Assembly (NCBI GenBank): GCA_035268685.1
Contig: DATFKK010000111.1
Span: 1-64,000 of the forward strand
Origin: Candidatus Krumholzibacteriia bacterium
GTDB taxonomy: Bacteria; Krumholzibacteriota; Krumholzibacteriia; JAJRXK01
Length of the DNA: 64,000 bases
Reading direction: 5' to 3'
This document shows positions 1-64,000 of the stretch, piece by piece. A program made the position numbers and the translations under genes. Position 1 is the stretch's first letter, and each line of letters begins with the position of its first letter. The notes beneath the pieces were generated by a model. The model ran no database searches. It was not told the DNA's origin and saw only the letters and a program-made list of their open reading frames with translations.

Positions 1-1
1 C

Positions 2-1489
2 CTCGGGCGCATCTCGGGGATCGCCACGCACCCGGTCGAGCCGAACACCGCCTTCGCGCTGTTCTCGTTCGCCGGCCGTCCCAAGGTGCTGAAGACCACC
101 GATCTGGGCGACACCTGGACCGATCTCAGCGGGTTCGAGGGCACGCAGACGAGCACGAACGGATTCCCCGACGTGGCCGTCTACGACCTGGTCGTCTTTC
201 CGAACGACACGAACCGGATCTGGGTGGGCACCGAGATCGGCCTGGTCGAGTCGCTCGACGGCGGCGCCACCTGGGCACTGACCGACAGCGGACTGCCGTC
301 GGTGGGCATCTGGAACCTGCGCGTGGTCGAGGACGAGGTCGTGGTCGGCACGCACGGTCGCGGGATCTGGTCGGTCACGCTGCCGGAGCTGGAGGAAGGG
401 CTCACGTTCAACCCGCTGCTCGAGCTCGTCGCCCAGCGGCCCGACGGCATGCTCAGCGTGGACTTCAACCTCCGCTCGGTCTACGACAGCACCGACGTGC
501 TCGTGAACGGGCAGGTGGTCGACAGCTTCGGTCCGAACGAGCGGCGCCAGCTCGAGTCGATCCTCGTGCCGGTGACCCAACCGGGGACGAAGACCGTGAC
601 GGTTCGGGGCGTGAAGGACGGCACCGAGTACACCTCGGTGGATCGTTCGGTCGACGCCCAGGTCTTCGATCCGCCGACCATTCTGTTCTCGACGTCGATC
701 GACGACGGGAGCGACTTCGGACTCGACGGACTGGACGTCGGGACGGCGGCGTCGTTCCAGGGAACGGGTCTGCAGAGTCCGCACCCCTATCCGGACGCCG
801 CGTCGATGGTGGCGGTGCTCTCGCAACCGATCCGGATCCTGGAGTCCTCCCGCCTGGTCTACGACGAGGTCGCCCTGATCGAGCCCGGAGAGCCAGGGGC
901 CGCCTTCGGCCAATTCGGGTTCTGGGACTTCGCGGTGGTGGAGGGCACGATCGACGGGGCGAACTGGGTGCCGCTGATCGACGGCTACGACGCCAATGCC
1001 GATCCGGTGTGGCTCAGTGCGTACAACAACAGTCTGCCCGGAGACGCCTCGATGCTGCGCACGCGCGAGGTGTCGCTGTCCGACGTGTTCCCCGTCGACT
1101 CGAACATCCTGATCCGCTTCCGTCTGAGCAGCGACGGGTTCGTGAACGGATGGGGCTGGTGGGTGGACGACGTACGGGTCGAGGCCGACGCCACCGATGC
1201 CCCGTCGGCGGGCCGCGTGGCGCTCGAGCAGAACGCGCCGAATCCGTTCAACCCCAACACCACGATCGCCTTCTCGTTGCCGCGCCGGGGCCCGGTGAAG
1301 CTGCAGGTCTTCGACGTGCGGGGTCGTCTGGTGCGAACGTTGGTCGACGGGGTCCAGGCCTCCGGTCGCCACAGTGTCGTGTGGGACGGAACCGACGACT
1401 CCGGGATCGGTGCGGCCAGCGGCGTGTATCTCTACCGCCTGACGGCGGCCGGCGATGTGCGGCAGAACAAGATGACCCTCGTCAAGTAG
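2..1489 (+). CDS. Secreted BNR/sortilin-type repeat protein, 5' truncated, with C-terminal sorting module
   Basis: The gene enters from outside the window; the frame is open from base 2, so no start is visible. The first 110 residues carry BNR/Ycf48-like repeats with Asp-box spacing (TTDLGDTWTDLSG, SLDGGATWALTDSG) that normally build a beta-propeller. A middle region of beta-sandwich character follows. The last 80 residues are the FlgD-like T9SS/type-A style module, with APNPFNPNTT, a VRTLVDG strand and a final SGVYLYRL strand. The protein is therefore probably exported and surface-attached; its ligand or substrate is unknown. It is convergent with the histidine kinase that follows. Confidence 0.8.
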   Translation, partial: LGRISGIATHPVEPNTAFALFSFAGRPKVLKTTDLGDTWTDLSGFEGTQTSTNGFPDVAVYDLVVFPNDTNRIWVGTEIGLVESLDGGATWALTDSGLPSVGIWNLRVVEDEVVVGTHGRGIWSVTLPELEEGLTFNPLLELVAQRPDGMLSVDFNLRSVYDSTDVLVNGQVVDSFGPNERRQLESILVPVTQPGTKTVTVRGVKDGTEYTSVDRSVDAQVFDPPTILFSTSIDDGSDFGLDGLDVGTAASFQGTGLQSPHPYPDAASMVAVLSQPIRILESSRLVYDEVALIEPGEPGAAFGQFGFWDFAVVEGTIDGANWVPLIDGYDANADPVWLSAYNNSLPGDASMLRTREVSLSDVFPVDSNILIRFRLSSDGFVNGWGWWVDDVRVEADATDAPSAGRVALEQNAPNPFNPNTTIAFSLPRRGPVKLQVFDVRGRLVRTLVDGVQASGRHSVVWDGTDDSGIGAASGVYLYRLTAAGDVRQNKMTLVK

Positions 1490-1508
1490 GTCCCGAGTGG
1501 CCCTGACC

Positions 1509-1541
1509 AGACGCCCCGTCGGTGGTTCCGGCGGGGCGTCT
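1509..1541. terminator. Hairpin between convergent genes
   Basis: Ten-base arms AGACGCCCCG (1509-1518) and CGGGGCGTCT (1532-1541) are perfectly complementary around a 13-base loop. They sit 20 bases after the stop of the BNR protein and just before the stop of the convergent kinase. There is no T tract on the + side, so this is a probable bidirectional terminator judged from structure only. Confidence 0.5.
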
Positions 1542-1552
1542 CCGTTGCCCGT

Positions 1553-4327
<2,775 letters not shown>

Positions 4328-4452
4328 GCCGTGTTCTCCGGTGCAAGGGGGTGGCCGGCGCGGAGAGGACCGCACTCGACCGTCACCGGGCGCGTACGAG
4401 TGGAATCGTCACGGTTTTCCGGATCTTGAGCCCGGAATCCGGCCGGAACGGA

Positions 4453-5487
4453 TCAGTGGCCCACGATCGCCCGGTGCACGGCACCCAGGATCCGATCGCG
4501 CACCGCCCGGCGCAGAGGTGGGACGACGGTGTCGACCTGCAGGTCGAAGCTTCCCGCGACCGTCACGGAGTCGGTCGCGGCCCCGGCGGCGTCGCGCATC
4601 TCGCCGCGGCCGCTCAGCGCCCCGAGGATCCTCTCGTCGTCGGCCCGGTCGAGGGTCAGGGTGCCGTCGAATCCGACCAGGGACCACATGCCGTCGTTGC
4701 GTTCCTCGGTGTAGACCAGGGTCGCCGCCGGTTCCGCATCGCCGAGCGACAGCGTGAAGGGAACACCGACCGGTGCGTCGTCGGGAATCGTCAGGACCAC
4801 GCTCTGTGTGGGTCCGGGCGGGAAGTTGCGGCCGGTGATCGTCCAGGCGCCGCCGGAGGAGCGGGCCACCTGGACGATGCGTTCGTCGAGCAACAGGGAC
4901 GGCAGACCGTCGCTGTCCTCGATCGTCATCGAGAACTCCCCCAATGGGGGCTGTGTTCCCATGGTGTCGCACCCGGCGATGCTGTCCGAGATGCGGATCG
5001 CGTCGCCGACGAGTTCCTCGCACGTGCGATCGAAGAGATCGCCGCATTCGAGGGAAGTGGTGAAGTCGTAGTGCCCGGTGAACGCGTAGGAGTTCGCGTC
5101 GTCGTCGAGAGCCACCTCGACCTCGGCGGAGAACCCGATGGTGCATTCACCGAAGTCCGTGGTTCCGTCGCACGAGAGGAAGAGGGTGCGCCCGTTCCAG
5201 GTCTCGGTGCACTGGTCGCTGTATTCGTCGAACTGCTCGAAGAGATGGGTCTGGTCCGGGCACACGAGGACGGTGTCGACGGTCGTGGAGCGCAGGAGCA
5301 GTCTCGCCGGCTCGTCTCCGCAGGGTGAGGTGGTGGTGGTCTGTTCCCAGACGCCCTGCCACTGCTGGGGGACCTCGTCGGGGGTCGGACCGGTGCCGCC
5401 GTCGTCGTCGTCGTCGCAGCCGGCGGTCATGACGACGAGCGAACAGAAGAGGACGGCGAGAAACGTCGATGCCGAGCGCGTGTTCAT
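4453..5487 (-). CDS. Lipoprotein of unknown function
   Basis: 344 residues begin with a signal peptide and lipobox (VVMTAGC), followed by an Asp-rich linker (CDDDDDGGTG) typical of exported lipoproteins in this lineage. The rest is predicted beta-rich with several Cys that could form disulfides (SPCGDEPAR, DQCTETW, GECTIGF). I recognise no family. A GGAGG sits 9 bases before the ATG. An open frame extends upstream through the neighbouring gene but is antisense-like in composition and was not used. It lies between the kinase gene and the barrel gene on the same strand. Confidence 0.75.
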   Translation of the reverse strand: MNTRSASTFLAVLFCSLVVMTAGCDDDDDGGTGPTPDEVPQQWQGVWEQTTTTSPCGDEPARLLLRSTTVDTVLVCPDQTHLFEQFDEYSDQCTETWNGRTLFLSCDGTTDFGECTIGFSAEVEVALDDDANSYAFTGHYDFTTSLECGDLFDRTCEELVGDAIRISDSIAGCDTMGTQPPLGEFSMTIEDSDGLPSLLLDERIVQVARSSGGAWTITGRNFPPGPTQSVVLTIPDDAPVGVPFTLSLGDAEPAATLVYTEERNDGMWSLVGFDGTLTLDRADDERILGALSGRGEMRDAAGAATDSVTVAGSFDLQVDTVVPPLRRAVRDRILGAVHRAIVGH

Positions 5488-5618
5488 GACGGACAGCCTC
5501 CGAGGACGATACGGAACGTGTCCGGTCAGACTCGCAGAGCCCGCGACCTCGTACGCCGGGGCCGTCACCCAGGCAGGGGTGGGTGATCGTCGGGAAGGGA
5601 CACCGGCGGATCGCGTGG

Positions 5619-6821
5619 TCAGAAACGCACCTGTGCCTGGACGTTCGCACCGCCGAAGTCCTGGGGGTCGGGTTCGTGGCTGATCAGCGCACGGAACCAC
5701 CCGCGGTCGTCGAACGCCAGCGTCCACCCCAGGGAGAGCTTCGCGGCGACGGCGTCGCGGTCGGGCCCGTACAGGTCGGAGGCCGGGGTGGTGGTCCACT
5801 CGTGGTCGGTTCCCATCCATCCGAGGTCGATCCAGTGACCGCCACCGAGGGACCGCTCGACGAAGACGCCGCCCAGGAACTCGTCGCGGTCGTGTGTGAT
5901 GCGGCCCAGGTCGTTCTCGTACTCCATCGCGTGGAGCTGGCCGCGGATCCTCCAGTGCCGGCTCAGATCCTCTTCCCAGGCCAGGCGCACGTGACGCCAG
6001 CGGCTGTCCTGGCGATGGCCCGGCGTGGGTTCGACGCCGGGAGGTGGGGCGTCGAGCTCCTCGAAGTCGCGGTGCTCGACGCGCAGTTCGACGATCCGTC
6101 CGGTCTCGCGGTAGCGGAGGGCATGACTCGACCAGCTGCGTTCGCGCCGCAGGAAGGCGCGGTCGGGGGAACGAGACCGATCCGGGAATCGCCGCTCGGA
6201 GGGGCTGAGTACGGTCCCTTCGCTCGAAACGCTCCACCGTCCACGTTCGAAGTGGGCGGCCCAGGTGGGGCCGTCGGCCTCCTCCTCCAGGGTGGCGTCC
6301 AGGTCGTTCTTCTCCCCGTACAGGAAGTCGTCGCGACGCCAGCCGGCGCGCAGGTAGTTGCGGCGCGAGGCGTCCGTCCACACCAGCCCCGGGACGACGT
6401 CCAGGTCTGCCTTGTCCGAGGTGGGGTGTGTGACGATCTCGGCGCCGAAGCGACCCCACGGCGTGGCGAGGTTGCCGACCTCGATTCCCAACCAGTTCTG
6501 CCGCTCCGGACCGTCGAGGTGGGGGCTGGCGGTCCAGTCGAGACGGTAGAGGAAGCGGAAGTGGTCGCCGACCGCTTCGGCTGCCTCGACCCGTACCAGC
6601 GTGGCGAGGTCGTTCGTCGAGATGCTGCCGATGGTGGCCTGGAGTCCGCCGTGTCTCATGCGATGGCGTTCCCACGCCGCCTGCCAGCGCAGGGGCAGCG
6701 AGTAGTTCACCAGCGGGTGCAGATAGAAGAGGTCGGCCGGAGCGTCGAAGCGCGTCGGTTGCGCCCCGGCGGGAGGAGCGAGGACGACGACGGTGGCGAG
6801 TGTGAGCAGGAGTGATCGCAT
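5619..6821 (-). CDS. Secreted outer-membrane barrel-like protein, unknown function
   Basis: 400 residues begin with a signal peptide (MRSLLLTLATVVVLAPPAGA, cleavage near residue 20). The remainder is rich in alternating aromatic/polar strands (for example ELRVEHRDFEEL, WIDLGWMGTDHEW) and ends VQAQVRF, a terminal Phe as in outer-membrane beta-barrels. I cannot assign a family. The chosen ATG begins the signal peptide; upstream in-frame codons overlap the divergent monooxygenase gene and are rejected. The Shine-Dalgarno is weak. Confidence 0.7.
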   Translation of the reverse strand: MRSLLLTLATVVVLAPPAGAQPTRFDAPADLFYLHPLVNYSLPLRWQAAWERHRMRHGGLQATIGSISTNDLATLVRVEAAEAVGDHFRFLYRLDWTASPHLDGPERQNWLGIEVGNLATPWGRFGAEIVTHPTSDKADLDVVPGLVWTDASRRNYLRAGWRRDDFLYGEKNDLDATLEEEADGPTWAAHFERGRWSVSSEGTVLSPSERRFPDRSRSPDRAFLRRERSWSSHALRYRETGRIVELRVEHRDFEELDAPPPGVEPTPGHRQDSRWRHVRLAWEEDLSRHWRIRGQLHAMEYENDLGRITHDRDEFLGGVFVERSLGGGHWIDLGWMGTDHEWTTTPASDLYGPDRDAVAAKLSLGWTLAFDDRGWFRALISHEPDPQDFGGANVQAQVRF

Positions 6822-6941
6822 CGTGCCGTGGGATCGCGGGGGTCGGGAGCTTGGACTTCGGCTACACTGCGCCGCACAGTCTACGCGAGGATCGGCGGAC
6901 GGCGCCGCTGCTTCGCCTTCTCCCCCCCGAGGAGCTCGACC

Positions 6942-7229
6942 ATGGCCCTGACGATCGTGGCCCAGTTCCAGGCGCGCCCCGGCATGGAAGCCGAACTCGA
7001 GACGGCGCTGAAGATGCTGATCCTCCCGACCCGGGCCGAGTCGGGATGCGAGGTGTACGAGTTGCACCGATCGCTCGAGCAGCCGGGCTTCTTCCACTTC
7101 CACGAGATCTGGAGTGCGGATTCGTACTGGGAGGCCCACATGCGGTCACCGCACATCCGCGAGTTCACGACGCGGTCGGAGGAACTCGTGGCGGAGTCGC
7201 GGATCCTGCAGCTGGAGCCCGTGGGCTGA
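6942..7229 (+). CDS. Antibiotic biosynthesis monooxygenase (ABM)-fold protein
   Basis: This small 95-residue protein of the dimeric alpha-beta barrel ABM family starts MALTIVAQFQARPGMEAEL and contains ESGCEVYELHRS and the family-typical FHFHEIW with a following AHMRSPHIREF segment. Relatives act on quinones or haem, or remain uncharacterised; the exact substrate cannot be inferred. GAGGAG precedes the ATG by about 7 bases. A 16-base perfect palindrome follows the stop at 7232-7247 and may end the transcript. It is divergent from the barrel gene. Confidence 0.85.
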   Translation: MALTIVAQFQARPGMEAELETALKMLILPTRAESGCEVYELHRSLEQPGFFHFHEIWSADSYWEAHMRSPHIREFTTRSEELVAESRILQLEPVG

Positions 7230-7231
7230 TC

Positions 7232-7247
7232 CCGGACGGCCGTCCGG
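7232..7247. terminator. 16-base palindrome after the ABM gene
   Basis: CCGGACGGCCGTCCGG is a perfect inverted repeat starting 3 bases after the stop codon. There is no T tract and no loop, so it could equally be a protein-binding site. Confidence 0.3.
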
Positions 7248-7338
7248 AGGTCTCGAAATCGAAATGGCGGATGCGGTCTCGGGGCTCTTATGTGGACGTG
7301 AGTATCCGAATTTAGTCCCGAAGGCCGCGAGGTCCGCC

Positions 7339-8049
7339 ATGCTCCGCCAGGTCATCCGGATCGACGAAGAAGCGTGCGACGGCTGTGGGGAGTGCGTCCC
7401 CGCCTGCCACGAAGGCGCGATCGAGATCATCGACGGCAAGGCCCGTCTGGTCGACGATCGCTTCTGCGACGGGCTGGGCGATTGTCTCGGGGAATGCCCG
7501 CAGGGCGCGATCACGCTCGAGACACGCGATGCCGTGGCCTTCGACGAAGCGGCGGTCGCAGCCCGCGTTTCCACCCGCCCCTTCGCACCCGCGCCGTGCG
7601 CGTGTCCGGGAACGGCGGCGCAGGAACTGGAGCGCGAGCCGGCTCCCGGTCGCGGCTCGGACCGTGTCACCAGCCAACTCGGCCAGTGGCCGGTCCAGTT
7701 GCGGTTGCTGAATCCCGCGGCGCCGTACCTGGCCGACAGCGAGTTGCTGCTCTGCGCCGACTGCGTTCCGTTCGCGGTCCCCGACTTCCACGCGGACTAC
7801 CTACGCGAGCGGACCGTCGCGGTGTCGTGTCCGAAGCTCGACGACCTACCGGAGATCGCGACCCGATTGGCCGCGATCCTGGCGCAGGCGCGACCGCGGA
7901 AGGTCGTGGTGGCACGGATGACGGTGCCCTGTTGCGGCGGTCTTCTCGAAGCTGCACGGGCGGCACGCACGCGTGTGGGGTCGGACGTGCCGATCGAGGT
8001 CCACACGCTCGATCCGCGTGGCGAGCGGGTCGAGACGTCGAGGCTCTGA
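7339..8049 (+). CDS. 4Fe-4S ferredoxin-type protein with Cys-rich C-terminal domain
   Basis: 236 residues. The N-terminus has a canonical cluster motif CDGCGECVPAC followed by the modified second motif FCDGLGDCLGECP, in which the Cys spacing differs from classical 2[4Fe-4S] ferredoxins. The C-terminal domain has LLCADCVPF, VSCPKLDD and VPCCGGL, so up to six more Cys may bind metal or do redox chemistry. Such proteins resemble electron-transfer partners found near hybrid-cluster or nitrogen-oxide enzymes; that role is inference. The start is the ATG with GAGG 6 bases upstream. It is followed after about 100 bases by a multihaem cytochrome gene. Confidence 0.85.
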   Translation: MLRQVIRIDEEACDGCGECVPACHEGAIEIIDGKARLVDDRFCDGLGDCLGECPQGAITLETRDAVAFDEAAVAARVSTRPFAPAPCACPGTAAQELEREPAPGRGSDRVTSQLGQWPVQLRLLNPAAPYLADSELLLCADCVPFAVPDFHADYLRERTVAVSCPKLDDLPEIATRLAAILAQARPRKVVVARMTVPCCGGLLEAARAARTRVGSDVPIEVHTLDPRGERVETSRL

Positions 8050-8152
8050 AGCTGTCGCGCGTTTCACAGGACACGATATCACACTATGTCCACGCCATCC
8101 TCCCTCCTACCATACCGGAATTGGTTTCGACGCATCATCGGAAGGTGTCCTC

Positions 8153-9670
8153 TTGAACGACGAGTCTCCTCGCGCGAACGACCACGGGAGCGGCGGTAGC
8201 CGGCGCAGCTCGACCATCTCGCTGTTCGCCAATCCCATCTCCGTGGTCGGCCTCTGGATCGCCGGCGTCTCCTTCGTGGTGACGCTGCTGCTCATGGCGA
8301 TCGAGATGACCTCGAGCAGCCACAACCCCTACCTCGGGATCATCACGTTCGTGGTGTTGCCGGTGTTCATGGGGCTCGGGATCGTGGTCGCGATCTTCGG
8401 CGCGCTCCGCGAGCGTCGGCGCCGCGCCCGCGGCGAGGACGACGCCCACTGGCCGGTCCTCGACCTGAACGCAGCGCGCCAGCGGCGGGCCCTGGCGTGG
8501 ATCTCCGCGGCCGCGGTCGTCTTCCTCGGCCTGTCGGCCTTCGGGAGCCTGAAGGCCTACGAGTACACCGAGACCAACGAGTTCTGCGGCACCGTCTGCC
8601 ACACGGTCATGGAGCCGGAGTACACGGCCTACCAGCACTCGGCCCACTCGCGCGTGCCGTGCGTGGACTGCCACATCGGTCCGGGCGCCGAGTGGTTCGT
8701 GCGGTCGAAGATCAGCGGCGCGTACCAGGTGTACGCGGTGGCCGCCGACGTCTACCCGCGTCCGATCCACACTCCGATCAAGAACCTCCGCCCGTCGCAG
8801 GACACCTGCGAGAACTGCCACTGGCCGCAGAAGTTCTTCGGCGACACCTACATCACGCGCAACTACTACCTGACCGACGAGGAGAACTCCCACACCCGGC
8901 TCGATCTCATGCTCCGCGTCGGCGGTGGCGATGGCCGCGAGGGCCCGCGCGAGGGCATCCACTGGCACATGAACATCGCCAACGACATCGAGTACGTCGC
9001 CGCCGACGAGCGCCGCCAGAAGATCGACTGGTTCCGCGTCACCCGGCTCGACGGCTCGGTGAGCACCTACGTGCGCGAGGGCAGTGGGTTGCCGCACGAC
9101 GAGCCGCCCGAGGGCGAGGTGCGCTCGATGGACTGCATCGACTGCCACAACCGGCCGTCACACCGCTTCCTGCCGCCCCAGGTCGCCATGAACGCGGCGA
9201 TGGCCCGCGGGGAGATCTCGACCGATCTGGCCGGGATCAAGGGGCTCGGGGTGGAGATCCTCGAGGACGAGTACCAGTCCAAGGACGAGGCCCTGGAGGT
9301 GATCGAGACCACGCTCCGGGACGAATACGCCGACGCCGACCACGCCGGACTGGTCGCGCCGGCGGTCCGCGCGATCCAGGAGATCTACCGGGTCAACTAC
9401 TTCCCTCAGATGAAGACCAACTGGAAGGCCTTCCCCGAGAACACCGGTCACATGTGGGCGCCCGGCTGCTTCCGCTGCCACAACGGTGACCACGTGAACG
9501 AGGCCGGTGAGTCGCTCACCCGCGATTGCAACGCCTGCCACGTGATCCTGGCCGAGCAGCCGCCGCAGGGTGACCAGATGATGTCGCTGGTCGGCGTGGA
9601 CTTCCAGCACCCCGAGGACATCGGGGAGCTCTGGCGCGACATGAGCTGCGTGGAGTGCCACGCGCCCTGA
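8153..9670 (+). CDS. NapC/NirT-type seven-haem membrane cytochrome c
   Basis: 505 residues. Three hydrophobic segments lie in the first 140 residues (NPISVVGLWIAGVSFVV, FVVLPVFMGLGIVVAIFG, ISAAAVVFLGLSAFG). The periplasmic haem domain follows: CGTVCH with three residues between the Cys, then CVDCH, CENCH, CIDCH, CFRCH, CNACH and CVECH, making seven potential haem-c sites. The family passes electrons from membrane quinol to periplasmic reductases; no terminal reductase gene is adjacent. The start is TTG at 8153, chosen because GGAAGG lies 7 bases before it and the upstream open frame is not protein-like. The stop is one base from the convergent amidase stop. Confidence 0.93.
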   Translation: MNDESPRANDHGSGGSRRSSTISLFANPISVVGLWIAGVSFVVTLLLMAIEMTSSSHNPYLGIITFVVLPVFMGLGIVVAIFGALRERRRRARGEDDAHWPVLDLNAARQRRALAWISAAAVVFLGLSAFGSLKAYEYTETNEFCGTVCHTVMEPEYTAYQHSAHSRVPCVDCHIGPGAEWFVRSKISGAYQVYAVAADVYPRPIHTPIKNLRPSQDTCENCHWPQKFFGDTYITRNYYLTDEENSHTRLDLMLRVGGGDGREGPREGIHWHMNIANDIEYVAADERRQKIDWFRVTRLDGSVSTYVREGSGLPHDEPPEGEVRSMDCIDCHNRPSHRFLPPQVAMNAAMARGEISTDLAGIKGLGVEILEDEYQSKDEALEVIETTLRDEYADADHAGLVAPAVRAIQEIYRVNYFPQMKTNWKAFPENTGHMWAPGCFRCHNGDHVNEAGESLTRDCNACHVILAEQPPQGDQMMSLVGVDFQHPEDIGELWRDMSCVECHAP

Positions 9671-9671
9671 A

Positions 9672-11414
9672 TCAGAGTCGAGGTCTCTTCAGATGGAAGT
9701 CGGTCGCGCCCTGGTAGATCGAGGCCAGGGCGACGATCGCCGGTTCCCCGTAGTTGCGGCCGATGAAGGTGATGCTCGTCGGAGTTCCGTCTTCACGGAA
9801 TCCGTTGGGCAGGACCACGCACGGGTGGCCGGTGAGGTTCGTGATCAACAGTGACGGCCCGGCGAACGCGGGGGCGACGTAGCCGTCGAGGTCGCCGAGT
9901 GCGTCCTCGAAGGCGCGCATGAGCTGCGTGCGGGCCCGCTGCGCCTGCACGTACTGCACCCCCGGGACCAGTTGCGCCGCGCGGAACACGTTCGGCCAGG
10001 CGTTCACGACCTGCCGCACGAGTTCGTCGTCACGATCGGTGCGGGTGAGCTCGTCGAAGGCGGCGGCGCCCTCGACCTGCAGGACGACCAGCATGGCGCC
10101 CACCGGCATCTCGGGAAAGGTCATCGGCTCGAACTCGATGCCCCGGTCACGGAGCACGTCGAGCGTCGCGCGATCGAAGGTGGCACCCTCGTAGTCGTTG
10201 GCGAAGTTCTCCTCGGCGGCGCCGAAGCGAAGCTTCCGCATGGAGAAATCCGACGTCCCGCGCCAGTCGAGCGGTGCGGTCACCGACTCGGGATCCCCTT
10301 CGTGCGCCCCGTGGATCGCCTCGAGCACGAAGGCCGTGTCCTGCACGTTGCGGGCGATGGGGCCGATCTTGTCCATGCTCCAGGTGAGTGCCATGCAGCC
10401 GGTGCGCGGCACGCGGCCGAAGGTCGGGCGCAGTCCCGTGGCGCCGCAGCGCGAACAGGGCGAGACGATCGACCCGAGGGTCTCGGTACCGAGCGCGAAG
10501 GGCAGGGCGCCGGCGGCGACGGCCGAGGCGCTGCCCGCCGAGCTGCCGCTGCTGCCCTGCTCGGGATTCCAGGGATTGCGCGTGGTCTCGCGGAACCAGA
10601 CGTCACCCCAGGCCAGCGCGCCGACCGCGGTCTTGGCCACGAGCACCGCGCCCGCTTCCTCCAGCCGGCGTACGACCTCGGCGTCGTCGTCGAAGGTCCG
10701 GGTCTCGTAGGGCTTCGCGCCCCAGGTGGTGCGTGCGCCGCGCGCGGCGAGCAGGTCCTTGGCGCCGTAGGGAATGCCGTGCAGCGGACCGCGCCACTTG
10801 CCCACGCGCTGCTCCTCGTCGAGCACGGCCGCGAACTCGCGGGCGCGGTCGGCGGTGCGGTCGATCACGAAGTGCAGCGTGGGGTCGAGTTCCACCAGTC
10901 GGGCCAGCGACGCCTCGACCAGATCGCTCGGCTTCAGCTGCCGACGACGGATCCACTCCGACAGGTGCTCGATCGGAGAGAACAGCAGCTCGATCTCGTC
11001 GGTCGGCGGTGTGCGCGGACGATCGCCGAAGATCGCGCCGCGCAGGGTCTCGGCCGGGTCCTGGGCGCGGTTCTTCGCCGAGCCCGAGACGTACGAGACC
11101 TTCTCCGGGTCGTCGTACAGCGGGCGGAAGCCCAGGGCGGGTGGGACCTCGTTCGGGATCGCCAGGGCGCGAATCGTCTGCAGGCTCTCGACCTGGTCGG
11201 TCACCGACTCGCGCATGAGCTCGCGCTCGGCGTCGGTGAACTCGAGTCCGGCCAGGATCTCGGCGCGGCGGATGACCTCGGCCGCGATCGCTTCGTCGGC
11301 CGCTTCCTCTTCGGCCTGCGCGCGGAGCAGATCGGGTGCGAGCGCGGCGGCCAGGGTGAGGGCCGCGGTGCGACCGAGGAAGGTACGGCGGGACGTGGTC
11401 GGGTTCGGATTCAT
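9672..11414 (-). CDS. Tat-exported amidase-signature family hydrolase
   Basis: 580 residues. The N-terminus has a twin-arginine signal (TTSRRTFLGRTAALTLAAAL). The amidase-signature domain shows the Ser-cisSer-Lys triad: Lys near 219 in GIPYGAKDLLA, the Gly/Ser stretch GSSGSSAGSASAVAAG near 287-302, and the nucleophile region TETLGSIVSP near 315. An unusual PCSRCG follows where most relatives have an aromatic/Gly-rich turn. Family members hydrolyse amide bonds of varied substrates, so the substrate is unknown. Export via Tat suggests a periplasmic role. About 130 residues precede the catalytic domain, longer than in simple amidases. Confidence 0.92.
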   Translation of the reverse strand: MNPNPTTSRRTFLGRTAALTLAAALAPDLLRAQAEEEAADEAIAAEVIRRAEILAGLEFTDAERELMRESVTDQVESLQTIRALAIPNEVPPALGFRPLYDDPEKVSYVSGSAKNRAQDPAETLRGAIFGDRPRTPPTDEIELLFSPIEHLSEWIRRRQLKPSDLVEASLARLVELDPTLHFVIDRTADRAREFAAVLDEEQRVGKWRGPLHGIPYGAKDLLAARGARTTWGAKPYETRTFDDDAEVVRRLEEAGAVLVAKTAVGALAWGDVWFRETTRNPWNPEQGSSGSSAGSASAVAAGALPFALGTETLGSIVSPCSRCGATGLRPTFGRVPRTGCMALTWSMDKIGPIARNVQDTAFVLEAIHGAHEGDPESVTAPLDWRGTSDFSMRKLRFGAAEENFANDYEGATFDRATLDVLRDRGIEFEPMTFPEMPVGAMLVVLQVEGAAAFDELTRTDRDDELVRQVVNAWPNVFRAAQLVPGVQYVQAQRARTQLMRAFEDALGDLDGYVAPAFAGPSLLITNLTGHPCVVLPNGFREDGTPTSITFIGRNYGEPAIVALASIYQGATDFHLKRPRL

Positions 11415-11485
11415 CGCGGCGCGCTCCGGGCGAGGGACGGTGCGCGCGATCATACGGCGCCGGCTCGACCGGCTCAACGCAGCGT

Positions 11486-12136
11486 TCAGTCCTTCGCCAC
11501 GAGCTCCTCGACCCGGGTGCGCAACTCGTCGGTGTCGATCTCCCCGTTCCACTGCGCGACGATCCGGCCCTCGGAGTCGAGCAGGAAGGCGGCGGGGATC
11601 GCTGGCACGCGGAACGTCCACCATGCGGGATCCTCGCCGCCGTCGTGGACGATCGCGTAGTCCACCGGTCGGCGTTCGAGGAAGGACTCGAGATCGTCGC
11701 GGTCCTCGTCGATGGACACCCCGACGATCCCGAAGCCGGCGTCGGCGAATTCGCGCGCCAGGGCGTCGAGCTCGGGCATCACCTTCAGACACGGAGTGCA
11801 CCAGGTGGCCCAGAAGTCGACGAGCAGGGCGTTCTGGCCGGTCGGTTCGATCGCGTCCTCGTCGAGCGTCGACCAGCGGAAGTCCGGGGCCGGGCGCGGC
11901 AGTACGGGCGGCGCGTAGCCGGTGGGCATCTGGTCGAAGGCCTCGGCGCAGCCCTCCGAGCAGAAGCCGAAGTGGTCGCCCTCGTGTTCGCGCCAGTCGA
12001 CGAGGCGCTCGGCGCCGTGATCGGCCCCGCGGCGCGCGCACACCACGCACTCGCCCTCCTTCGGCAGGTCGGCGGGCCAGTCGGCCGCCGCGGTGGGGGC
12101 GACGAGCAGGAACAGGAACAGAAGGCTGCGCTTCAC
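11486..12136 (-). CDS. Secreted TlpA-like thioredoxin with N-terminal Cys/His metal-site-like motif
   Basis: 216 residues with a signal peptide (VKRSLLFLFLLVAPTAAA). The first mature segment has CVVCARRG, a His-rich stretch and FGFCSEGCAEAF, spacing reminiscent of YHS/TRASH metal-binding domains. The thioredoxin domain follows with the active site FWATWCTPCLKVMPELD and cis-Pro region VPAIPAAF. It likely reduces periplasmic disulfides or haem-apocytochromes. It starts at GTG 12136, which overlaps the stop of the upstream gene as GTGA, so translation is coupled. GGAGGA lies about 8 bases upstream of the start. Confidence 0.9.
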   Translation of the reverse strand: MKRSLLFLFLLVAPTAAADWPADLPKEGECVVCARRGADHGAERLVDWREHEGDHFGFCSEGCAEAFDQMPTGYAPPVLPRPAPDFRWSTLDEDAIEPTGQNALLVDFWATWCTPCLKVMPELDALAREFADAGFGIVGVSIDEDRDDLESFLERRPVDYAIVHDGGEDPAWWTFRVPAIPAAFLLDSEGRIVAQWNGEIDTDELRTRVEELVAKD

Positions 12137-12822
12137 GGGTTCTCTCCTCCGAAACCGGTGGACACCGACACGCCGGCGTGTTCGAGCCACACCCACAGCG
12201 CGGTGACGCTGAAGCGCCCCACGCTGACGCTGCCGAGCAGGTGGGTGCGCTCGCCGTCGTACATGGCACGGACGTCGAAACGCTCGCCGAGGTGCAGAGT
12301 TCCGCCGAAGGGCACGTTGAAGCCCTCGTCGGCCTCCGACCAGTTCAGGCTCACGTAGCCCGAAAGGGGAACTCGCGGCGACGGCCACCTCTTGGCGGCG
12401 GTCAGGTAGACCGAGGTCTCGCCCTCGTCGGTGCCGATGCGATCGGAACTCGTGCCGAGCGAAAGGGCGGGACGGGTGTGCGACTCGGTCAGCAGGAACA
12501 GGTTCGCGAGGGGGCCGATCTCGCTCTCACCCGGATTCCACTCGATGCCGACGTTCAGGCGCCGGTGTAGGCGGTGCATGAGCGTGCCGCGGTACCGCGC
12601 CCGGTCGACTTCGATGTCGACGTAGCGGGCCGAGACCTCCCACGCGAATCGTTGGCCGCTCCCCCGGAGCGGTGCGCCCTCGCCGGGTCAGCCGACTCAG
12701 GTGGGCGCGAGGCCCGAAGGGCGGCGGGGGCGCTCGTCGGACTGGGCGACGGCCGTTGCGACCGTCGCGGCCAGCATCGCGAGGAGGGCCAGCAGCGCGA
12801 ACGTCGTGGATCGTGTGTGCAT
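12133..12822 (-). CDS. Secreted barrel-like protein interrupted by two in-frame TGA codons (selenoprotein candidate or broken gene)
   Basis: The ATG at 12822 starts a good signal peptide (TTFALLALLAMLAATVATAV, then AQ) of 41 codons. Codon 42 (12697-12699) and codon 45 (12688-12690) are TGA, separated by Val-Gly. The same frame continues for 185 codons with beta-strand content (WEVSARYVDIEV, LNVGIEWNPGES, FSVTALWVWLEH) and overlaps the thioredoxin start as GTGA. The arrangement reads as U-V-G-U if both were selenocysteine. Alternatives: nonsense mutation; compensating indels in the CCCCC and GGGGG runs that flank both TGAs; or initiation at the internal ATG 12579, which would discard about 36 strand-like codons. 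Function unknown. Confidence 0.55.
12656..12672 (-). promoter_or_regulatory. Hairpin 22 nt downstream of the second in-frame TGA (SECIS-like position)
   Basis: On the minus strand CCGCTCC-GGG-GGAGCGG forms a perfect 7-bp stem with a GGG loop. The loop starts 22 nt after the TGA at 12688-12690. Bacterial SECIS elements need a stem-loop about 16-37 nt after UGA with a G at the first or second loop position, which this satisfies. GC-rich DNA makes such hairpins by chance, so support is weak. Confidence 0.2.
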
Positions 12823-12888
12823 GCCGGGACGAGGGGGGTGACTGCACACCCTAGGGGGCGGGCCACGTCCGGGCAAGCCCGCCCGATC

Positions 12889-13552
12889 TCAGGGTCGTGC
12901 CGGCTCCGCCCAGAGGCGCACGTACGCACCGTCGGGGTCGTACCCGGCGGCCTGCCGCGCGGTGTCGAAGCGACGCCCCACGCGCGGATCGTTGCCCACG
13001 CCGGCCACGTAGGCCCAGTTCCCCCAGTTCGAGTGGGACGTCGTAGTCGATCAGCACGCTCCCGAACCACTCGGCGCCCCAGGTCCAGTCGAACCCGAGG
13101 TCGTGGGCCAGTTGGCTGGCCACGTTCTGACGGCCGCGATTGCTCATGTACCCCGTCGCCGCCAGTTCTCGCATGTTGGCGTCCACGAAGGGATCGCCGG
13201 TGCGGCCGTCGATCCAGCGCTCGAGCAGTTCGCGATCGTGCCTCCACGCGCGTCGTTCCCCGCGCAGTCCCTCGGGCCGGAAGAGCGCGTTGCCACGTTG
13301 GTCGGCGGTGAAGCGGAAGAAGTCCCTCCAGAGGAGTTCGAAGATCACCCAGTAGGTGCTGCGATTCGTCGTGCGCTCGGCCTCGTAGCGCCGCACCTCG
13401 TCGTGGACGCGGCGGGCGGAGATCGATCCCTGCGCGAGGAAGGGTGAGAACTGCGTGCTGTTCACCGGGTCCCCGGTGTCGAGCGCGCGGTGCAGGGGCT
13501 CGTGGTCGTCGAGACGGAGGTCGTTGCGGAACCAGACGATCGAAGCCGTCAT
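12889..13552 (-). pseudogene. Cryptochrome-DASH / FAD-binding photolyase, internally deleted and frameshifted
   Basis: The start [20 protein letters not shown] is the first strand of a DASH photolyase. After about 30 residues it jumps to the FAD-binding domain ([65 protein letters not shown]). The rest of the antenna-binding alpha/beta domain, roughly 150 residues, is missing. At DYDV one extra C in GTCCCACTCG shifts the frame; removing it restores [19 protein letters not shown] to a stop at 12889-12891. Without correction the frame runs to 12851 with low-complexity sequence. It is damaged as written; a chimeric assembly is possible. Confidence 0.85.
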
Positions 13553-13698
13553 GGTGAGTCTTCCCGGGGGCGTCGAGGAACGATTCGCCCGGATCGGCGC
13601 CGTCGATGCAACGGGCGCGTTTCGTGCTGCGCGCGGCGCGGGGTCTGTCTATCCTGATCCCCTCGCGCTCGTTCCCTCGTTCCACCGGAGGACCCACC

Positions 13699-14358
13699 GT
13701 GAAGCGTTCGATCTCGATCCTTCTGCTGCTCGCCGTCGCTACCGCTCCTCTCGGTTGCGCCACGAACAAGGGCACCGGCACGATCATCGGCGCCGGCGCG
13801 GGCGGCGTCGTCGGCGGCGTGATCGGCGACAAGGCCGGCAACACGGCCGTGGGCGCCATCCTGGGCGCGGCGATCGGCGGGGCCGCGGGTGCCTGGATCG
13901 GCAACTACATGGACGAGCAGGCCGAAGAGATCCGGCAGGACATCGAGGGTGCCGAGGTCGAGCGCATCGGCGAGGGCATCAAGATCACCTTCGATTCCGG
14001 GATCCTCTTCGCCTCGAACCAGGCCACGCTCGAAGGTCCCGCCCGTGCGAACATCGAGGAACTCGCGCGCATCCTGAAGAAGTACGAAGACACGAACGTG
14101 CTCATCGAGGGTCACACCGACAGCCAGGGCAGCGAGGACTACAACCTCGAACTGTCACGGCGCCGCGCGCAGTCGGTGGCGAACTACCTGGCCGGGCAGC
14201 AGGTCGACGCCACGCGCTTCACGCTGATGGGCTACGGCGAGACCCAGCCCGTGGCGAGCAACGAGACGCCGGAGGGCCGGCGCGAGAACCGGCGGGTGGA
14301 GATCGCGATCATGGCCAATGACGAGCTCAAGGCACAGGCCGAGCGGATCGCGGACTGA
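13699..14358 (+). CDS. OmpA-family lipoprotein with glycine-zipper domain
   Basis: 219 residues starting at GTG, with GGAGG 7 bases upstream; upstream in-frame codons are rejected because they lack a signal peptide. The lipobox is TAPLGC. A glycine-zipper segment follows (GAGAGGVVGGVIGDKAG, AILGAAIGGAAGAWIG), then an OmpA C-terminal peptidoglycan-binding domain with IEGHTDSQGSEDYN, LSRRRAQSV and ETPEGRRENRRVEI. It resembles YiaD-type proteins that tether the outer membrane to peptidoglycan. The stop codon lies inside an 18-base palindrome shared with the convergent gene. Confidence 0.93.
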   Translation: MKRSISILLLLAVATAPLGCATNKGTGTIIGAGAGGVVGGVIGDKAGNTAVGAILGAAIGGAAGAWIGNYMDEQAEEIRQDIEGAEVERIGEGIKITFDSGILFASNQATLEGPARANIEELARILKKYEDTNVLIEGHTDSQGSEDYNLELSRRRAQSVANYLAGQQVDATRFTLMGYGETQPVASNETPEGRRENRRVEIAIMANDELKAQAERIAD

Positions 14359-14372
14359 CCGACGTCGGTCAG
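14355..14372. terminator. Perfect 18-base palindrome containing both convergent stop codons
   Basis: CTGACCGACGTCGGTCAG is its own reverse complement. The TGA of the OmpA lipoprotein (14356-14358) and the TGA of the GPx-like gene (14369-14371 on the minus strand) occupy mirror positions in it. It may act as a bidirectional terminator or a binding site. Confidence 0.4.
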
Positions 14373-14923
14373 GCCGGGGCCAGGGCCTCGCGGATGGCGC
14401 GCGACAACTCGGCGCTGCGCGGATCGGTCTCGGGCGCGAAGCACGCGACGACACGCCCCCGCTCGTCGATCAGCAACTTGGTGTAGGCAGCATCGACGCG
14501 GCCGAAGGTCTGTTCGACCTCGTCGGCCAGCGGGTGGTGTGCCGCCGTTGCCAGCACGGGGATCTCGCCGGCTTCGCGGGCGGGAGTCATGTCGAGTTCG
14601 GTCTCGGTACCGATGGGGATCGCCACCACCTCGAGCTTCTCCGGACCGTGCCGGTGCCGCAGTTGGGCGAGTTCGGCGAGTTCCCGCTGGTCGACGCCGC
14701 GCACCGGAAGGGTCACCAGCAGGGTGAGGTGACCGCGGAAGTCGTCCAGCGTGAGGTCGTGTCCGTTGCGTGTCGGGAGATGGACGTCGTCCACCCGCGG
14801 GGCCTCGGCCAGCTTGTCGATCCGCTGGACGGCGTCGCGGCTGTTGCGCATCGACACGAACGAGAACGCGAGCGCGACCACGGCCACCGCACCGGCGAAG
14901 GCAGCGACCAGGAGGTCACTCAT
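14369..14923 (-). CDS. Membrane-anchored GPx/thioredoxin-fold protein lacking the usual catalytic Cys
   Basis: 184 residues. A single N-terminal hydrophobic helix (LLVAAFAGAVAVVALAFSFV) anchors the protein. The body resembles glutathione-peroxidase or AhpC-fold proteins: HLTLLVTLPVRGVDQRELAEL, IPIGTETELDM, and a late strand YTKLLIDERGRVVACF. Where GPx has its Cys or Sec after the second strand, this has VRGVDQ, so the peroxidatic residue is absent; the only Cys is near the C-terminus. It may be a structural or sensory relative, or an unrelated thioredoxin-fold protein. Confidence 0.65.
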   Translation of the reverse strand: MSDLLVAAFAGAVAVVALAFSFVSMRNSRDAVQRIDKLAEAPRVDDVHLPTRNGHDLTLDDFRGHLTLLVTLPVRGVDQRELAELAQLRHRHGPEKLEVVAIPIGTETELDMTPAREAGEIPVLATAAHHPLADEVEQTFGRVDAAYTKLLIDERGRVVACFAPETDPRSAELSRAIREALAPA

Positions 14924-15115
14924 GGATCATCACCTCGATCGGGGACGGTCTTCGGCCGCCTCGTCGCGGCCGTTTCACACCGAACCCTAGGCGGGGCTGC
15001 CTTCGGCCGGCATCGGGGAATTCCCTTGGGCCACACCGGCAGAAGTCCCCTCGGCGGTGCTGCGCCTTCCTGGGCACTGTTCCCGTAGTGCGAACGCCCA
15101 AGGAGGGTTCGAATC

Positions 15116-15889
15116 ATGATCCGCAGTCTCGACGATCTGACCCGCTATGCATTCCGCGCGCGCGACGGCGACGTCGGCCGCGTCCACGACTTCTACTTCG
15201 ACGACGACGCCTGGATCGTCCGCTACCTCGTGGTCGACACGGGACGCTGGCTCCCCGGCCGTACGGTCCTGATCGCCCCGCAGGCGATCGAAGGCATCGA
15301 TTGGAACGAACGGACCATCGACCTGGACCTGACCAAGGAGCAGATCGAGAAGAGTCCGGAGCTCGACGAGGACGAGCCCGTGTCGCGACAGAAGGAGAGC
15401 GAACTCTTCGACTACTACGGGTGGCAGCCCTACTGGTTGGCGACACCCGGTGCCATGGATTCGGTGGCACCCGTGGCCCCGTTGCGCTCGCGCCCGGTGA
15501 GTGGCCGCATCGGGGAGCCCGCCGACGGTGGCGATCCCCATCTGCGCAGTGTGCGCGAAGTGAACGGGTACGCGGTCGCGTGCACCGACGACGACGCCGG
15601 TGAGGTCCACGACTTCGCCTGCGAGGACGACACCTGGACGATCCGCTACCTGGTCGTCGACACGCGTCGTTGGCTTCCCGGTCGAAAGGTCCTGGTGGCG
15701 CTGGACTGGATCGCCTCGATCGACTGGGCTGGTCAACGCATCGAGCTCGAGCTCACCTCGGAGAAGATGAAGGAGAGCCCCGAGTTCGACCCCACCGCGC
15801 CGGTGAACCGCCGCTACGAGGAACGACTCTACGACTTCTACGGTCGTCCCCGGTACTGGACCGCCGACGAGGAGGAAGGGATCCGATGA
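15116..15889 (+). CDS. Tandem PRC-barrel domain protein
   Basis: 257 residues with two homologous PRC-barrel units, about 1-100 and 140-245. Each contains the repeat pattern GxVHDF followed by WxxRYLVVDTxRWLPGR (HDFYFDDDAWIVRYLVVDT and HDFACEDDTWTIRYLVVDT). Each ends in an acidic ExxKSPE/EKMKESPEF strand and a YDFYG-type tail. PRC barrels are small beta-barrels used in RNA processing and stress or photosynthetic assembly proteins; the function here is unknown. AAGGAGG lies 9 bases before the ATG. It overlaps the next gene by ATGA, so it is the first gene of a tight operon. Confidence 0.88.
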   Translation: MIRSLDDLTRYAFRARDGDVGRVHDFYFDDDAWIVRYLVVDTGRWLPGRTVLIAPQAIEGIDWNERTIDLDLTKEQIEKSPELDEDEPVSRQKESELFDYYGWQPYWLATPGAMDSVAPVAPLRSRPVSGRIGEPADGGDPHLRSVREVNGYAVACTDDDAGEVHDFACEDDTWTIRYLVVDTRRWLPGRKVLVALDWIASIDWAGQRIELELTSEKMKESPEFDPTAPVNRRYEERLYDFYGRPRYWTADEEEGIR

Positions 15890-16659
15890 AGCCCGCCGAC
15901 GCCGCCGCCGACGAACGATCGACACCGGTGCGGCACCTGCTCGTCAGCGACGTCGACGACACGCTGCTGGGCGACGACGAGGCGCTCGCCGAGTTCCGCT
16001 CGTGGTACGAGAGCGCGCGGTCCTGGCTCGACCTGGCCTACGCCTCGGGTCGGTTCGTCGATTCCGTCGTTGCTTCGATCCACGAGGAGGGCCTGCCCGC
16101 GCCGATCGCGGTGATCGGCGGAGTGGGCACGCAGATCCGATGGTACCCGAGTGGCGATCGTGTCGAGGAATGGCCGGTCACGGCGGGCGAGCGTTGGAGC
16201 GCCGACCGGGTGAGGGAGGTGCTCGCGAGCGTCGACGGTCTGCGGCCGCAGCCTGCGGCCTCGCAATCGGAGTACAAGATCAGCTACTACTTCGAGAACG
16301 CCTCGCCGGGGCAGTTGAAGGCACTGCGGGACCTGCTCGACGAGGCCGGGCTCTCGACCGACCTCGTCTACAGTTCGCGGCGCGACCTCGACGTGGTCCC
16401 CCGCGGGGTGAACAAGGGCTCGGCCGCGCGCTACCTGACCGAGCAGCTCGACGTTCCCGACGACCACGTGCTGGTGAGCGGGAACTCGGCCAACGACCGC
16501 GAACTGTTCCTGCCGGGATTCCGCGGCATCGTCGTGGGCAATGCCGACGACGAGCTGAAGTCCGTGGGGGCGGAGGGTGCGTACCTGGCCCGGCAGGGCC
16601 ACGCGCGCGGAGTCCTGGAGGGGATCCGCGCCTGGACCGAGAGCGGTGAGCGCTCTTGA
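15886..16659 (+). CDS. HAD-superfamily sucrose-phosphate-phosphatase-like hydrolase
   Basis: 257 residues. HAD motif I is LLVSDVDDTLLG (nucleophile Asp and Asp+2), motif III is the Lys of PRGVNKGSAARYL, and motif IV is SGNSANDRELF, typical of Cof/S6PP-type enzymes with a C2 cap between. S6PP removes phosphate from sucrose-6F-phosphate; related enzymes act on mannosyl- or glucosyl-3-phosphoglycerate, so the sugar is not certain. It overlaps the PRC gene (ATGA) and the GH100-like gene (TTGA). No sucrose-phosphate synthase is present in the window. Confidence 0.85.
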   Translation: MKPADAAADERSTPVRHLLVSDVDDTLLGDDEALAEFRSWYESARSWLDLAYASGRFVDSVVASIHEEGLPAPIAVIGGVGTQIRWYPSGDRVEEWPVTAGERWSADRVREVLASVDGLRPQPAASQSEYKISYYFENASPGQLKALRDLLDEAGLSTDLVYSSRRDLDVVPRGVNKGSAARYLTEQLDVPDDHVLVSGNSANDRELFLPGFRGIVVGNADDELKSVGAEGAYLARQGHARGVLEGIRAWTESGERS

Positions 16660-17897
16660 GCGACGACTTCGTCTCGCGCGAGGGCTACGAGCGGGCCCTG
16701 GAGCTCCTCGTGGCGTGCAGCACCGAGGACGGCTTCCTGGCCGCGACCGAGAACACGGCCAACTACCGCCGGGTGTGGGGCCGCGACGGATCGATCGCCG
16801 GACTGGCCGCCCTCGCGTCGGGCCAGGACGACCTGATCGCCACGACTCGGCGCACGCTCGAGACCCTGGCCGCCCACCAGGGGCCGCACGGCGAGATCCC
16901 GAGCAACGTCGACGTCCGCACCGAACGGATCAGCTACGGTGGTACCACCGGCCGCGTCGACGCCAACCTGTGGTTCGCGGTCGCCTGCGGTCAGTACTTC
17001 GAGCGCACCGGCGACGAGGAGCTCCTCGACACGATCATGCCCACCCTCGAGGCGGTGCGCTTCCTCCTCGGTGCCTGGGAGTTCAACTCACGCGGGTTGT
17101 TGTACGTGCCCGCCACCGGTGACTGGGCCGACGAATACGTACACGCCGGCTACGTTCTGTACGACCAGTTGCTCTACCTGCAGGCCCTGCGCGAGTTCTG
17201 TCGCCTGCACGAGCATCTCCACGGAAGCCGCGACCACGAGCTGTGCGACCGCACCACACGCCTGGAACGGATCATCCGCACGAACTACTGGATCGATCCG
17301 AACGGCGACGAGATCCCGCCCGAGGCCTACCACGAGGTCCTGTACGCCAAGGCGCGCGACGTCTCGGCCGACCGGCGGGGTTGCTACTGGCTTCCCTTCT
17401 TCGCGCCCGGTGGCTACGGCTACCGCTTCGACGCCTTCGCCAACGTGCTGGCGTCGCTGCTCGGGGTGTCCGACGAGGAGCAGTGTGGCACCGTGGACGA
17501 CTTCACCGCCGAGGTCACCGACGACTCGTGGTTGTTGCCCGCCTTCCACCCGGTGATCACGCCGCGCCACGAGGACTGGACCGAACTGCAGGTCACCTTC
17601 TCCTACGAGTTCAAGAACGAGCCCCACGAGTACCACAACGGGGGACGCTGGCCGCTGGTCACCGGATTCCACGTGGCCGATCTCGCCCGCCGCGACCAGC
17701 TCGACCGGGCGCGCTCGTACCTGCAGGGGATCCACCGGGCGAACCGCAGCCCCGACGAGGACGGCGAGCCGTGGTCGTTCCCGGAGTTCCTGCACGGCAC
17801 CCAGCACACGCCCGGCGGGACCCGCGACCTGGCGTGGAGTGCGGCCGCCGCCGTGATCGGCGAGCACGCGGTGCGCGGTGAGCCGATCCTGCGGTGA
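16656..17897 (+). CDS. GH100 (neutral invertase)-like glycoside hydrolase
   Basis: 413 residues with an (alpha/alpha)6-barrel composition. Motifs include NYRRVWGRDGSIAG with the acid Asp, GEIPSNVD, SYGGTTGRVDANLWF, the substrate-site ATGDWADEY, and WPLVTGFHVA near the C-terminus. Together these match neutral/alkaline invertases and close amylo-alpha-glucosidase relatives. No signal peptide, so cytoplasmic. The start is TTG at 16656, overlapping the preceding stop (TTGA); no other in-frame start fits. Adjacent to a sucrose-phosphatase-like gene, it probably hydrolyses sucrose or a related compatible solute. Confidence 0.8.
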   Translation: MSDDFVSREGYERALELLVACSTEDGFLAATENTANYRRVWGRDGSIAGLAALASGQDDLIATTRRTLETLAAHQGPHGEIPSNVDVRTERISYGGTTGRVDANLWFAVACGQYFERTGDEELLDTIMPTLEAVRFLLGAWEFNSRGLLYVPATGDWADEYVHAGYVLYDQLLYLQALREFCRLHEHLHGSRDHELCDRTTRLERIIRTNYWIDPNGDEIPPEAYHEVLYAKARDVSADRRGCYWLPFFAPGGYGYRFDAFANVLASLLGVSDEEQCGTVDDFTAEVTDDSWLLPAFHPVITPRHEDWTELQVTFSYEFKNEPHEYHNGGRWPLVTGFHVADLARRDQLDRARSYLQGIHRANRSPDEDGEPWSFPEFLHGTQHTPGGTRDLAWSAAAAVIGEHAVRGEPILR

Positions 17898-17910
17898 GGA
17901 GGTCACTGTC

Positions 17911-18486
17911 GTGAAGCGATCGATCCTGGTTCGCGCCCTGCTCACGCTGCTGTTGGTCACGGCGGCGCGCACCGGTGGCGCGGAGTGTCCCGACCGCGTT
18001 CCCGCCGAGCAACTGCGGATCGAGATCACCTTCGTCGACGTCGGAGCCGCCGGCCCGCCCTCCGGCACGGATCCCGGAGAGCTGGCGCCCGCCCGGGCCA
18101 CCGACACGATCCTCGTCGACGGGGACGGCGCCGCCCGGGCCGATCTCCGCGGACCGGGCCAGCCCCGTCTCCGCGGCGAGGTCTCGGTGGAGCGCCGCGT
18201 GATCGCCGATCTGCTGGCCCAGTTCTGCGAGGAATCCGACGAGGCCCGCGCCGGTGTCGTCGAGGAACCCGTCTACGAGTACCACCGTCGCGGTGACGAG
18301 TACCGGCGCACGGATCGATCCGTCCAGCCGAAGGGCACGACGGTCCGGGTGAAGATCCAGGTGGGGACGACGGTGGTCGCCTCGTCGGAGCACGACTTCG
18401 AGTCGCCCACCGATCAGCACCTGCTCGAGATCGTCTGGAGGCTGCGGCAGCGGGTGTTCGAGGAACTCGAGGCCCGCGCGCAGTGA
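17911..18486 (+). CDS. Secreted protein of unknown function, last gene of the PRC operon
   Basis: 191 residues starting at GTG with GAGGAGG 8 bases upstream. It has a signal peptide (SILVRALLTLLLVTAAR) followed by GGAECPDRV. The mature part has mixed beta strands (LRIEITFVDVG, TTVRVKIQVGTTVV), two Cys and a charged C-terminal helix (RLRQRVFEELEAR). No family recognised. It lies 13 bases after the GH100-like gene, so it is likely co-transcribed. It is convergent with the oxygenase gene, only four bases apart. Confidence 0.7.
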   Translation: MKRSILVRALLTLLLVTAARTGGAECPDRVPAEQLRIEITFVDVGAAGPPSGTDPGELAPARATDTILVDGDGAARADLRGPGQPRLRGEVSVERRVIADLLAQFCEESDEARAGVVEEPVYEYHRRGDEYRRTDRSVQPKGTTVRVKIQVGTTVVASSEHDFESPTDQHLLEIVWRLRQRVFEELEARAQ

Positions 18487-18490
18487 AGCC

Positions 18491-19168
18491 TCAGCGGCCG
18501 CGGGACGCCCGGCGCATCCAGCCGGTCCAACTGGTCCGTTCCCGGCGCGCCGGGAGCACCTCGTGTTCCAAGTCCTGACTCAGGAAGACGACCAGCACGC
18601 CGCCGGCCGGGGGAACCTCCAGGGTCCTTCCGTCGTCGAGGAACACGCGCAGGCGCCCGCCGTCGCCGGGGGCCCAGTCGTCGTTCAGGTAGAGGCTCGT
18701 GGTGACGACCCGGGCGTCGCTGTCGGAGTGCTGGTCGCGGTGGCGCACGTAGGTGTGGCCGGCCGGGTAGACGGCCAGGTGGGCCTCGTAGTCGGTCAGA
18801 CCGAGGTAGAGGTGCCGGTTCAGGACGAGGCGCAGATCCTCCATGACCGTCAGGAGCGGGGCCTGTTCGCGGGTCGGCCGGGCGGGATCCACCCAGAGCA
18901 CCTCGTCGCCGCGAACCTCGAGGACGCGCCGCCAGCTCGCGCCGCGGCCCACGCCGGCCGGTCGGAAGGCGCCGGTGGTCCGCAGCGCATGAGCCTCGGT
19001 GCGGAGGCGCTCGACGAAATCGGCCGTGACGAAGTCGTCGACGACGACGTGGCCGTGGTCGGCGAGGCCGGCCACGATGCGGTCGGCGTGCTCGGCGAAA
19101 CGGGGGCAGATGGACCGTGGCCGCGGCTTCCCCGCCGACCGGTCGCGGGGATCGGAGATCGCGTTCAA
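18491..19168 (-). CDS. 2-oxoglutarate/Fe(II)-dependent oxygenase, prolyl-4-hydroxylase type
   Basis: 225 residues. The double-stranded beta-helix core has HRDQHSD (iron ligands His and Asp), the strand SLYLNDDWAPGDGG typical of P4H/SM-20 enzymes, distal EHEVLPARRER (third ligand His, then Arg for 2-oxoglutarate) and WTGWMRR. These enzymes hydroxylate proline or other residues; the target is unknown. The start is TTG at 19168 with GAGG 7 bases before it; the upstream open frame is composition-only. Within the protein, YLGLTDYEAHLAVYPAG resembles PHD2/EGLN-type enzymes. Confidence 0.88.
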   Translation of the reverse strand: MNAISDPRDRSAGKPRPRSICPRFAEHADRIVAGLADHGHVVVDDFVTADFVERLRTEAHALRTTGAFRPAGVGRGASWRRVLEVRGDEVLWVDPARPTREQAPLLTVMEDLRLVLNRHLYLGLTDYEAHLAVYPAGHTYVRHRDQHSDSDARVVTTSLYLNDDWAPGDGGRLRVFLDDGRTLEVPPAGGVLVVFLSQDLEHEVLPARRERTSWTGWMRRASRGR

Positions 19169-19200
19169 GGGCGGGCCTCGCGGTGGGAGACCGCCACAAT

Positions 19201-20352
19201 CTAGCCGTGTCTCTCCCGGAGCACCCGTGAGGCCGCGACCATGGCGTCGAGTTTGCGGCCGGCGTTCTCGGCCTCGTTGACGCACCGGTTGGCGAAGCAG
19301 CCGAAGCCGCAGTCGGGATTCAGCAGGATCTGCTCGGGTCGCCAGAACTCGAGGGCCCGCTCGGCCTGCCGCACGATGTCCTCGACGGGCTCGGGATCGT
19401 CGGTCCGCGGGTTCACCACGCCCAGGCCGATCTCGCGATCGTTCAGCGCGCTTCCGACGACCTCGATGTCACCGGCCCTGGGCGTGGCGTACTCCAGCAC
19501 GAGCTGGTCGACCTCCATGGCCTCGAAGCAGGGCAACAGTTTCGCGTAGTCGCCGGTCAGCAACACGTCCTCACGGCGGCTCCAGTTGCCGCGGCACACG
19601 TGCATGGCCGTGCGTACGCCCTCGACACCTCCGATCACCCGGTTGATCAGGTCGGCCGCGTATTCGAGCTCTGCACCCGCGTCCCGGCGGGTCGCCAGGG
19701 TCGCTCACATGAAGGTGCGGCGGTCGCAGTCCTCACCCATGACGATCTCGGTGAGCACCGGCTCGTCGAACTGCACGATGGCCGCGCCGGCGTCCCGCAG
19801 GTCGACGAGTTCGTCGTGCAGGATCCGGACGACGTCGTCGCCCATCTCGGTCTTGTCACCGTAGGAACGGTTGGAGTAGCCGTTCACCCACATGGAGCGG
19901 GTGAGCAGGTAGGGTCCCGGCAGGGTGACCTTCACGGGCGTGTCGGTGAGTTCCTGCACGAAGCGGAGCTCGTCCACGGCCAGGGGCTCGCGGCGCTCGA
20001 GGCGTCCCGTGCACGTCGGGTTCTTGATGGCCGATGCCGGGACGTCGAGCGTGGCGAGCATCTCGTCGAAGCTCGACTTGTCCTCGACGGTGTCGAGCAT
20101 CTCGGCCAGCGACATGAGCTCGGTCCCCTCGAGCTTGTCGGTCACGAACGAGTAGAAGTTGTCGCGGTGGTGCTCGCCGTCGGTCACGACGTCGACACCC
20201 GCCTGCTCCTGGCGTGCGACGCAGGCCCGGACCTCGTCGTCGGCGATCCGGGCGAAGTCCTCGCGGGACATGCGACCCTTCTGCCGCGCACGGAGGGCCT
20301 TCAGCAGTTCCTTGCTCCGGGGCCAGCTGCCCACGGTGGTGACGTCGAACAT
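19201..20352 (-). CDS. MetE-type cobalamin-independent methyltransferase with one in-frame TGA (selenoprotein candidate)
   Basis: If codon 216 is read through, the product is a full-length 383-residue single-domain MetE-like enzyme. The start MFDVTTVGSWPRSKELL, GVDVVTDGEHHRDNFY and LPGPYLLTRSMW match the family. Downstream of the TGA lie the zinc ligands: MHVCRGNW (His, Cys), LEYATPRAGD (Glu) and NPDCGFG (Cys). The TGA (19705-19707) falls between RRTFM and ATLATRRD, with no frameshift on either side. A single-base change from a Cys codon would produce it; I believe homologs have Cys near here but cannot check. Otherwise the gene is split into 215- and up to 167-codon parts. Confidence 0.75.
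19675..19692 (-). promoter_or_regulatory. Hairpin 18 nt downstream of the in-frame TGA in the MetE-like gene (SECIS-like position)
   Basis: On the minus strand ACCCGC-CGGGAC-GCGGGT forms a 6-bp stem with a 6-nt loop whose second base is G. The loop starts 18 nt after the TGA at 19705-19707, inside the usual bacterial SECIS window. Chance formation in GC-rich coding DNA is possible. Confidence 0.25.
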
Positions 20353-20425
20353 CGGGTGGTCCTCGGGGGGAGCGTGGGCGCGAAGAGGGTGAGCGGCCGC
20401 CCGATCGGACGGCCGCCCCGATGGA

Positions 20426-22498
20426 CTAGCGCAGCATGTCGAACAGGTAGGCGTAGGTGAGCGCCCACATGTACGCGCGCTGGTTCTGGTTGGCAGCCAT
20501 GCCGTGGCCGCCCTCGGTGTTCTCGTAGTACAGCACGTCGTGGCCCATGTCGGTCATCTTCTTCACCATCTTGCGCGCGTGGCCGGGGTGTACCCGGTCG
20601 TCGCGGGTCGAGGTGTAGAAGAGCGCGCGCGGGTAGTCGGCGTCCTCCTCGACGTTCTGGTACGGCGACCACTCCTTCATGTACTTCCAGTCGTCGGTGT
20701 CGGGGTTGCCGTACTCGGCCATCCAACTCGCGCCGGCCAGGAGCTGGTGGTAACGCTTCATGTCGAGCAGCGGGACCTGGCAGACGACCGCTTCGAACAG
20801 CTCGGGGCGCTGCACCATGACCGCACCGACCAGCAGGCCGCCGTTGCTGCCGCCGGCGATGCCGAGGTGTTCGCGCGAGGTGATGTCGCGGTCGATCAGG
20901 TCCTCGGCCACGGCGATGAAGTCGTCGTAGGCCCGCTGGCGGTTCTCGCGCAGGGCCGCCTGGTGCCAGCGCGGACCGAACTCACCGCCGCCGCGGATGT
21001 TGGCGATCACGTACACGCCGCCGCGCTCGACCCAGGCCTTGCCCGTGGCCGCGGAGTAGCGCGGCAGCATGGACACCTCGAAGCCGCCGTATCCGTACAG
21101 CAGCGTCGGGTTCTGGCCGTCGGCCTCGAATCCCTTCGGGGTCATGACGAAGTAGGGGATCATGGTGCCGTCGGCCGACTCGGCCTCGTACTGCACCACG
21201 TCCATGCCCGAGGCGTCGAAGTACTCGGGCGTGCTCTTCACCTTCTCGGGCTCGGCGCCCGGACGCTTCAGGTAGAGGCTCGAGGGTGTGAGCGGATCGG
21301 TGTAGGTGAGGAAGTAGTGGTCGTGCTGATCGCTGGTGGCGGCCAGGCCGACCGAACCCATGCCGGGCAGTTCGACCTCGTCGCGCGTCCAGGCGCCGTC
21401 GTCGTAGGTCAGCTCGTACAGACGGCTGCGCACGTTGTCGAGGGTGACCAGCAGCAGACGGCTGCGCGTGTTGCTCACGCCCGACAGCGAGACACGCTCG
21501 CTGGGCTCGAAGATCACGTCGAAGTCGCGGCCACCGGCGAGGAAGGCGTCGAGGTCGATCGACAACAGCGCGCCCTTCGGATACGTCGTGCCGTCGACCT
21601 CCCAGTCCGACCGCAACGAGAGCATCATCTGGCCCTCGAAGAAGCCACGGGGCTGGGCGTCGCTCGGGATGTCGAGCTTCACCAGATGGCCGTCGAGCAG
21701 CATGCGGTACGTTCCGCGGAAGAACTCCGGCGTCTGGTAGACGAGGTCGTAGTCGCCCTGGTCGGTGCGGTTGGTGAAGGCACCGACCGAGACGTCCGTC
21801 TGCTCGCCGGCGTAGACCAGCTCGGCCTCCTCGAGCGGGGTGCCCCGCTCCCACAGCTTCACCAGGCGCGGATAGCCCGAATCGGTGAGCGAGCCCTCGC
21901 CGAAGTCGGTGCCCACCCAGACGGTGTCGATGTCCTTCCAGCCGACGTTCGACTTCGCCTCGGGCAGCTGGAAGCCGTCCTCGACCCAGGTCCTGGTCGC
22001 GGCGTCGAACTCGCGGACCACGGTGGCGTCGCCCCCGCCGCGCGAGAGGTTCACCAGGTAGCGCCGGTAGTCCGGCCCCAGGCCCTGGGCACCCTTCCAG
22101 ACCCAGTTCTCGCCCTCTTCCTCGGCCAGGGCGTCGACGTCGATCACCGTCTCCCAGACGGGCTCGTCGCTCAGGTACGAGTCGAGGAAGGTCCGGCGCC
22201 AGACGCCGCGCACGTGCTCGGCGTCGCGCCAGAAGTTGTAGAGCCACGGGCCCTGGATCGACACGTAGGGGATCCGGTCCTGCGAGTTGTAGATCTCGAG
22301 CAGCTCCTGGTGGATCTCGTCGAACTCGGGGATGGCCTCGAGCTCGGCGGTGTCCTCGGCGCTGCGCTCCTCGACCCACTCGAGGGCCTTCTCGCCCTCG
22401 ACCTCCTCCAACCACAGGTAGGGGTCGTCGTCGGAGGCCAGGGCCGGTGTGGTCACCAGCAGGGCACCGAGGGTCAACAGCAGGACGAAGCGGGGCAT
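20426..22498 (-). CDS. Exported prolyl oligopeptidase family (S9A) serine peptidase
   Basis: 690 residues with a signal peptide (MPRFVLLLTLGALLVTTPAL). The N-terminal part begins DDPYLWLEEVEGEKALEWV as in S9A enzymes and continues into a beta-propeller (about 80-410). The catalytic alpha/beta-hydrolase domain follows: nucleophile GGSNGGLLVGA, Asp in TSTRDDRVHPGHA, His in NTEGGHGMAA. It cleaves short peptides after proline or similar sites in the periplasm. Length and order match the family; nothing is missing. Confidence 0.95.
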   Translation of the reverse strand: MPRFVLLLTLGALLVTTPALASDDDPYLWLEEVEGEKALEWVEERSAEDTAELEAIPEFDEIHQELLEIYNSQDRIPYVSIQGPWLYNFWRDAEHVRGVWRRTFLDSYLSDEPVWETVIDVDALAEEEGENWVWKGAQGLGPDYRRYLVNLSRGGGDATVVREFDAATRTWVEDGFQLPEAKSNVGWKDIDTVWVGTDFGEGSLTDSGYPRLVKLWERGTPLEEAELVYAGEQTDVSVGAFTNRTDQGDYDLVYQTPEFFRGTYRMLLDGHLVKLDIPSDAQPRGFFEGQMMLSLRSDWEVDGTTYPKGALLSIDLDAFLAGGRDFDVIFEPSERVSLSGVSNTRSRLLLVTLDNVRSRLYELTYDDGAWTRDEVELPGMGSVGLAATSDQHDHYFLTYTDPLTPSSLYLKRPGAEPEKVKSTPEYFDASGMDVVQYEAESADGTMIPYFVMTPKGFEADGQNPTLLYGYGGFEVSMLPRYSAATGKAWVERGGVYVIANIRGGGEFGPRWHQAALRENRQRAYDDFIAVAEDLIDRDITSREHLGIAGGSNGGLLVGAVMVQRPELFEAVVCQVPLLDMKRYHQLLAGASWMAEYGNPDTDDWKYMKEWSPYQNVEEDADYPRALFYTSTRDDRVHPGHARKMVKKMTDMGHDVLYYENTEGGHGMAANQNQRAYMWALTYAYLFDMLR

Positions 22499-22584
22499 GT
22501 CGGCTCCCTTCGAGGGACGGGTCGTGGATACGGCAACGGTGCAATGTAAGGACTCCGTGCCCCCGTGTCAGGCACCGGCTCCGA

Positions 22585-23331
22585 TCAGTCCTCGCCGTAT
22601 CGGCGCTCGGTGAACCAGGAATCCGGATCGGTTCCGAGGAACGCGGCCATCTCGCCGACCACGTCCTCCGGGCGGTGCAGCAGGCCCTGGGCCCGGAAGT
22701 CGTTGAAGGTCTGGTGGCCCGGGAAGTGGTCGGGCGAGGTCGAGCGGGCCTCGCGCTGCATGTCGGTCTCGACCAGGCCGGGTTCGTAGCTGAACACCGC
22801 GGCCTCGTGGGACTGCAGTCCGGCCTCCTCGAACTCGGCGGCCAGGGTCTGGCCGGCGATCCGCAGCGCGGCCTTGGTGGCGCAGTAGTCGCCCAGGCCG
22901 GGGTAGGCGGAATGGGCGGCTCCCGACGACACGTTCACGATCCGCAGCCGGGAGCCCGCCGGCCGGATCTTCGCGAACCGGCCCATGAGGAACTGCGGGG
23001 CCGCCGAATTCACGGCGAACATCCGCCCCAGATCGGTGGCCTCGACGGCACGCATCCAGCTCAGCGAGCCGAACAGGGCCGCATTGTTCACCAGTCCCAG
23101 TCGCTCGACGCCGTCGAGCCGGGCGCCGACCACTTCGTCGACGAGCCCGGGCAGGGACTGAAGTTCGCTCAGGTCCGCGGCGTGGTGCGTGTAGCGATCG
23201 TGCTCGATCCCGGGGTCCCGGCGCGCCACACCGACCACATGCCAGTCGTCGCGGAGCAGGAGGTCGACCAGGGCGCGGCCGATGCCCGAACTGCTTCCCG
23301 TGACCAGTACCAGTTTCTGCGCGGAATCCAT
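22585..23331 (-). CDS. Short-chain dehydrogenase/reductase (classical SDR)
   Basis: 248 residues. The NAD(P) motif is TGSSSGIG, then VNNAA, the catalytic Ser in VNVSSGAAHSAYPG, and YCATK providing Tyr and Lys. The extended C-terminus (SYEPGLVETDMQ) resembles sepiapterin-reductase/benzil-reductase-type SDRs. The substrate is unknown. GGAGG lies immediately before the ATG. It is followed on the same strand by the TusA-OsmC and DsrE genes upstream, so the three may form a transcription unit. Confidence 0.9.
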   Translation of the reverse strand: MDSAQKLVLVTGSSSGIGRALVDLLLRDDWHVVGVARRDPGIEHDRYTHHAADLSELQSLPGLVDEVVGARLDGVERLGLVNNAALFGSLSWMRAVEATDLGRMFAVNSAAPQFLMGRFAKIRPAGSRLRIVNVSSGAAHSAYPGLGDYCATKAALRIAGQTLAAEFEEAGLQSHEAAVFSYEPGLVETDMQREARSTSPDHFPGHQTFNDFRAQGLLHRPEDVVGEMAAFLGTDPDSWFTERRYGED

Positions 23332-23347
23332 GGTCCTCCGATCGCCG

Positions 23348-24094
23348 TCAGACGACGGCCAGCTTCATGTGCAGGGTGCAGGCCTTGCGCAGCGTCGCGG
23401 CGATCGGCGACCTGGCGACCGCACGCTCGAAGCATGCGCCCAGAGCCTCCTCGTCGTCCATGGACGAAGCGAAGCACTTGAGCGTGATCTCGGAGAAGCC
23501 GGGGTCGCCCTCCTCGGCGAGGCCCATCACCACGAGCACGTTCTCGAGCCGGCCGGTGGCGGTGATCTCGATGTCGTCGACGTCGAGCGAGGCCTGGCGG
23601 CACTCGTTGGCGAAGCCCGTGCTGATCGAGGCGGTCAGCGCCGTGAGCAGGTACTCGACCGCGCTGGCGTGCTCGTCGCGTTCCTCGAAGCTGGCGGGCT
23701 GGCCGACCTCGACCGTGAAGTTCCGGAAGTAGACCTTGCTGCGCATGGGCCCGGTGGAGCGGGCACGCACACGCCAATCGTACTCGCGGGCCTGTTGGAG
23801 GTCCTCGTCCAGGCCGTCGTCCTCGGCCTCGGCGGGCTCGCCGCGCCGCACGAAGTAACGCACGGTGCCGGGTTCGTCGTCGGTGCGCTCTCCGACGTAC
23901 TCGTGGCCGGTCATGCGGCACCAGGGCGGGAGGTCGTCGCGGACCGTGGCCTCGCGGCTGCGGATCTCGAGGATCCCGCCCACCGGCACCTGCTGGATGT
24001 GCTGGCGGATCAGCAGCGCCAGCCCGCTGCCGCAGTCGAGGTCGCCGCCGTCGAAGACGTGGTCGGCGGCCGGGCCGTTCGAGCGATCGGCCAT
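23348..24094 (-). CDS. TusA/SirA-like domain fused to OsmC-like domain
   Basis: 248 residues. Residues 12-75 resemble TusA (GDLDCGSGLALLIRQHIQQV, VGGILEIRSRE, DLPPWCRMTGHEYVG); the single Cys of DCGSGL occupies the sulfur-carrier position, although the usual CPxP is changed. Residues 105-248 are OsmC/Ohr-like (SKVYFRNFTVEVGQPASF, EYLLTALTASISTGFANECR, ITLKCFASS). The fusion suggests a persulfide or organic-peroxide thiol function, probably dependent on the Cys in ANECR. It starts 5 bases after the DsrE-like gene. Confidence 0.85.
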   Translation of the reverse strand: MADRSNGPAADHVFDGGDLDCGSGLALLIRQHIQQVPVGGILEIRSREATVRDDLPPWCRMTGHEYVGERTDDEPGTVRYFVRRGEPAEAEDDGLDEDLQQAREYDWRVRARSTGPMRSKVYFRNFTVEVGQPASFEERDEHASAVEYLLTALTASISTGFANECRQASLDVDDIEITATGRLENVLVVMGLAEEGDPGFSEITLKCFASSMDDEEALGACFERAVARSPIAATLRKACTLHMKLAVV

Positions 24095-24099
24095 CACGA

Positions 24100-24465
24100 T
24101 CAGTAGGCGCAGTAGCCGGAGCCGTCGGCCAGCCACTCGACCAGGGCGGCCCCGCCGGCGGGTTGCGCACCCTCGATCAGGTCGTCCTCGCCGATCGAGC
24201 GCTTCTTCATGCACGGCGAGCAGACCCAGATCTTCCCGCCTCCGCGGACGAACTTGTCGACCAGCTCCTTCAGCGGCGCGAAGGGCTCGCCTTCGTCGAT
24301 CTTCTCGGCCTCGCCCGGGGCGGCGGCCCAGGCACCGTCGGCGCTCAGGAAGACCATGGTGTCCTTCTCGCTCGCCAGTGCGGCGTTGGCGACCACGAAG
24401 GCCAGGGTGGCCTTGTCGCCGTTGGTGCGGGATTCGGAGAGGGTGACGCAGAACTTGTTCGACAT
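24100..24465 (-). CDS. DsrE/DsrF-like sulfur-relay protein
   Basis: 121 residues of the DsrE fold: MSNKFCVTLSESRTNGDKAT, ANAALASEKDTMVFLSADG, and the functional loop KIWVCSPCMKKRSIGEDDL with a CxxC-type pair. Members carry persulfide sulfur between proteins such as TusA. The gene is directly upstream of the TusA-OsmC fusion (5-base gap), which supports a common sulfur-transfer task. A further Cys is at GSGYCAY near the end. Confidence 0.88.
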   Translation of the reverse strand: MSNKFCVTLSESRTNGDKATLAFVVANAALASEKDTMVFLSADGAWAAAPGEAEKIDEGEPFAPLKELVDKFVRGGGKIWVCSPCMKKRSIGEDDLIEGAQPAGGAALVEWLADGSGYCAY

Positions 24466-24616
24466 GTGCGCGGAACTCCGGGTTCGGGGACGGACGCGAA
24501 TTCTGAACACTCGCACCGCGACGGCCCTCCTGCACGTCAAAACCGGGTCAAGGATGGAACGCGAACGCGGCGCCGGAGGACTCCGACGCCGCGTCCGACC
24601 GCAGGTGTGCGGGCCG

Positions 24617-27112
24617 CTATTTCAGCAGCACGACGCGCGCGGCGTGGCGCCCGGCGTCGGTCTGCAGACGCAGGTAGTACACGCCGCTCGAGACGGTCCG
24701 CCCGTCGTCGGTCCGGCCGCGCCAGGTGACCTCGTGGAGGCCGGCACCCCTCACGTCCCGGAGCAGGGTCCGCACGTGACGGCCGCGCGCATCGAGGACG
24801 TCGAGTCGCACGGGCTGCTCGCGTTCGAGGGAGAATTCGATCGAGGTCCGCGGATTGAACGGATTCGGTGCGATCGACACGAAGCCGGCCCTCGTCGCGG
24901 CCGGCGTGTCGCTCCACGGGTCGGTGACCGAGGTCCCGCCCTCGACGGTCACCGTGAAGGTGCAGAAGCCGAGGTTGCCGGCGGCGTCGGTGGCGGACGC
25001 GGCGACGACCGTGTCGCCGATCGGCAGGACGTCCGGCAGGTTGAAGACCGGGACCACCGACGATTCGCAGTTGTCGCTCACGGTGACCGCCTCGAGGGCC
25101 GTCAGCACCGAGGGATCGTCGCTCGGCAGTCCCTCGGCCGTCGTCGCCGACAGCACCACCGTGTCGGGACAATCCAGGGTGGGAGGTGTCGTCTCCTCGG
25201 TGGTGGTGAAGTCGGCATCGCTGATGTCGAAGAAGACGTTGCCGACCCCTTCGATGCGGATCCGCGCCTCGGTGGTGGCCGCGCAGGGGGTCAGCACCGT
25301 CGCCTGGCCGTCGTTGGGCGTGGCCGCGACGGCCTCGGTCCAGGTCACCCCGCCGTCGGCCGAGGTGAGGATGCGCACCTCGTCGGTCACGCTGCCGCCG
25401 GCGTCCCAGGTCACCGTGATCCCGGTGCCGGCCTCGAAGGTCTCGCCCCCGTCGGGAGAGAGCACGCGGAAGGGGTCGCCGCTCACGTTGACGAACTGCG
25501 AGCTCCAGACCACGGCGCCGCCGTTCGGGTTGTTGTCGCGTACGAGCACGCGGAAGGTCATCTGCCGATCGACGGTCGGCAGGAACTCCCACGGCGTGAC
25601 CGTACCGCGGCGGTAGGCGTTGTAGCGTGGGAACGAGCGCGAGGGCTCGGGCACCGGCTCGAAGTTGCGGAAGGCCGGTCCGTCGGCCGGGTCGACCGGC
25701 GGGCTGGCCGGACCGAGGTCGTGCTGTTCCCAGCTGTAGGTCAGGGCGTCCCCGTCGGGATCGGTCACGTTGGCCGTGAGTTCGAAGGCCGTTTCCCGCG
25801 GGATCGTGAGGGTTGGCAGCAGGTCGATCGCCGGGAGCGAATTGCCGGTCGGCTCGGTCGTCCCGCACGAGCTGGTGGAGATGATCCGGTTGGTGATCTG
25901 CTGCTGAGAGCCCGAGTTGAACACGTCGATGTCGTCGTTGAGGACGTTCTCGGCCCCACAGATGCCTGCGTAGGACATGATGGTCACGCCACTGCCGATC
26001 TCGTAGGCCCAGCTCGACGAGCGGTTGCCGTTGCAGCCGCCCTGCTCGCTGTTGAAGCTGTGGCTCGATCCGAGCTGGTGGCCCACCTCGTGGATCATCA
26101 CGGGATAGACCGCCCCGGTGCTCGCCGACCCGAGCAGGGTGCCGCCGCCGCCCTTGAAGCTCGAGTTGCACTGCACGCCCACGTAGGCCAGGCCACCGGC
26201 GGGATTGCCGGGGTTCACGCTGATGACGTGGCCCACGTCGTAGGAGTTGGTGCCGATCTCGGCGTCCAGGGCCTGGTCGTTCTGCACCAGGAGGTTGCTG
26301 TCGAGCACTCCGCCGTTCGGGAAGGGGTCGGTGGCGGGGTCGGTGTAGACGTTCATCGCGACGAGTTCGAAGCGGACCGAGAACTCGTTGATGTACAGGG
26401 TGTTCATCAGGTTCACGAGTGTCGTGATGATGCTCTCGGTGTTGGCGACACCGCCGGCCTGGGTGGTGAACTCGCCGGTGGCGGTCATGGCGAAGCGATA
26501 GGTCCGCAGCTGGGTGCCCAGGCGCCGTTCGAGGGCCACGCCGGGATCGGGGAGCTGCGAGACGATCTGCTCGTCGCCGGTGCCGCAGCCGAAGCGCCGG
26601 GGCGCGGCGTCGCGATCCCACCAGGCGACGGCGAGCTCGGGGCCGAGCTCGCGCAGGTTGTCCAGGGTCCAGCTGCCGTTGACGGTGCGGACGCGGGCGT
26701 GGACTCCCTGGTCGGAGACGCCGAAACGCACCCGGGCGTAGGGGTCGTCGAGGCCGACTCCGGAGAATGTACGGATGTCGGGCCGGCGGGCGGCGAGTTC
26801 GGGGGCGAGGACGGGGTCCTCGACCACGCGGAAGCGCTGGGGCTGGCCGTCGGGATCGGGGAGGAGGAACTCGACACCGGGGTCGCCGGTGTAGGACTTC
26901 GGCGCAGCGCCGAGCTGCCGCCGGAAGTCCTCGGCGTCGACACCGAAGGTACGGTAGACCTGCGCCAGGTCGTCGGCGGCGGTCGAACGGGCCAGCCGGG
27001 GGGCCTCGTCCGTCCACCAGGCGGTGGCCGCCGTCGCGGGCGCGGAGGTCGCGAGGGCCAGGCAGACGATTCCCAGCACCGTGGCCGGTGCGCGTCGGGA
27101 GCTACGGAACAT
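24617..27112 (-). CDS. Secreted zinc metalloprotease (reprolysin-like) with C-terminal sorting module
   Basis: 831 residues. The start is the ATG with GAGAGG 7 bases before it, giving a signal peptide (TVLGIVCLALATSAPATAA). A propeptide-like region of about 170 residues is followed by a reprolysin-type domain with the metzincin motif HEVGHQLGSSH and the Met-turn TIMSYAG. Later come beta-sandwich domains (FRVLSPDGGETFEAGTG and HYR-like TPPTLDCPDTV). It ends in the FlgD-like sorting module with APNPFNPRTSIEFSL and SSGVYYLRL. Disulfide Cys pairs are frequent. Likely surface-displayed or released proteolysis. Confidence 0.92.
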   Translation of the reverse strand: MFRSSRRAPATVLGIVCLALATSAPATAATAWWTDEAPRLARSTAADDLAQVYRTFGVDAEDFRRQLGAAPKSYTGDPGVEFLLPDPDGQPQRFRVVEDPVLAPELAARRPDIRTFSGVGLDDPYARVRFGVSDQGVHARVRTVNGSWTLDNLRELGPELAVAWWDRDAAPRRFGCGTGDEQIVSQLPDPGVALERRLGTQLRTYRFAMTATGEFTTQAGGVANTESIITTLVNLMNTLYINEFSVRFELVAMNVYTDPATDPFPNGGVLDSNLLVQNDQALDAEIGTNSYDVGHVISVNPGNPAGGLAYVGVQCNSSFKGGGGTLLGSASTGAVYPVMIHEVGHQLGSSHSFNSEQGGCNGNRSSSWAYEIGSGVTIMSYAGICGAENVLNDDIDVFNSGSQQQITNRIISTSSCGTTEPTGNSLPAIDLLPTLTIPRETAFELTANVTDPDGDALTYSWEQHDLGPASPPVDPADGPAFRNFEPVPEPSRSFPRYNAYRRGTVTPWEFLPTVDRQMTFRVLVRDNNPNGGAVVWSSQFVNVSGDPFRVLSPDGGETFEAGTGITVTWDAGGSVTDEVRILTSADGGVTWTEAVAATPNDGQATVLTPCAATTEARIRIEGVGNVFFDISDADFTTTEETTPPTLDCPDTVVLSATTAEGLPSDDPSVLTALEAVTVSDNCESSVVPVFNLPDVLPIGDTVVAASATDAAGNLGFCTFTVTVEGGTSVTDPWSDTPAATRAGFVSIAPNPFNPRTSIEFSLEREQPVRLDVLDARGRHVRTLLRDVRGAGLHEVTWRGRTDDGRTVSSGVYYLRLQTDAGRHAARVVLLK

Positions 27113-27392
27113 GGGAACACCTCTCGGGACGATGTCGAGCACAGGGGGCGGCAGGTGCGGCGCGATCGGATGCAGTCGAAGGCAGCGGCAACCGGGAGGC
27201 GCTACCCGTCGGGACGGCCGCCTCCGCTACCCAACAGTATGCCGTCGGGGAGGCCCGCATTGCAAGGCGCTCCCCCGAGGGACGCCGGCTGCGGCTGGTG
27301 ACCTGCGGATCCCGTTGTAGACTCCCCCGGGTCGGCAGGAACCTCCTGCCTCGGTGTCGTCGACGCCGAAGGACCCGCGAGAGGAGATCGAC

Positions 27393-28112
27393 ATGGGAGT
27401 CGTGGACGGTCGCAGAGTGGTCGTGCTCGGAGGTGCGGGTGCGGTCGGTGAAGGGATCTGCCGTGTCCTGTTGCGGCAGGGGGCACGTGTCGCCGTCCCC
27501 GCGCGCGACCAGGACAAGCCCGAGCGCCTGCGCGAGGCCCTGGGCGATCCCGACGGGCTGGTCACCCTGGTCGGCGAGGCCGCCCACCCCGACCATGCGG
27601 CCGGTGTCCGCGACGAGATCCTCGAGCGCCTCGGCGGCGTGGACGACGTGATCGTCTCCATGGGCGGCTGGGTCCAGAACGGCAAGCTGGTCGACGACGA
27701 CATCGGCGTGTGGATCGACCGCGTCTCGCGCAACAACCTCCTGGCCCATCTGGTGGCTGCGCAGACCTGGATGCCGCATCTGCTCGAGCGCGACGGGGGC
27801 AGCTTCCTGATGATCAACGGCAGTGCCGGGCTCGAGCCCATTCCCGAGGCCGGCTTCGTGAGTATCGCCGCCGCCGCGCAGCTCATGATCAAGGACGTGC
27901 TGGTGGCCGAGCATCCCGACACCGCCGCCCGCGTGAACGCCCTGGTCCTGATGACCCCGATCCGGTCGTACAAGCTCACCGAGGGCGATCCCGAGTGGTT
28001 GCACTGCGACGAGGTGGGAGCCATGTGCGCCCACCTGTTGTCCGACCGCGGAGCCGATGTCCGGGGCGAGTCGATCGAGTTCGGGCGTCGCGATCAGGTG
28101 CCGACCCTCTGA
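27393..28112 (+). CDS. SDR-fold protein without the catalytic YxxxK
   Basis: 239 residues. A Rossmann motif VVVLGGAGAVGEGICRVL binds nucleotide, and VIVSMGGWVQNG replaces the NNAG region. At the catalytic position the sequence is NGSAGLEPIPEAGFVSIAAAAQ-like (Phe/Ser/Ala), so Tyr and Lys are missing although the fold is kept through LVLMTPIRSY and RGESIEFG. It may be a nonstandard reductase or a non-enzymatic nucleotide sensor. GAGGAG lies 7 bases before the ATG. It precedes tpx by 95 bases. Confidence 0.82.
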   Translation: MGVVDGRRVVVLGGAGAVGEGICRVLLRQGARVAVPARDQDKPERLREALGDPDGLVTLVGEAAHPDHAAGVRDEILERLGGVDDVIVSMGGWVQNGKLVDDDIGVWIDRVSRNNLLAHLVAAQTWMPHLLERDGGSFLMINGSAGLEPIPEAGFVSIAAAAQLMIKDVLVAEHPDTAARVNALVLMTPIRSYKLTEGDPEWLHCDEVGAMCAHLLSDRGADVRGESIEFGRRDQVPTL

Positions 28113-28207
28113 ACCGGAACGCAGATCCGAATCCGGTGGCGAGCGAGCCCGCCTGGTCTACCCTGGTCGTCACCGGGACCGAAGAACCCATATCGCAGGA
28201 GAATTCG

Positions 28208-28702
28208 ATGGCCGAGATCACGCTCAAGGGGAATCCCGTCCACACCAGCGGCGACCTGCCCGCCGAGGGCGACAAGATCACCGACTTCAAGCTGGTGGAC
28301 GTCGACCTGGCGGAGAAGTCGCTCGGCGACTACGCCGGCAAGAAGAAGATCCTGAACGTCTTCCCGAGTCTCGACACGCCGGTGTGCGCCATGTCGGTGA
28401 AGAACTTCCACGCCAAGGCCGGCGAGCGCGACGACGTGGTCGTCCTGAACATCTCGGCCGATCTGCCCTTCGCGAACAAGCGTTTCTGCGGGGCCGAGGG
28501 CGTGGAGAACGCTTCGGTGCTCAGCACCTTCCGCAGTGGTTTCGGCGAGGACTACGGCGTGCTGATCATCGACGGCCCGCTGGCCGGTCTGATGTCGCGC
28601 GCGGTGATCGTGGTCGACGAGAACGACAAGGTGGTCCACACCCAGCAGGTGGGCGAGATCACCGACGAGCCGGACTACGACGCCGCCCTGGCTGCTCTCT
28701 GA
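28208..28702 (+). CDS. tpx: Thiol peroxidase (Tpx-type peroxiredoxin)
   Basis: 164 residues, the normal length. MAEITLKGNPVHTSGDLPAE is the Tpx start; the peroxidatic Cys is in FPSLDTPVCAMSVKNFH and the resolving Cys in NKRFCGAEGVENA. It reduces lipid and other hydroperoxides with thioredoxin. AGGAG lies 7 bases before the ATG; longer upstream open frame is out-of-family. Two hairpins follow the stop. Confidence 0.96.
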   Translation: MAEITLKGNPVHTSGDLPAEGDKITDFKLVDVDLAEKSLGDYAGKKKILNVFPSLDTPVCAMSVKNFHAKAGERDDVVVLNISADLPFANKRFCGAEGVENASVLSTFRSGFGEDYGVLIIDGPLAGLMSRAVIVVDENDKVVHTQQVGEITDEPDYDAALAAL

Positions 28703-28706
28703 TCGC

Positions 28707-28764
28707 CCGGGCGCGCCTTCCGCGCCCGGTGGGAATCCCGCTCCGGCCCCGGCCGGGGCGGGAT
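28707..28764 (+). terminator. Two consecutive hairpins after tpx
   Basis: CCGGGCGCG-CCTTC-CGCGCCCGG (28707-28729) is a 9-bp perfect stem. A second arm pair, ATCCCGC at 28735-28741 and GCGGGAT at 28758-28764, follows and is trailed by CCGTCTTCCCC. They separate tpx from the glycosylase gene and probably terminate tpx transcription. Confidence 0.5.
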
Positions 28765-28787
28765 CCGTCTTCCCCCGGACCTCCACC

Positions 28788-29627
28788 ATGCCCGAACTCC
28801 CCGAGGTCGAACGGGGCCGTCGGATCGCCGAGGCCGCGGCCCGTGGCCGGCGCATCGCCCGCGTGAAGTGCGCCGACGATCGCATCGTCTACGACGGCGT
28901 GGCCCCCTCCACGGTGCAGCGCCGACTCCGCGGCCGCCGCGTGGAAGCCGTGCACCGCCACGGCAAGCAGTTGTGGTTCGAACTCGACGCGGGCCCGCAC
29001 CCTCTCTTCCACTTCGGGATGACCGGAGCCTTCCGTGTTCCGCAGCAGCCGGATCTGCAGCTGCGCAGCGGACCGAAGGTCGACGGCCACGAGCCCTGGC
29101 CCCCGCGTTTCACCAGGATCCACCTGTTCCTCGAGGACGGCGGCGAGCTGGTCATGACCAACGCCCGTCGGCTGGGGCGGATCCGGCTGCGTTCCGATCC
29201 TCGGAACGAGCCGCCGATCTCGGCACTGGGCTTCGATCCGCTGCTCGGTCTGCCGTCGCCGAAGCGCTTCGTCGAGCGGCTCGGGCGGCGCACCGGCACC
29301 ATGAAGGGCGTGCTCATGGACCAGTCCTTCGCCGCGGGGGTGGGCAACTGGATCGCCGACGAGGTGCTCTACCAGGCCGGAATCGATCCGCGGCGCCGGG
29401 CGAACACCCTCGCCGAACGCGAGATGCTGACCGTGCGCCGGGCGTTGCGCGCAGTGGTGCGCAAGGCCGTGGAGGTCGACGCCGACAAGGGCCGCTTTCC
29501 GCGGAACTGGCTGTTCCACGTCCGGTGGGGCAAGAACCCCGAGGCGCGGGCAGCGGGGGGCGAGGCCATCGAGTTCCTCACCGTGGGTGGGCGGACCACG
29601 GCCTGGGTCCCGGCACGGCAGCGTTGA
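28788..29627 (+). CDS. mutM: Formamidopyrimidine-DNA glycosylase with zincless finger
   Basis: 279 residues. The N-terminus MPELPEVERGRRIAE gives the catalytic Pro and Glu; FHFGMTGAFRVP and AAGVGNWIADEVLYQAGI (H2TH region) are conserved. The C-terminal four-Cys zinc finger is replaced by FHVRWGKNPEARAAGGEAIEF followed by TVGGRTTAWVPARQ, the zincless version seen in plant and fungal Fpg. It removes oxidised purines from DNA in base-excision repair. It starts shortly after the tpx terminator. Confidence 0.95.
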   Translation: MPELPEVERGRRIAEAAARGRRIARVKCADDRIVYDGVAPSTVQRRLRGRRVEAVHRHGKQLWFELDAGPHPLFHFGMTGAFRVPQQPDLQLRSGPKVDGHEPWPPRFTRIHLFLEDGGELVMTNARRLGRIRLRSDPRNEPPISALGFDPLLGLPSPKRFVERLGRRTGTMKGVLMDQSFAAGVGNWIADEVLYQAGIDPRRRANTLAEREMLTVRRALRAVVRKAVEVDADKGRFPRNWLFHVRWGKNPEARAAGGEAIEFLTVGGRTTAWVPARQR

Positions 29628-29718
29628 CACGATTCGGGCGTGGCCGCGACGACGGCGGCCCGCTAATGTCTTCCGACGTGGAGCCGTTCGCCCACACGCT
29701 CGAGCCCGGGGGTCGATC

Positions 29719-31407
29719 ATGCGCAGGTTCTCGTTCGTTCTTCTCGTCGTTCTCGGTCTGACGACGGGTCCCGTGTTCGCACGCGCGGCGGCGCCTCCGG
29801 CCGAACTGCTCCGGCTGGTCCCCGCCGATCCGCTCGCCGTGGTGTACGTGCCTTCGGTCGAGACGCTCGAGCGCGACGTCCGCTCGCTGGTGGGTGTCTT
29901 CGCGCCGGAGGCGGCCGAGGGGATCTCCTGGATGGACATGCTGCCGCTCGAGATGCGCGGCCTCGAAGAGATCATGGATCCGGCCCGTCCGGCCGCCGTG
30001 GTCCTTCGGCTCATGCCGGGGACGCCCGCTCCCATGTTTTCGATGCTCGTACCCCTGCGCGACGCTTCGACCACACCCGACGAGATCGAGGCACGGCTGC
30101 AGGTCCGACCACTCGCCCTCGACGACGGCTACGCAGTGCTCGGGACCGACACCGCCTACGCTCCGGGGGACGGGGATCCCGCGCTACTGGCCGACGTGGC
30201 AGCCGTCGACGTGACCGCGCGCGTGGACATGGCCGGCCTGTTCCGGGCTCTGGGGCCGATGCTCGACATGTTCGTGCAGATGGCCCTGACGCAGCCACGC
30301 GAGGGCGAAGAGGGTGCGCCGCCACGATCCCTGACCGATGCCGAAGGAGCCGCGGCCGCGCTGGAACTGGTGGGCATGCTGCGCGAGGGGCTGGCCACGC
30401 TCGAGATCACCGCCGACGTCGATGGCGACCACATGGAGCTGGGCGGTGGGGTCGAATTCCTCGCCGACGGTCCCCTCGAGCTCGGCCCGCAGGGTTCGTT
30501 GGACGACGTCTGGGCCCACACCGGTGCGCTGGAGCCGGGGGCCGCCGTGTACATGGCCTCGGCCCTCGACCTCCGGAACCTCGAGCCGTTGGTCCGGGGA
30601 TTCCTCGGTATGATGGCCGAGACCTCGTGGGAGCAGGGCGACTTCGACATGCTCTCGATGCTCTGGAAGGTGCAGATGGGGTCGCCGGCGCTGATGGAAT
30701 CGATGAACCTGACGCCGTACGTGGGATCGTTCCACTTCGACTCGTCGGGCCCGCTCATGCGCTGGATCCAGCCGGCCGTCGATCCCGCTGCGCTGGGGGA
30801 GGCCACCGTCGCCGCGTTCGACGCGGCCACGTCTCTCGGCCTGCGGGCGCAGTGGGGCGAGACCCGGCGGGTCGGCGACTTCGGGGTCCGCTCGGCCGAA
30901 CTCGACATGGACATCGAGACCCTGCTCGAGACCCATTCCGACGCCGACCTCGATCCTCAGGGCGAAGAGGCCGCGGCCATCCGGTCGATGATGGATCTCT
31001 GGCTGTCGACGGTCTGGATCGCGGTGGGTCCCGACCTCGCAGTGACGGCAATGGACGACGACGCAGCGGCGGTCGACGCACTGCTCGAGCGCTTGAGCGC
31101 GGCTCCGGCGGGTGAGGCTCCCGCCGAGCTGGTCGAGGCGCGCGCCTGGGCCGGTGACGGCGCCCTGGGCGTGACCGTCGTCGACGTGGGCCGGATCTTC
31201 CGGATGCTGAGCGACGTCGTCCCGCAGTCGAGCGACGACGTCGACTTCGAGGCCTTGCGCGCCGCATTCGCGGACGCTCCCTCGGCGCCCGTCTTCGGGG
31301 CCACTCGGGTCGACGGGACCTGGCTGCGTGGGCGTATGGAGATGCGGACCGAGTCGGCCCGAGCCCTCTGGACGCTCTTCCGGGGCCTGGGCGAGTCCGA
31401 CCTCTAG
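29719..31407 (+). CDS. Large secreted protein of unknown function
   Basis: 562 residues with a signal peptide (MRRFSFVLLVVLGLTTGPVF, cleavage near ARA). The remainder is Ala/Asp/Leu-rich with repeated motifs of the type AVVLRLMPGTPAPMFSMLV and AVYMASALDLRNLEPLV, reminiscent of DUF3352-like proteins that carry tandem alpha-beta units. No catalytic motif is evident. The ATG is preceded by only a weak Shine-Dalgarno (CCCGGGGGTCG). It is convergent with a second small secreted protein. Confidence 0.72.
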   Translation: MRRFSFVLLVVLGLTTGPVFARAAAPPAELLRLVPADPLAVVYVPSVETLERDVRSLVGVFAPEAAEGISWMDMLPLEMRGLEEIMDPARPAAVVLRLMPGTPAPMFSMLVPLRDASTTPDEIEARLQVRPLALDDGYAVLGTDTAYAPGDGDPALLADVAAVDVTARVDMAGLFRALGPMLDMFVQMALTQPREGEEGAPPRSLTDAEGAAAALELVGMLREGLATLEITADVDGDHMELGGGVEFLADGPLELGPQGSLDDVWAHTGALEPGAAVYMASALDLRNLEPLVRGFLGMMAETSWEQGDFDMLSMLWKVQMGSPALMESMNLTPYVGSFHFDSSGPLMRWIQPAVDPAALGEATVAAFDAATSLGLRAQWGETRRVGDFGVRSAELDMDIETLLETHSDADLDPQGEEAAAIRSMMDLWLSTVWIAVGPDLAVTAMDDDAAAVDALLERLSAAPAGEAPAELVEARAWAGDGALGVTVVDVGRIFRMLSDVVPQSSDDVDFEALRAAFADAPSAPVFGATRVDGTWLRGRMEMRTESARALWTLFRGLGESDL

Positions 31408-31419
31408 TCGCCTGGTCGC

Positions 31420-31977
31420 CTAGTCGCCGCCGGTCTCCACCGACGGGAACACAACCTCGGCCGTGGGGTCCTCCTCGTAGACGACCCCGTGGCCGGGGAC
31501 CCACTCGCCGTTCTTCAGGTACTCCGCGTGGCTCTCGAGCCGGCCGTCGTCGAGGATCCTCGAGGTCGACCGCACGGCGGTCACGCCCTCGTTCGAGCCG
31601 ACGACCTCCTCGTGCGACACGAACATCCCGTCGTCGGCGACGATGGTGCCGGTGGTGTAGAAGCCCGCCGTGGTGAAGTAGAAGTAGATCAACCGCTCGC
31701 GTTCACGGTCGTACATCACCATGGTCTCGCCGCCGTACTCGCCGTCGTTCAGCGAGTGGACGATCCGGATCCCCTGGCCGTTCAGGGCCCACTCCCAGCG
31801 CTGCACGTCGACGCGCGGATTCTCGGGTGTCGAGTCGACGAACTCGCCGCGCCAGGTCTTCCCGACGAAGGGTGCGAGCACGGCCAGGTGCTCGTTCGGA
31901 GGGGCCGCTCCGGCGGCGAGGGGCTGCAGGAGCAGGGCGAGCAGGACGACGATCACGGTCGAGGAGGACTGGCGCAT
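31420..31977 (-). CDS. Small secreted protein of unknown function (DUF1579/SnoaL-like composition)
   Basis: 185 residues with a signal peptide (SSTVIVVLLALLLQPLAAG). Strands such as GKTWRGEF, VQRWEWALNGQGIRI, GETMVMYDRERERLIYFYF and STSRILDDGRLESHAEYL match the lipocalin-like pattern of proteins that measure or bind a compound; the family is not certain. The chosen ATG begins the signal peptide; an upstream in-frame Met region overlaps the next gene. Confidence 0.68.
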   Translation of the reverse strand: MRQSSSTVIVVLLALLLQPLAAGAAPPNEHLAVLAPFVGKTWRGEFVDSTPENPRVDVQRWEWALNGQGIRIVHSLNDGEYGGETMVMYDRERERLIYFYFTTAGFYTTGTIVADDGMFVSHEEVVGSNEGVTAVRSTSRILDDGRLESHAEYLKNGEWVPGHGVVYEEDPTAEVVFPSVETGGD

Positions 31978-32044
31978 GGGAATCGGCCTCGGGGTCCGGG
32001 GGCGTGGAGTCTCGACTCCTCGGTGCGTTCGGGGCAAGTCCGGA

Positions 32045-33433
32045 TCATCCGGCTCCCCGCGCTCCGGAATCGGCCACCGGTCCCCGCGTCTCGGTGAAGG
32101 CCATGCCTTCGTCGCCGAGATCGCGCAGCACGGGGCCATGGATCGACGGGTGCAACGGGAGGTGGGCCCCGACCAGGTCCAGTTCCCCGGTCAGGAGCAA
32201 CCGCGTCACCATGACCACCGGTGCTCCCACGCTGCGGGCCATCGCCGTGAAACCGTCGGGTTCGCCGCGATGGACCATGGTCGAGCCGATGTGCTCGGCC
32301 GGCCGGTCGTCGTACTCCACGTCGAGTTCGTGCTTGATGATCACCACGTCGCGGTCGCCGTGCCTCAGCGGCATCTTCCGCGCCAGGAGATTGGTCAGCA
32401 TGGCCGCTGCGGTCTCGCCCTGGCCCTCGATCTTCTCGTCGGAGAACAGTCCGAGCCAGCGCAGGTTCTCCATGATCCGGCCGGTGGGGCTGATGTCGAG
32501 GAACTTCGAGACCCGTTCCTCGATGTCGGGAACCCGGTCACCGGAGAGGATCATCGGCAGGAACATCTCGACGACGTCACGGTACGTCCTGTTCTCCAGG
32601 TCGGGAATGCGCAGGTGTTCGTTCGGCAGACCCAGGGCCACGATGCGTGACCACGTCTCGCTCCAGCCCGGGTAGCGCAAGGTGCCGCGGATCATGGTCT
32701 CGACCTCGTCGAGGCCGAAGCTCTGCATGTAGCTGAGCGAGTCACGGTTCGGATAGGCCTCGAGCCTTCCGACCCCATCGACGTCGACGTGCCAGGTGTG
32801 ATGGAAGACGTGGTGGAAGGGCACGCACTTGATGTGCCCGTGCTCCATGTACTGCGCGCCCGTCTCGCTGCTCATGGCCACGTTGCGGGGGTTCCAGGTC
32901 ACGACGTAGCGCATGGGATTGGTGTCGGCGTTCTCCGGTGCCGGGACTCCGCTGCCGTAGCTACGGAAGGCGCGTACGTGGCCCCCCTCGCGATCCACAC
33001 GGTCGATGAGCGCCATGGCCGACATGTGGTCGATCCCCGGGTCCAGGCCCAGTTCGCACAGCAGCAGGGTGTTCTTCCGCACGGCCTCCTCGTGCATGTC
33101 CCGGATCGGGCGCGTGCGGTAGCTGACCGAGAGCATCGGCGTGGAGTGGGCGAGGCAGTCCCACGCGACCAGGTCGAGGAAGCGTGGGGCGAGCATGTTG
33201 ACCACGACGTCGGCCTCGCCGATCCAGCGGTCACGGCTCTCCCCGTCGTTGATGTCGAAGGCGATCGCCCGTCCCCGGGTGTGATCTCCCACGCGGCGGG
33301 CGGCGAGGTCGGCGTCGCGGTCGCCGACGGTGATCTGCCAGTCGTGCTCTTGCGCCAGGTCGAGCAGGCGTGAGATCAGGTAGGGCGCGCTCTGTCCGGC
33401 GCCGAGGACGAGGATCTGCTTCAAGGTTCTCAC
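32045..33433 (-). CDS. Saccharopine dehydrogenase family protein (SDH half of lysine catabolism)
   Basis: 462 residues. The Rossmann N-terminus is ILVLGAGQSAPYLISRLL, followed by GDRDADLAAR and NMLAPRF. The C-terminal saccharopine domain carries ELGLDPGIDHMSAMALIDRV, FRSYGSGVPAPEN, and PLRHGDRDVVIIKHELDVEY. SDH oxidises saccharopine to glutamate and aminoadipate semialdehyde. It starts at GTG 33433; the Shine-Dalgarno is weak. A lysine-ketoglutarate-reductase-like gene lies 5 kb upstream on the same strand, so the two activities appear as separate proteins. Confidence 0.88.
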   Translation of the reverse strand: MRTLKQILVLGAGQSAPYLISRLLDLAQEHDWQITVGDRDADLAARRVGDHTRGRAIAFDINDGESRDRWIGEADVVVNMLAPRFLDLVAWDCLAHSTPMLSVSYRTRPIRDMHEEAVRKNTLLLCELGLDPGIDHMSAMALIDRVDREGGHVRAFRSYGSGVPAPENADTNPMRYVVTWNPRNVAMSSETGAQYMEHGHIKCVPFHHVFHHTWHVDVDGVGRLEAYPNRDSLSYMQSFGLDEVETMIRGTLRYPGWSETWSRIVALGLPNEHLRIPDLENRTYRDVVEMFLPMILSGDRVPDIEERVSKFLDISPTGRIMENLRWLGLFSDEKIEGQGETAAAMLTNLLARKMPLRHGDRDVVIIKHELDVEYDDRPAEHIGSTMVHRGEPDGFTAMARSVGAPVVMVTRLLLTGELDLVGAHLPLHPSIHGPVLRDLGDEGMAFTETRGPVADSGARGAG

Positions 33434-33565
33434 GCTGGGTCGGGGGGCCGTGAGTCGGCTGCGGGCGCGACGACGAAGTGCGCCCGCAGCCCGGCGGACG
33501 CCCCAATGTGTACGGCCCGAGGCCGGGGCGCAACTGTGGGTTGCGGATCGGATGCCGTCGTCGGC

Positions 33566-34936
33566 TCAGCCCCCGACGAAGTCGCCGAACACACCGAAGA
33601 TGTTCAGCAGCACGATGAAGATCACCACCGGGCAGATGTAGCGGACGAAGATCCACCAGAACGAGATCGACCTCTCGGAGACACCGCTGCCCAGCTTGAG
33701 TTCGGCGGCCGCCCCACGCCGACCCCAGATCCAACCGACGAAGATCGACAGCAGCAGCGCCCCCAGGGCCAGCGAGATGTTCCCCCAGAGGAAATCCATG
33801 ACCGACAGGAAGTCGCTCTTGCCCAGGATCGAGAAGCCCTCACCGCCGAGGGCCGGCACGGCGCCCTGCGACAGCGCCGACGGCAGACCGATCAGGAAGC
33901 AGGCGACCGCCACCGTCCACACGCTCTTTCGCCGTGACCACTTCTTCTCGTCGACGGTGTAGCTCACGACGACTTCGAGCAACGACACGGTCGAGGTCAG
34001 CGCCGCCACCGAGAGCAGCAGGAAGAACAGCAGGCCGACGACCTGACCGGCCGGCATCGCGTCGAAGACCTTGGGCAGCGTCATGAACACCAGCGCCGGT
34101 CCGCCCGCGGGGTCCTCGCCTGCCGCGAACACCGCCGGAAAGATCATGAGTCCGGCCAGCAGCGCGATCCCCGTGTCGAAGAGCGCCACCGATCCGCCCG
34201 CGATCCGCAGGTTCGAGGTCTTCGGCAGATAGCTGCCGTAGGTGATCATGGCGCCCATCCCGAGGCTCAGCGAGAAGAACGCCTGACCGAGCGCGGCCAG
34301 CACCACCGGACCGTCCACCTTCGAGAAATCCGGTTTCAGGTAGAACTCCAGTCCCGCTCCGGCACCGGGAAGCGTCAGCCCCCGGACGATCACCACGAAC
34401 ATGAGCAGGAGGAGGATCGGCATGAGGATCTTCGCCGCGCGCTCGATCCCCTTCTCCACACCGCCCAGGACGACGAAGACCGTGAACAGCATGAACAGCG
34501 CGAAGAGCGGTACGACGACCACCGGATCCGCGATGAACTCGGTGAAGGGAAGGTCATGGGCCACGAATCCCTTGAAGACGTACCCGAAGACCCAGCCGGC
34601 GATGACTCCGTAGTAGCTCAGGATGAACACTCCGGTGAGCACGCCCAGCGCCCCGACGATCCACCACGGAGTGTTCGGCGCGATCGCCTTGATCGCGCCG
34701 ACGGGATTCTTGTGCGCCGACCGGCCCACCAACAGTTCGGCGAAGAGATACGGCAGGCAGATCAGGGCGATGCACGCCAGGTAGATGATCACGAACGCGG
34801 CGCCGCCGTTCTCCCCCGCCACGTAGGGGAAACGCCAGATGTTGCCGAGTCCGATCGCCGATCCGGCGGCGGCGAGGACGAAGCCGAGGCTCGATCCCCA
34901 TTGGCCGCGTGCGGGTCGTTCTTCCTGGGTCTGCAT
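33566..34936 (-). CDS. Sodium-dependent transporter of the NSS/SNF family
   Basis: 456 residues with about 11-12 membrane helices. The NSS signature is present at the start of TM1: GFVLAAAGSAIGLGNIWRFP and YVAGENGGAAF. Later, FFSLSLGMGAMITYGSYL and LTSTVSLLEVVV contribute the Na+ and substrate sites. NSS proteins in bacteria carry amino acids. Position beside the saccharopine gene suggests lysine or a related amino acid as substrate, which is inference. The start is ATG 34936 with AGGAG 6 bases upstream. Confidence 0.94.
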   Translation of the reverse strand: MQTQEERPARGQWGSSLGFVLAAAGSAIGLGNIWRFPYVAGENGGAAFVIIYLACIALICLPYLFAELLVGRSAHKNPVGAIKAIAPNTPWWIVGALGVLTGVFILSYYGVIAGWVFGYVFKGFVAHDLPFTEFIADPVVVVPLFALFMLFTVFVVLGGVEKGIERAAKILMPILLLLMFVVIVRGLTLPGAGAGLEFYLKPDFSKVDGPVVLAALGQAFFSLSLGMGAMITYGSYLPKTSNLRIAGGSVALFDTGIALLAGLMIFPAVFAAGEDPAGGPALVFMTLPKVFDAMPAGQVVGLLFFLLLSVAALTSTVSLLEVVVSYTVDEKKWSRRKSVWTVAVACFLIGLPSALSQGAVPALGGEGFSILGKSDFLSVMDFLWGNISLALGALLLSIFVGWIWGRRGAAAELKLGSGVSERSISFWWIFVRYICPVVIFIVLLNIFGVFGDFVGG

Positions 34937-35221
34937 CGTTTCTCCTGCGTGCACCGGTGGGCGACCCGCGGCGGGCGGGCCTGGTGGGCCGGGATTCCGC
35001 GCCCGGTCGGGCGCGCGAGCCCGCGAGTCTAAGGATGCGATGAGGAAACGGTCAAGGTTCGCGAATCCGGCGAAAGTCGGGTGAGAGTCACGTTTCAGGT
35101 GGATGGATCCCGAGCGACGGCCCTGCTATACTCGGTCTGTATGCTTCGTGCCCGGGGGCGATTTCCGGAACGCGGACGATCGTACCCCAACCCAACCTCG
35201 AGCGCTTCAGTAAGGAACCCC
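34937..35221. other. Divergent intergenic region with extended -10 promoter
   Basis: The 285 bases between the NSS transporter and the OB-fold protein gene hold no convincing gene. On the + strand TGCTATACT (35124-35132) is an extended -10; the matching -35 is poor (TGGATC, 17 bases upstream). It would transcribe the OB-fold gene starting at 35222. No operator repeat was seen. Confidence 0.45.
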
Positions 35222-35920
35222 ATGATCAAGAGGCTCACGACCATCGTTTCGACCGTCGCTCTCGTGGCCGGTGCCGCCGGTGTGGCCACCGCCCAGACGA
35301 GCGCAGAGATCCACGGCGACCCCGGCTGCGCGCCGAGCCCGTTCGACGGCGACACCGTCACGCTGACCGGCGTCGTGTACGTCGAGGCCGGCACCTACAA
35401 CAGCGGCTCCGTGTACTTCCAGGACAACACCGACGGCGGCATGACCTTCTTCGACTCGGCCTTCCAGGGCGTGCTCGCCGAGGGTGACGAGATCGAGGTC
35501 ACCGGGACCGTCGGTGCCTTCAACGAGGAGATCCAGCTCAACGGCGTGACCGTGAACGTGCTCAGCTCCGGCAACGCCATCACCCCCGTCACCCTGACCA
35601 GCGGCGACCTGGCGGACGGCACCGACCAGCTCGGCAACTTCGTCGAGGTCGAGGGGCTGCTCAGCATCGTCAGCTCCGGCTTCAACAGCGTGTACGAGGT
35701 CGACGACGGCAGCGGTCCCGTGATCGTGTTCGTCGACGGCACCACCGGCATCGACACCGCCGCTCTGGACGCCCTCGCGGGCGACATCGTGCGTGTCCGT
35801 GGCTCCAGCAAGTGCTTCCAGGGCATCGGCGAGGTCCTGCCCCGCCGTGACGCCGACATCGAACTGCTGACCGTGGACAGCGACGAGACCAGCTTCGGCG
35901 AGGTCAAGGCCCGGTTCTAG
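35222..35920 (+). CDS. Secreted OB-fold protein
   Basis: 232 residues with a signal peptide (TTIVSTVALVAGAAGVATAQ). Two OB-like stretches follow: DTVTLTGVVYVEAGTYNSG with GDEIEVTGTVGAFNEEIQL, and NFVEVEGLLSIVSSG with GDIVRVRGSSKCFQG. The 'YFQDNTDGGMTFF' pattern is that of the secreted nuclease-associated OB domain often found with sorting-tag proteins. No nuclease domain is present here. Cys at ADPGCAP-like GDPGCAP and SKCFQG may pair. Role unknown. Confidence 0.8.
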   Translation: MIKRLTTIVSTVALVAGAAGVATAQTSAEIHGDPGCAPSPFDGDTVTLTGVVYVEAGTYNSGSVYFQDNTDGGMTFFDSAFQGVLAEGDEIEVTGTVGAFNEEIQLNGVTVNVLSSGNAITPVTLTSGDLADGTDQLGNFVEVEGLLSIVSSGFNSVYEVDDGSGPVIVFVDGTTGIDTAALDALAGDIVRVRGSSKCFQGIGEVLPRRDADIELLTVDSDETSFGEVKARF

Positions 35921-35946
35921 GCCCGACCTTCGATCCGAACGGATCC

Positions 35947-35978
35947 AGGAGGGGCGTCCCGCGCGGGGCGCCCCTCCT
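35947..35978. terminator. Hairpin between convergent genes
   Basis: AGGAGGGGCG (35947-35956) and CGCCCCTCCT (35969-35978) form a 10-bp perfect stem around a 12-base loop that itself can pair CCC with GGG. It lies 26 bases after the OB-fold gene and 10 bases before the end of the aminotransferase gene. There is no T tract. Confidence 0.5.
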
Positions 35979-35987
35979 CCGTGGTGC

Positions 35988-37298
35988 TCAGCCATCGCGG
36001 CGAGCTCCGTCGAGCAGCCAGTCCGCCATCACACGCGCGGCCTCGAGGGTCGACGGGCAGTGGATGTCGAGGAACTCTTCGTCGAGGGGGCGGTCACTCG
36101 GGACCTCACGGGCAGCGACGATGGCGCGCGCGCCGTCGAAGTTCACGTAGGCCAGTCGAGCGGTCAGTTCGTCGGGCGGACGCCCGAAGTCGCTTCCCGG
36201 CAGGATCGCCACTCCGGTCTCCTCCAACAGCTTCTCGCACAGGTCGCGGCTCGTGCGGATGCCACGCGCCGCCAGGGCCTCGCGGTGGTTGCAGAAGTCG
36301 GGGAACAGATAGAAACCGCCGCGGGGATCGATGACCTCGGCGCCGGCGTCGCGGAGCCGGCTGGCCAGGGCCCGGCCGAGCGCGCGCAGGACCCTCCGGC
36401 TCTGCTGCAGGTACTCTTCGATCTCGAGCCCGCCCTCGAAGGCCCGCACCGCGGCGAACTGGATCGGCGCCGAGGTCGACGTGTAGGTCTCGCTCGCGAC
36501 GGCGGCCATGGCGTCGAGCAGCCAGCAGAGACCCGGCGGGAAGGTGAAGGTCCCGAGCCGCCAGCCGCCGGCACCACACCACTTCGACAGTCCCGCACTG
36601 ACGATCGTGCCCTCGGGGTAGTAGCGCGCGATCGACACGTGCTGTCCACGGTGGTGCAGTTCGCCGTAGATCTCGTCGCTCACCACGACCATGCGGTACT
36701 TCCGGGCCACCCGGGCCAGGGCGCGCAGGTCGTCGGTGCGGAGCGTGTCGCCCGTTGGGTTGCTGGGGTAGTTCAGGATGACGATCCGCGGCCGGCCGGG
36801 GTCCTCGGACCCAAGTCGCTCGAGTTCTTCGGGCGTGAGCCTCCAGCGATTGCTCGCGCGGGTCTCCAGCCACCGCACCTGCCGGCCCAGGATGTGGGCC
36901 TGGGGCGCGTAGCTGACCCAGCTCGGTGTGGGGATCACCAGATCGCCGTAGTACACGAGCTGCAGAAGGAACATGAGCTCCTTGCTGCCCGGCCCGATCA
37001 GCACGTGGTTGCCTTCGCAGTGCAGTCCGTCGGTGCGACGGTGGTAGGCCGCCACGGCTCCGCGGAGCTGGCGGAGCCCGCGCACCGGTAGGTAGGCCTT
37101 CTGGTGGGCGTTCTGTCGCAGGGCCTCGATCACCACCTCGGGCACGGGAAAGGGCGACTGGCCGAGTCCCAGGCGGTACACGTCACGTCCTTGCCGCCGG
37201 AGCTCCTCGCTCCGCTCGTTGATCGCGAGCGTGGCCGATGCACGCATCCCGCGCACGTTCAAGTTCAGGTGGACCTCGGGAGCGGGACGCGACGCCAT
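35988..37298 (-). CDS. PLP-dependent class I/II aminotransferase
   Basis: 436 residues. Fold-type I motifs: VYRLGLGQSPFPVP, AYLPVRGLRQLRGAV, NYPSNPTGDTLR, VVVSDEIYGELHH, the PLP-binding Lys in SAGLSKWCGAGGWRLG, and a C-terminal Arg region in TARLAYVNFDGAR. Substrate not defined; members include aspartate, aromatic and aminoadipate aminotransferases. Its location between the saccharopine-pathway genes makes an aminoadipate role possible. GAGGAG lies 8 bases upstream of the ATG. It is divergent from the alpha-oxoamine synthase gene. Confidence 0.92.
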   Translation of the reverse strand: MASRPAPEVHLNLNVRGMRASATLAINERSEELRRQGRDVYRLGLGQSPFPVPEVVIEALRQNAHQKAYLPVRGLRQLRGAVAAYHRRTDGLHCEGNHVLIGPGSKELMFLLQLVYYGDLVIPTPSWVSYAPQAHILGRQVRWLETRASNRWRLTPEELERLGSEDPGRPRIVILNYPSNPTGDTLRTDDLRALARVARKYRMVVVSDEIYGELHHRGQHVSIARYYPEGTIVSAGLSKWCGAGGWRLGTFTFPPGLCWLLDAMAAVASETYTSTSAPIQFAAVRAFEGGLEIEEYLQQSRRVLRALGRALASRLRDAGAEVIDPRGGFYLFPDFCNHREALAARGIRTSRDLCEKLLEETGVAILPGSDFGRPPDELTARLAYVNFDGARAIVAAREVPSDRPLDEEFLDIHCPSTLEAARVMADWLLDGARRDG

Positions 37299-37424
37299 GG
37301 CGGACTCCTCGCGCGGTGGAGGGCGGGGGCGGCACCGCCTTGTCCGCCCCAGGCTTCGAAGCTAGCATCCCATCGTACGGGATCAATCGTCCTGACGTGT
37401 CACCCGCTGCGCGAAGGAACCGCC

Positions 37425-38648
37425 ATGTCGCTCGAGAAGCTCAACGCCGGTCTGGCCCGGGATGTCGAAGCGCTCGCCGCCGAGGGTCGCGCCAAGGCGC
37501 CCGAGCGTGTCCTGAGCGGATACGTGCCGCCCCGCGACGGCCGCGGTCCGCGCTATCGGATCGAGGGCAACGACCAGGAGTTCCTGCGCATGAACTCCAA
37601 CAGCTATCTGTCGTTGAGCCACGACGAGCGATTGCTCCACCGGGCGGACGTCGCCGCCAAGGACTTCGGTGTGGGTCCCGGTGCGGTTCGCTTCATCGAC
37701 GGGACGTTCACCCCGCACGTCGCGCTCGAGCGCCGGGTGGCCGCCTTCTGCGGCAAACCGGCCGCGAAGATCTTCAACTCGGCCTACACGAGTAATCTGG
37801 GGCTCGCATTGGCCATCCAGAACCGCCAGACCTACTGGATCGGCGACGAGCTCAACCACAACTGCATCATTCGTGCAATGCGCATCGCCAATGTCCCGCG
37901 CGAGAACAAGGCGATCTACCGCCACAACGACATGGCGCACCTCGAGGAATGCGTGGAGCAGGTGCCCGACGGGATCGAGCGCGTGGTCGTGATCTTCGAC
38001 GGAGTGTTCAGCATGCGGGGCGACACCGCCCCGCTCGACGAGATCGACGCGATCCTCGCGCCGCACCGTGATCGCTTCGCCGAGGGGTTGATCACGGTGG
38101 TCGACGACTCGCACGGAATCGGCGCCTACGGGCAGACCGGTCGCGGCACCGAGGAGTACGCCGGGGCGAAGGCCGACGTCGTCGTGGGCACCTTCGGCAA
38201 GGCCTTCGGGGTGAACGGCGGCTTCGTCGCGAGCAGTTCCGAGGTGGTCGAGGCCGTGCGCCAGAAGGCCGACACCTACATCTACACCAACCCGCTCAGC
38301 GCAGCCGATTGCGCGGCGGCGATCGAGGCCCTCGACATCACCGACAGCGACGAAGGCCGGCAGCGTCTGCGACACCTGCACGATCGGATCGCCCAGTTCC
38401 GTGCGGGCATCGGGTCGTTGGGTATGGAGTCGATCCCGGGTCCGCACCCCGTGGTTCCGTTGCTCGTGCGCGACACCGACCGGACACGGGCGATGGTCGG
38501 CGCGTTCTTCGAGCACGGCGTGCTCGTGGTGGGGCTGACCTTCCCGGTGGTGCCCAAGGGCGACGAGACCATCCGCTTCCAGGTCAACGCGGCCCACACC
38601 GAGGCCGACGTCGACGAGGTCCTGCGGGTGCTCGAGCGGATCCGCTGA
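37425..38648 (+). CDS. Alpha-oxoamine synthase (Kbl/BioF family)
   Basis: 407 residues, fold-type I PLP enzyme. Motifs: GVGPGAVRFIDGTFTPHVAL, FNSAYTSNLGL, DELNHNCIIRAMR, VVDDSHGIGAYG with the PLP-stacking His/Asp, and the Schiff-base Lys in GTFGKAFGVNGGF. Close to glycine C-acetyltransferase (2-amino-3-ketobutyrate CoA ligase), about 398 residues; BioF and SPT belong to the same family, so the acyl-CoA and amino acid are not fixed. No threonine dehydrogenase neighbour is present. Confidence 0.88.
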   Translation: MSLEKLNAGLARDVEALAAEGRAKAPERVLSGYVPPRDGRGPRYRIEGNDQEFLRMNSNSYLSLSHDERLLHRADVAAKDFGVGPGAVRFIDGTFTPHVALERRVAAFCGKPAAKIFNSAYTSNLGLALAIQNRQTYWIGDELNHNCIIRAMRIANVPRENKAIYRHNDMAHLEECVEQVPDGIERVVVIFDGVFSMRGDTAPLDEIDAILAPHRDRFAEGLITVVDDSHGIGAYGQTGRGTEEYAGAKADVVVGTFGKAFGVNGGFVASSSEVVEAVRQKADTYIYTNPLSAADCAAAIEALDITDSDEGRQRLRHLHDRIAQFRAGIGSLGMESIPGPHPVVPLLVRDTDRTRAMVGAFFEHGVLVVGLTFPVVPKGDETIRFQVNAAHTEADVDEVLRVLERIR

Positions 38649-38655
38649 GCGGGTG

Positions 38656-39990
38656 TCAGCCGCTCGTCCGGCCGGCGCGCAGCCCCAGGCGCTCGAGTTC
38701 GGCCCCGAGGTAGGCGAAGTCCGGCGTGAGCTGCCCTCGCCAGAGGATCGTCGCGCGGCGGATCGGATCGGGCAGATCGGCATCTTCGAAGGAGGTGCCG
38801 AGATCGAGGTCGGCCAGCGCTTCGACGAAGGGTTCGAGCGCATCGGAGAAGGTCTCCGACGACTCGATCGGCAGCTCGGTCGGCAGGTTGCCCACGGCCA
38901 TCACGGCGACGCCGGGTCCGTCGAAGCCCGAGGGGGCCTCGCCGGTGGCCGGATCGAAGACGTAGACGGGGTCGCCGGGCTCGGTGTCGCGGACCGTGCA
39001 CGCGAGCGAGCCCTCCACGTCGCAGGTGATGTCGCCCACCGCGAGCAAGCGCCCGCTCGGAGCGGTGGCCGCGTTGAGGTCCTCACGCGTGGCGAAGACG
39101 GGATAGCGCTCGTCCCAGTAGACGCCGTGCACGAAGAGGGCCACGTGCGACAGGAACTCCCTGAGCCGCGAGCGGTAGCGCTCGGGCGTCGCGTAGTACT
39201 CCCGCGTGTCGAAACCACCGTCGGCCCGCTGCACGAGGTGGTGGAGCTCGAAGCGGACGCGTCCGATGCGGTCGCCCACGTGTTCGTGCGCCGCGTTCCA
39301 GCCGGCGAGCTCCTCGGGAGCGACGTTCTCGAAGGGAAGGAGATCGAAGATCTCGAGGGCGCCGTTGGTGACGTTCCCGCTGCCGGTGAAGCCCACGGTG
39401 AGTGGCCGCACCTCGTCGGGGACCTCCCCGGCGCGGATCCGCTCGCCGGCGGCACGCACGGCTTCGCGGGCCTCACCCACGTCGGGGTAACGGTGTGCGG
39501 GTCGGAGCCGGTCGAAGGGGTTCTCGTGACCCATTGCCGTCAGACGGCGGCCGAGGGCCCACAGGCTGTCGATCATGCCGGCGACGCCGGCGTGGTGGCT
39601 GAAGTAGATCATCCGTCGGCCGGTGGCGTCGGTCACGCGCTCGTAGTCGATCAGCGTGCAGCCCAGGTCGACCATCCGGGCCAGCATGGGCATGTTGAAC
39701 CACTGGCCCTTGATCGTGTGCGAGAAGAACAGGTAGGCCCCGTCGCGGCGGAACCAGGACGCCGGGATCTCCTTGATGCCCAGCACGACGTCGGCGTGCC
39801 GGACGTCGTCGACCAGGGTGGCCCCGGCGCTCGCGTAGGACGCATCGTCGAAGGCCCGCCGGGCGAAACGCTCGGCCAGGATCTCGACCCCGGCACCGGT
39901 GAGCCGGGCGACGGCGTCGGGGGTGAGGGCGACGCGGCGCTCCCACGGGTTCTTGTCCTCGCGGCGGAGTCCGATGCGTAGGCGGCTCAA
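38656..39990 (-). CDS. Lysine-ketoglutarate-reductase-like protein (AlaDH/PNT-type)
   Basis: 444 residues. The N-terminal domain RIGLRREDKNPWERRVALTP, VVLGIKEIP, FFSHTIKGQWFNMPML and DYERVTDATGRRMIYFS correspond to the LKR half of bifunctional aminoadipate semialdehyde synthase; the Rossmann part contains TVGFTGSGNVTNGA. LKR condenses lysine with 2-oxoglutarate to saccharopine. The start is TTG (39990) with GAGG 7 bases before it. With the separate SDH gene at 32045-33433 it would complete the first two steps of lysine degradation. Confidence 0.85.
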   Translation of the reverse strand: MSRLRIGLRREDKNPWERRVALTPDAVARLTGAGVEILAERFARRAFDDASYASAGATLVDDVRHADVVLGIKEIPASWFRRDGAYLFFSHTIKGQWFNMPMLARMVDLGCTLIDYERVTDATGRRMIYFSHHAGVAGMIDSLWALGRRLTAMGHENPFDRLRPAHRYPDVGEAREAVRAAGERIRAGEVPDEVRPLTVGFTGSGNVTNGALEIFDLLPFENVAPEELAGWNAAHEHVGDRIGRVRFELHHLVQRADGGFDTREYYATPERYRSRLREFLSHVALFVHGVYWDERYPVFATREDLNAATAPSGRLLAVGDITCDVEGSLACTVRDTEPGDPVYVFDPATGEAPSGFDGPGVAVMAVGNLPTELPIESSETFSDALEPFVEALADLDLGTSFEDADLPDPIRRATILWRGQLTPDFAYLGAELERLGLRAGRTSG

Positions 39991-40154
39991 GAGCGGACCT
40001 CGGGAGCTCGGTGTGTGGATCGATGACCCGTCAGGGATAGTCGAAGGCCGGTAGGCCCGCGACCGGTGTCGCGACGCCGCCCTGATCTTTCCAGCGTCGA
40101 GGACGGGCGTTAGTCTGGGCGCGGCGCTCCACCCACTCCGACCCCCCCCGAGGC

Positions 40155-41351
40155 ATGTCCACCCAACGCTTTCGCTGCACTGTGCTGGGGGCTCTCCTCC
40201 TGGCGACGGGGGCTGCGGCCCAGCCCTCGGCCACGGCGGAGAGCGTGGTCGTGCGATCGGCCGCCGGGGCCAGCGCGGCCCTCGGCGGTGCCGACACCGT
40301 GTTCGGCACCGGAGCGTTCGACGCCCTCGACCAGCCCGCTCTGGCGGCCGAGGGAACGGGGATCCGGCTCGACGTGTCGTGGCAGATCGATCGTTTCGTC
40401 GATCCGGCCGTCGATCCCTGGGCAGTGGGCGTGATCGTTCCCCTGGGTGTCGGCGATCGCCGCCTGCCGGCGTTGAGCGTGTCGCATCGGAGGCTACAGG
40501 CCGACGGCCTGCCCCTGGCCGGGGACGCGCGGCTCCTCGTGGATCTCGACCACGAACTCACGAACCTCGGGATGGCCTGGCGGGCCGACGACGGACGGTG
40601 GTCGGTGGGTGCGACCCTGCACGCGGTCTCGAAGAGTGGCGTGAGCGGCTTCACCCTGCGGACCGCCACCGTCGACACGGCCTTCGCCGCGGCGGGACAC
40701 GACGATCTGCTCTTCGCGGGCAGTGTCGGCGGACTCGTCACGAGCAATGCCCTCCCCTTCGCATCGGGGTCGCTGTCGCTGCGGGGCGGGGCGGCTCTGC
40801 GGCGCGTCGGAGAGGACGTCGACGTCCGGGCCGAGACGATCACGTTCGGCTCCGGAACCTCCCAAGTCCTGACCCGACGGTCGGCCCTCGCCTCGGCCGT
40901 GGCCGTCGGCGCCGGGGCGCACTGGTGGAGGCCCCGACTGGCGCTGCGGGCCGCGGTCGATGCCGCGTGGCCCCTCTACGACGAGGCGCCGGACCACCCC
41001 ATCCTGGCGGCGGGTGTCGAACTCGCGGTGGCCGACGTGGTCTTCCTGCGCGCGGGCGTGCGCGACGACGAACTCGATACCATCATGACCTTCGGGGCCG
41101 GGCTCCGCGCACCGCTGTCGCGCCGCTGGAGCGTGAGCCTCGACGTGGCCCGCGAACCGGGCCGAGCCGACCGTTCGGATCCCCCGGACGCCACCGTGAT
41201 CGGGATCCGCCTGACGGCCCCGATCCCGGGCACGGGCGACGACGACCTCGACGACCTGCTCGACGACCTCGACGACATCGACGACTGGATCGATGATCTC
41301 GAGCCTGCTTCGAGCGACACCATGACGACCCCTACCTCCGATCAGGAGTGA
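40155..41351 (+). CDS. Secreted barrel-like protein with Asp-rich C-terminal repeat
   Basis: 398 residues with a signal peptide (CTVLGALLLATGAAA). The mature part resembles PorV/UPF0164-type barrels (SAGTA-like ASAALGGADTVFGTG, DALDQPALAAEG, many alternating strands such as LSLRGGAALRRVGEDVDV). Near the end lies an acidic run based on DDLDD/DDIDD units (GDDDLDDLLDDLDDIDDW) before a Thr/Ser tail. The acidic run could bind calcium or a periplasmic partner. Overlaps the phosphatase gene by GTGA. Confidence 0.7.
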   Translation: MSTQRFRCTVLGALLLATGAAAQPSATAESVVVRSAAGASAALGGADTVFGTGAFDALDQPALAAEGTGIRLDVSWQIDRFVDPAVDPWAVGVIVPLGVGDRRLPALSVSHRRLQADGLPLAGDARLLVDLDHELTNLGMAWRADDGRWSVGATLHAVSKSGVSGFTLRTATVDTAFAAAGHDDLLFAGSVGGLVTSNALPFASGSLSLRGGAALRRVGEDVDVRAETITFGSGTSQVLTRRSALASAVAVGAGAHWWRPRLALRAAVDAAWPLYDEAPDHPILAAGVELAVADVVFLRAGVRDDELDTIMTFGAGLRAPLSRRWSVSLDVAREPGRADRSDPPDATVIGIRLTAPIPGTGDDDLDDLLDDLDDIDDWIDDLEPASSDTMTTPTSDQE

Positions 41352-41833
41352 CCGCCGTGACGCAACGTGTGCTCTTCGTGTGCCTGGGAAACATCTGCCG
41401 CTCTCCGTTGGCCGAGGGCGTGTTCCGCCATCTGGTCACCGAACGCGGGCTGGACGATCGGATCGAGGTCGATTCGGCGGGCACGGGCGGTTGGCACGTG
41501 GGCGAGGGCCCGGACCCACGCTCGCTCGAGGTGGCGGTGCGCAACGGAGTGAGCCTCGACGGGCAGTCGGCTCGGCGGATCGAGAACGGGGACCTCGCCG
41601 ACTTCCACTGGGTCGTGGCCATGGACACCGACAACGAGCGCGATCTTCGTCGCCTGGCCGAAGCCAGCGGTGAGGCACGCATCCACCGTCTGCGCGACTT
41701 CGACCCCGAGGGTGCCGGTGACGTCCCCGACCCCTACTACGGAGGGCCGCAGGGCTTCGACGTCGTCTACGCGATGGTCGAGCGCAGCTGCCGAGCGCTG
41801 CTCGACCGGGTGGAAGCGGAGTTGGGCCGGTGA
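41348..41833 (+). CDS. Low-molecular-weight protein tyrosine phosphatase
   Basis: 161 residues. The catalytic loop VCLGNICRSPLAEG carries the nucleophile Cys12 and Arg18; the general acid is in DVPDPYYGG. It starts with GTG overlapping the previous stop (GTGA) and overlaps the kinase gene by GTGA. Bacterial LMW-PTPs dephosphorylate tyrosine kinases of exopolysaccharide systems; those paired with fructosamine-kinase homologs may instead act on sugar-amine phosphates on proteins. Confidence 0.94.
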   Translation: MTAVTQRVLFVCLGNICRSPLAEGVFRHLVTERGLDDRIEVDSAGTGGWHVGEGPDPRSLEVAVRNGVSLDGQSARRIENGDLADFHWVVAMDTDNERDLRRLAEASGEARIHRLRDFDPEGAGDVPDPYYGGPQGFDVVYAMVERSCRALLDRVEAELGR

Positions 41834-42705
41834 TCGACGACACGCGGCTGCGGCAGGTGCTCGAGGAAGGGCTCGGTCGTCCGGTCGGCGACTTCGACCG
41901 CGAGCCCCTCGGGGGCGGGTGCATCAACGACGCCTTCGTCGTGGACGTGGGCGAGCGCTTCGTGGTGAAGGGCAACGATCGTCCTCTGCCCCACCAGTTC
42001 GAGTCCGAGGCGCGGGGGCTCGAAGCCCTGCGCGCCGCCGGTGGCCCGCTCGTGATCCCCCGCGTCCTGGGGTTCCGTGACGATGCCCAGAACGGCGGCT
42101 TTCTCGTGATCGAGTACCTCGAGCCCGGACGCCGGGCGCCCGACTTCGACGAGCGCCTCGGGCACGGTCTGGCCTCGCTGCACCGCCACGCCGACGATCG
42201 CGGATTCGGCTTCGACGTCGACGGCTACTGTGGTGCCACCCCTCAGCCGAATCCCTGGACCGACCGCTGGCCCGCCTTCTACGCCGAACATCGGATCCGG
42301 CACCACGTCCGTCTGGCGGCCGACCGCGGACTCGACCGCGGCACCGTCGATCTGCTCGACTCGATCGCCGATCGCCTCGAGGAATGGATCGACGACGGGC
42401 CGTCGTCGTTGATCCACGGCGATCTCTGGTCGGGGAACCTGCACTGCACGGCGGACGGCGCACCCGCCCTGATCGACCCCGCTGCCTACTTCGGACACCG
42501 CGAGGCCGAGCTCGGCATGATGTCGCTGTTCGGAGGGTTCGGGCCGGCAGTGTGGGAGGCCTACCAGGAGGCCTGGCCGCTGGAACCGGGATGGCGGCAA
42601 CGACTCGGTCTGTACGAGCTGTACCACCTGATCAACCACTACGTCTTGTTCGGTGGGGCCTACGCCGCGTCGACGCGCGACTGCGCCCTTCGCTACGCGG
42701 GCTGA
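41830..42705 (+). CDS. Fructosamine/ketosamine-3-kinase family protein
   Basis: 291 residues of the aminoglycoside-kinase-like fold. ATP site residues lie in GGGCINDAFVVDVGERFVVK (Lys), the catalytic loop is SSLIHGDLWSGNLHC (Asp), and the metal site is ALIDPAAYFGHREAELGM. Phosphorylates ketosamine adducts on glycated proteins, making them unstable and so repairing protein. The GTG start overlaps the LMW-PTP stop; a phosphatase-kinase pair of this kind is known for ribulosamine/erythrulosamine repair. Confidence 0.92.
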   Translation: MIDDTRLRQVLEEGLGRPVGDFDREPLGGGCINDAFVVDVGERFVVKGNDRPLPHQFESEARGLEALRAAGGPLVIPRVLGFRDDAQNGGFLVIEYLEPGRRAPDFDERLGHGLASLHRHADDRGFGFDVDGYCGATPQPNPWTDRWPAFYAEHRIRHHVRLAADRGLDRGTVDLLDSIADRLEEWIDDGPSSLIHGDLWSGNLHCTADGAPALIDPAAYFGHREAELGMMSLFGGFGPAVWEAYQEAWPLEPGWRQRLGLYELYHLINHYVLFGGAYAASTRDCALRYAG

Positions 42706-42709
42706 GCGT

Positions 42710-44749
42710 TCAGCGCTGCACGCTGAGTTGCAGGAAGACCTGCCGCGGGATCTCGGCCGACGGATAGATGTCGGTGCGGTCCTCGAGATCCACCCGCCCG
42801 TCGTCGATGAGATTCCGGCCCAGCACCGACACTTCCACGGCGGGGTCCGGTCGCCACGCCAGTCTCGCCTGCAGCTCCTGGACGCCTTCGATCGGGAGGC
42901 GATAGACGGCCTGATCCTCGGACACGTCGTCGAGGGCGGAACTCACGCGCAGGCCGAGGTCGGCGCTCCAGGTCGAGGTCGGAGCCACACCCAGGCGGAG
43001 GAAGCCCATGTGCCGGGGCGAGTCCTCGGGATTGTTGTTGAAGAAGCTGACCGCGACGTCCCCCTGTTCGGGGTCCATCGGCGCGGCAAGCAGATCGAGA
43101 TCGAGATAGGTGTAGCTGGCCTGGAGACGGATCCAGGGTCGCGGCCGTACCTCGAGCACGGTCTCCATGCCGCGGGCCCGCATCTCGGCTCCGTTGACGA
43201 CTTCCGAGTCGAGCTCCAGGTGAGGCGGCACGTCGATTCCGCCGGCGACCTCCGGTTGCTCCACCACGTTGTACACGAGGTCGTCGTAGTCCTGCTGGAA
43301 GACGGCCAGGTCGATCCCGACGGCGGACCCGAGCTGTTTCCTCCAGCCCATCTCGTAGGCGAGCATCGATTCGGCGTCGAGGCCAGGATCGCCCTCGAAG
43401 TTCGCGATGGTCGACACGAGTTCGCCCTGGCCGGGTCCCACCTGCCGGCGGGCCACGGTGGACGTCAGGGCACGCGACGGCGTCCGGACGGCACGCGACG
43501 CAGCGGCCCAGAAGAATCCGGCCCGGCCGGTGTCGAACGCGGTACGAACGCTCGGCTGCCACTCCCATCCCGAGTCGTCGTTGTGCTCCAACTTGGTCCC
43601 CGCGATCAGGCGGACGCGGTCGGTCGCGCGGAACTCGTCCTGCACGAACAGGCTCGTCCAGTGGAGCGTCCGGCTCGTGGGCACGAAGCCGTAGGTCGAG
43701 CTCCCCCGGATCCGATCGTCGGACACCCGGAGGTTGGCCCCTGTGACGAAGTCGTGGCGGTCGCCCTCGCGCGTGAACTGGAGGTCGGCGTCGTAGCTGA
43801 AGCGCTCCTCGTGGAACAGGCGCTCGTCACGGTCGTGGAACTCCAGCCAGCTCTGCACCGCGACACTCGAGCGATTCCCCACCGGACGCACCCAGCGCGC
43901 GAGGGCCGACACCGCCTGGGTGAGGTGGAGGTCCACGTCCCGCACCACGTCGACCTGGCGCTCTTCGTCGAACAGCACGTCCTGGCGCTCGGTCTCGACC
44001 CGGTAGGCCCGGGCGTTGAGCGTCACCCGACCACCGCCGGCCGGGGCGTCGTAGCGCAAGCCGGTGGACAGGTTCCTCCATCCCCCGCCGTCGAACTGGC
44101 CCGGAGCGGCGTCGAACTCACCGCGGTCGTGGCCGCTGATCCAGACCCGTCCGTGTCCCTCGTCGCCGACGCGGCCCCCGAACCGGGCCCGGGCGCCGAA
44201 CTCGTCTCCACTCACGCGACTCGAGACCGACCAACCCTGCGTCTCGCCCGCTTCGCGCGTGACCACGTTGATCACGCCGTTCACCGCGTTCGCACCCCAC
44301 AGTGCACCGCCGGGGCCCCGGACGATCTCGATCCGGTCGATGTCGTCGATCGGCAGGTCGTGCTCGTCCCAGTAGACCCCCGAGAAGAACAGGCTGTAGA
44401 CGGAGCGGCCGTCGATCAGGACGAGGAGCTTGTCGGAGAGCACGCCGTTGAAGCCCCGCACGCCGACCGCCGTGTTGGCGGCGTTCAGGCGCGAGAACTG
44501 GACCCCCGGGACCCACTCGAGGGCGTCGACCAGGGTGACCGCGCCGTAGCGACGCAGGTCGTCCTGCGTGAGCACGGTGACCGCGGCCGGGGTCTCGAAC
44601 GCCGACGTCGGCCGCTTCGAGGCCGTGACGACCTCGACCTCGAGGAGCTCTTCGAGTGACAGCTCCTCGAGCCCGTCGCCGGCCCGGGCCGGGCTGGCGA
44701 GGGCGATCGCGAGCGCGACCCACATCCATTCGGGCAGTCGTGGTGACAT
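42710..44749 (-). CDS. TonB-dependent receptor
   Basis: 679 residues with a signal peptide (MWVALAIALASPARA). Plug domain: VEVVTASKRPTSAFETPAAV, TLVDALEWVPGVQF, VGVRGFNGVLSDKLLVLIDG, DRIEIVRGPGGALWGANAVNG. The barrel ends in VFLQLSVQR. The ligand is unknown. GAGGAGG lies just before the ATG. On the opposite strand to a VOC gene; no nearby TonB or transport genes were found in the window. Confidence 0.92.
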   Translation of the reverse strand: MSPRLPEWMWVALAIALASPARAGDGLEELSLEELLEVEVVTASKRPTSAFETPAAVTVLTQDDLRRYGAVTLVDALEWVPGVQFSRLNAANTAVGVRGFNGVLSDKLLVLIDGRSVYSLFFSGVYWDEHDLPIDDIDRIEIVRGPGGALWGANAVNGVINVVTREAGETQGWSVSSRVSGDEFGARARFGGRVGDEGHGRVWISGHDRGEFDAAPGQFDGGGWRNLSTGLRYDAPAGGGRVTLNARAYRVETERQDVLFDEERQVDVVRDVDLHLTQAVSALARWVRPVGNRSSVAVQSWLEFHDRDERLFHEERFSYDADLQFTREGDRHDFVTGANLRVSDDRIRGSSTYGFVPTSRTLHWTSLFVQDEFRATDRVRLIAGTKLEHNDDSGWEWQPSVRTAFDTGRAGFFWAAASRAVRTPSRALTSTVARRQVGPGQGELVSTIANFEGDPGLDAESMLAYEMGWRKQLGSAVGIDLAVFQQDYDDLVYNVVEQPEVAGGIDVPPHLELDSEVVNGAEMRARGMETVLEVRPRPWIRLQASYTYLDLDLLAAPMDPEQGDVAVSFFNNNPEDSPRHMGFLRLGVAPTSTWSADLGLRVSSALDDVSEDQAVYRLPIEGVQELQARLAWRPDPAVEVSVLGRNLIDDGRVDLEDRTDIYPSAEIPRQVFLQLSVQR

Positions 44750-44878
44750 GGTCCTCCTCGTAGAGATGGGTCGGCCGGCCTCGACGGATCTTGAGGCCGG
44801 ATCCCTGGAGGGACGCGGGGCGTGACGGGACCGGAGGGACCCTCCATACTCGGGGGCCCCCGAGGCGGAGGTGCCGGA

Positions 44879-45280
44879 ATGAAGCGACTCACCCCGAATC
44901 TCCTCGTCGAGTCCATCGAGGATGCGTTGCCGTTCTGGGAAGCCCTGGGATTCGAGCGGATGGCCGAGGTCCCGCACGGCGGGCGGCTCGGTTTCGTGGG
45001 CCTGACGCGCGGCGATGCCGAACTCATGTTCCAGAGCCGGGCCTCCCTCGAGGCCGACCTGCCGGAGGCCGTGCCCGAGACCTGCGATCACTCGGGGTTG
45101 GGCCTGTTCGTGGAGATCGACATGCCCTTCGACGACCTGATCGAACGGATCGACGGCACCGACGCCGAGATCCTCGTTCCCGATCGGCGCACCTTCTACG
45201 GCGCCCGCGAGATCGCCGTGCGGACGCCCGACGGGATCTTCGTCGTGTTCGCCGCCTTCGAAGACGCCGAGGCCGGATAG
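44879..45280 (+). CDS. VOC (glyoxalase/bleomycin resistance) protein
   Basis: 133 residues. MKRLTPNLLVESIEDALPFWEALGF starts a vicinal-oxygen-chelate module; FVGLTRGDAELMFQ, GLGLFVEIDM and REIAVRTPDGIFVVFAAF complete the beta-alpha repeats. Metal ligand positions are partly replaced, so a metal-independent binding role is possible. GGAGG is 7 bases before the ATG; a longer in-frame start upstream is unlikely. Confidence 0.82.
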   Translation: MKRLTPNLLVESIEDALPFWEALGFERMAEVPHGGRLGFVGLTRGDAELMFQSRASLEADLPEAVPETCDHSGLGLFVEIDMPFDDLIERIDGTDAEILVPDRRTFYGAREIAVRTPDGIFVVFAAFEDAEAG

Positions 45281-45502
45281 TCCCGGGTGCGAGTGCGACC
45301 GGCAGGCCGCGCACGACACCGGTCGGCCACCCGCTGGTTCCGGACCCGTGTCCGGTCGGTGCCCGTCGTCTCGTGGCTCCAGAGCGTTTCGGAGCCCCCG
45401 AGATCGCGGTACGAGCGGTCGAACACATCCGGGAGGTCCCCGCGTAGGATCGTCAGACGGCATCCGCGGACCCGGAGTTCAAGCTCGAACAAGACCACCT
45501 GG

Positions 45503-46732
45503 ATGGGTCGGGACGGATCGGACACGGTTGACACACGGGGGGCGTCGGCAGTGCGGCGACCGGATCGACACGGAAATCGGGGCGAGCGGGCCCGCCGGGG
45601 CGTCCGGCTCGCGTCGCTGGCGCCTCTGTTGGCCGTCATCGTGTTCGCACGGCCGGCCCCTGCGGGATGCGCCGAACAGAGCCTGTGGGCCTACGAGGCC
45701 GTTCCCGCGGCCTTCCGGTCGGGTGAGGTGGAACGAGTCTACGCCGCGATCGACGAGTGGTGGGCCGCGTGCGGACCGCAGCCGGATGTCGTGCGGATCG
45801 ACGTGCTGGCCCGGATCTGGGCGGACGACTTCGATCCCGAGACCCTCACCCCCGAGTTCGTCGACCACCTCGTCGAGATCGATCTCGAGGCCCGGGACTT
45901 CGCGGCGGCCGAGCGCGACACCACGCTCGACGACGTGCTCTGGACGCGCCGTTTCGACCGGTTCAGCCGGGATCTCGCCGCCGATCTGATCCCGGTGACG
46001 GCTCCGGGAACGGTCGAGTACCTGTTGGCCCGCTTCTATGCGGGTGAGTCCGAGGTCCTCTGGCAGCGCATCGATGCCGAGCCCTATGCCTCCACCTGGC
46101 TCGGAACGCTCGTCCGGGCCGAGCGGGAGCGTCTGTCCGAGCCGCAGCCGGTCGGGTTGGCAGGGCTCTACCTGGGGCAGTGGAACGGCCGGGGGCGGCT
46201 GGAGCCCGCGGGTGGCCGGCTCGCGATCGGGTTGCAACTGGGTGGCAGGGTCGGCCGCTTCGGAGCGCGCCTGGCCGGAGACCTCCTCGTGGGCAACTAC
46301 GACGGCGACTACGTCATCCGCGACGGCGAGAACCTCTTCCTCACCAACAAGTTCACCGGCCTGTCGGCGCTGCTCGAACCGAGTGTTCGCGTGACGTCGC
46401 TCGGACCCGTCGCGCTCGATCTGACCGCCGGCGTGGGGTGGGCCGGAGTCGAGGCCCTCTCGCCCGAGGTGGTGCGTGGGATCGAACTCCCCGCGGTGTG
46501 GGCGCACTCCCTCGTGCGGACGGCGGGAGTCAACGCGCGGTGGGAGATCGACCGGCGATTCCTCGAACTGCAGTTCCGGTGGGAATGGTCGGACTGGAGC
46601 ACGGGCGCCGACGGCTCCGATCTCGACGGCGAGGCCTGGCAGATCCGCATCGGGTTCGGCGGGACGACGCCGTCGGAGGACGTCGAGCGCCGCCGGGAGC
46701 TGCTCGAACCGCGCCGCAGCCGGCCCCGGTGA
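45503..46732 (+). CDS. Secreted barrel-type protein of unknown function
   Basis: 409 residues from the chosen ATG, with a hydrophobic segment at about 36-52 (LASLAPLLAVIVFARPAPAG) that probably exports the protein. The middle is helical and Asp/Trp-rich; the C-terminal half has amphipathic strands (GRLAIGLQLGGRVGRFGARL, LDLTAGVGWAGVEAL) as in outer-membrane barrels. The start is uncertain: GTG at 45551 would give a shorter signal peptide. The frame is open further upstream to 45287 but low-complexity. Function unknown. Confidence 0.65.
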   Translation: MGRDGSDTVDTRGASAVRRPDRHGNRGERARRGVRLASLAPLLAVIVFARPAPAGCAEQSLWAYEAVPAAFRSGEVERVYAAIDEWWAACGPQPDVVRIDVLARIWADDFDPETLTPEFVDHLVEIDLEARDFAAAERDTTLDDVLWTRRFDRFSRDLAADLIPVTAPGTVEYLLARFYAGESEVLWQRIDAEPYASTWLGTLVRAERERLSEPQPVGLAGLYLGQWNGRGRLEPAGGRLAIGLQLGGRVGRFGARLAGDLLVGNYDGDYVIRDGENLFLTNKFTGLSALLEPSVRVTSLGPVALDLTAGVGWAGVEALSPEVVRGIELPAVWAHSLVRTAGVNARWEIDRRFLELQFRWEWSDWSTGADGSDLDGEAWQIRIGFGGTTPSEDVERRRELLEPRRSRPR

Positions 46733-46810
46733 AGCCGATCGCAGGAATCGGGTCGCGCGGGGACGAGCGGGTGGCCTAGTCTGCGCTCGTCCGGTCGCGA
46801 GGAGCCCGCC

Positions 46811-47653
46811 GTGGACGACTACGCCCGCATCGAAGCCGCACTGTTGCGCATCGAACGCGATGCCCGCCGTCAGCCCTCCCTCGAGGAGCTGGCCGCGAGC
46901 GCCGGGCTCAGCCCGGCCCATTTCCAGAGGGTGTTCACGCGCTGGGCCGGGATCAGCCCGAAACGCTTCCTGCAGGCCGTCACGGTGGGCCGTGCGCGTG
47001 AGCTGCTCCGTCGCAGCCGATCGGTGCTGGACGTCGCGCTCGACGTCGGACTCTCGGGCCCGGGGCGTCTGCACGACCTGACCGTCACCTGCGAGGCCAT
47101 GACGCCCGGCCAGATCGGGCGGCTCGCCGACGGCGTCACCATCCGGCACGCGATCGTCCCCTCGCCCCTCGGGCCGGTGTTCGTCGCCCGGACCGACCGG
47201 GGCGTCTGCGCCGTCGAGTTCGTGGCCTCCGGCGAGGATCCCGCACCCGGGCTGCAGCGTCACTGGCCCGGTGCCGCGCTGGTCGCCGCCGCGGACGACG
47301 AGGCCGTCCCATGGGGTGCCGCGATCTTCGGGAACGGTCCGCGGCCCCCGCTCGCGCTCCACCTGCGCGGGACGAACTTCCAGATCCAGGTGTGGCGGGC
47401 GCTCCTTCGCATCCCCTCCGGCCGGATCGTGGACTACGGGGCCCTGGCCGAGGCGGTGGGGCGGCCCGGTGCGGCGCGCGCGGTGGGAGCCGCGGTGGGG
47501 GCGAATCCGGTCGCCGTGCTGGTTCCCTGCCACCGCGTCCTGCGCCGCCACGGGCAGCTCGGAGGGTATCGGTGGGGGACCGGCCGCAAGCTCGCGCTCC
47601 TGGGGCGAGAGCTGGCTCGAGGGTCCGACGGCGGCGGCGCATCCCGGTCCTAG
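46811..47653 (+). CDS. Ada-like fusion of AraC-type HTH and O6-methylguanine methyltransferase
   Basis: 280 residues. The N-terminal 100 residues are an AraC HTH (SLEELAASAGLSPAHFQRVF, RAREL, DVALDVGLSG). The C-terminal domain has FQIQVWRALLRIPSGRIVDYG, PGAARAVGAAVGANPVAVL and the active site PCHR with Cys240. It transfers the methyl group from O6-methylguanine irreversibly. The N-terminal Ada domain with the methyl-phosphotriester Cys is absent, so adaptive activation via that Cys is unlikely. Confidence 0.93.
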   Translation: MDDYARIEAALLRIERDARRQPSLEELAASAGLSPAHFQRVFTRWAGISPKRFLQAVTVGRARELLRRSRSVLDVALDVGLSGPGRLHDLTVTCEAMTPGQIGRLADGVTIRHAIVPSPLGPVFVARTDRGVCAVEFVASGEDPAPGLQRHWPGAALVAAADDEAVPWGAAIFGNGPRPPLALHLRGTNFQIQVWRALLRIPSGRIVDYGALAEAVGRPGAARAVGAAVGANPVAVLVPCHRVLRRHGQLGGYRWGTGRKLALLGRELARGSDGGGASRS

Positions 47654-47786
47654 CCGGCGGCGGACGGGTCGGGGCCGAAGGAGTGGTCGTGGACCTGGCC
47701 GTTTCGGTTGGCATCGTGGGGAGGCGTTCAACCGTTCGTCGGTCGATCGGTGCGCATGACCCCTGCGAATCCGGAACCACGAACGA

Positions 47787-48224
47787 TCATCGAGGCGCGA
47801 CCGAACTCTTCCACCGCTGCAGGCGCTCCAGTTCCTCGCGCGCGCGAAAGGCGATCCTGGTGTGATCGAACTCCTCGAGCAGCATCTCGAGCCGAGCGAT
47901 CGCCTCGTCGACGTCGCGTTCGGGGTTCAACAGGTGACCCTCGGCCCGTGCCCACGAGTAGAGCGCTTCGGCGCGTACTTCGTCGCGACTGTCGTGGCGG
48001 TACAGGTCCCGATAGATCGCGATCGCGCCATCGTAGTCGTGCTGGCGCATCAGCCGCGCGGCTTCCTCCTGCAGGCTCTCCCCGCGCAGGGTCGTGGTCT
48101 GTTCGACGGTTCCGTCGAGATCGTCCGCGTCGGGGTCGATCCGACGTTCGACCTCGGCGCGGCCGCCGCAGCCCGCCACCGTGGTCACCGCGAGCAGGAG
48201 GACGAGGAGGCTTGCGTGGTTCAT
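47787..48224 (-). CDS. Lipoprotein with TPR-like helices
   Basis: 145 residues. The signal and lipobox are [15 protein letters not shown]. The helical part contains TPR-like pairs ([52 protein letters not shown]). Such outer-membrane lipoproteins scaffold envelope assembly; no partner is evident. The start codon is on the minus strand within 100 bases of the hutH promoter, so the two genes are divergent. Confidence 0.75.
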
Positions 48225-48250
48225 GGACGTGGTCCTTCCGGGTGGGAACG

Positions 48251-48279
48251 ATGACGTCACGTGCGGCCCTGACTATACT
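48251..48279 (+). promoter_or_regulatory. Sigma-70-type promoter of hutH
   Basis: ATGACG (48251-48256) and TATACT (48274-48279) lie 17 bases apart, a four-of-six and five-of-six match to -35 and -10. The start codon is 42 bases after the -10. It fires toward hutH and overlaps the region upstream of the divergent lipoprotein. Confidence 0.6.
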
Positions 48280-48321
48280 CCGGCCATCCATCGCACCCAA
48301 AGCATCCGCGAGGTCCGTGAC

Positions 48322-49899
48322 ATGCCCCCTGCCGCCACGCTCCGACTCGTTCCCGGCTCCATGGAACTCGCCACGCTTCGTCGGGTGGTCGAAGGACCCG
48401 TCCGCGTGGACCTCCACGAGGATGCGCGCGCGGCGGTGCGCGCGGCGCGGGGGACCGTCGATGCCATCGTGCGCGAGGAGAGAGTGGCCTATGGCATCAA
48501 CACGGGCTTCGGGCTGCTCGCCCGCACGCGCATCGGGGCGAATCAGCTCACCGATCTGCAGCGAAACCTGGTGCTCTCGCATTCCACCGGTGTCGGTGCG
48601 GAACTCGACGCCGCCACCGTTCGCCTGGTGCTGGTGCTGAAGATCCTCGGCCTGGCCGGCGGCAACTCCGGGGTGCGGCCGGAGTTGATCGACACCCTGG
48701 CCGCGATGGTCGAGCACGACGTCCTGCCCTGCATTCCGTCCAAGGGATCGGTCGGCGCCTCCGGAGATCTCGCACCTCTCGCGCACCTGGCGGCCACGTT
48801 GCTCGGGGAGGGCTCGGTGCGGCAGCACGGAGAGCGTTTCCCGGCGGCCCAAGGGCTTCGACGCGCGGGCCTGGAACCGATCGACCTGGCGCCGAAGGAA
48901 GGCCTGGCCCTGTTGAACGGGACCCAGGTCTCGTGTGCGCTGGCGCTGCGGTCGCTGTTCGAGGCGGAGCGTTCGTTCGCGAACGCCGCCGCGACCGGTG
49001 CCCTGAGTGTCGACGCCCTCATGGGCAGTGACACGCCCTTCGACCCGAGGATCCACGCCGTGCGCGGCCACCCTGGTCAGATCGACGCCGCAGCCGTCTA
49101 CCGGGGACTCATGCAGGACAGCGCGATCCGCCAGTCGCACCTGTCGTGTGATCGGGTCCAGGATCCCTACTCGCTGCGCTGCCAGCCGCAGGTGATGGGC
49201 GCGGCGCTCGACCTGATCCGCCGGTCGGCCGACACCCTGCGCATCGAGGCCAACGCGGTCACCGACAACCCGCTCATCTTCCCCGAGGACGACGACGTCC
49301 TCTCGGGTGGGAATTTCCACGCCGAACCGGTGGCCATGGCCGCCGACGTGCTCGCCCTGGCCATTGCCGAGATCGGGGCGCTCTCCGAACGGCGTCTGGC
49401 GCTGCTGATCGATCCCGCGCTCAGCGGTCTTCCGGCGTTCCTCGTGGAGAACGGCGGGGTGAACTCGGGCTTCATGATCGTGCAGGTCACGGCGGCCGCC
49501 CTCGCGTCCGAGAACAAGTCGCTGGCGCATCCCGCCTGCGTCGACTCGCTGCCGACCTCGGCGAACCAGGAGGACCACGTGAGCATGGCCACGTTCGCGG
49601 CGCGCCGGCTGGGCGACATGGTCGACAACACCCGCGGGATCATCGCCTGCGAGCTGCTGGGCGCCGCGCAGGGGATCGACTTCCACCGGCCGCAGACCAC
49701 GTCGCCGCGTCTGCAGCGTCTGCACGGAGCCTTGCGGGAGCGCGTGGACCATTACGATGCCGATCGCTACCTCGCGCCCGACATCGAGGCGGCGACGGAG
49801 TTGCTGCGCGGCGAACTCGGCGTCGATCTGTGCACCGAGGTGGTCGAAGACCTCCTCCCGTCCTACCCTCGAACGACACCCAACGCCGAGAGGAAGTGA
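48322..49899 (+). CDS. hutH: Histidine ammonia-lyase
   Basis: 525 residues. The MIO cofactor forms from Ala146-Ser147-Gly148 in [20 protein letters not shown] holds the catalytic Tyr; [22 protein letters not shown] and [10 protein letters not shown] are conserved. It deaminates histidine to urocanate, the first step of histidine degradation. No hutU, hutI or hutG follows; instead a redoxin and a VOC protein overlap or closely follow, so hutH is isolated here. A tyrosine ammonia-lyase-like specificity cannot be fully excluded by eye. Confidence 0.95.
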
Positions 49900-49902
49900 A
49901 CC

Positions 49903-50484
49903 ATGGCCGCCACACCGTCCACCATGCTCGAACTGGGTACGTCCGCGCCCGACTTCTCGTTGCCCGACACCGTCGGCGGCGGTCGTGTGTCGCGCGACGA
50001 CTTCGCCGACGCCCGCGCGCTGCTCGTGATGTTCGTGTGCAACCACTGCCCCTTCGTGATCCACGTGCGCGAGGAGCTCGCGCGTCTGGCTGCCGATTAC
50101 CGCAACCGCGGCGTGGCCGTGGTCGCGGTCAGTGCCAACGACGTCGAGAAGTATCCACAGGACTCCCCGGAGAAGATGAAGGAGTTCGCGGCGCAGAACG
50201 GGTGGGATTTCCCGTACCTGTACGACGCTTCGCAGGAAGTGGCGAAGGCCTATCGTGCGGCCTGTACACCCGACTTCTTCCTGTTCGACGGCGACCGGAA
50301 ACTGGTCTACCGCGGGCAGCTCGACGACAGCCGTCCCGAGTCGGGCATTCCGGTCACCGGCGCCGATCTCCGCGCCGCCCTCGATCGGGTGCTGGCCGGC
50401 GAGGCGGTACCGCCCGCGCAGAAGCCCAGCCTGGGCTGCAACATCAAGTGGAAGCCCGGCAACGAACCGGAGTACTTCGGATGA
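49903..50484 (+). CDS. Thioredoxin-family (AhpC/TSA-like) redoxin
   Basis: 193 residues. [21 protein letters not shown] opens the fold; [17 protein letters not shown] carries a CxxC active site; [27 protein letters not shown] is typical of the 'thioredoxin family/peroxiredoxin-like' proteins found after dehydrogenases. C-terminal [17 protein letters not shown] is the conserved family tail. Its Shine-Dalgarno lies in the end of hutH, three bases away, so the two are co-transcribed. Confidence 0.9.
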
Positions 50485-50909
50485 GCGCGCAGGAGCTGCG
50501 ACCCTTCCACCTGGCCTTCCCCGTGGACGACCTCGAGGCGGCGCGCCGCTTCTACGTGGACGTCCTCGGCTGCGCGACCGGACGCGAGAGCGACCGGTGG
50601 ATCGACTTCGACCTGGGTGGGCACCAGATCGTGGCGCACCTGGTCGAAGAGGGGCAGCGGGCGCCGGGCAGCAACGCGGTCGACGGGAAGAACGTCCCCG
50701 CCTTCCACTTCGGCCTGGTGTTGAGCATGGAGCGCTGGCGGGGACTCGCCGACCGTCTACGCGGGGCGGGCGTGGAGTTCCTGATCGAGCCCTACGTGCG
50801 CAACGAGGGCGAGGTCGGCGAACAGGCCACGCTGTTCGTGCGCGACCCCGCGGGCAATGCGCTCGAGTTCAAGGCCTTCGACGACCTCGGCCAGTTGTTC
50901 GCGACCTGA
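50481..50909 (+). CDS. VOC family protein
   Basis: 142 residues. [50 protein letters not shown] and [13 protein letters not shown] give the full VOC pattern, with metal-site-like His and Glu. The ATG overlaps the redoxin stop (ATGA). Its position with hutH and the redoxin suggests a shared oxidative or detoxification task, which is unproven. Confidence 0.9.
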
Positions 50910-50915
50910 GCCTGT

Positions 50916-51740
50916 TCAGACCGACAGCGCCATCGAGAAGCGTCGACGGTACTTCTGCGTGAGCGCGTGGTCCTCGCCCAGCAACGCGAAGAGGGCGATG
51001 CAGGCGCGGCGTGCACCGTCGTCGTCGAGTTCGCGGTCCTGCTCGACGACTCCGATCCACTTGCTCAGTGCCTCTTCGAGCTCGCCGTGCGCGAAGTCGA
51101 GAGCAGCCTGACGGTACATCGCGGACACGTCGTCGCCGTCCGCTTCGTCCTGCGCGCGGGCCGCATCGACCAGGTCGATCAGGTGGAGGAGGTGTTGGGC
51201 CTTCTCGTAGGCCTCGGCGTCGCCGGTGATCGATTCGAGGTGCTCGCGGGCTGCAGCCGGCTCGTCCTCGATCAACAGACGCGCGAGTTCCAGCCGCGCC
51301 GTGTCCTGGCCGGGGTCGAGTTCGAGAACCTTCTCGAACTCGCGCCGGGCGCGCTCGCGATCGCCCTCGATCAGCGACGTCTGTGCTTGCGACAGGGCGG
51401 ACGTGCCCGGTCCCGGCAGGTGTTGACGCAACCACATCTGGATCTGCGCTTCGGGGAGCGCTCCGACGAACTCGCCGACGACTTCGCCGTTGCTGAACAG
51501 CTTCACGGCCGGAATGCTGCGGATCCCGTACTGCTGTGCGATGTCCGTGTGGGCTTCGGTGTCGATCTTCACCAGTTCCCATCGACCTTCGGCCTTCTCG
51601 GCCAGGCCCTCGAGCGCCGGACCGAGCATGCGGCACGGTCCGCACCATTCCGCCCAGAAGTCCACGAGCACAGGGACTTCGTGGCTCCGTTCGAGGACGG
51701 CCGTGGCGAAATCGGTCTGCAGTTCGTGACGTGAATTCAT
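50916..51740 (-). CDS. Thioredoxin-TPR chaperone (CnoX/YbbN type)
   Basis: 274 residues. The thioredoxin domain has VDFWAEWCGPCRMLGPALE and YGIRSIPAVKLF (cis-Pro). TPR-like helices follow from about residue 115 (QAQTSLIEGDRERARREFEKVL, AREHLESI, QAALDFAHGELEEAL). CnoX proteins protect proteins from oxidation and hand them to GroEL. GGAGG lies 5 bases before the ATG. It is convergent with the hutH-redoxin-VOC operon. Confidence 0.94.
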   Translation of the reverse strand: MNSRHELQTDFATAVLERSHEVPVLVDFWAEWCGPCRMLGPALEGLAEKAEGRWELVKIDTEAHTDIAQQYGIRSIPAVKLFSNGEVVGEFVGALPEAQIQMWLRQHLPGPGTSALSQAQTSLIEGDRERARREFEKVLELDPGQDTARLELARLLIEDEPAAAREHLESITGDAEAYEKAQHLLHLIDLVDAARAQDEADGDDVSAMYRQAALDFAHGELEEALSKWIGVVEQDRELDDDGARRACIALFALLGEDHALTQKYRRRFSMALSV

Positions 51741-51815
51741 GGGGTCCTCCGGGACGGATCCGCGACACGGGGCACGGACGACGAAATAGGAATGTCCGGA
51801 GTCCCGCGCCAGCGC

Positions 51816-52393
51816 TCAGCGTGAGCGGTCGCCGACGATCGTGCACAGGCGCAGGAACTGAGAACTGGCTTGCAGACCGGACGATGCCAGTTCCTCGACG
51901 TTCAGGACCATTCCCATGCGATTGTCCTGAAGGACGAGTGCGAGGATCCCACCCTGATCGTGGACGAACTCGGGGACTTCACCCACGAGGAGGGTCCCGG
52001 AATCCCCGAGCTCGTCGAGCCACTTCCGTCGCTCCGGATCGACGCCGCTCGGCACGAAGAGAACCTGACACGACCGGGCTTCTTCGAGTGAAGCCACCTC
52101 GACGACCCGGAAGGCGAGGCCCTGCGACGAGGTCTTCCCGCGGAAGACCTTCCGGAGCGAACCCCCGAAGGGGTCTCGGCCCAGGACACCGACCCGGAGT
52201 GTGTCGGCGTTCTCGTCGAGCACGGAGTCCGGCCAGGTGAAGGCCCGGCCGATGCGGAAGAGGAACGCCGCCTTCACCTCGTATTCGTCGTGCGCGTCCT
52301 GCGCGACCGACGGCCCGGGCACCAGGAGGCCCGGGGCCAGCAGTCCGAGGACCAGCAGAGCGCGGAGCGCTCGTACGCGTCGTCGGCAGAGCC

Positions 52394-52397
<4 letters not shown>
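51816..52397 (-). CDS. YfiR-family secreted protein
   Basis: 193 residues from GTG 52397, which overlaps the kinase stop (GTGA). A signal peptide precedes DAHDEYEVKAAFLFRIGRAFTWPD, the YfiR start. AFRVVEVASLEEARSCQVLFV, DSGTLLVGEVPEFVHDQGGI and LQDNRMGMVLNVE complete the family pattern. In the Pseudomonas YfiBNR system YfiR is a periplasmic repressor of a membrane cyclase; here the coupled sensor is a kinase, so it likely controls the kinase input. Confidence 0.9.
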
Positions 52398-54394
<1,997 letters not shown>

Positions 54395-54540
54395 GCGGTG
54401 AGGGCTCCCGGACGTTGGACGACACGAGGATGCGGCCGTGGACGCGTTCCGGCATCACGGCTCGTCCAGGGCTTCGGACGGTCGCACGGAGAACCTGAGG
54501 ACAAAGCCCGGAACGGAAGCCGGGACGGAACCCGGTACGG

Positions 54541-54915
54541 TCAGCCGGCGTGGACGATCTCCCAGACGTGACCGTCGGGGGCGCGGACGCAGGCCCCGTA
54601 CCCTTGCCACGGGAGCGGCCCGGGCGGTCGGGTCACCGTGCCGCCGAACTCCTTGCAGCGGTTGACGATACGGTCGACCTCGGCGTCGGATTCCACGTTC
54701 ACCGAATGGAGGGTCGACGGACCGGCCGGGGTGGGGGTGCCGCCGGCGAAGGAGGCGAGGGCGTCGGCGGGGTACAGGCAGAGGCGGATCGGCCCGGTCT
54801 CGAAGGTGATCAGGTCGCCCCGCTGCGACCGGATCGGCCACCCCATCCCTCGCTCGTAGAATGCCGTCGCGGCGGCGAGGTCGACCGCCCCGAGTGCGAT
54901 CGTGGAGATGTGCAT
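54541..54915 (-). CDS. VOC family protein (short)
   Basis: 124 residues. MHISTIALGAVDLAAATAFYERGMGW begins a single VOC module; GDLITFETGPIRLCLY, LHSVNVESDAEVDRIV, and CVRAPDGHVWEIVHAG follow. It resembles glyoxalase-like extradiol proteins. It lies between the kinase gene and the divergent TonB receptor. Confidence 0.88.
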   Translation of the reverse strand: MHISTIALGAVDLAAATAFYERGMGWPIRSQRGDLITFETGPIRLCLYPADALASFAGGTPTPAGPSTLHSVNVESDAEVDRIVNRCKEFGGTVTRPPGPLPWQGYGACVRAPDGHVWEIVHAG

Positions 54916-55042
54916 GCCGATCCCTCCCGGACCGTGGCGCTGGGAGCCGTCGCATCCGATGTTGGACGGGCGCCGAATCGATCGGCATCCGGCGCCAACC
55001 GCTCCCGATCCGATTCTCCCCCTTCCGTTGACGCCGCACACC

Positions 55043-57301
55043 ATGCGACTGATGCCCCAGAGCGGCAACTCCCGTCCGCTCCTCGCGCTCCTCCTGCTCC
55101 TGGCCTTCTCCGAGGCGTCGGCTTCGGTGTTGCGGGGGCAGGTGGTGGACGACGAGACGGGACAGCCCCTCTCCTTCACGGCCGTCCGTCTGGAAGGCCC
55201 TGGCCCCGTCCGCGATCTCCTGACCGGCAACGCCGGTCGCTTCTCGGTCCGCGACCTCGAGCCCGGCCGCTGGTCGGTGCTCTGCACGTACCTGGGTTAC
55301 GAGGACCTCGAGCGCACCGTCGACGTGCAACCCGGCGTGGAGATCGACCTGGAACTCCGCATGGTGGTCGACGCGATCGAGCTCGAGACGATCGACGTGG
55401 TCGGCGACCGCAACGGCTCGGAGCGGGAGTTGCAGACCGGCCTGGTCGAACTCGATTCGGAGACCCTGGCGCGGATTCCGGCGATCGGCGAGGCCGACCC
55501 CATCCGTGCGTTGCAGCTCCTGCCGGGAGTGCAGGCGGCGTCCGACCTGTCGAGTGGTCTGTACGTCCGTGGCGGCGGTCCCGACCAGACCCTGATCCTC
55601 TTCGACGGTGTGCCGGTCTACAATCCCACCCATGCCTTCGGCCTGTTCTCGAGTTTCCATCCGGATCTGATCGAGGACGTGACGCTCTACAAGGGCGCCT
55701 ACCCCGCCCAGTACGGCGGGCGCCTGGGGGCGGTGCTCGACGTGCGGAGCCTCGAGGGCGAGCGGGGCCCGACCCGTGGGCGCATCGGCGTGAGCACGAT
55801 CGCTGCGCGCGGGTTCGTCGAAGGCAGCTGGGGTGATCGGACCTGGGCACTGGGGGGGCGACGGACCTACCTGGAGCCGCTGCTGTCGATCCTGCGCAAC
55901 AGCGATCCCGCGGTGCCCGCGTACTACTTCTACGACGTGAACGGGAAGCTGCGGATCCCCTCGTCGAACGGTTCGACCGACCTGCGCTTCTACTTCAGCC
56001 AGGACCAGCTCGACGTGAACGCCGACGAGAACACGAGTATCGATCTGGGCTGGGGAAATTTCCTGGTGTCGGGCACGCACCGCCGTCTGCTGGGCGAGTC
56101 GGCCACCGCCACCGTCAGCGCCTGGTACAGTCGCTATCGCAGCGACACCGATCTCAGTGTGTTCAGCACGCCGGTCGGGATCGCCAACTCCCTTCGAGAC
56201 GTCTCGGCCGAAGCCACGTTGAGCTGGGCACTTCCACCGCGGCATCGCCTGACTCTCGGACTGACCGGCAGCCGCTATCGCTTCTCCTACGACGAGGCCT
56301 TCAATCTCGACGAGACGGTCGACTTCGACGCCAGTGCCTACGACGTGGCCGCCTATCTCGAGGACACCTGGCGGCCGGACGTGTCGTCGACCGTGCGCCT
56401 GGGACTGCGCACGCGGTATCTCAGCGATGGTGACCGCGTGCGCTGGGAACCCCGGCTGTCGATCCGGCAGCAGCTGAGCGACGCGTGGACCGCCAAGTTG
56501 GGGAGTGGGATCTACCATCAGGTGCTCCAGCTCGTGAGCACCGAGGGCTTCAGCGGAACCGATTTCTACCTGCCGATCGACGAGACCGTCTCACCCAGCC
56601 GTTCCATCCAGTTCGTGGCGGGCCTGGAGTGGATCCCCGAGCCCACTTGGAAGCTGAGCGCCGAGGGTTACTACACCGACCTCGAAGGAGTCGTCCTGCT
56701 CGACACCGAGATCCCACCCGACCGGGAATCGACCGCCGCGGAGGACGTCTTCGTCACCGGAGGAACCGGATGGGCTTCGGGCGTCGAACTCTTCGCAGAG
56801 AAGCGCATGGGGTCGTTGACCGGATGGATCGGCTACACCCTCGGCTGGACGCGGCGCACCTTCGACGAGATCAACCTGGGAGAGACGTTTCCCCCCAAGT
56901 ACGACCGGCGCCACGACCTGAACGTGGTCGCGCGATGGGAGCGAGGGACCTGGGAGTACGGTGCAACCTTCGTCTACGGAACGGGGCAGGCCTTCACGCC
57001 GGCCTCGGCCCGCTACGGGGCGACCAATCCGGCCACGGGACTCCCGCTGAACCTGGGTGAGCTGCTGCCGGCCTCGCGCAACAGCGCTCGTCTGCTGCCC
57101 TATCATCGCATGGATCTGAGTGCCACGCGCCGCATCGAGCTGTTCGGCCGGACGGGTCGACTGTCGTTCACCGCGTTCAACGTCTACAGTCGACGCAACG
57201 ATTGGTTCGTCACCTTCGACGTCGAGGACCCGAGTGCGGAACCCGAGATCGTCGAGCAGTTGCCCATCATCCCGAGCATCGGTCTCGAGCTCGACTTCTG
57301 A
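55043..57301 (+). CDS. TonB-dependent receptor with carboxypeptidase-like regulatory domain
   Basis: 752 residues. After a signal peptide (LLALLLLLAFSEASA) comes a CarboxypepD_reg-like domain (VLRGQVVDDETGQPLSFTAV, NAGRFSVRDLEPG). The plug then contains PIRALQLLPGVQAASDLSSGLYVRGGGPDQTL-type SusC features (kept here as short motifs: YVRGGGPDQT, ILFDGVPVYN, YKGAYPAQYGGRLG). The barrel ends in GLELDF. Followed 17 bases later by a DUF4249-type lipoprotein, as in Bacteroidetes loci where the pair imports a nutrient. Ligand unknown. Confidence 0.92.
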   Translation: MRLMPQSGNSRPLLALLLLLAFSEASASVLRGQVVDDETGQPLSFTAVRLEGPGPVRDLLTGNAGRFSVRDLEPGRWSVLCTYLGYEDLERTVDVQPGVEIDLELRMVVDAIELETIDVVGDRNGSERELQTGLVELDSETLARIPAIGEADPIRALQLLPGVQAASDLSSGLYVRGGGPDQTLILFDGVPVYNPTHAFGLFSSFHPDLIEDVTLYKGAYPAQYGGRLGAVLDVRSLEGERGPTRGRIGVSTIAARGFVEGSWGDRTWALGGRRTYLEPLLSILRNSDPAVPAYYFYDVNGKLRIPSSNGSTDLRFYFSQDQLDVNADENTSIDLGWGNFLVSGTHRRLLGESATATVSAWYSRYRSDTDLSVFSTPVGIANSLRDVSAEATLSWALPPRHRLTLGLTGSRYRFSYDEAFNLDETVDFDASAYDVAAYLEDTWRPDVSSTVRLGLRTRYLSDGDRVRWEPRLSIRQQLSDAWTAKLGSGIYHQVLQLVSTEGFSGTDFYLPIDETVSPSRSIQFVAGLEWIPEPTWKLSAEGYYTDLEGVVLLDTEIPPDRESTAAEDVFVTGGTGWASGVELFAEKRMGSLTGWIGYTLGWTRRTFDEINLGETFPPKYDRRHDLNVVARWERGTWEYGATFVYGTGQAFTPASARYGATNPATGLPLNLGELLPASRNSARLLPYHRMDLSATRRIELFGRTGRLSFTAFNVYSRRNDWFVTFDVEDPSAEPEIVEQLPIIPSIGLELDF

Positions 57302-57318
57302 GCGGGGAGGAACGTCCG

Positions 57319-58275
57319 ATGAAACAGATCGTCGCCAAGGCCCTGCTCGCGATCCTCGCCCTGGCCCTGCTCGTGGGTTGCGAGGACCGGGTCGTCTTCA
57401 ACGAGGAGGGCGTGGGCCTGGTCGTGGTCGACGCGCAGTTGATCGTCGACCGTCCCCTCCCGGCGATCCGGGTCAGTCGATCGTTGAGTCCGCGCGAGCC
57501 CATCACGCCGGCGTCGGCCGGCGAACGTGACGCCGAGGTCTGGGTCGAGGACGAGGACGGAACCCGCGTGTTCTACTCCGGCGACCGGCGTCGGCCCGGT
57601 GAGCTGCTCGTTCCGGCCGGCCGCTACCTCCCGGTCGACGACGAGGTCCTGGTGCGTCCCGACACGCGCTACGACCTGTTCGTGCGGACCGCCCTCGGCG
57701 AAGAGGTCCGGGCCACGACGACCACTCCGCCCGCCTTCGAGGTCGAGGAATGGGTCGCTCTGGACTTCGACCTGAACGTGATCGAGACCCTCCGGGACTT
57801 CGACGACGTCGGGGACAGTGTGTACACCGTCTCGACGAATCGGCTCCGGTGGGGCGACAGTCTCCTCGAGGCGCGCTTCGCGCGCGATCCGCGCGTGTCC
57901 GCCTATCAGGTCGCCCTGTTCAGCCTCGACCGGGGTAGCGACTTCGCGATCGAGCCCGACTTCTTCGAAGAAGAGGACTTCGCGGAGCTCGAGCGCGAGG
58001 GATCGAGTCCGATGTTCGAGGCCAGCGAGGGGACGATCCGCCTTCCCTGGTTCGCCGTCTTCTTCGAGGGCCGCTACCTGATCAAGGTGTATTCGACCGA
58101 CAGCAACTGGAACGACTTCGTCAACACGACGCCTTCGTTGAGTGGCGGCCCAGGCTTCGGAGGCAATGCTGGTGACGGTTTCGACCGGCCGATCTTCCAC
58201 GTCGAGGGGGGCATCGGGCTGTTCGGTTCGGCTGCGGTCGACTCGATCGGCTTCTTCGTCCTCGACGACGACTGA
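57319..58275 (+). CDS. DUF4249-like lipoprotein, partner of the TonB receptor
   Basis: 318 residues. A lipobox LLVGC follows MKQIVAKALLAILALALL. VVVDAQLIVDRPLPAIRVSRSLSP, GDAEVWVEDEDG-like acidic strands and a later Pro-rich YRLPVDDEVLVRPDTRYD-type region fit DUF4249 proteins, which are surface lipoproteins coupled to TonB receptors. GGGGAGG lies 8 bases before the ATG. No catalytic motif is visible. The stop touches the convergent YbhN-like gene. Confidence 0.75.
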   Translation: MKQIVAKALLAILALALLVGCEDRVVFNEEGVGLVVVDAQLIVDRPLPAIRVSRSLSPREPITPASAGERDAEVWVEDEDGTRVFYSGDRRRPGELLVPAGRYLPVDDEVLVRPDTRYDLFVRTALGEEVRATTTTPPAFEVEEWVALDFDLNVIETLRDFDDVGDSVYTVSTNRLRWGDSLLEARFARDPRVSAYQVALFSLDRGSDFAIEPDFFEEEDFAELEREGSSPMFEASEGTIRLPWFAVFFEGRYLIKVYSTDSNWNDFVNTTPSLSGGPGFGGNAGDGFDRPIFHVEGGIGLFGSAAVDSIGFFVLDDD

Positions 58276-59283
58276 TCAGTTCTCCGGGCGCACGTTGCCG
58301 GCATCACCGGCGAGGGTGGTCGACCAGTCGGGCCCTCCGCGTTCGCGTGCGCTGGCGAGCAGGAACACCAGCCCGCTCAACGTGAGCAGGTAGAAGGTCG
58401 TCATGCGCCAGGCGCCCATCACCAGCGGGAGGACCTCGGCCGGCACCTCGCCCGCGAACAGGGTCAGGAAGACGAGCTCGGCTCCACCCATGGCCCCCGG
58501 CGTGGGGATCACCGCCATGAAGGTGAAGCACAACCACTGCAGCACCAGGCCGCGGACGGGATCGATCTCGAGCCCGAGGCCGTGGAGCAGCGCGGTGAAC
58601 ACCGAGTAGCGCGCCACCCACTGGATCGCGGCCAGCAGCAGATTGGTCGACCACGCGAAGGGATGCCGGGTCAGGGCGCGCCCCAGCAGCGCACGCCATT
58701 CGAGCCAGGAGCGGCAGAGAACCCCACCCACGGAACGACCCCAGCGCGTCCGTGCGAACACCAGGAGGGCGCCCGCGGTGATCGCCGCGGCGATCGATGC
58801 GCGCACCGGGGTCTCGACGGCCCGCGCCCCGACGTCGACGAGCTGTCCGAGCGCGCCGTCGTGCCAGACACCACTGGCCACCAGCATGGCCGGCATGGCG
58901 AGAGCGAAGAACAGGCCGTCCTCGAGCGAGCCCATACCGGTCAGCGAGAGAGCGCGGGGAAGGGGCAGGCCGCGGGCGTTCAACATGGCCGTCTTGACGG
59001 ATGCGCTCCCCACCGCCGTCGGGGTCACCGCGGCACCGACCTCGGAGGCCACGGCCACGCGCAGGCAGTCACCGAGGCTGCGCCGTTCTCCTTCCCAGCG
59101 CAGCCAGTTCCACAGCCGCAGGCCGTTGGTCAGCCAGGGCAGGAAGGCGAGCACGAGGGCGAGGGCGAGCCACGCCGGGGAGATGCCGAGGAGCGACGCC
59201 GCACTGTCGGGATCGGTCGTCCAGAGAGTGATGCCGAGATGGGCTCCGATACCGAGCGGCAGGAGGATCTTCAGGGAACGCAC
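58276..59283 (-). CDS. YbhN/AglD-type (UPF0104) polytopic membrane protein
   Basis: 335 residues with 7-8 helices: AWLALALVLAFLPWLTNGL, LFFALAMPAMLVASG, ASIAAAITAGALLVF, NLLLAAIQWVAR. The conserved 'PTPGAMGGAE' loop identifies the flippase-like UPF0104/LPG-synthase transmembrane family. It overlaps the GT4 gene by 13 bases and starts at GTG. It probably helps move a glycolipid across the membrane, by analogy. Confidence 0.85.
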   Translation of the reverse strand: MRSLKILLPLGIGAHLGITLWTTDPDSAASLLGISPAWLALALVLAFLPWLTNGLRLWNWLRWEGERRSLGDCLRVAVASEVGAAVTPTAVGSASVKTAMLNARGLPLPRALSLTGMGSLEDGLFFALAMPAMLVASGVWHDGALGQLVDVGARAVETPVRASIAAAITAGALLVFARTRWGRSVGGVLCRSWLEWRALLGRALTRHPFAWSTNLLLAAIQWVARYSVFTALLHGLGLEIDPVRGLVLQWLCFTFMAVIPTPGAMGGAELVFLTLFAGEVPAEVLPLVMGAWRMTTFYLLTLSGLVFLLASARERGGPDWSTTLAGDAGNVRPEN

Positions 59284-60473
59284 TGCGCGTCACCGCCGAG
59301 GGTCGCAGGTCGCGTGTCGGAAGCCCCGACGTGTCGGTACAGCTCCAGGAGCCTCTCGAAGGTCACGCCCCACGAGAACTGCTGTTCGACCACACGCCGT
59401 GCCTCGCGTCCGAGTCGATTCCGGTCGCGACGCAAGCCCTCTCGGAGTGCGCGCGCGAAGTCCGCAGGATCGTCGGGTGCAGCCAGGACCCCCGTCTGGG
59501 GTGTGACGCGATCGACGAGCGCGCCCGCGGCGACACCGACCACGCCCAGGCCGCTGGCCTGGGCTTCGATCACCGACAACGCGAAGGTCTCGTGCGGCCC
59601 CGCGGTGACGTACAGATCGGCCGAGGCGAGAAGACGGCCGAGCCGGGCGCGGTCACTCACGTAGGGAATCACTCGGATCCGGCTGTCCTCGTGGGCCAGC
59701 GACTCGATCCAGGTGCGCAAGGGTCCTTCGCCGATGCAGACCAGCGAGACCTGCTCGGGAAGGCCGGCGTCCCGGAAGGTCTCGACGAGTCGGTCGACGT
59801 GTTTCTCCGTGTCGAGCCTTCCCGCGTAGACGAGGATCACCGAGTCGCGCGCGACCCCGTGTTGCTCCCACACCGAACGGTCACGATGGCGCGGGTGGAA
59901 TCCGTCGAGGTCCACGCCGAGCGGTATGTGGTGCAGGTTCTCCCGGACTCCCACACGAGTGAGCGCTTCGTGCAGTTCGGCGGAGGAAGCGACGACGGCG
60001 GCGCAGTCCCGGTACACGGTGCGCGCATAGACATCTCCGATCCATTCGCTCGCCCGTCCCAAGGTCTCGCCTGCGACGCGTTCCACGTAGCGCCGTCCGT
60101 AGGCCCGCGGGAAATCGGTGTGGTAGAAGCCGACCACGGGCACTCCGCGGCGCCATCGGTGATACCGGGCGACCCAGGGCATGAGGTAGGGATCGCCGAC
60201 CTCGACCACGTCGGGGGACTCGCGGCCGAGAATACGCAGCAACTTGTCGACGCGTCCGATGAAGCGGTAGGCGCCCGCCCCGCGCACCATGGGTGAAGTG
60301 ATCTCGTAGGTGACCGCGCGTCCCTCCTCGACGACACGATCGACCGCCCCGGGCACGATCAGCACGTGTTCGTGGTCGGTGTGGTCGAGGACGAACCGCC
60401 GCTTCTCGTCGAGGTAGGTCTTCACGCCCCCGCTGTTGCGGGCGTAGGCCTGGACCATGTCGCAGATCTTCAT
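59271..60473 (-). CDS. GT4-family glycosyltransferase
   Basis: 400 residues. N-terminal Rossmann part with DMVQAYARNSGGVKTYLDEK (acceptor side), the hinge HHIPLGVDLDGFHP, donor site ILVYAGRLDTEKHVDRLVE, GEGPLRTWIE, and the E(x7)E-type ASADLYVTAGPHETFALSVIEAQASG. A retaining transferase of the GT-B fold; donor nucleotide sugar unknown. Divergent from the PAP2-like gene. The pair of GT4 genes flanking a lipid phosphatase-like gene suggests glycolipid assembly. Confidence 0.93.
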   Translation of the reverse strand: MKICDMVQAYARNSGGVKTYLDEKRRFVLDHTDHEHVLIVPGAVDRVVEEGRAVTYEITSPMVRGAGAYRFIGRVDKLLRILGRESPDVVEVGDPYLMPWVARYHRWRRGVPVVGFYHTDFPRAYGRRYVERVAGETLGRASEWIGDVYARTVYRDCAAVVASSAELHEALTRVGVRENLHHIPLGVDLDGFHPRHRDRSVWEQHGVARDSVILVYAGRLDTEKHVDRLVETFRDAGLPEQVSLVCIGEGPLRTWIESLAHEDSRIRVIPYVSDRARLGRLLASADLYVTAGPHETFALSVIEAQASGLGVVGVAAGALVDRVTPQTGVLAAPDDPADFARALREGLRRDRNRLGREARRVVEQQFSWGVTFERLLELYRHVGASDTRPATLGGDAQCVP

Positions 60474-60740
60474 GGAGCGGTCTCCGGCCGGAGACGACGA
60501 GTGTGGGCGAGTGCACGTCTAAGTGCGAATCAGGCCCTCTACAAGACAAGGGGCAGTGAAGATGCGTGGAGGAGGAATTGCTCGGGCGAGACCCCACGAA
60601 TGCGTCGGCGTGGAGCGGCGCGATCGGCTTTCTCGCGGTGGGCGTCGTCTTGTCCCGATCTTCTCCGACGACTCACACACGTGTCGGTGATCGTGATTAT
60701 GGTGTGCTGCGTGGAAGGAACCCGCGGTCCCGAGGTCGCC
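60474..60740. other. Divergent intergenic region
   Basis: 267 bases between two divergently transcribed envelope genes, with no gene or repeat that I can support. It holds the promoters of both; a possible -10 on the + strand is TTATGG near 60697, but no clear -35 accompanies it. GAGG precedes the ATG at 60741. Confidence 0.4.
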
Positions 60741-61391
60741 ATGACGATGTCGAACGCACGCGTCGAGACCACGAATGCAACCCCCTTCGTCGTGTCGGGC
60801 GCGACGCGGGGACTGACGAGATCCCTGGCCGTGGTCGTGTCCCAGGTCGCGAGTCCTCCGGTGGTCGCCGTGGCGGCGGCCTACCTCGCCGCGGGACTCC
60901 ACGGTCGACCCGTGGCGTTCGGTTGGGCCACGCTCCACGTCGTGCTCATGGTGCTCGTTCCGCTGATCTACCTGGTCGGACTCCTGCGGCGAGGAGCAGT
61001 GAGCGACCTGGACGTGTACAGACGTGAAGAGCGGTGGCGGCCGTTCCTGGCCACCGTAGCCGGGGCGTGGACGGGCTGGGTGCTGTTGACCGCACTGGGT
61101 GCACCTCCGTCACTGATGGGAGTGACCGGAGTGCTCGCCCTGGAGGCGCTGGTGGTCTTCGCGATCACTCTGAGCTGGAAGATCAGTCTGCACTGTGCCA
61201 CGGTGGCCGTGGCCGGTGCCCTGGTGTGGAAGCTGATGGGTTCACCGGTCGTGCTCGTGGTCGGTGTTCCCCTGATGATCTGGTCGCGTGTGTTGCTGCG
61301 TCGTCACACGCCGGCCCAGACCCTCGCCGGTTCGGTCGTGGGCGTCCTGCTGGTCGTCCTGTTCTTCGATCTGTTCGCCGGGGCGGTGTGA
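60741..61391 (+). CDS. PAP2-like polytopic membrane protein
   Basis: 216 residues with about five helices (PVVAVAAAYLAAGLHG, ATLHVVLMVLVPLIYLVGLL, FLATVAGAWTGWVLLTALG, ALEALVVFAITLSWKISLH, VVLVVGVPLMIWSRV). The pattern WKISLHCATVA followed by RHTPAQTLAGSVVG resembles the PAP2 motifs with conserved His residues (SxxH and RxxxxxH-type), as in undecaprenyl or phosphatidate phosphatases. It ends 2 bases before the second GT4 gene. The precise lipid substrate is unknown. Confidence 0.78.
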   Translation: MTMSNARVETTNATPFVVSGATRGLTRSLAVVVSQVASPPVVAVAAAYLAAGLHGRPVAFGWATLHVVLMVLVPLIYLVGLLRRGAVSDLDVYRREERWRPFLATVAGAWTGWVLLTALGAPPSLMGVTGVLALEALVVFAITLSWKISLHCATVAVAGALVWKLMGSPVVLVVGVPLMIWSRVLLRRHTPAQTLAGSVVGVLLVVLFFDLFAGAV

Positions 61392-61392
61392 C

Positions 61393-62535
61393 ATGCGCGT
61401 CGCGATCTTCGCCGAGACCTTCCTCCCCAAGTGGGACGGCATCACCAACACGTTGTGTCGACTGCTGGAGCACCTCGAGTCCGAGGGGCACGAGAGCATC
61501 ATGTTCGCGCCCGAGGGCGCGCCTTCGTCGTACGCGAGCACGCGCATCCACGGCTACCCGGCGTTCAACTGTCCCTGGTACAACGACCTGCGTCTCGCCA
61601 CGCCGCTCGGAACCGCCACCCGCGAGATCGAGGAGTTCCAGCCCGACGTGATCCACGTGGCGAGTCCGCTGCTCCTGGGCGCCATGGGTCTGAAGAAGGC
61701 CAAGCAGATGGGCGTGCCGGTGGTGGCCAGTTACCACACCGACGTTCCGGGATACATGGAACACTACGGGTTCGGTGCCTTGCGCCAGCCGAGCTGGGCG
61801 CTGTTCCGCTGGTTGCACAACCAGGCCGACCTGAACGTCTGTCCCAGTACCCACACGCGACGTCAACTCGAGGAGCACGGTTTCGAGCGCGTGGAGATCT
61901 GGGCGCGGGGAGTCGACACCGATCTCTACTCGCCCACGCGTTTCAGCTTCCAGATGCGCGACCGGATGAGCGGTGGTGTTCCCGACGCGCCGCTGTTGCT
62001 CTACGCGGGTCGTCTGGCGGTGGAGAAACGACTCGACCTGTTGCGTCCGGTCCTCGACGAGGTTCCGGGAGCACGTCTGTGTCTCGTGGGCAGTGGTCCT
62101 GCCGAGGAAGTGCTGCGCTCCATCTTCCGTGGTACCGACACCACGTTCATGGGCTATCTGAAGGGCGAGGACCTGGCCGCCGCCTACGCCTCGGCCGACG
62201 TGTTCGTCTTCCCGAGCGAGTCGGAGACCTTCGGGAACGTGGTGCTCGAGGCCATGGCCTCCGGTCTCACCGCCGTGTGCGCCGCGGCCGGGGGGCCGCT
62301 CGACATCGTCGACCACGGGCGCAACGGCTACCTGTTCACGCCCGGTCGGCATGCCGAGATCAGCAGCCTGCTCGAGTGGCTGATCGCTCACCCCGGTCCG
62401 AGCCGGGCGATCGGCCAGCGGGCCCGGATCCACGCCGAGGCGAACAGCTGGACCAACGTCATGGTCGGTCTGGTGAATCGTTACCGGGAGCTGGCCGAAC
62501 TCAGTGAGGCCGAGCGCCCGGCTCTGGCGGGCTGA
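61393..62535 (+). CDS. GT4-family glycosyltransferase (SqdX/mannosyltransferase-like)
   Basis: 380 residues. MRVAIFAETFLPKWDGITN-type start, ASYHTDVPGYMEHYG, ARGVDTDLYSP, LLYAGRLAVEKRLDLL, VGSGPAEEVLR and FPSESETFGNVVLEAMASG (EX7E) are typical of sulfoquinovosyl- or phosphatidylinositol-mannosyl-transferases. Retaining GT-B enzyme. Next to a PAP2-like gene with a two-base gap, so likely co-transcribed. Its end overlaps the convergent glycosyltransferase by 35 bases. Confidence 0.94.
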   Translation: MRVAIFAETFLPKWDGITNTLCRLLEHLESEGHESIMFAPEGAPSSYASTRIHGYPAFNCPWYNDLRLATPLGTATREIEEFQPDVIHVASPLLLGAMGLKKAKQMGVPVVASYHTDVPGYMEHYGFGALRQPSWALFRWLHNQADLNVCPSTHTRRQLEEHGFERVEIWARGVDTDLYSPTRFSFQMRDRMSGGVPDAPLLLYAGRLAVEKRLDLLRPVLDEVPGARLCLVGSGPAEEVLRSIFRGTDTTFMGYLKGEDLAAAYASADVFVFPSESETFGNVVLEAMASGLTAVCAAAGGPLDIVDHGRNGYLFTPGRHAEISSLLEWLIAHPGPSRAIGQRARIHAEANSWTNVMVGLVNRYRELAELSEAERPALAG

Positions 62536-63949
62536 GTCGCGAACGTCCCCGCCAGGCCACCACGCCGTCGGACGCCGAACGTACACGCCAGTCGACGATC
62601 GGCTCGAGTTCCCGGGGCGGAACGAGCCCCGTGCGCGCGCTGCGCGTGAACCACACGAACACGACGGGATCGTCGGGAGCGAGCCCGGCCGTCAGCAGGC
62701 CGGGCTCGGGCCACTGGGTGCGTCGTCCGGTGTGCCAGTACAGGTACTCGGGCACGTTGGACCACACGGGATCGGCACCGTGGAGCAGGGGCTCCAGTTC
62801 CGCGAGCGAACGGGCCAAGCCTCCGTCGGGGGCGTAATCGTCCGCGCGTTCGGCGAGCAGCGGGGCACGCATCGTTCCGATGCCGCTGGCGAGCAGCCAC
62901 AGTGCCCAGGCCGTGGCGATCGAGGCTCCGATCCGGGTGCGTCGTGATCGGCGCTGCAACGCGTCGCCGACCCGGGTTGCGAGGACGACGGTCACCGCGA
63001 AGGCCGGCGCCAGCAGCCGGTGGTCGGGGAGGTCGATCCTCTGCCGCGTGGAACCGACCCAGAGCAGGAGCAGGAAACCCGCGAGGGCTACGAGCCAGGG
63101 CGCGTCACCCGCGCCGGGCACCGCGCGCCCGCGCCGTATCCAGAGCGCGACGGTCCCCAGTGCGGCCAGCGCGGCCGTGATCAGGAGGACGTCCGTCGAG
63201 TCGACCTGAGGCACCACCCAGCGCGCCATGTGCTCGAGGGTGCGGCGGACGGTGGGGCCGAGTGGGCGGGGATCTCCCGGGAAGCTCTCGACGAGCTGTC
63301 CGGTGTGGAGAAGGTTGCGTCCCACCCACGCGATCAGGGGAAGGCTCACGGGGACCATCCACGGGAGCGCGCGTGGACCCGACCGCACCAGCAGGACCAG
63401 CACGACGGCCGGCCACAACATCAGACCGGTGAGTTTGACCACCGGGGCGATCGCGGCCAGCGCGAGCATCCATGCGCGGGCCGTGAGCGAGCCGTCTTCG
63501 ACGGAGCGGGTGGCGGCGAAGAGGGTGGCGAGCACGATCGCGACCAGCAGTGCGTCGGCCAGGAGCGCGGTCGCCACGGTCACGATCGGAGCTCCGACGA
63601 TCGTGCCCACCAGCATCGCCGCACGCCAGCTCTGCGAGCGCAGCCGGAGGGCGAGGGGCCAGAGCACGAACGGCACCAGCACCGACCAGAGAAGGGCCGT
63701 GCCGGCGCCGCCGACGGTCCGGGGCTCGATGCCGAGCGCGATCCCGGGGGACAGGGTGAGGGCGTAGCCCGGCGGCCAGATCCCGCTGGGCTCGCCGTCG
63801 AATCCGTGGGCGCCCTGGCCCGCCGCGAGCGATCGGGCCATGGCCACGTATTCGACGCTGTCGGGCGTCATGAAGACGCCGTGGACGTGCACGCCCACGG
63901 CGAACAGCAGCAGCAACGGAGGAACGAGCGACCAACGGGATCGTGTCAT
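62501..63949 (-). CDS. Polytopic glycosyltransferase (GT39/ArnT-like)
   Basis: 482 residues with about 9-10 helices. TM1 is followed by MTPDSVEYVAMARSLAAGQG (the conserved Asp/Glu loop with DSxxY), then IWPPGYALTLSPG and repeated hydrophobic segments; a soluble C-terminal part begins near residue 385. Family members use polyprenyl-phosphate sugars at the membrane. Substrate unknown. It shares the locus with GT4 enzymes, supporting an envelope polysaccharide or glycolipid role. Confidence 0.85.
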   Translation of the reverse strand: MTRSRWSLVPPLLLLFAVGVHVHGVFMTPDSVEYVAMARSLAAGQGAHGFDGEPSGIWPPGYALTLSPGIALGIEPRTVGGAGTALLWSVLVPFVLWPLALRLRSQSWRAAMLVGTIVGAPIVTVATALLADALLVAIVLATLFAATRSVEDGSLTARAWMLALAAIAPVVKLTGLMLWPAVVLVLLVRSGPRALPWMVPVSLPLIAWVGRNLLHTGQLVESFPGDPRPLGPTVRRTLEHMARWVVPQVDSTDVLLITAALAALGTVALWIRRGRAVPGAGDAPWLVALAGFLLLLWVGSTRQRIDLPDHRLLAPAFAVTVVLATRVGDALQRRSRRTRIGASIATAWALWLLASGIGTMRAPLLAERADDYAPDGGLARSLAELEPLLHGADPVWSNVPEYLYWHTGRRTQWPEPGLLTAGLAPDDPVVFVWFTRSARTGLVPPRELEPIVDWRVRSASDGVVAWRGRSRLSPPEPGARPH

Positions 63950-64000
63950 GACGCTCTGGTCATACCACGACCCGGCCCCGAGCGCCGCTACGGAGCCTGA

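Follow-up and report, generated by a model that had tools for sequence, protein, structure and literature searches.

A MetE-like zinc-site gene with a conserved in-frame TGA very probably encodes a selenoprotein

RESULTS

The DNA analyzed here, referred to as the window, is a 64,000-nucleotide stretch of contig DATFKK010000111.1 from a Candidatus Krumholzibacteriia bacterium. On its minus strand we found a MetE-like (Meth_synt_2) gene at 19201–20352, whose frame runs from the ATG at 20352 to the TAG at 19203–19201 and comprises 384 codons, including a single in-frame TGA (codon 216, 19705–19707). Read as selenocysteine (Sec), this codon yields a putative protein of 383 amino acids with Sec at residue 216, which matches Pfam PF01717 (Meth_synt_2, the MetE catalytic domain) at 117.6 bits (cut-off 21). 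An earlier, sequence-only reading had stated, without naming a strand, that the frame is the same on both sides of the TGA, which is what we observed on the minus strand. Upstream of the gene, on the same strand, lie genes for an S9 prolyl oligopeptidase (20426–22498; PF00326, 170.8 bits), a short-chain dehydrogenase (SDR; 22585–23331; PF00106, 86.6 bits), a TusA-like/OsmC-like fusion protein (23348–24094; OsmC PF02566 at 40.9 bits, and TusA PF01206 at 28.1 bits, slightly short of the cut-off of 28.6), and a DsrE-like protein (24100–24465; PF02635, 54.6 bits). No curated NCBIfam model was passed by the DsrE or the TusA/OsmC fusion protein. The DsrE, SDR, and TusA/OsmC genes all end in TGA, so that TGA otherwise serves as a stop in this genome, which rules out an alternative genetic code.

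The predicted protein retains the catalytic residues of its superfamily. The His-Cys, Glu, and Cys zinc ligands that the sequence-only reading had placed downstream of the TGA proved invariant in a 32-row alignment: H251 and C253 (19594–19602, minus strand), E287 (19492–19494, minus strand), and C348 (19309–19311, minus strand), equivalent by alignment to H641, C643, E665, and C726 of E. coli MetE. Also invariant are S9, E60, and D196, which match the homocysteine-site residues S433, E484, and D599 of the E. coli enzyme (PMC7857596). An AlphaFold model reached a mean pLDDT of 87.5, and Foldseek returned MetE catalytic domains and the MesD structure 3rpd (best E about 1e-21); a search of a viral structure library gave no relevant match. 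Both the sequence and the predicted fold show a MetE-type barrel of one domain in which the zinc site and a homocysteine-type substrate site are intact. It shares with the MetE catalytic domain the barrel (TM-score 0.77 to T. maritima MetE, by query length), the zinc ligands, and the homocysteine-site residues, but it lacks the N-terminal folate half and differs further in its Sec, in an extra loop with the invariant Cys/Sec216, and in its association with a TusA/DsrE/OsmC gene module. The core methionine synthases MesA–MesD (PMC7857596) are likewise single catalytic domains (Shewanella 3rpd, with a TM-score of 0.81 when normalized by the length of 3rpd), whereas the window protein is only ~19% identical to 3rpd, exceeds no curated model cut-off, and belongs to a family whose conserved neighbors are sulfur-carrier genes; no MesX or corrinoid gene was recognized among those neighbors. 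In the AlphaFold model, residue 216 falls after the strand that ends at D196 and before helix 225–240, and the segment 216–222 has a pLDDT below 50. Sec216 is thus predicted to sit on a poorly ordered, flexible loop, where the model is too poor to give a distance to the zinc.

The TGA itself is conserved. Across 118 related genomes, homologs that were 73–76% identical and had exactly one TGA each occurred in seven, in addition to the genome of the window, and with further searches the TGA was found at exactly codon 216 in 14 genes including that of the window (relatives 69–76% identical). These genes come from the window's class and from metagenome-assembled genomes labelled Planctomycetota or Latescibacterota, and in the tree they form one fully supported clade. 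At the same aligned position, directly after the RRTFM motif where the sequence-only reading had proposed looking for Cys, all 27 non-TGA homologs (47–55% identical) have TGC or TGT. Protein identity amounts to 0.70–0.78 before the TGA and 0.68–0.75 after it, with an excess of third-codon-position changes on both sides, which indicates purifying selection on either side of the codon. Because the same codon recurs in 14 genes at identities of at least 68%, with the third-position excess on both sides, the conservation of TGA216 is, by these comparisons, far above chance.

These data bear directly on whether the codon might be a defect or a true stop. The use of TGA as a stop elsewhere in the genome would agree with a decaying gene in which the codon is a nonsense mutation or a sequencing error. 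Either reading is hardly credible, since 14 genes from separate genomes share this TGA, selection downstream of it is purifying, and the hairpin described below is under synonymous constraint; a base-call error in particular is untenable, since the TGA recurs in 13 other sequences. It is also very improbable that the TGA is a regulated stop giving a 215-residue fragment, or that the two halves are separate cistrons: a GTG-started frame does exist 3′ of the TGA, but the zinc ligands lie solely in the second half and the substrate residues in the first, the Cys homologs are single chains, and both the frame and the spacing have been kept. On the strength of the 14 conserved TGAs and the selection downstream, we accordingly rejected a nonsense mutation, a sequencing error, and a split gene, and the comparative evidence indicates that the gene is neither an error nor a pseudogene.

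Across the family, the only invariant cysteines are C/U216, C253, and C348, and neither MetE nor the YxjG-like proteins have an equivalent of residue 216. The Sec clade alone additionally carries Cys352 and Cys357 (19282–19299, minus strand), which are present in 14 of 14 members, versus Thr and Pro in 27 of 27 Cys forms; we infer that the two may be a redox partner pair gained together with Sec. One more homolog, L058 (G318 C23:265423-266541; 51% identical), has a TGA at the residue-216 position and sits inside the Cys group, which raises the total of TGA sequences in this column to 15 and makes the tree require two changes of state. L058 lacks Cys352/357, with Thr and Pro in their place, as well as the hairpin conserved in the main clade; its genome encodes SelA and MetH. 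Its TGA would be either a separate Cys-to-Sec change or a mutation.

Downstream of the window's TGA lies a bacterial SECIS-type hairpin (19675–19692, minus strand) of the form ACCCGC-[CGGGAC]-GCGGGT, with arms at 19692–19687 and 19680–19675 and the loop at 19686–19681. With 6 bp, a G at loop position two, and 18 nt between TGA and loop, it is the hairpin that the sequence-only reading had described. It fits the whole bacterial SECIS model (loop of 3–9 nt, stem of 4–16 bp, G in loop positions 1–2, 16–37 nt from the UGA, minimum free energy ≤ −7.5; PMC13188914), having a loop of 6 nt, a stem of 6 bp, CG at the first two loop positions, a spacing of 18 nt, and an energy of −11.0 kcal/mol in isolation. 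In E. coli fdhF, the loop AGGUCU follows 17 nt after the UGA. The SelD UGA of the window's genome has GGGGAC at the same offset. Folding the region after the TGA, as had been proposed, recovered the SECIS-type hairpin, but the minimum-energy fold of the window 60-mer is a different pairing, and the SECIS case therefore rests on conservation.

This conservation was pronounced. The register is kept in all 14 TGA genes (loop at +19, six bases, CG[G/U]GAY), while the same register and loop length occur in none of the 27 Cys homologs. Four of these 27 contain by chance a hairpin of 6 bp or more that loosely resembles the conserved one, at another position or with another loop length, for which reason we rejected the hairpin as stand-alone proof. 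The hairpin codons 221–226 show the strongest synonymous constraint of the 70 six-codon windows in the gene, with a synonymous entropy of 1.90 against an expected 7.00 ± 0.69 (z = −7.7; 0 of 20,000 permutations were as low). Covariation was uninformative as proof since the stem hardly varies, being nearly invariant with one compensatory pair only. A covariance model built from the 14 hairpins had the window hairpin as its sole match at E < 0.1 in the window and gave no hit around the genome's SelD UGA, so that the model is specific to the metE-like gene.

The genome is equipped for Sec decoding. A check for selA, selB, selC, and selD, suggested by the sequence-only reading, located all four: SelA (466.2 bits), SelB (335.7 bits), and SelD (324.9 bits, with an in-frame TGA of its own) scored above their cut-offs, and tRNA-Sec scored 74.2 bits against a gathering score of 47. 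Among 12 Sec-form genomes checked, SelB above cut-off was not found in three (G034, G119, and G121), which are drafts. SelA was present in 52 of 53 genomes carrying the metE-like family versus 154 of 196 noncarriers (Fisher p = 3e-4, uncorrected for kinship); because the background is already 154 of 196, this co-occurrence (58 of 60 at first count) constitutes modest, kinship-confounded evidence. Sec decoding is very common in the group at large, with SelA in 206 of 249 genomes of relatives of G118.

Outside the window, the metE-like gene is accompanied in most relatives (L032–L036, L072, L074–L077, L082–L084, and L087), in Sec and Cys forms alike, by a TusA–DsrE–TusA/OsmC module. The module genes usually lie directly upstream of the metE-like gene, which in most relatives adjoins TusA/OsmC, and some loci have a TusA gene after it; the DsrE-like gene is kept beside the TusA/OsmC gene in both Sec and Cys loci. 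In the window, the DsrE and TusA/OsmC genes are on the same strand as the metE-like gene and are separated from it by the two unrelated genes for the oligopeptidase and the dehydrogenase. The window's genome also encodes MetH (1190.7 bits), which is present in 13 of the 14 Sec genomes. Given the conserved module and the presence of MetH, ordinary (bulk) methionine synthesis is unlikely to be the main job of the metE-like gene.

The same data weigh on a more specific proposal, namely that the protein is an ordinary cobalamin-independent methionine synthase of the "core" type, converting homocysteine to methionine from a methyl-corrinoid donor with Sec as a better nucleophile. Its zinc and homocysteine-binding residues are conserved, and single-domain core synthases of similar size exist (PMC7857596). 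Against this stand MetH in nearly all Sec genomes, the linkage to sulfur carriers, the lack of a counterpart to residue 216 in MetE or YxjG-like proteins, and the scores of all NCBIfam methionine synthase models (TIGR01371, PRK04326, and other equivalogs), which stayed below cut-off (best 184.3 of 406 bits). We consider such a core synthase improbable.

DISCUSSION

We conclude with high confidence that the metE-like gene encodes a genuine selenoprotein in which UGA216 is decoded as selenocysteine, presumably with the SelABCD machinery that the genome itself encodes and with the hairpin 18 nt downstream as its guide. The comparative evidence thus supports the selenocysteine-containing MetE-like enzyme that the sequence-only reading had put forward. 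What is new here is the enzyme class; Sec decoding itself is ordinary. Redox enzymes and metal-site oxidoreductases make up most of the known selenoproteins. An inventory from 2026, which covers 119 families of prokaryotic selenoproteins, lacks a Meth_synt_2 entry (PMC13188914), in agreement with the earlier remark that this family was not known to contain selenoproteins, and no methionine synthase was named in the other selenoproteome literature that we searched. Known bacterial selenoproteins with Cys homologs (such as SelD, FdhA, OsmC-like, and DsrE-like) share the UGA/Cys pairing and the SECIS geometry with the window gene, but the inventory counts no Meth_synt_2 protein among them.

As to function, we propose that the enzyme is a zinc-dependent thiol or selenol methyltransferase or demethylase whose partners would be the TusA, DsrE, and TusA/OsmC carriers. 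The loop with Sec216 follows the substrate-binding strand and probably swings into the active site, where residue 216 would act as the nucleophile for the group (sulfane sulfur, selenium, or methyl) passed to or from the carriers, while the zinc would activate the thiol or selenol partner. In the Sec lineage, Cys352/Cys357 might then reset residue 216. Everything in this scheme beyond a selenoprotein with a zinc site, including the nature of the substrate, is tentative, and we give it somewhat less than an even chance of being correct.

A selenium-specific form of this scheme would place the enzyme in selenium homeostasis, where it would demethylate methyl-selenium compounds or add methyl groups to selenide or selenohomocysteine, and TusA/DsrE would hand selenium on to SelD. 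The higher frequency of SelA among carrier genomes is in line with this idea, as is a related MetE-like Sec protein encoded beside the selenoneine synthase SenA (see below). Elsewhere, UroD-superfamily corrinoid methyltransferases act on methyl-selenides, and TusA/TusD-type transcripts go up under selenium depletion (PMC10418091, PMC11097638). These Mlp/SdmB-type enzymes resemble the window protein in their related fold, their occurrence in Sec-using organisms, and their proposed selenium role, but they are not described as selenoproteins and have corrinoid protein partners; the M. mazei methyltransferase 4ay7 is a weak structural match to the window protein (TM-score 0.53). However, kinship confounds the SelA association, we recognized neither selD nor selA nor a selenium transporter in the module, and DsrE, TusA, and OsmC are mostly sulfur proteins. 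A dedicated selenium role accordingly appears rather unlikely to us.

Returning to the broader scheme of a thiol or selenol methyltransferase or demethylase, we see a nearly even chance that a Sec-dependent zinc methyltransferase with TusA/DsrE/OsmC carriers represents a not yet described branch of one-carbon metabolism dealing with sulfur or selenium, and that Sec arose in the MetE superfamily in two or three independent events (one or two at loop position 216, and another at the catalytic zinc ligand of a different subfamily, whose gene lies beside selenoneine synthase in one genome). Sec by the zinc site of a methionine-synthase-type methyltransferase would extend selenium biochemistry to another catalytic class, and the TusA–DsrE–OsmC–MetE module offers a concrete entry point to an uncharacterized pathway of sulfur or selenium in bacteria that have not been cultivated. 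Such genes are truncated or split when a gene caller takes TGA for a stop, and the metE-like family with Sec is therefore probably undercounted.

A second Sec position in the superfamily, like the conserved gene module and the separate TGA in the L058 lineage, had not been part of the sequence-only reading. In another Meth_synt_2 subfamily, two genes (L028:1501-2601 in G109 and L089:1501-2610 in G376), 66% identical and from genomes of different families, have a TGA exactly at the zinc-ligand Cys (HLU-RGN), followed by a strong SECIS-type hairpin with the loop GGU. L088 (71% identical) and other close homologs have Cys at this ligand and no such hairpin. The two proteins are candidates for carrying Sec as a catalytic zinc ligand. 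SelB was found in G109 at 370.6 bits and SelA was not, in a genome that is 86% complete. L028, on contig C286 of G109, is flanked on one side by an egtD-like gene (TIGR03438, 258 bits) and on the other by the gene for SenA (NF041186, 504.6 bits; cut-off 420), which suggests a link to selenoneine or ergothioneine metabolism. This SenA neighborhood was not seen in the other genomes examined; in G401, an egtD homolog lies nearby.
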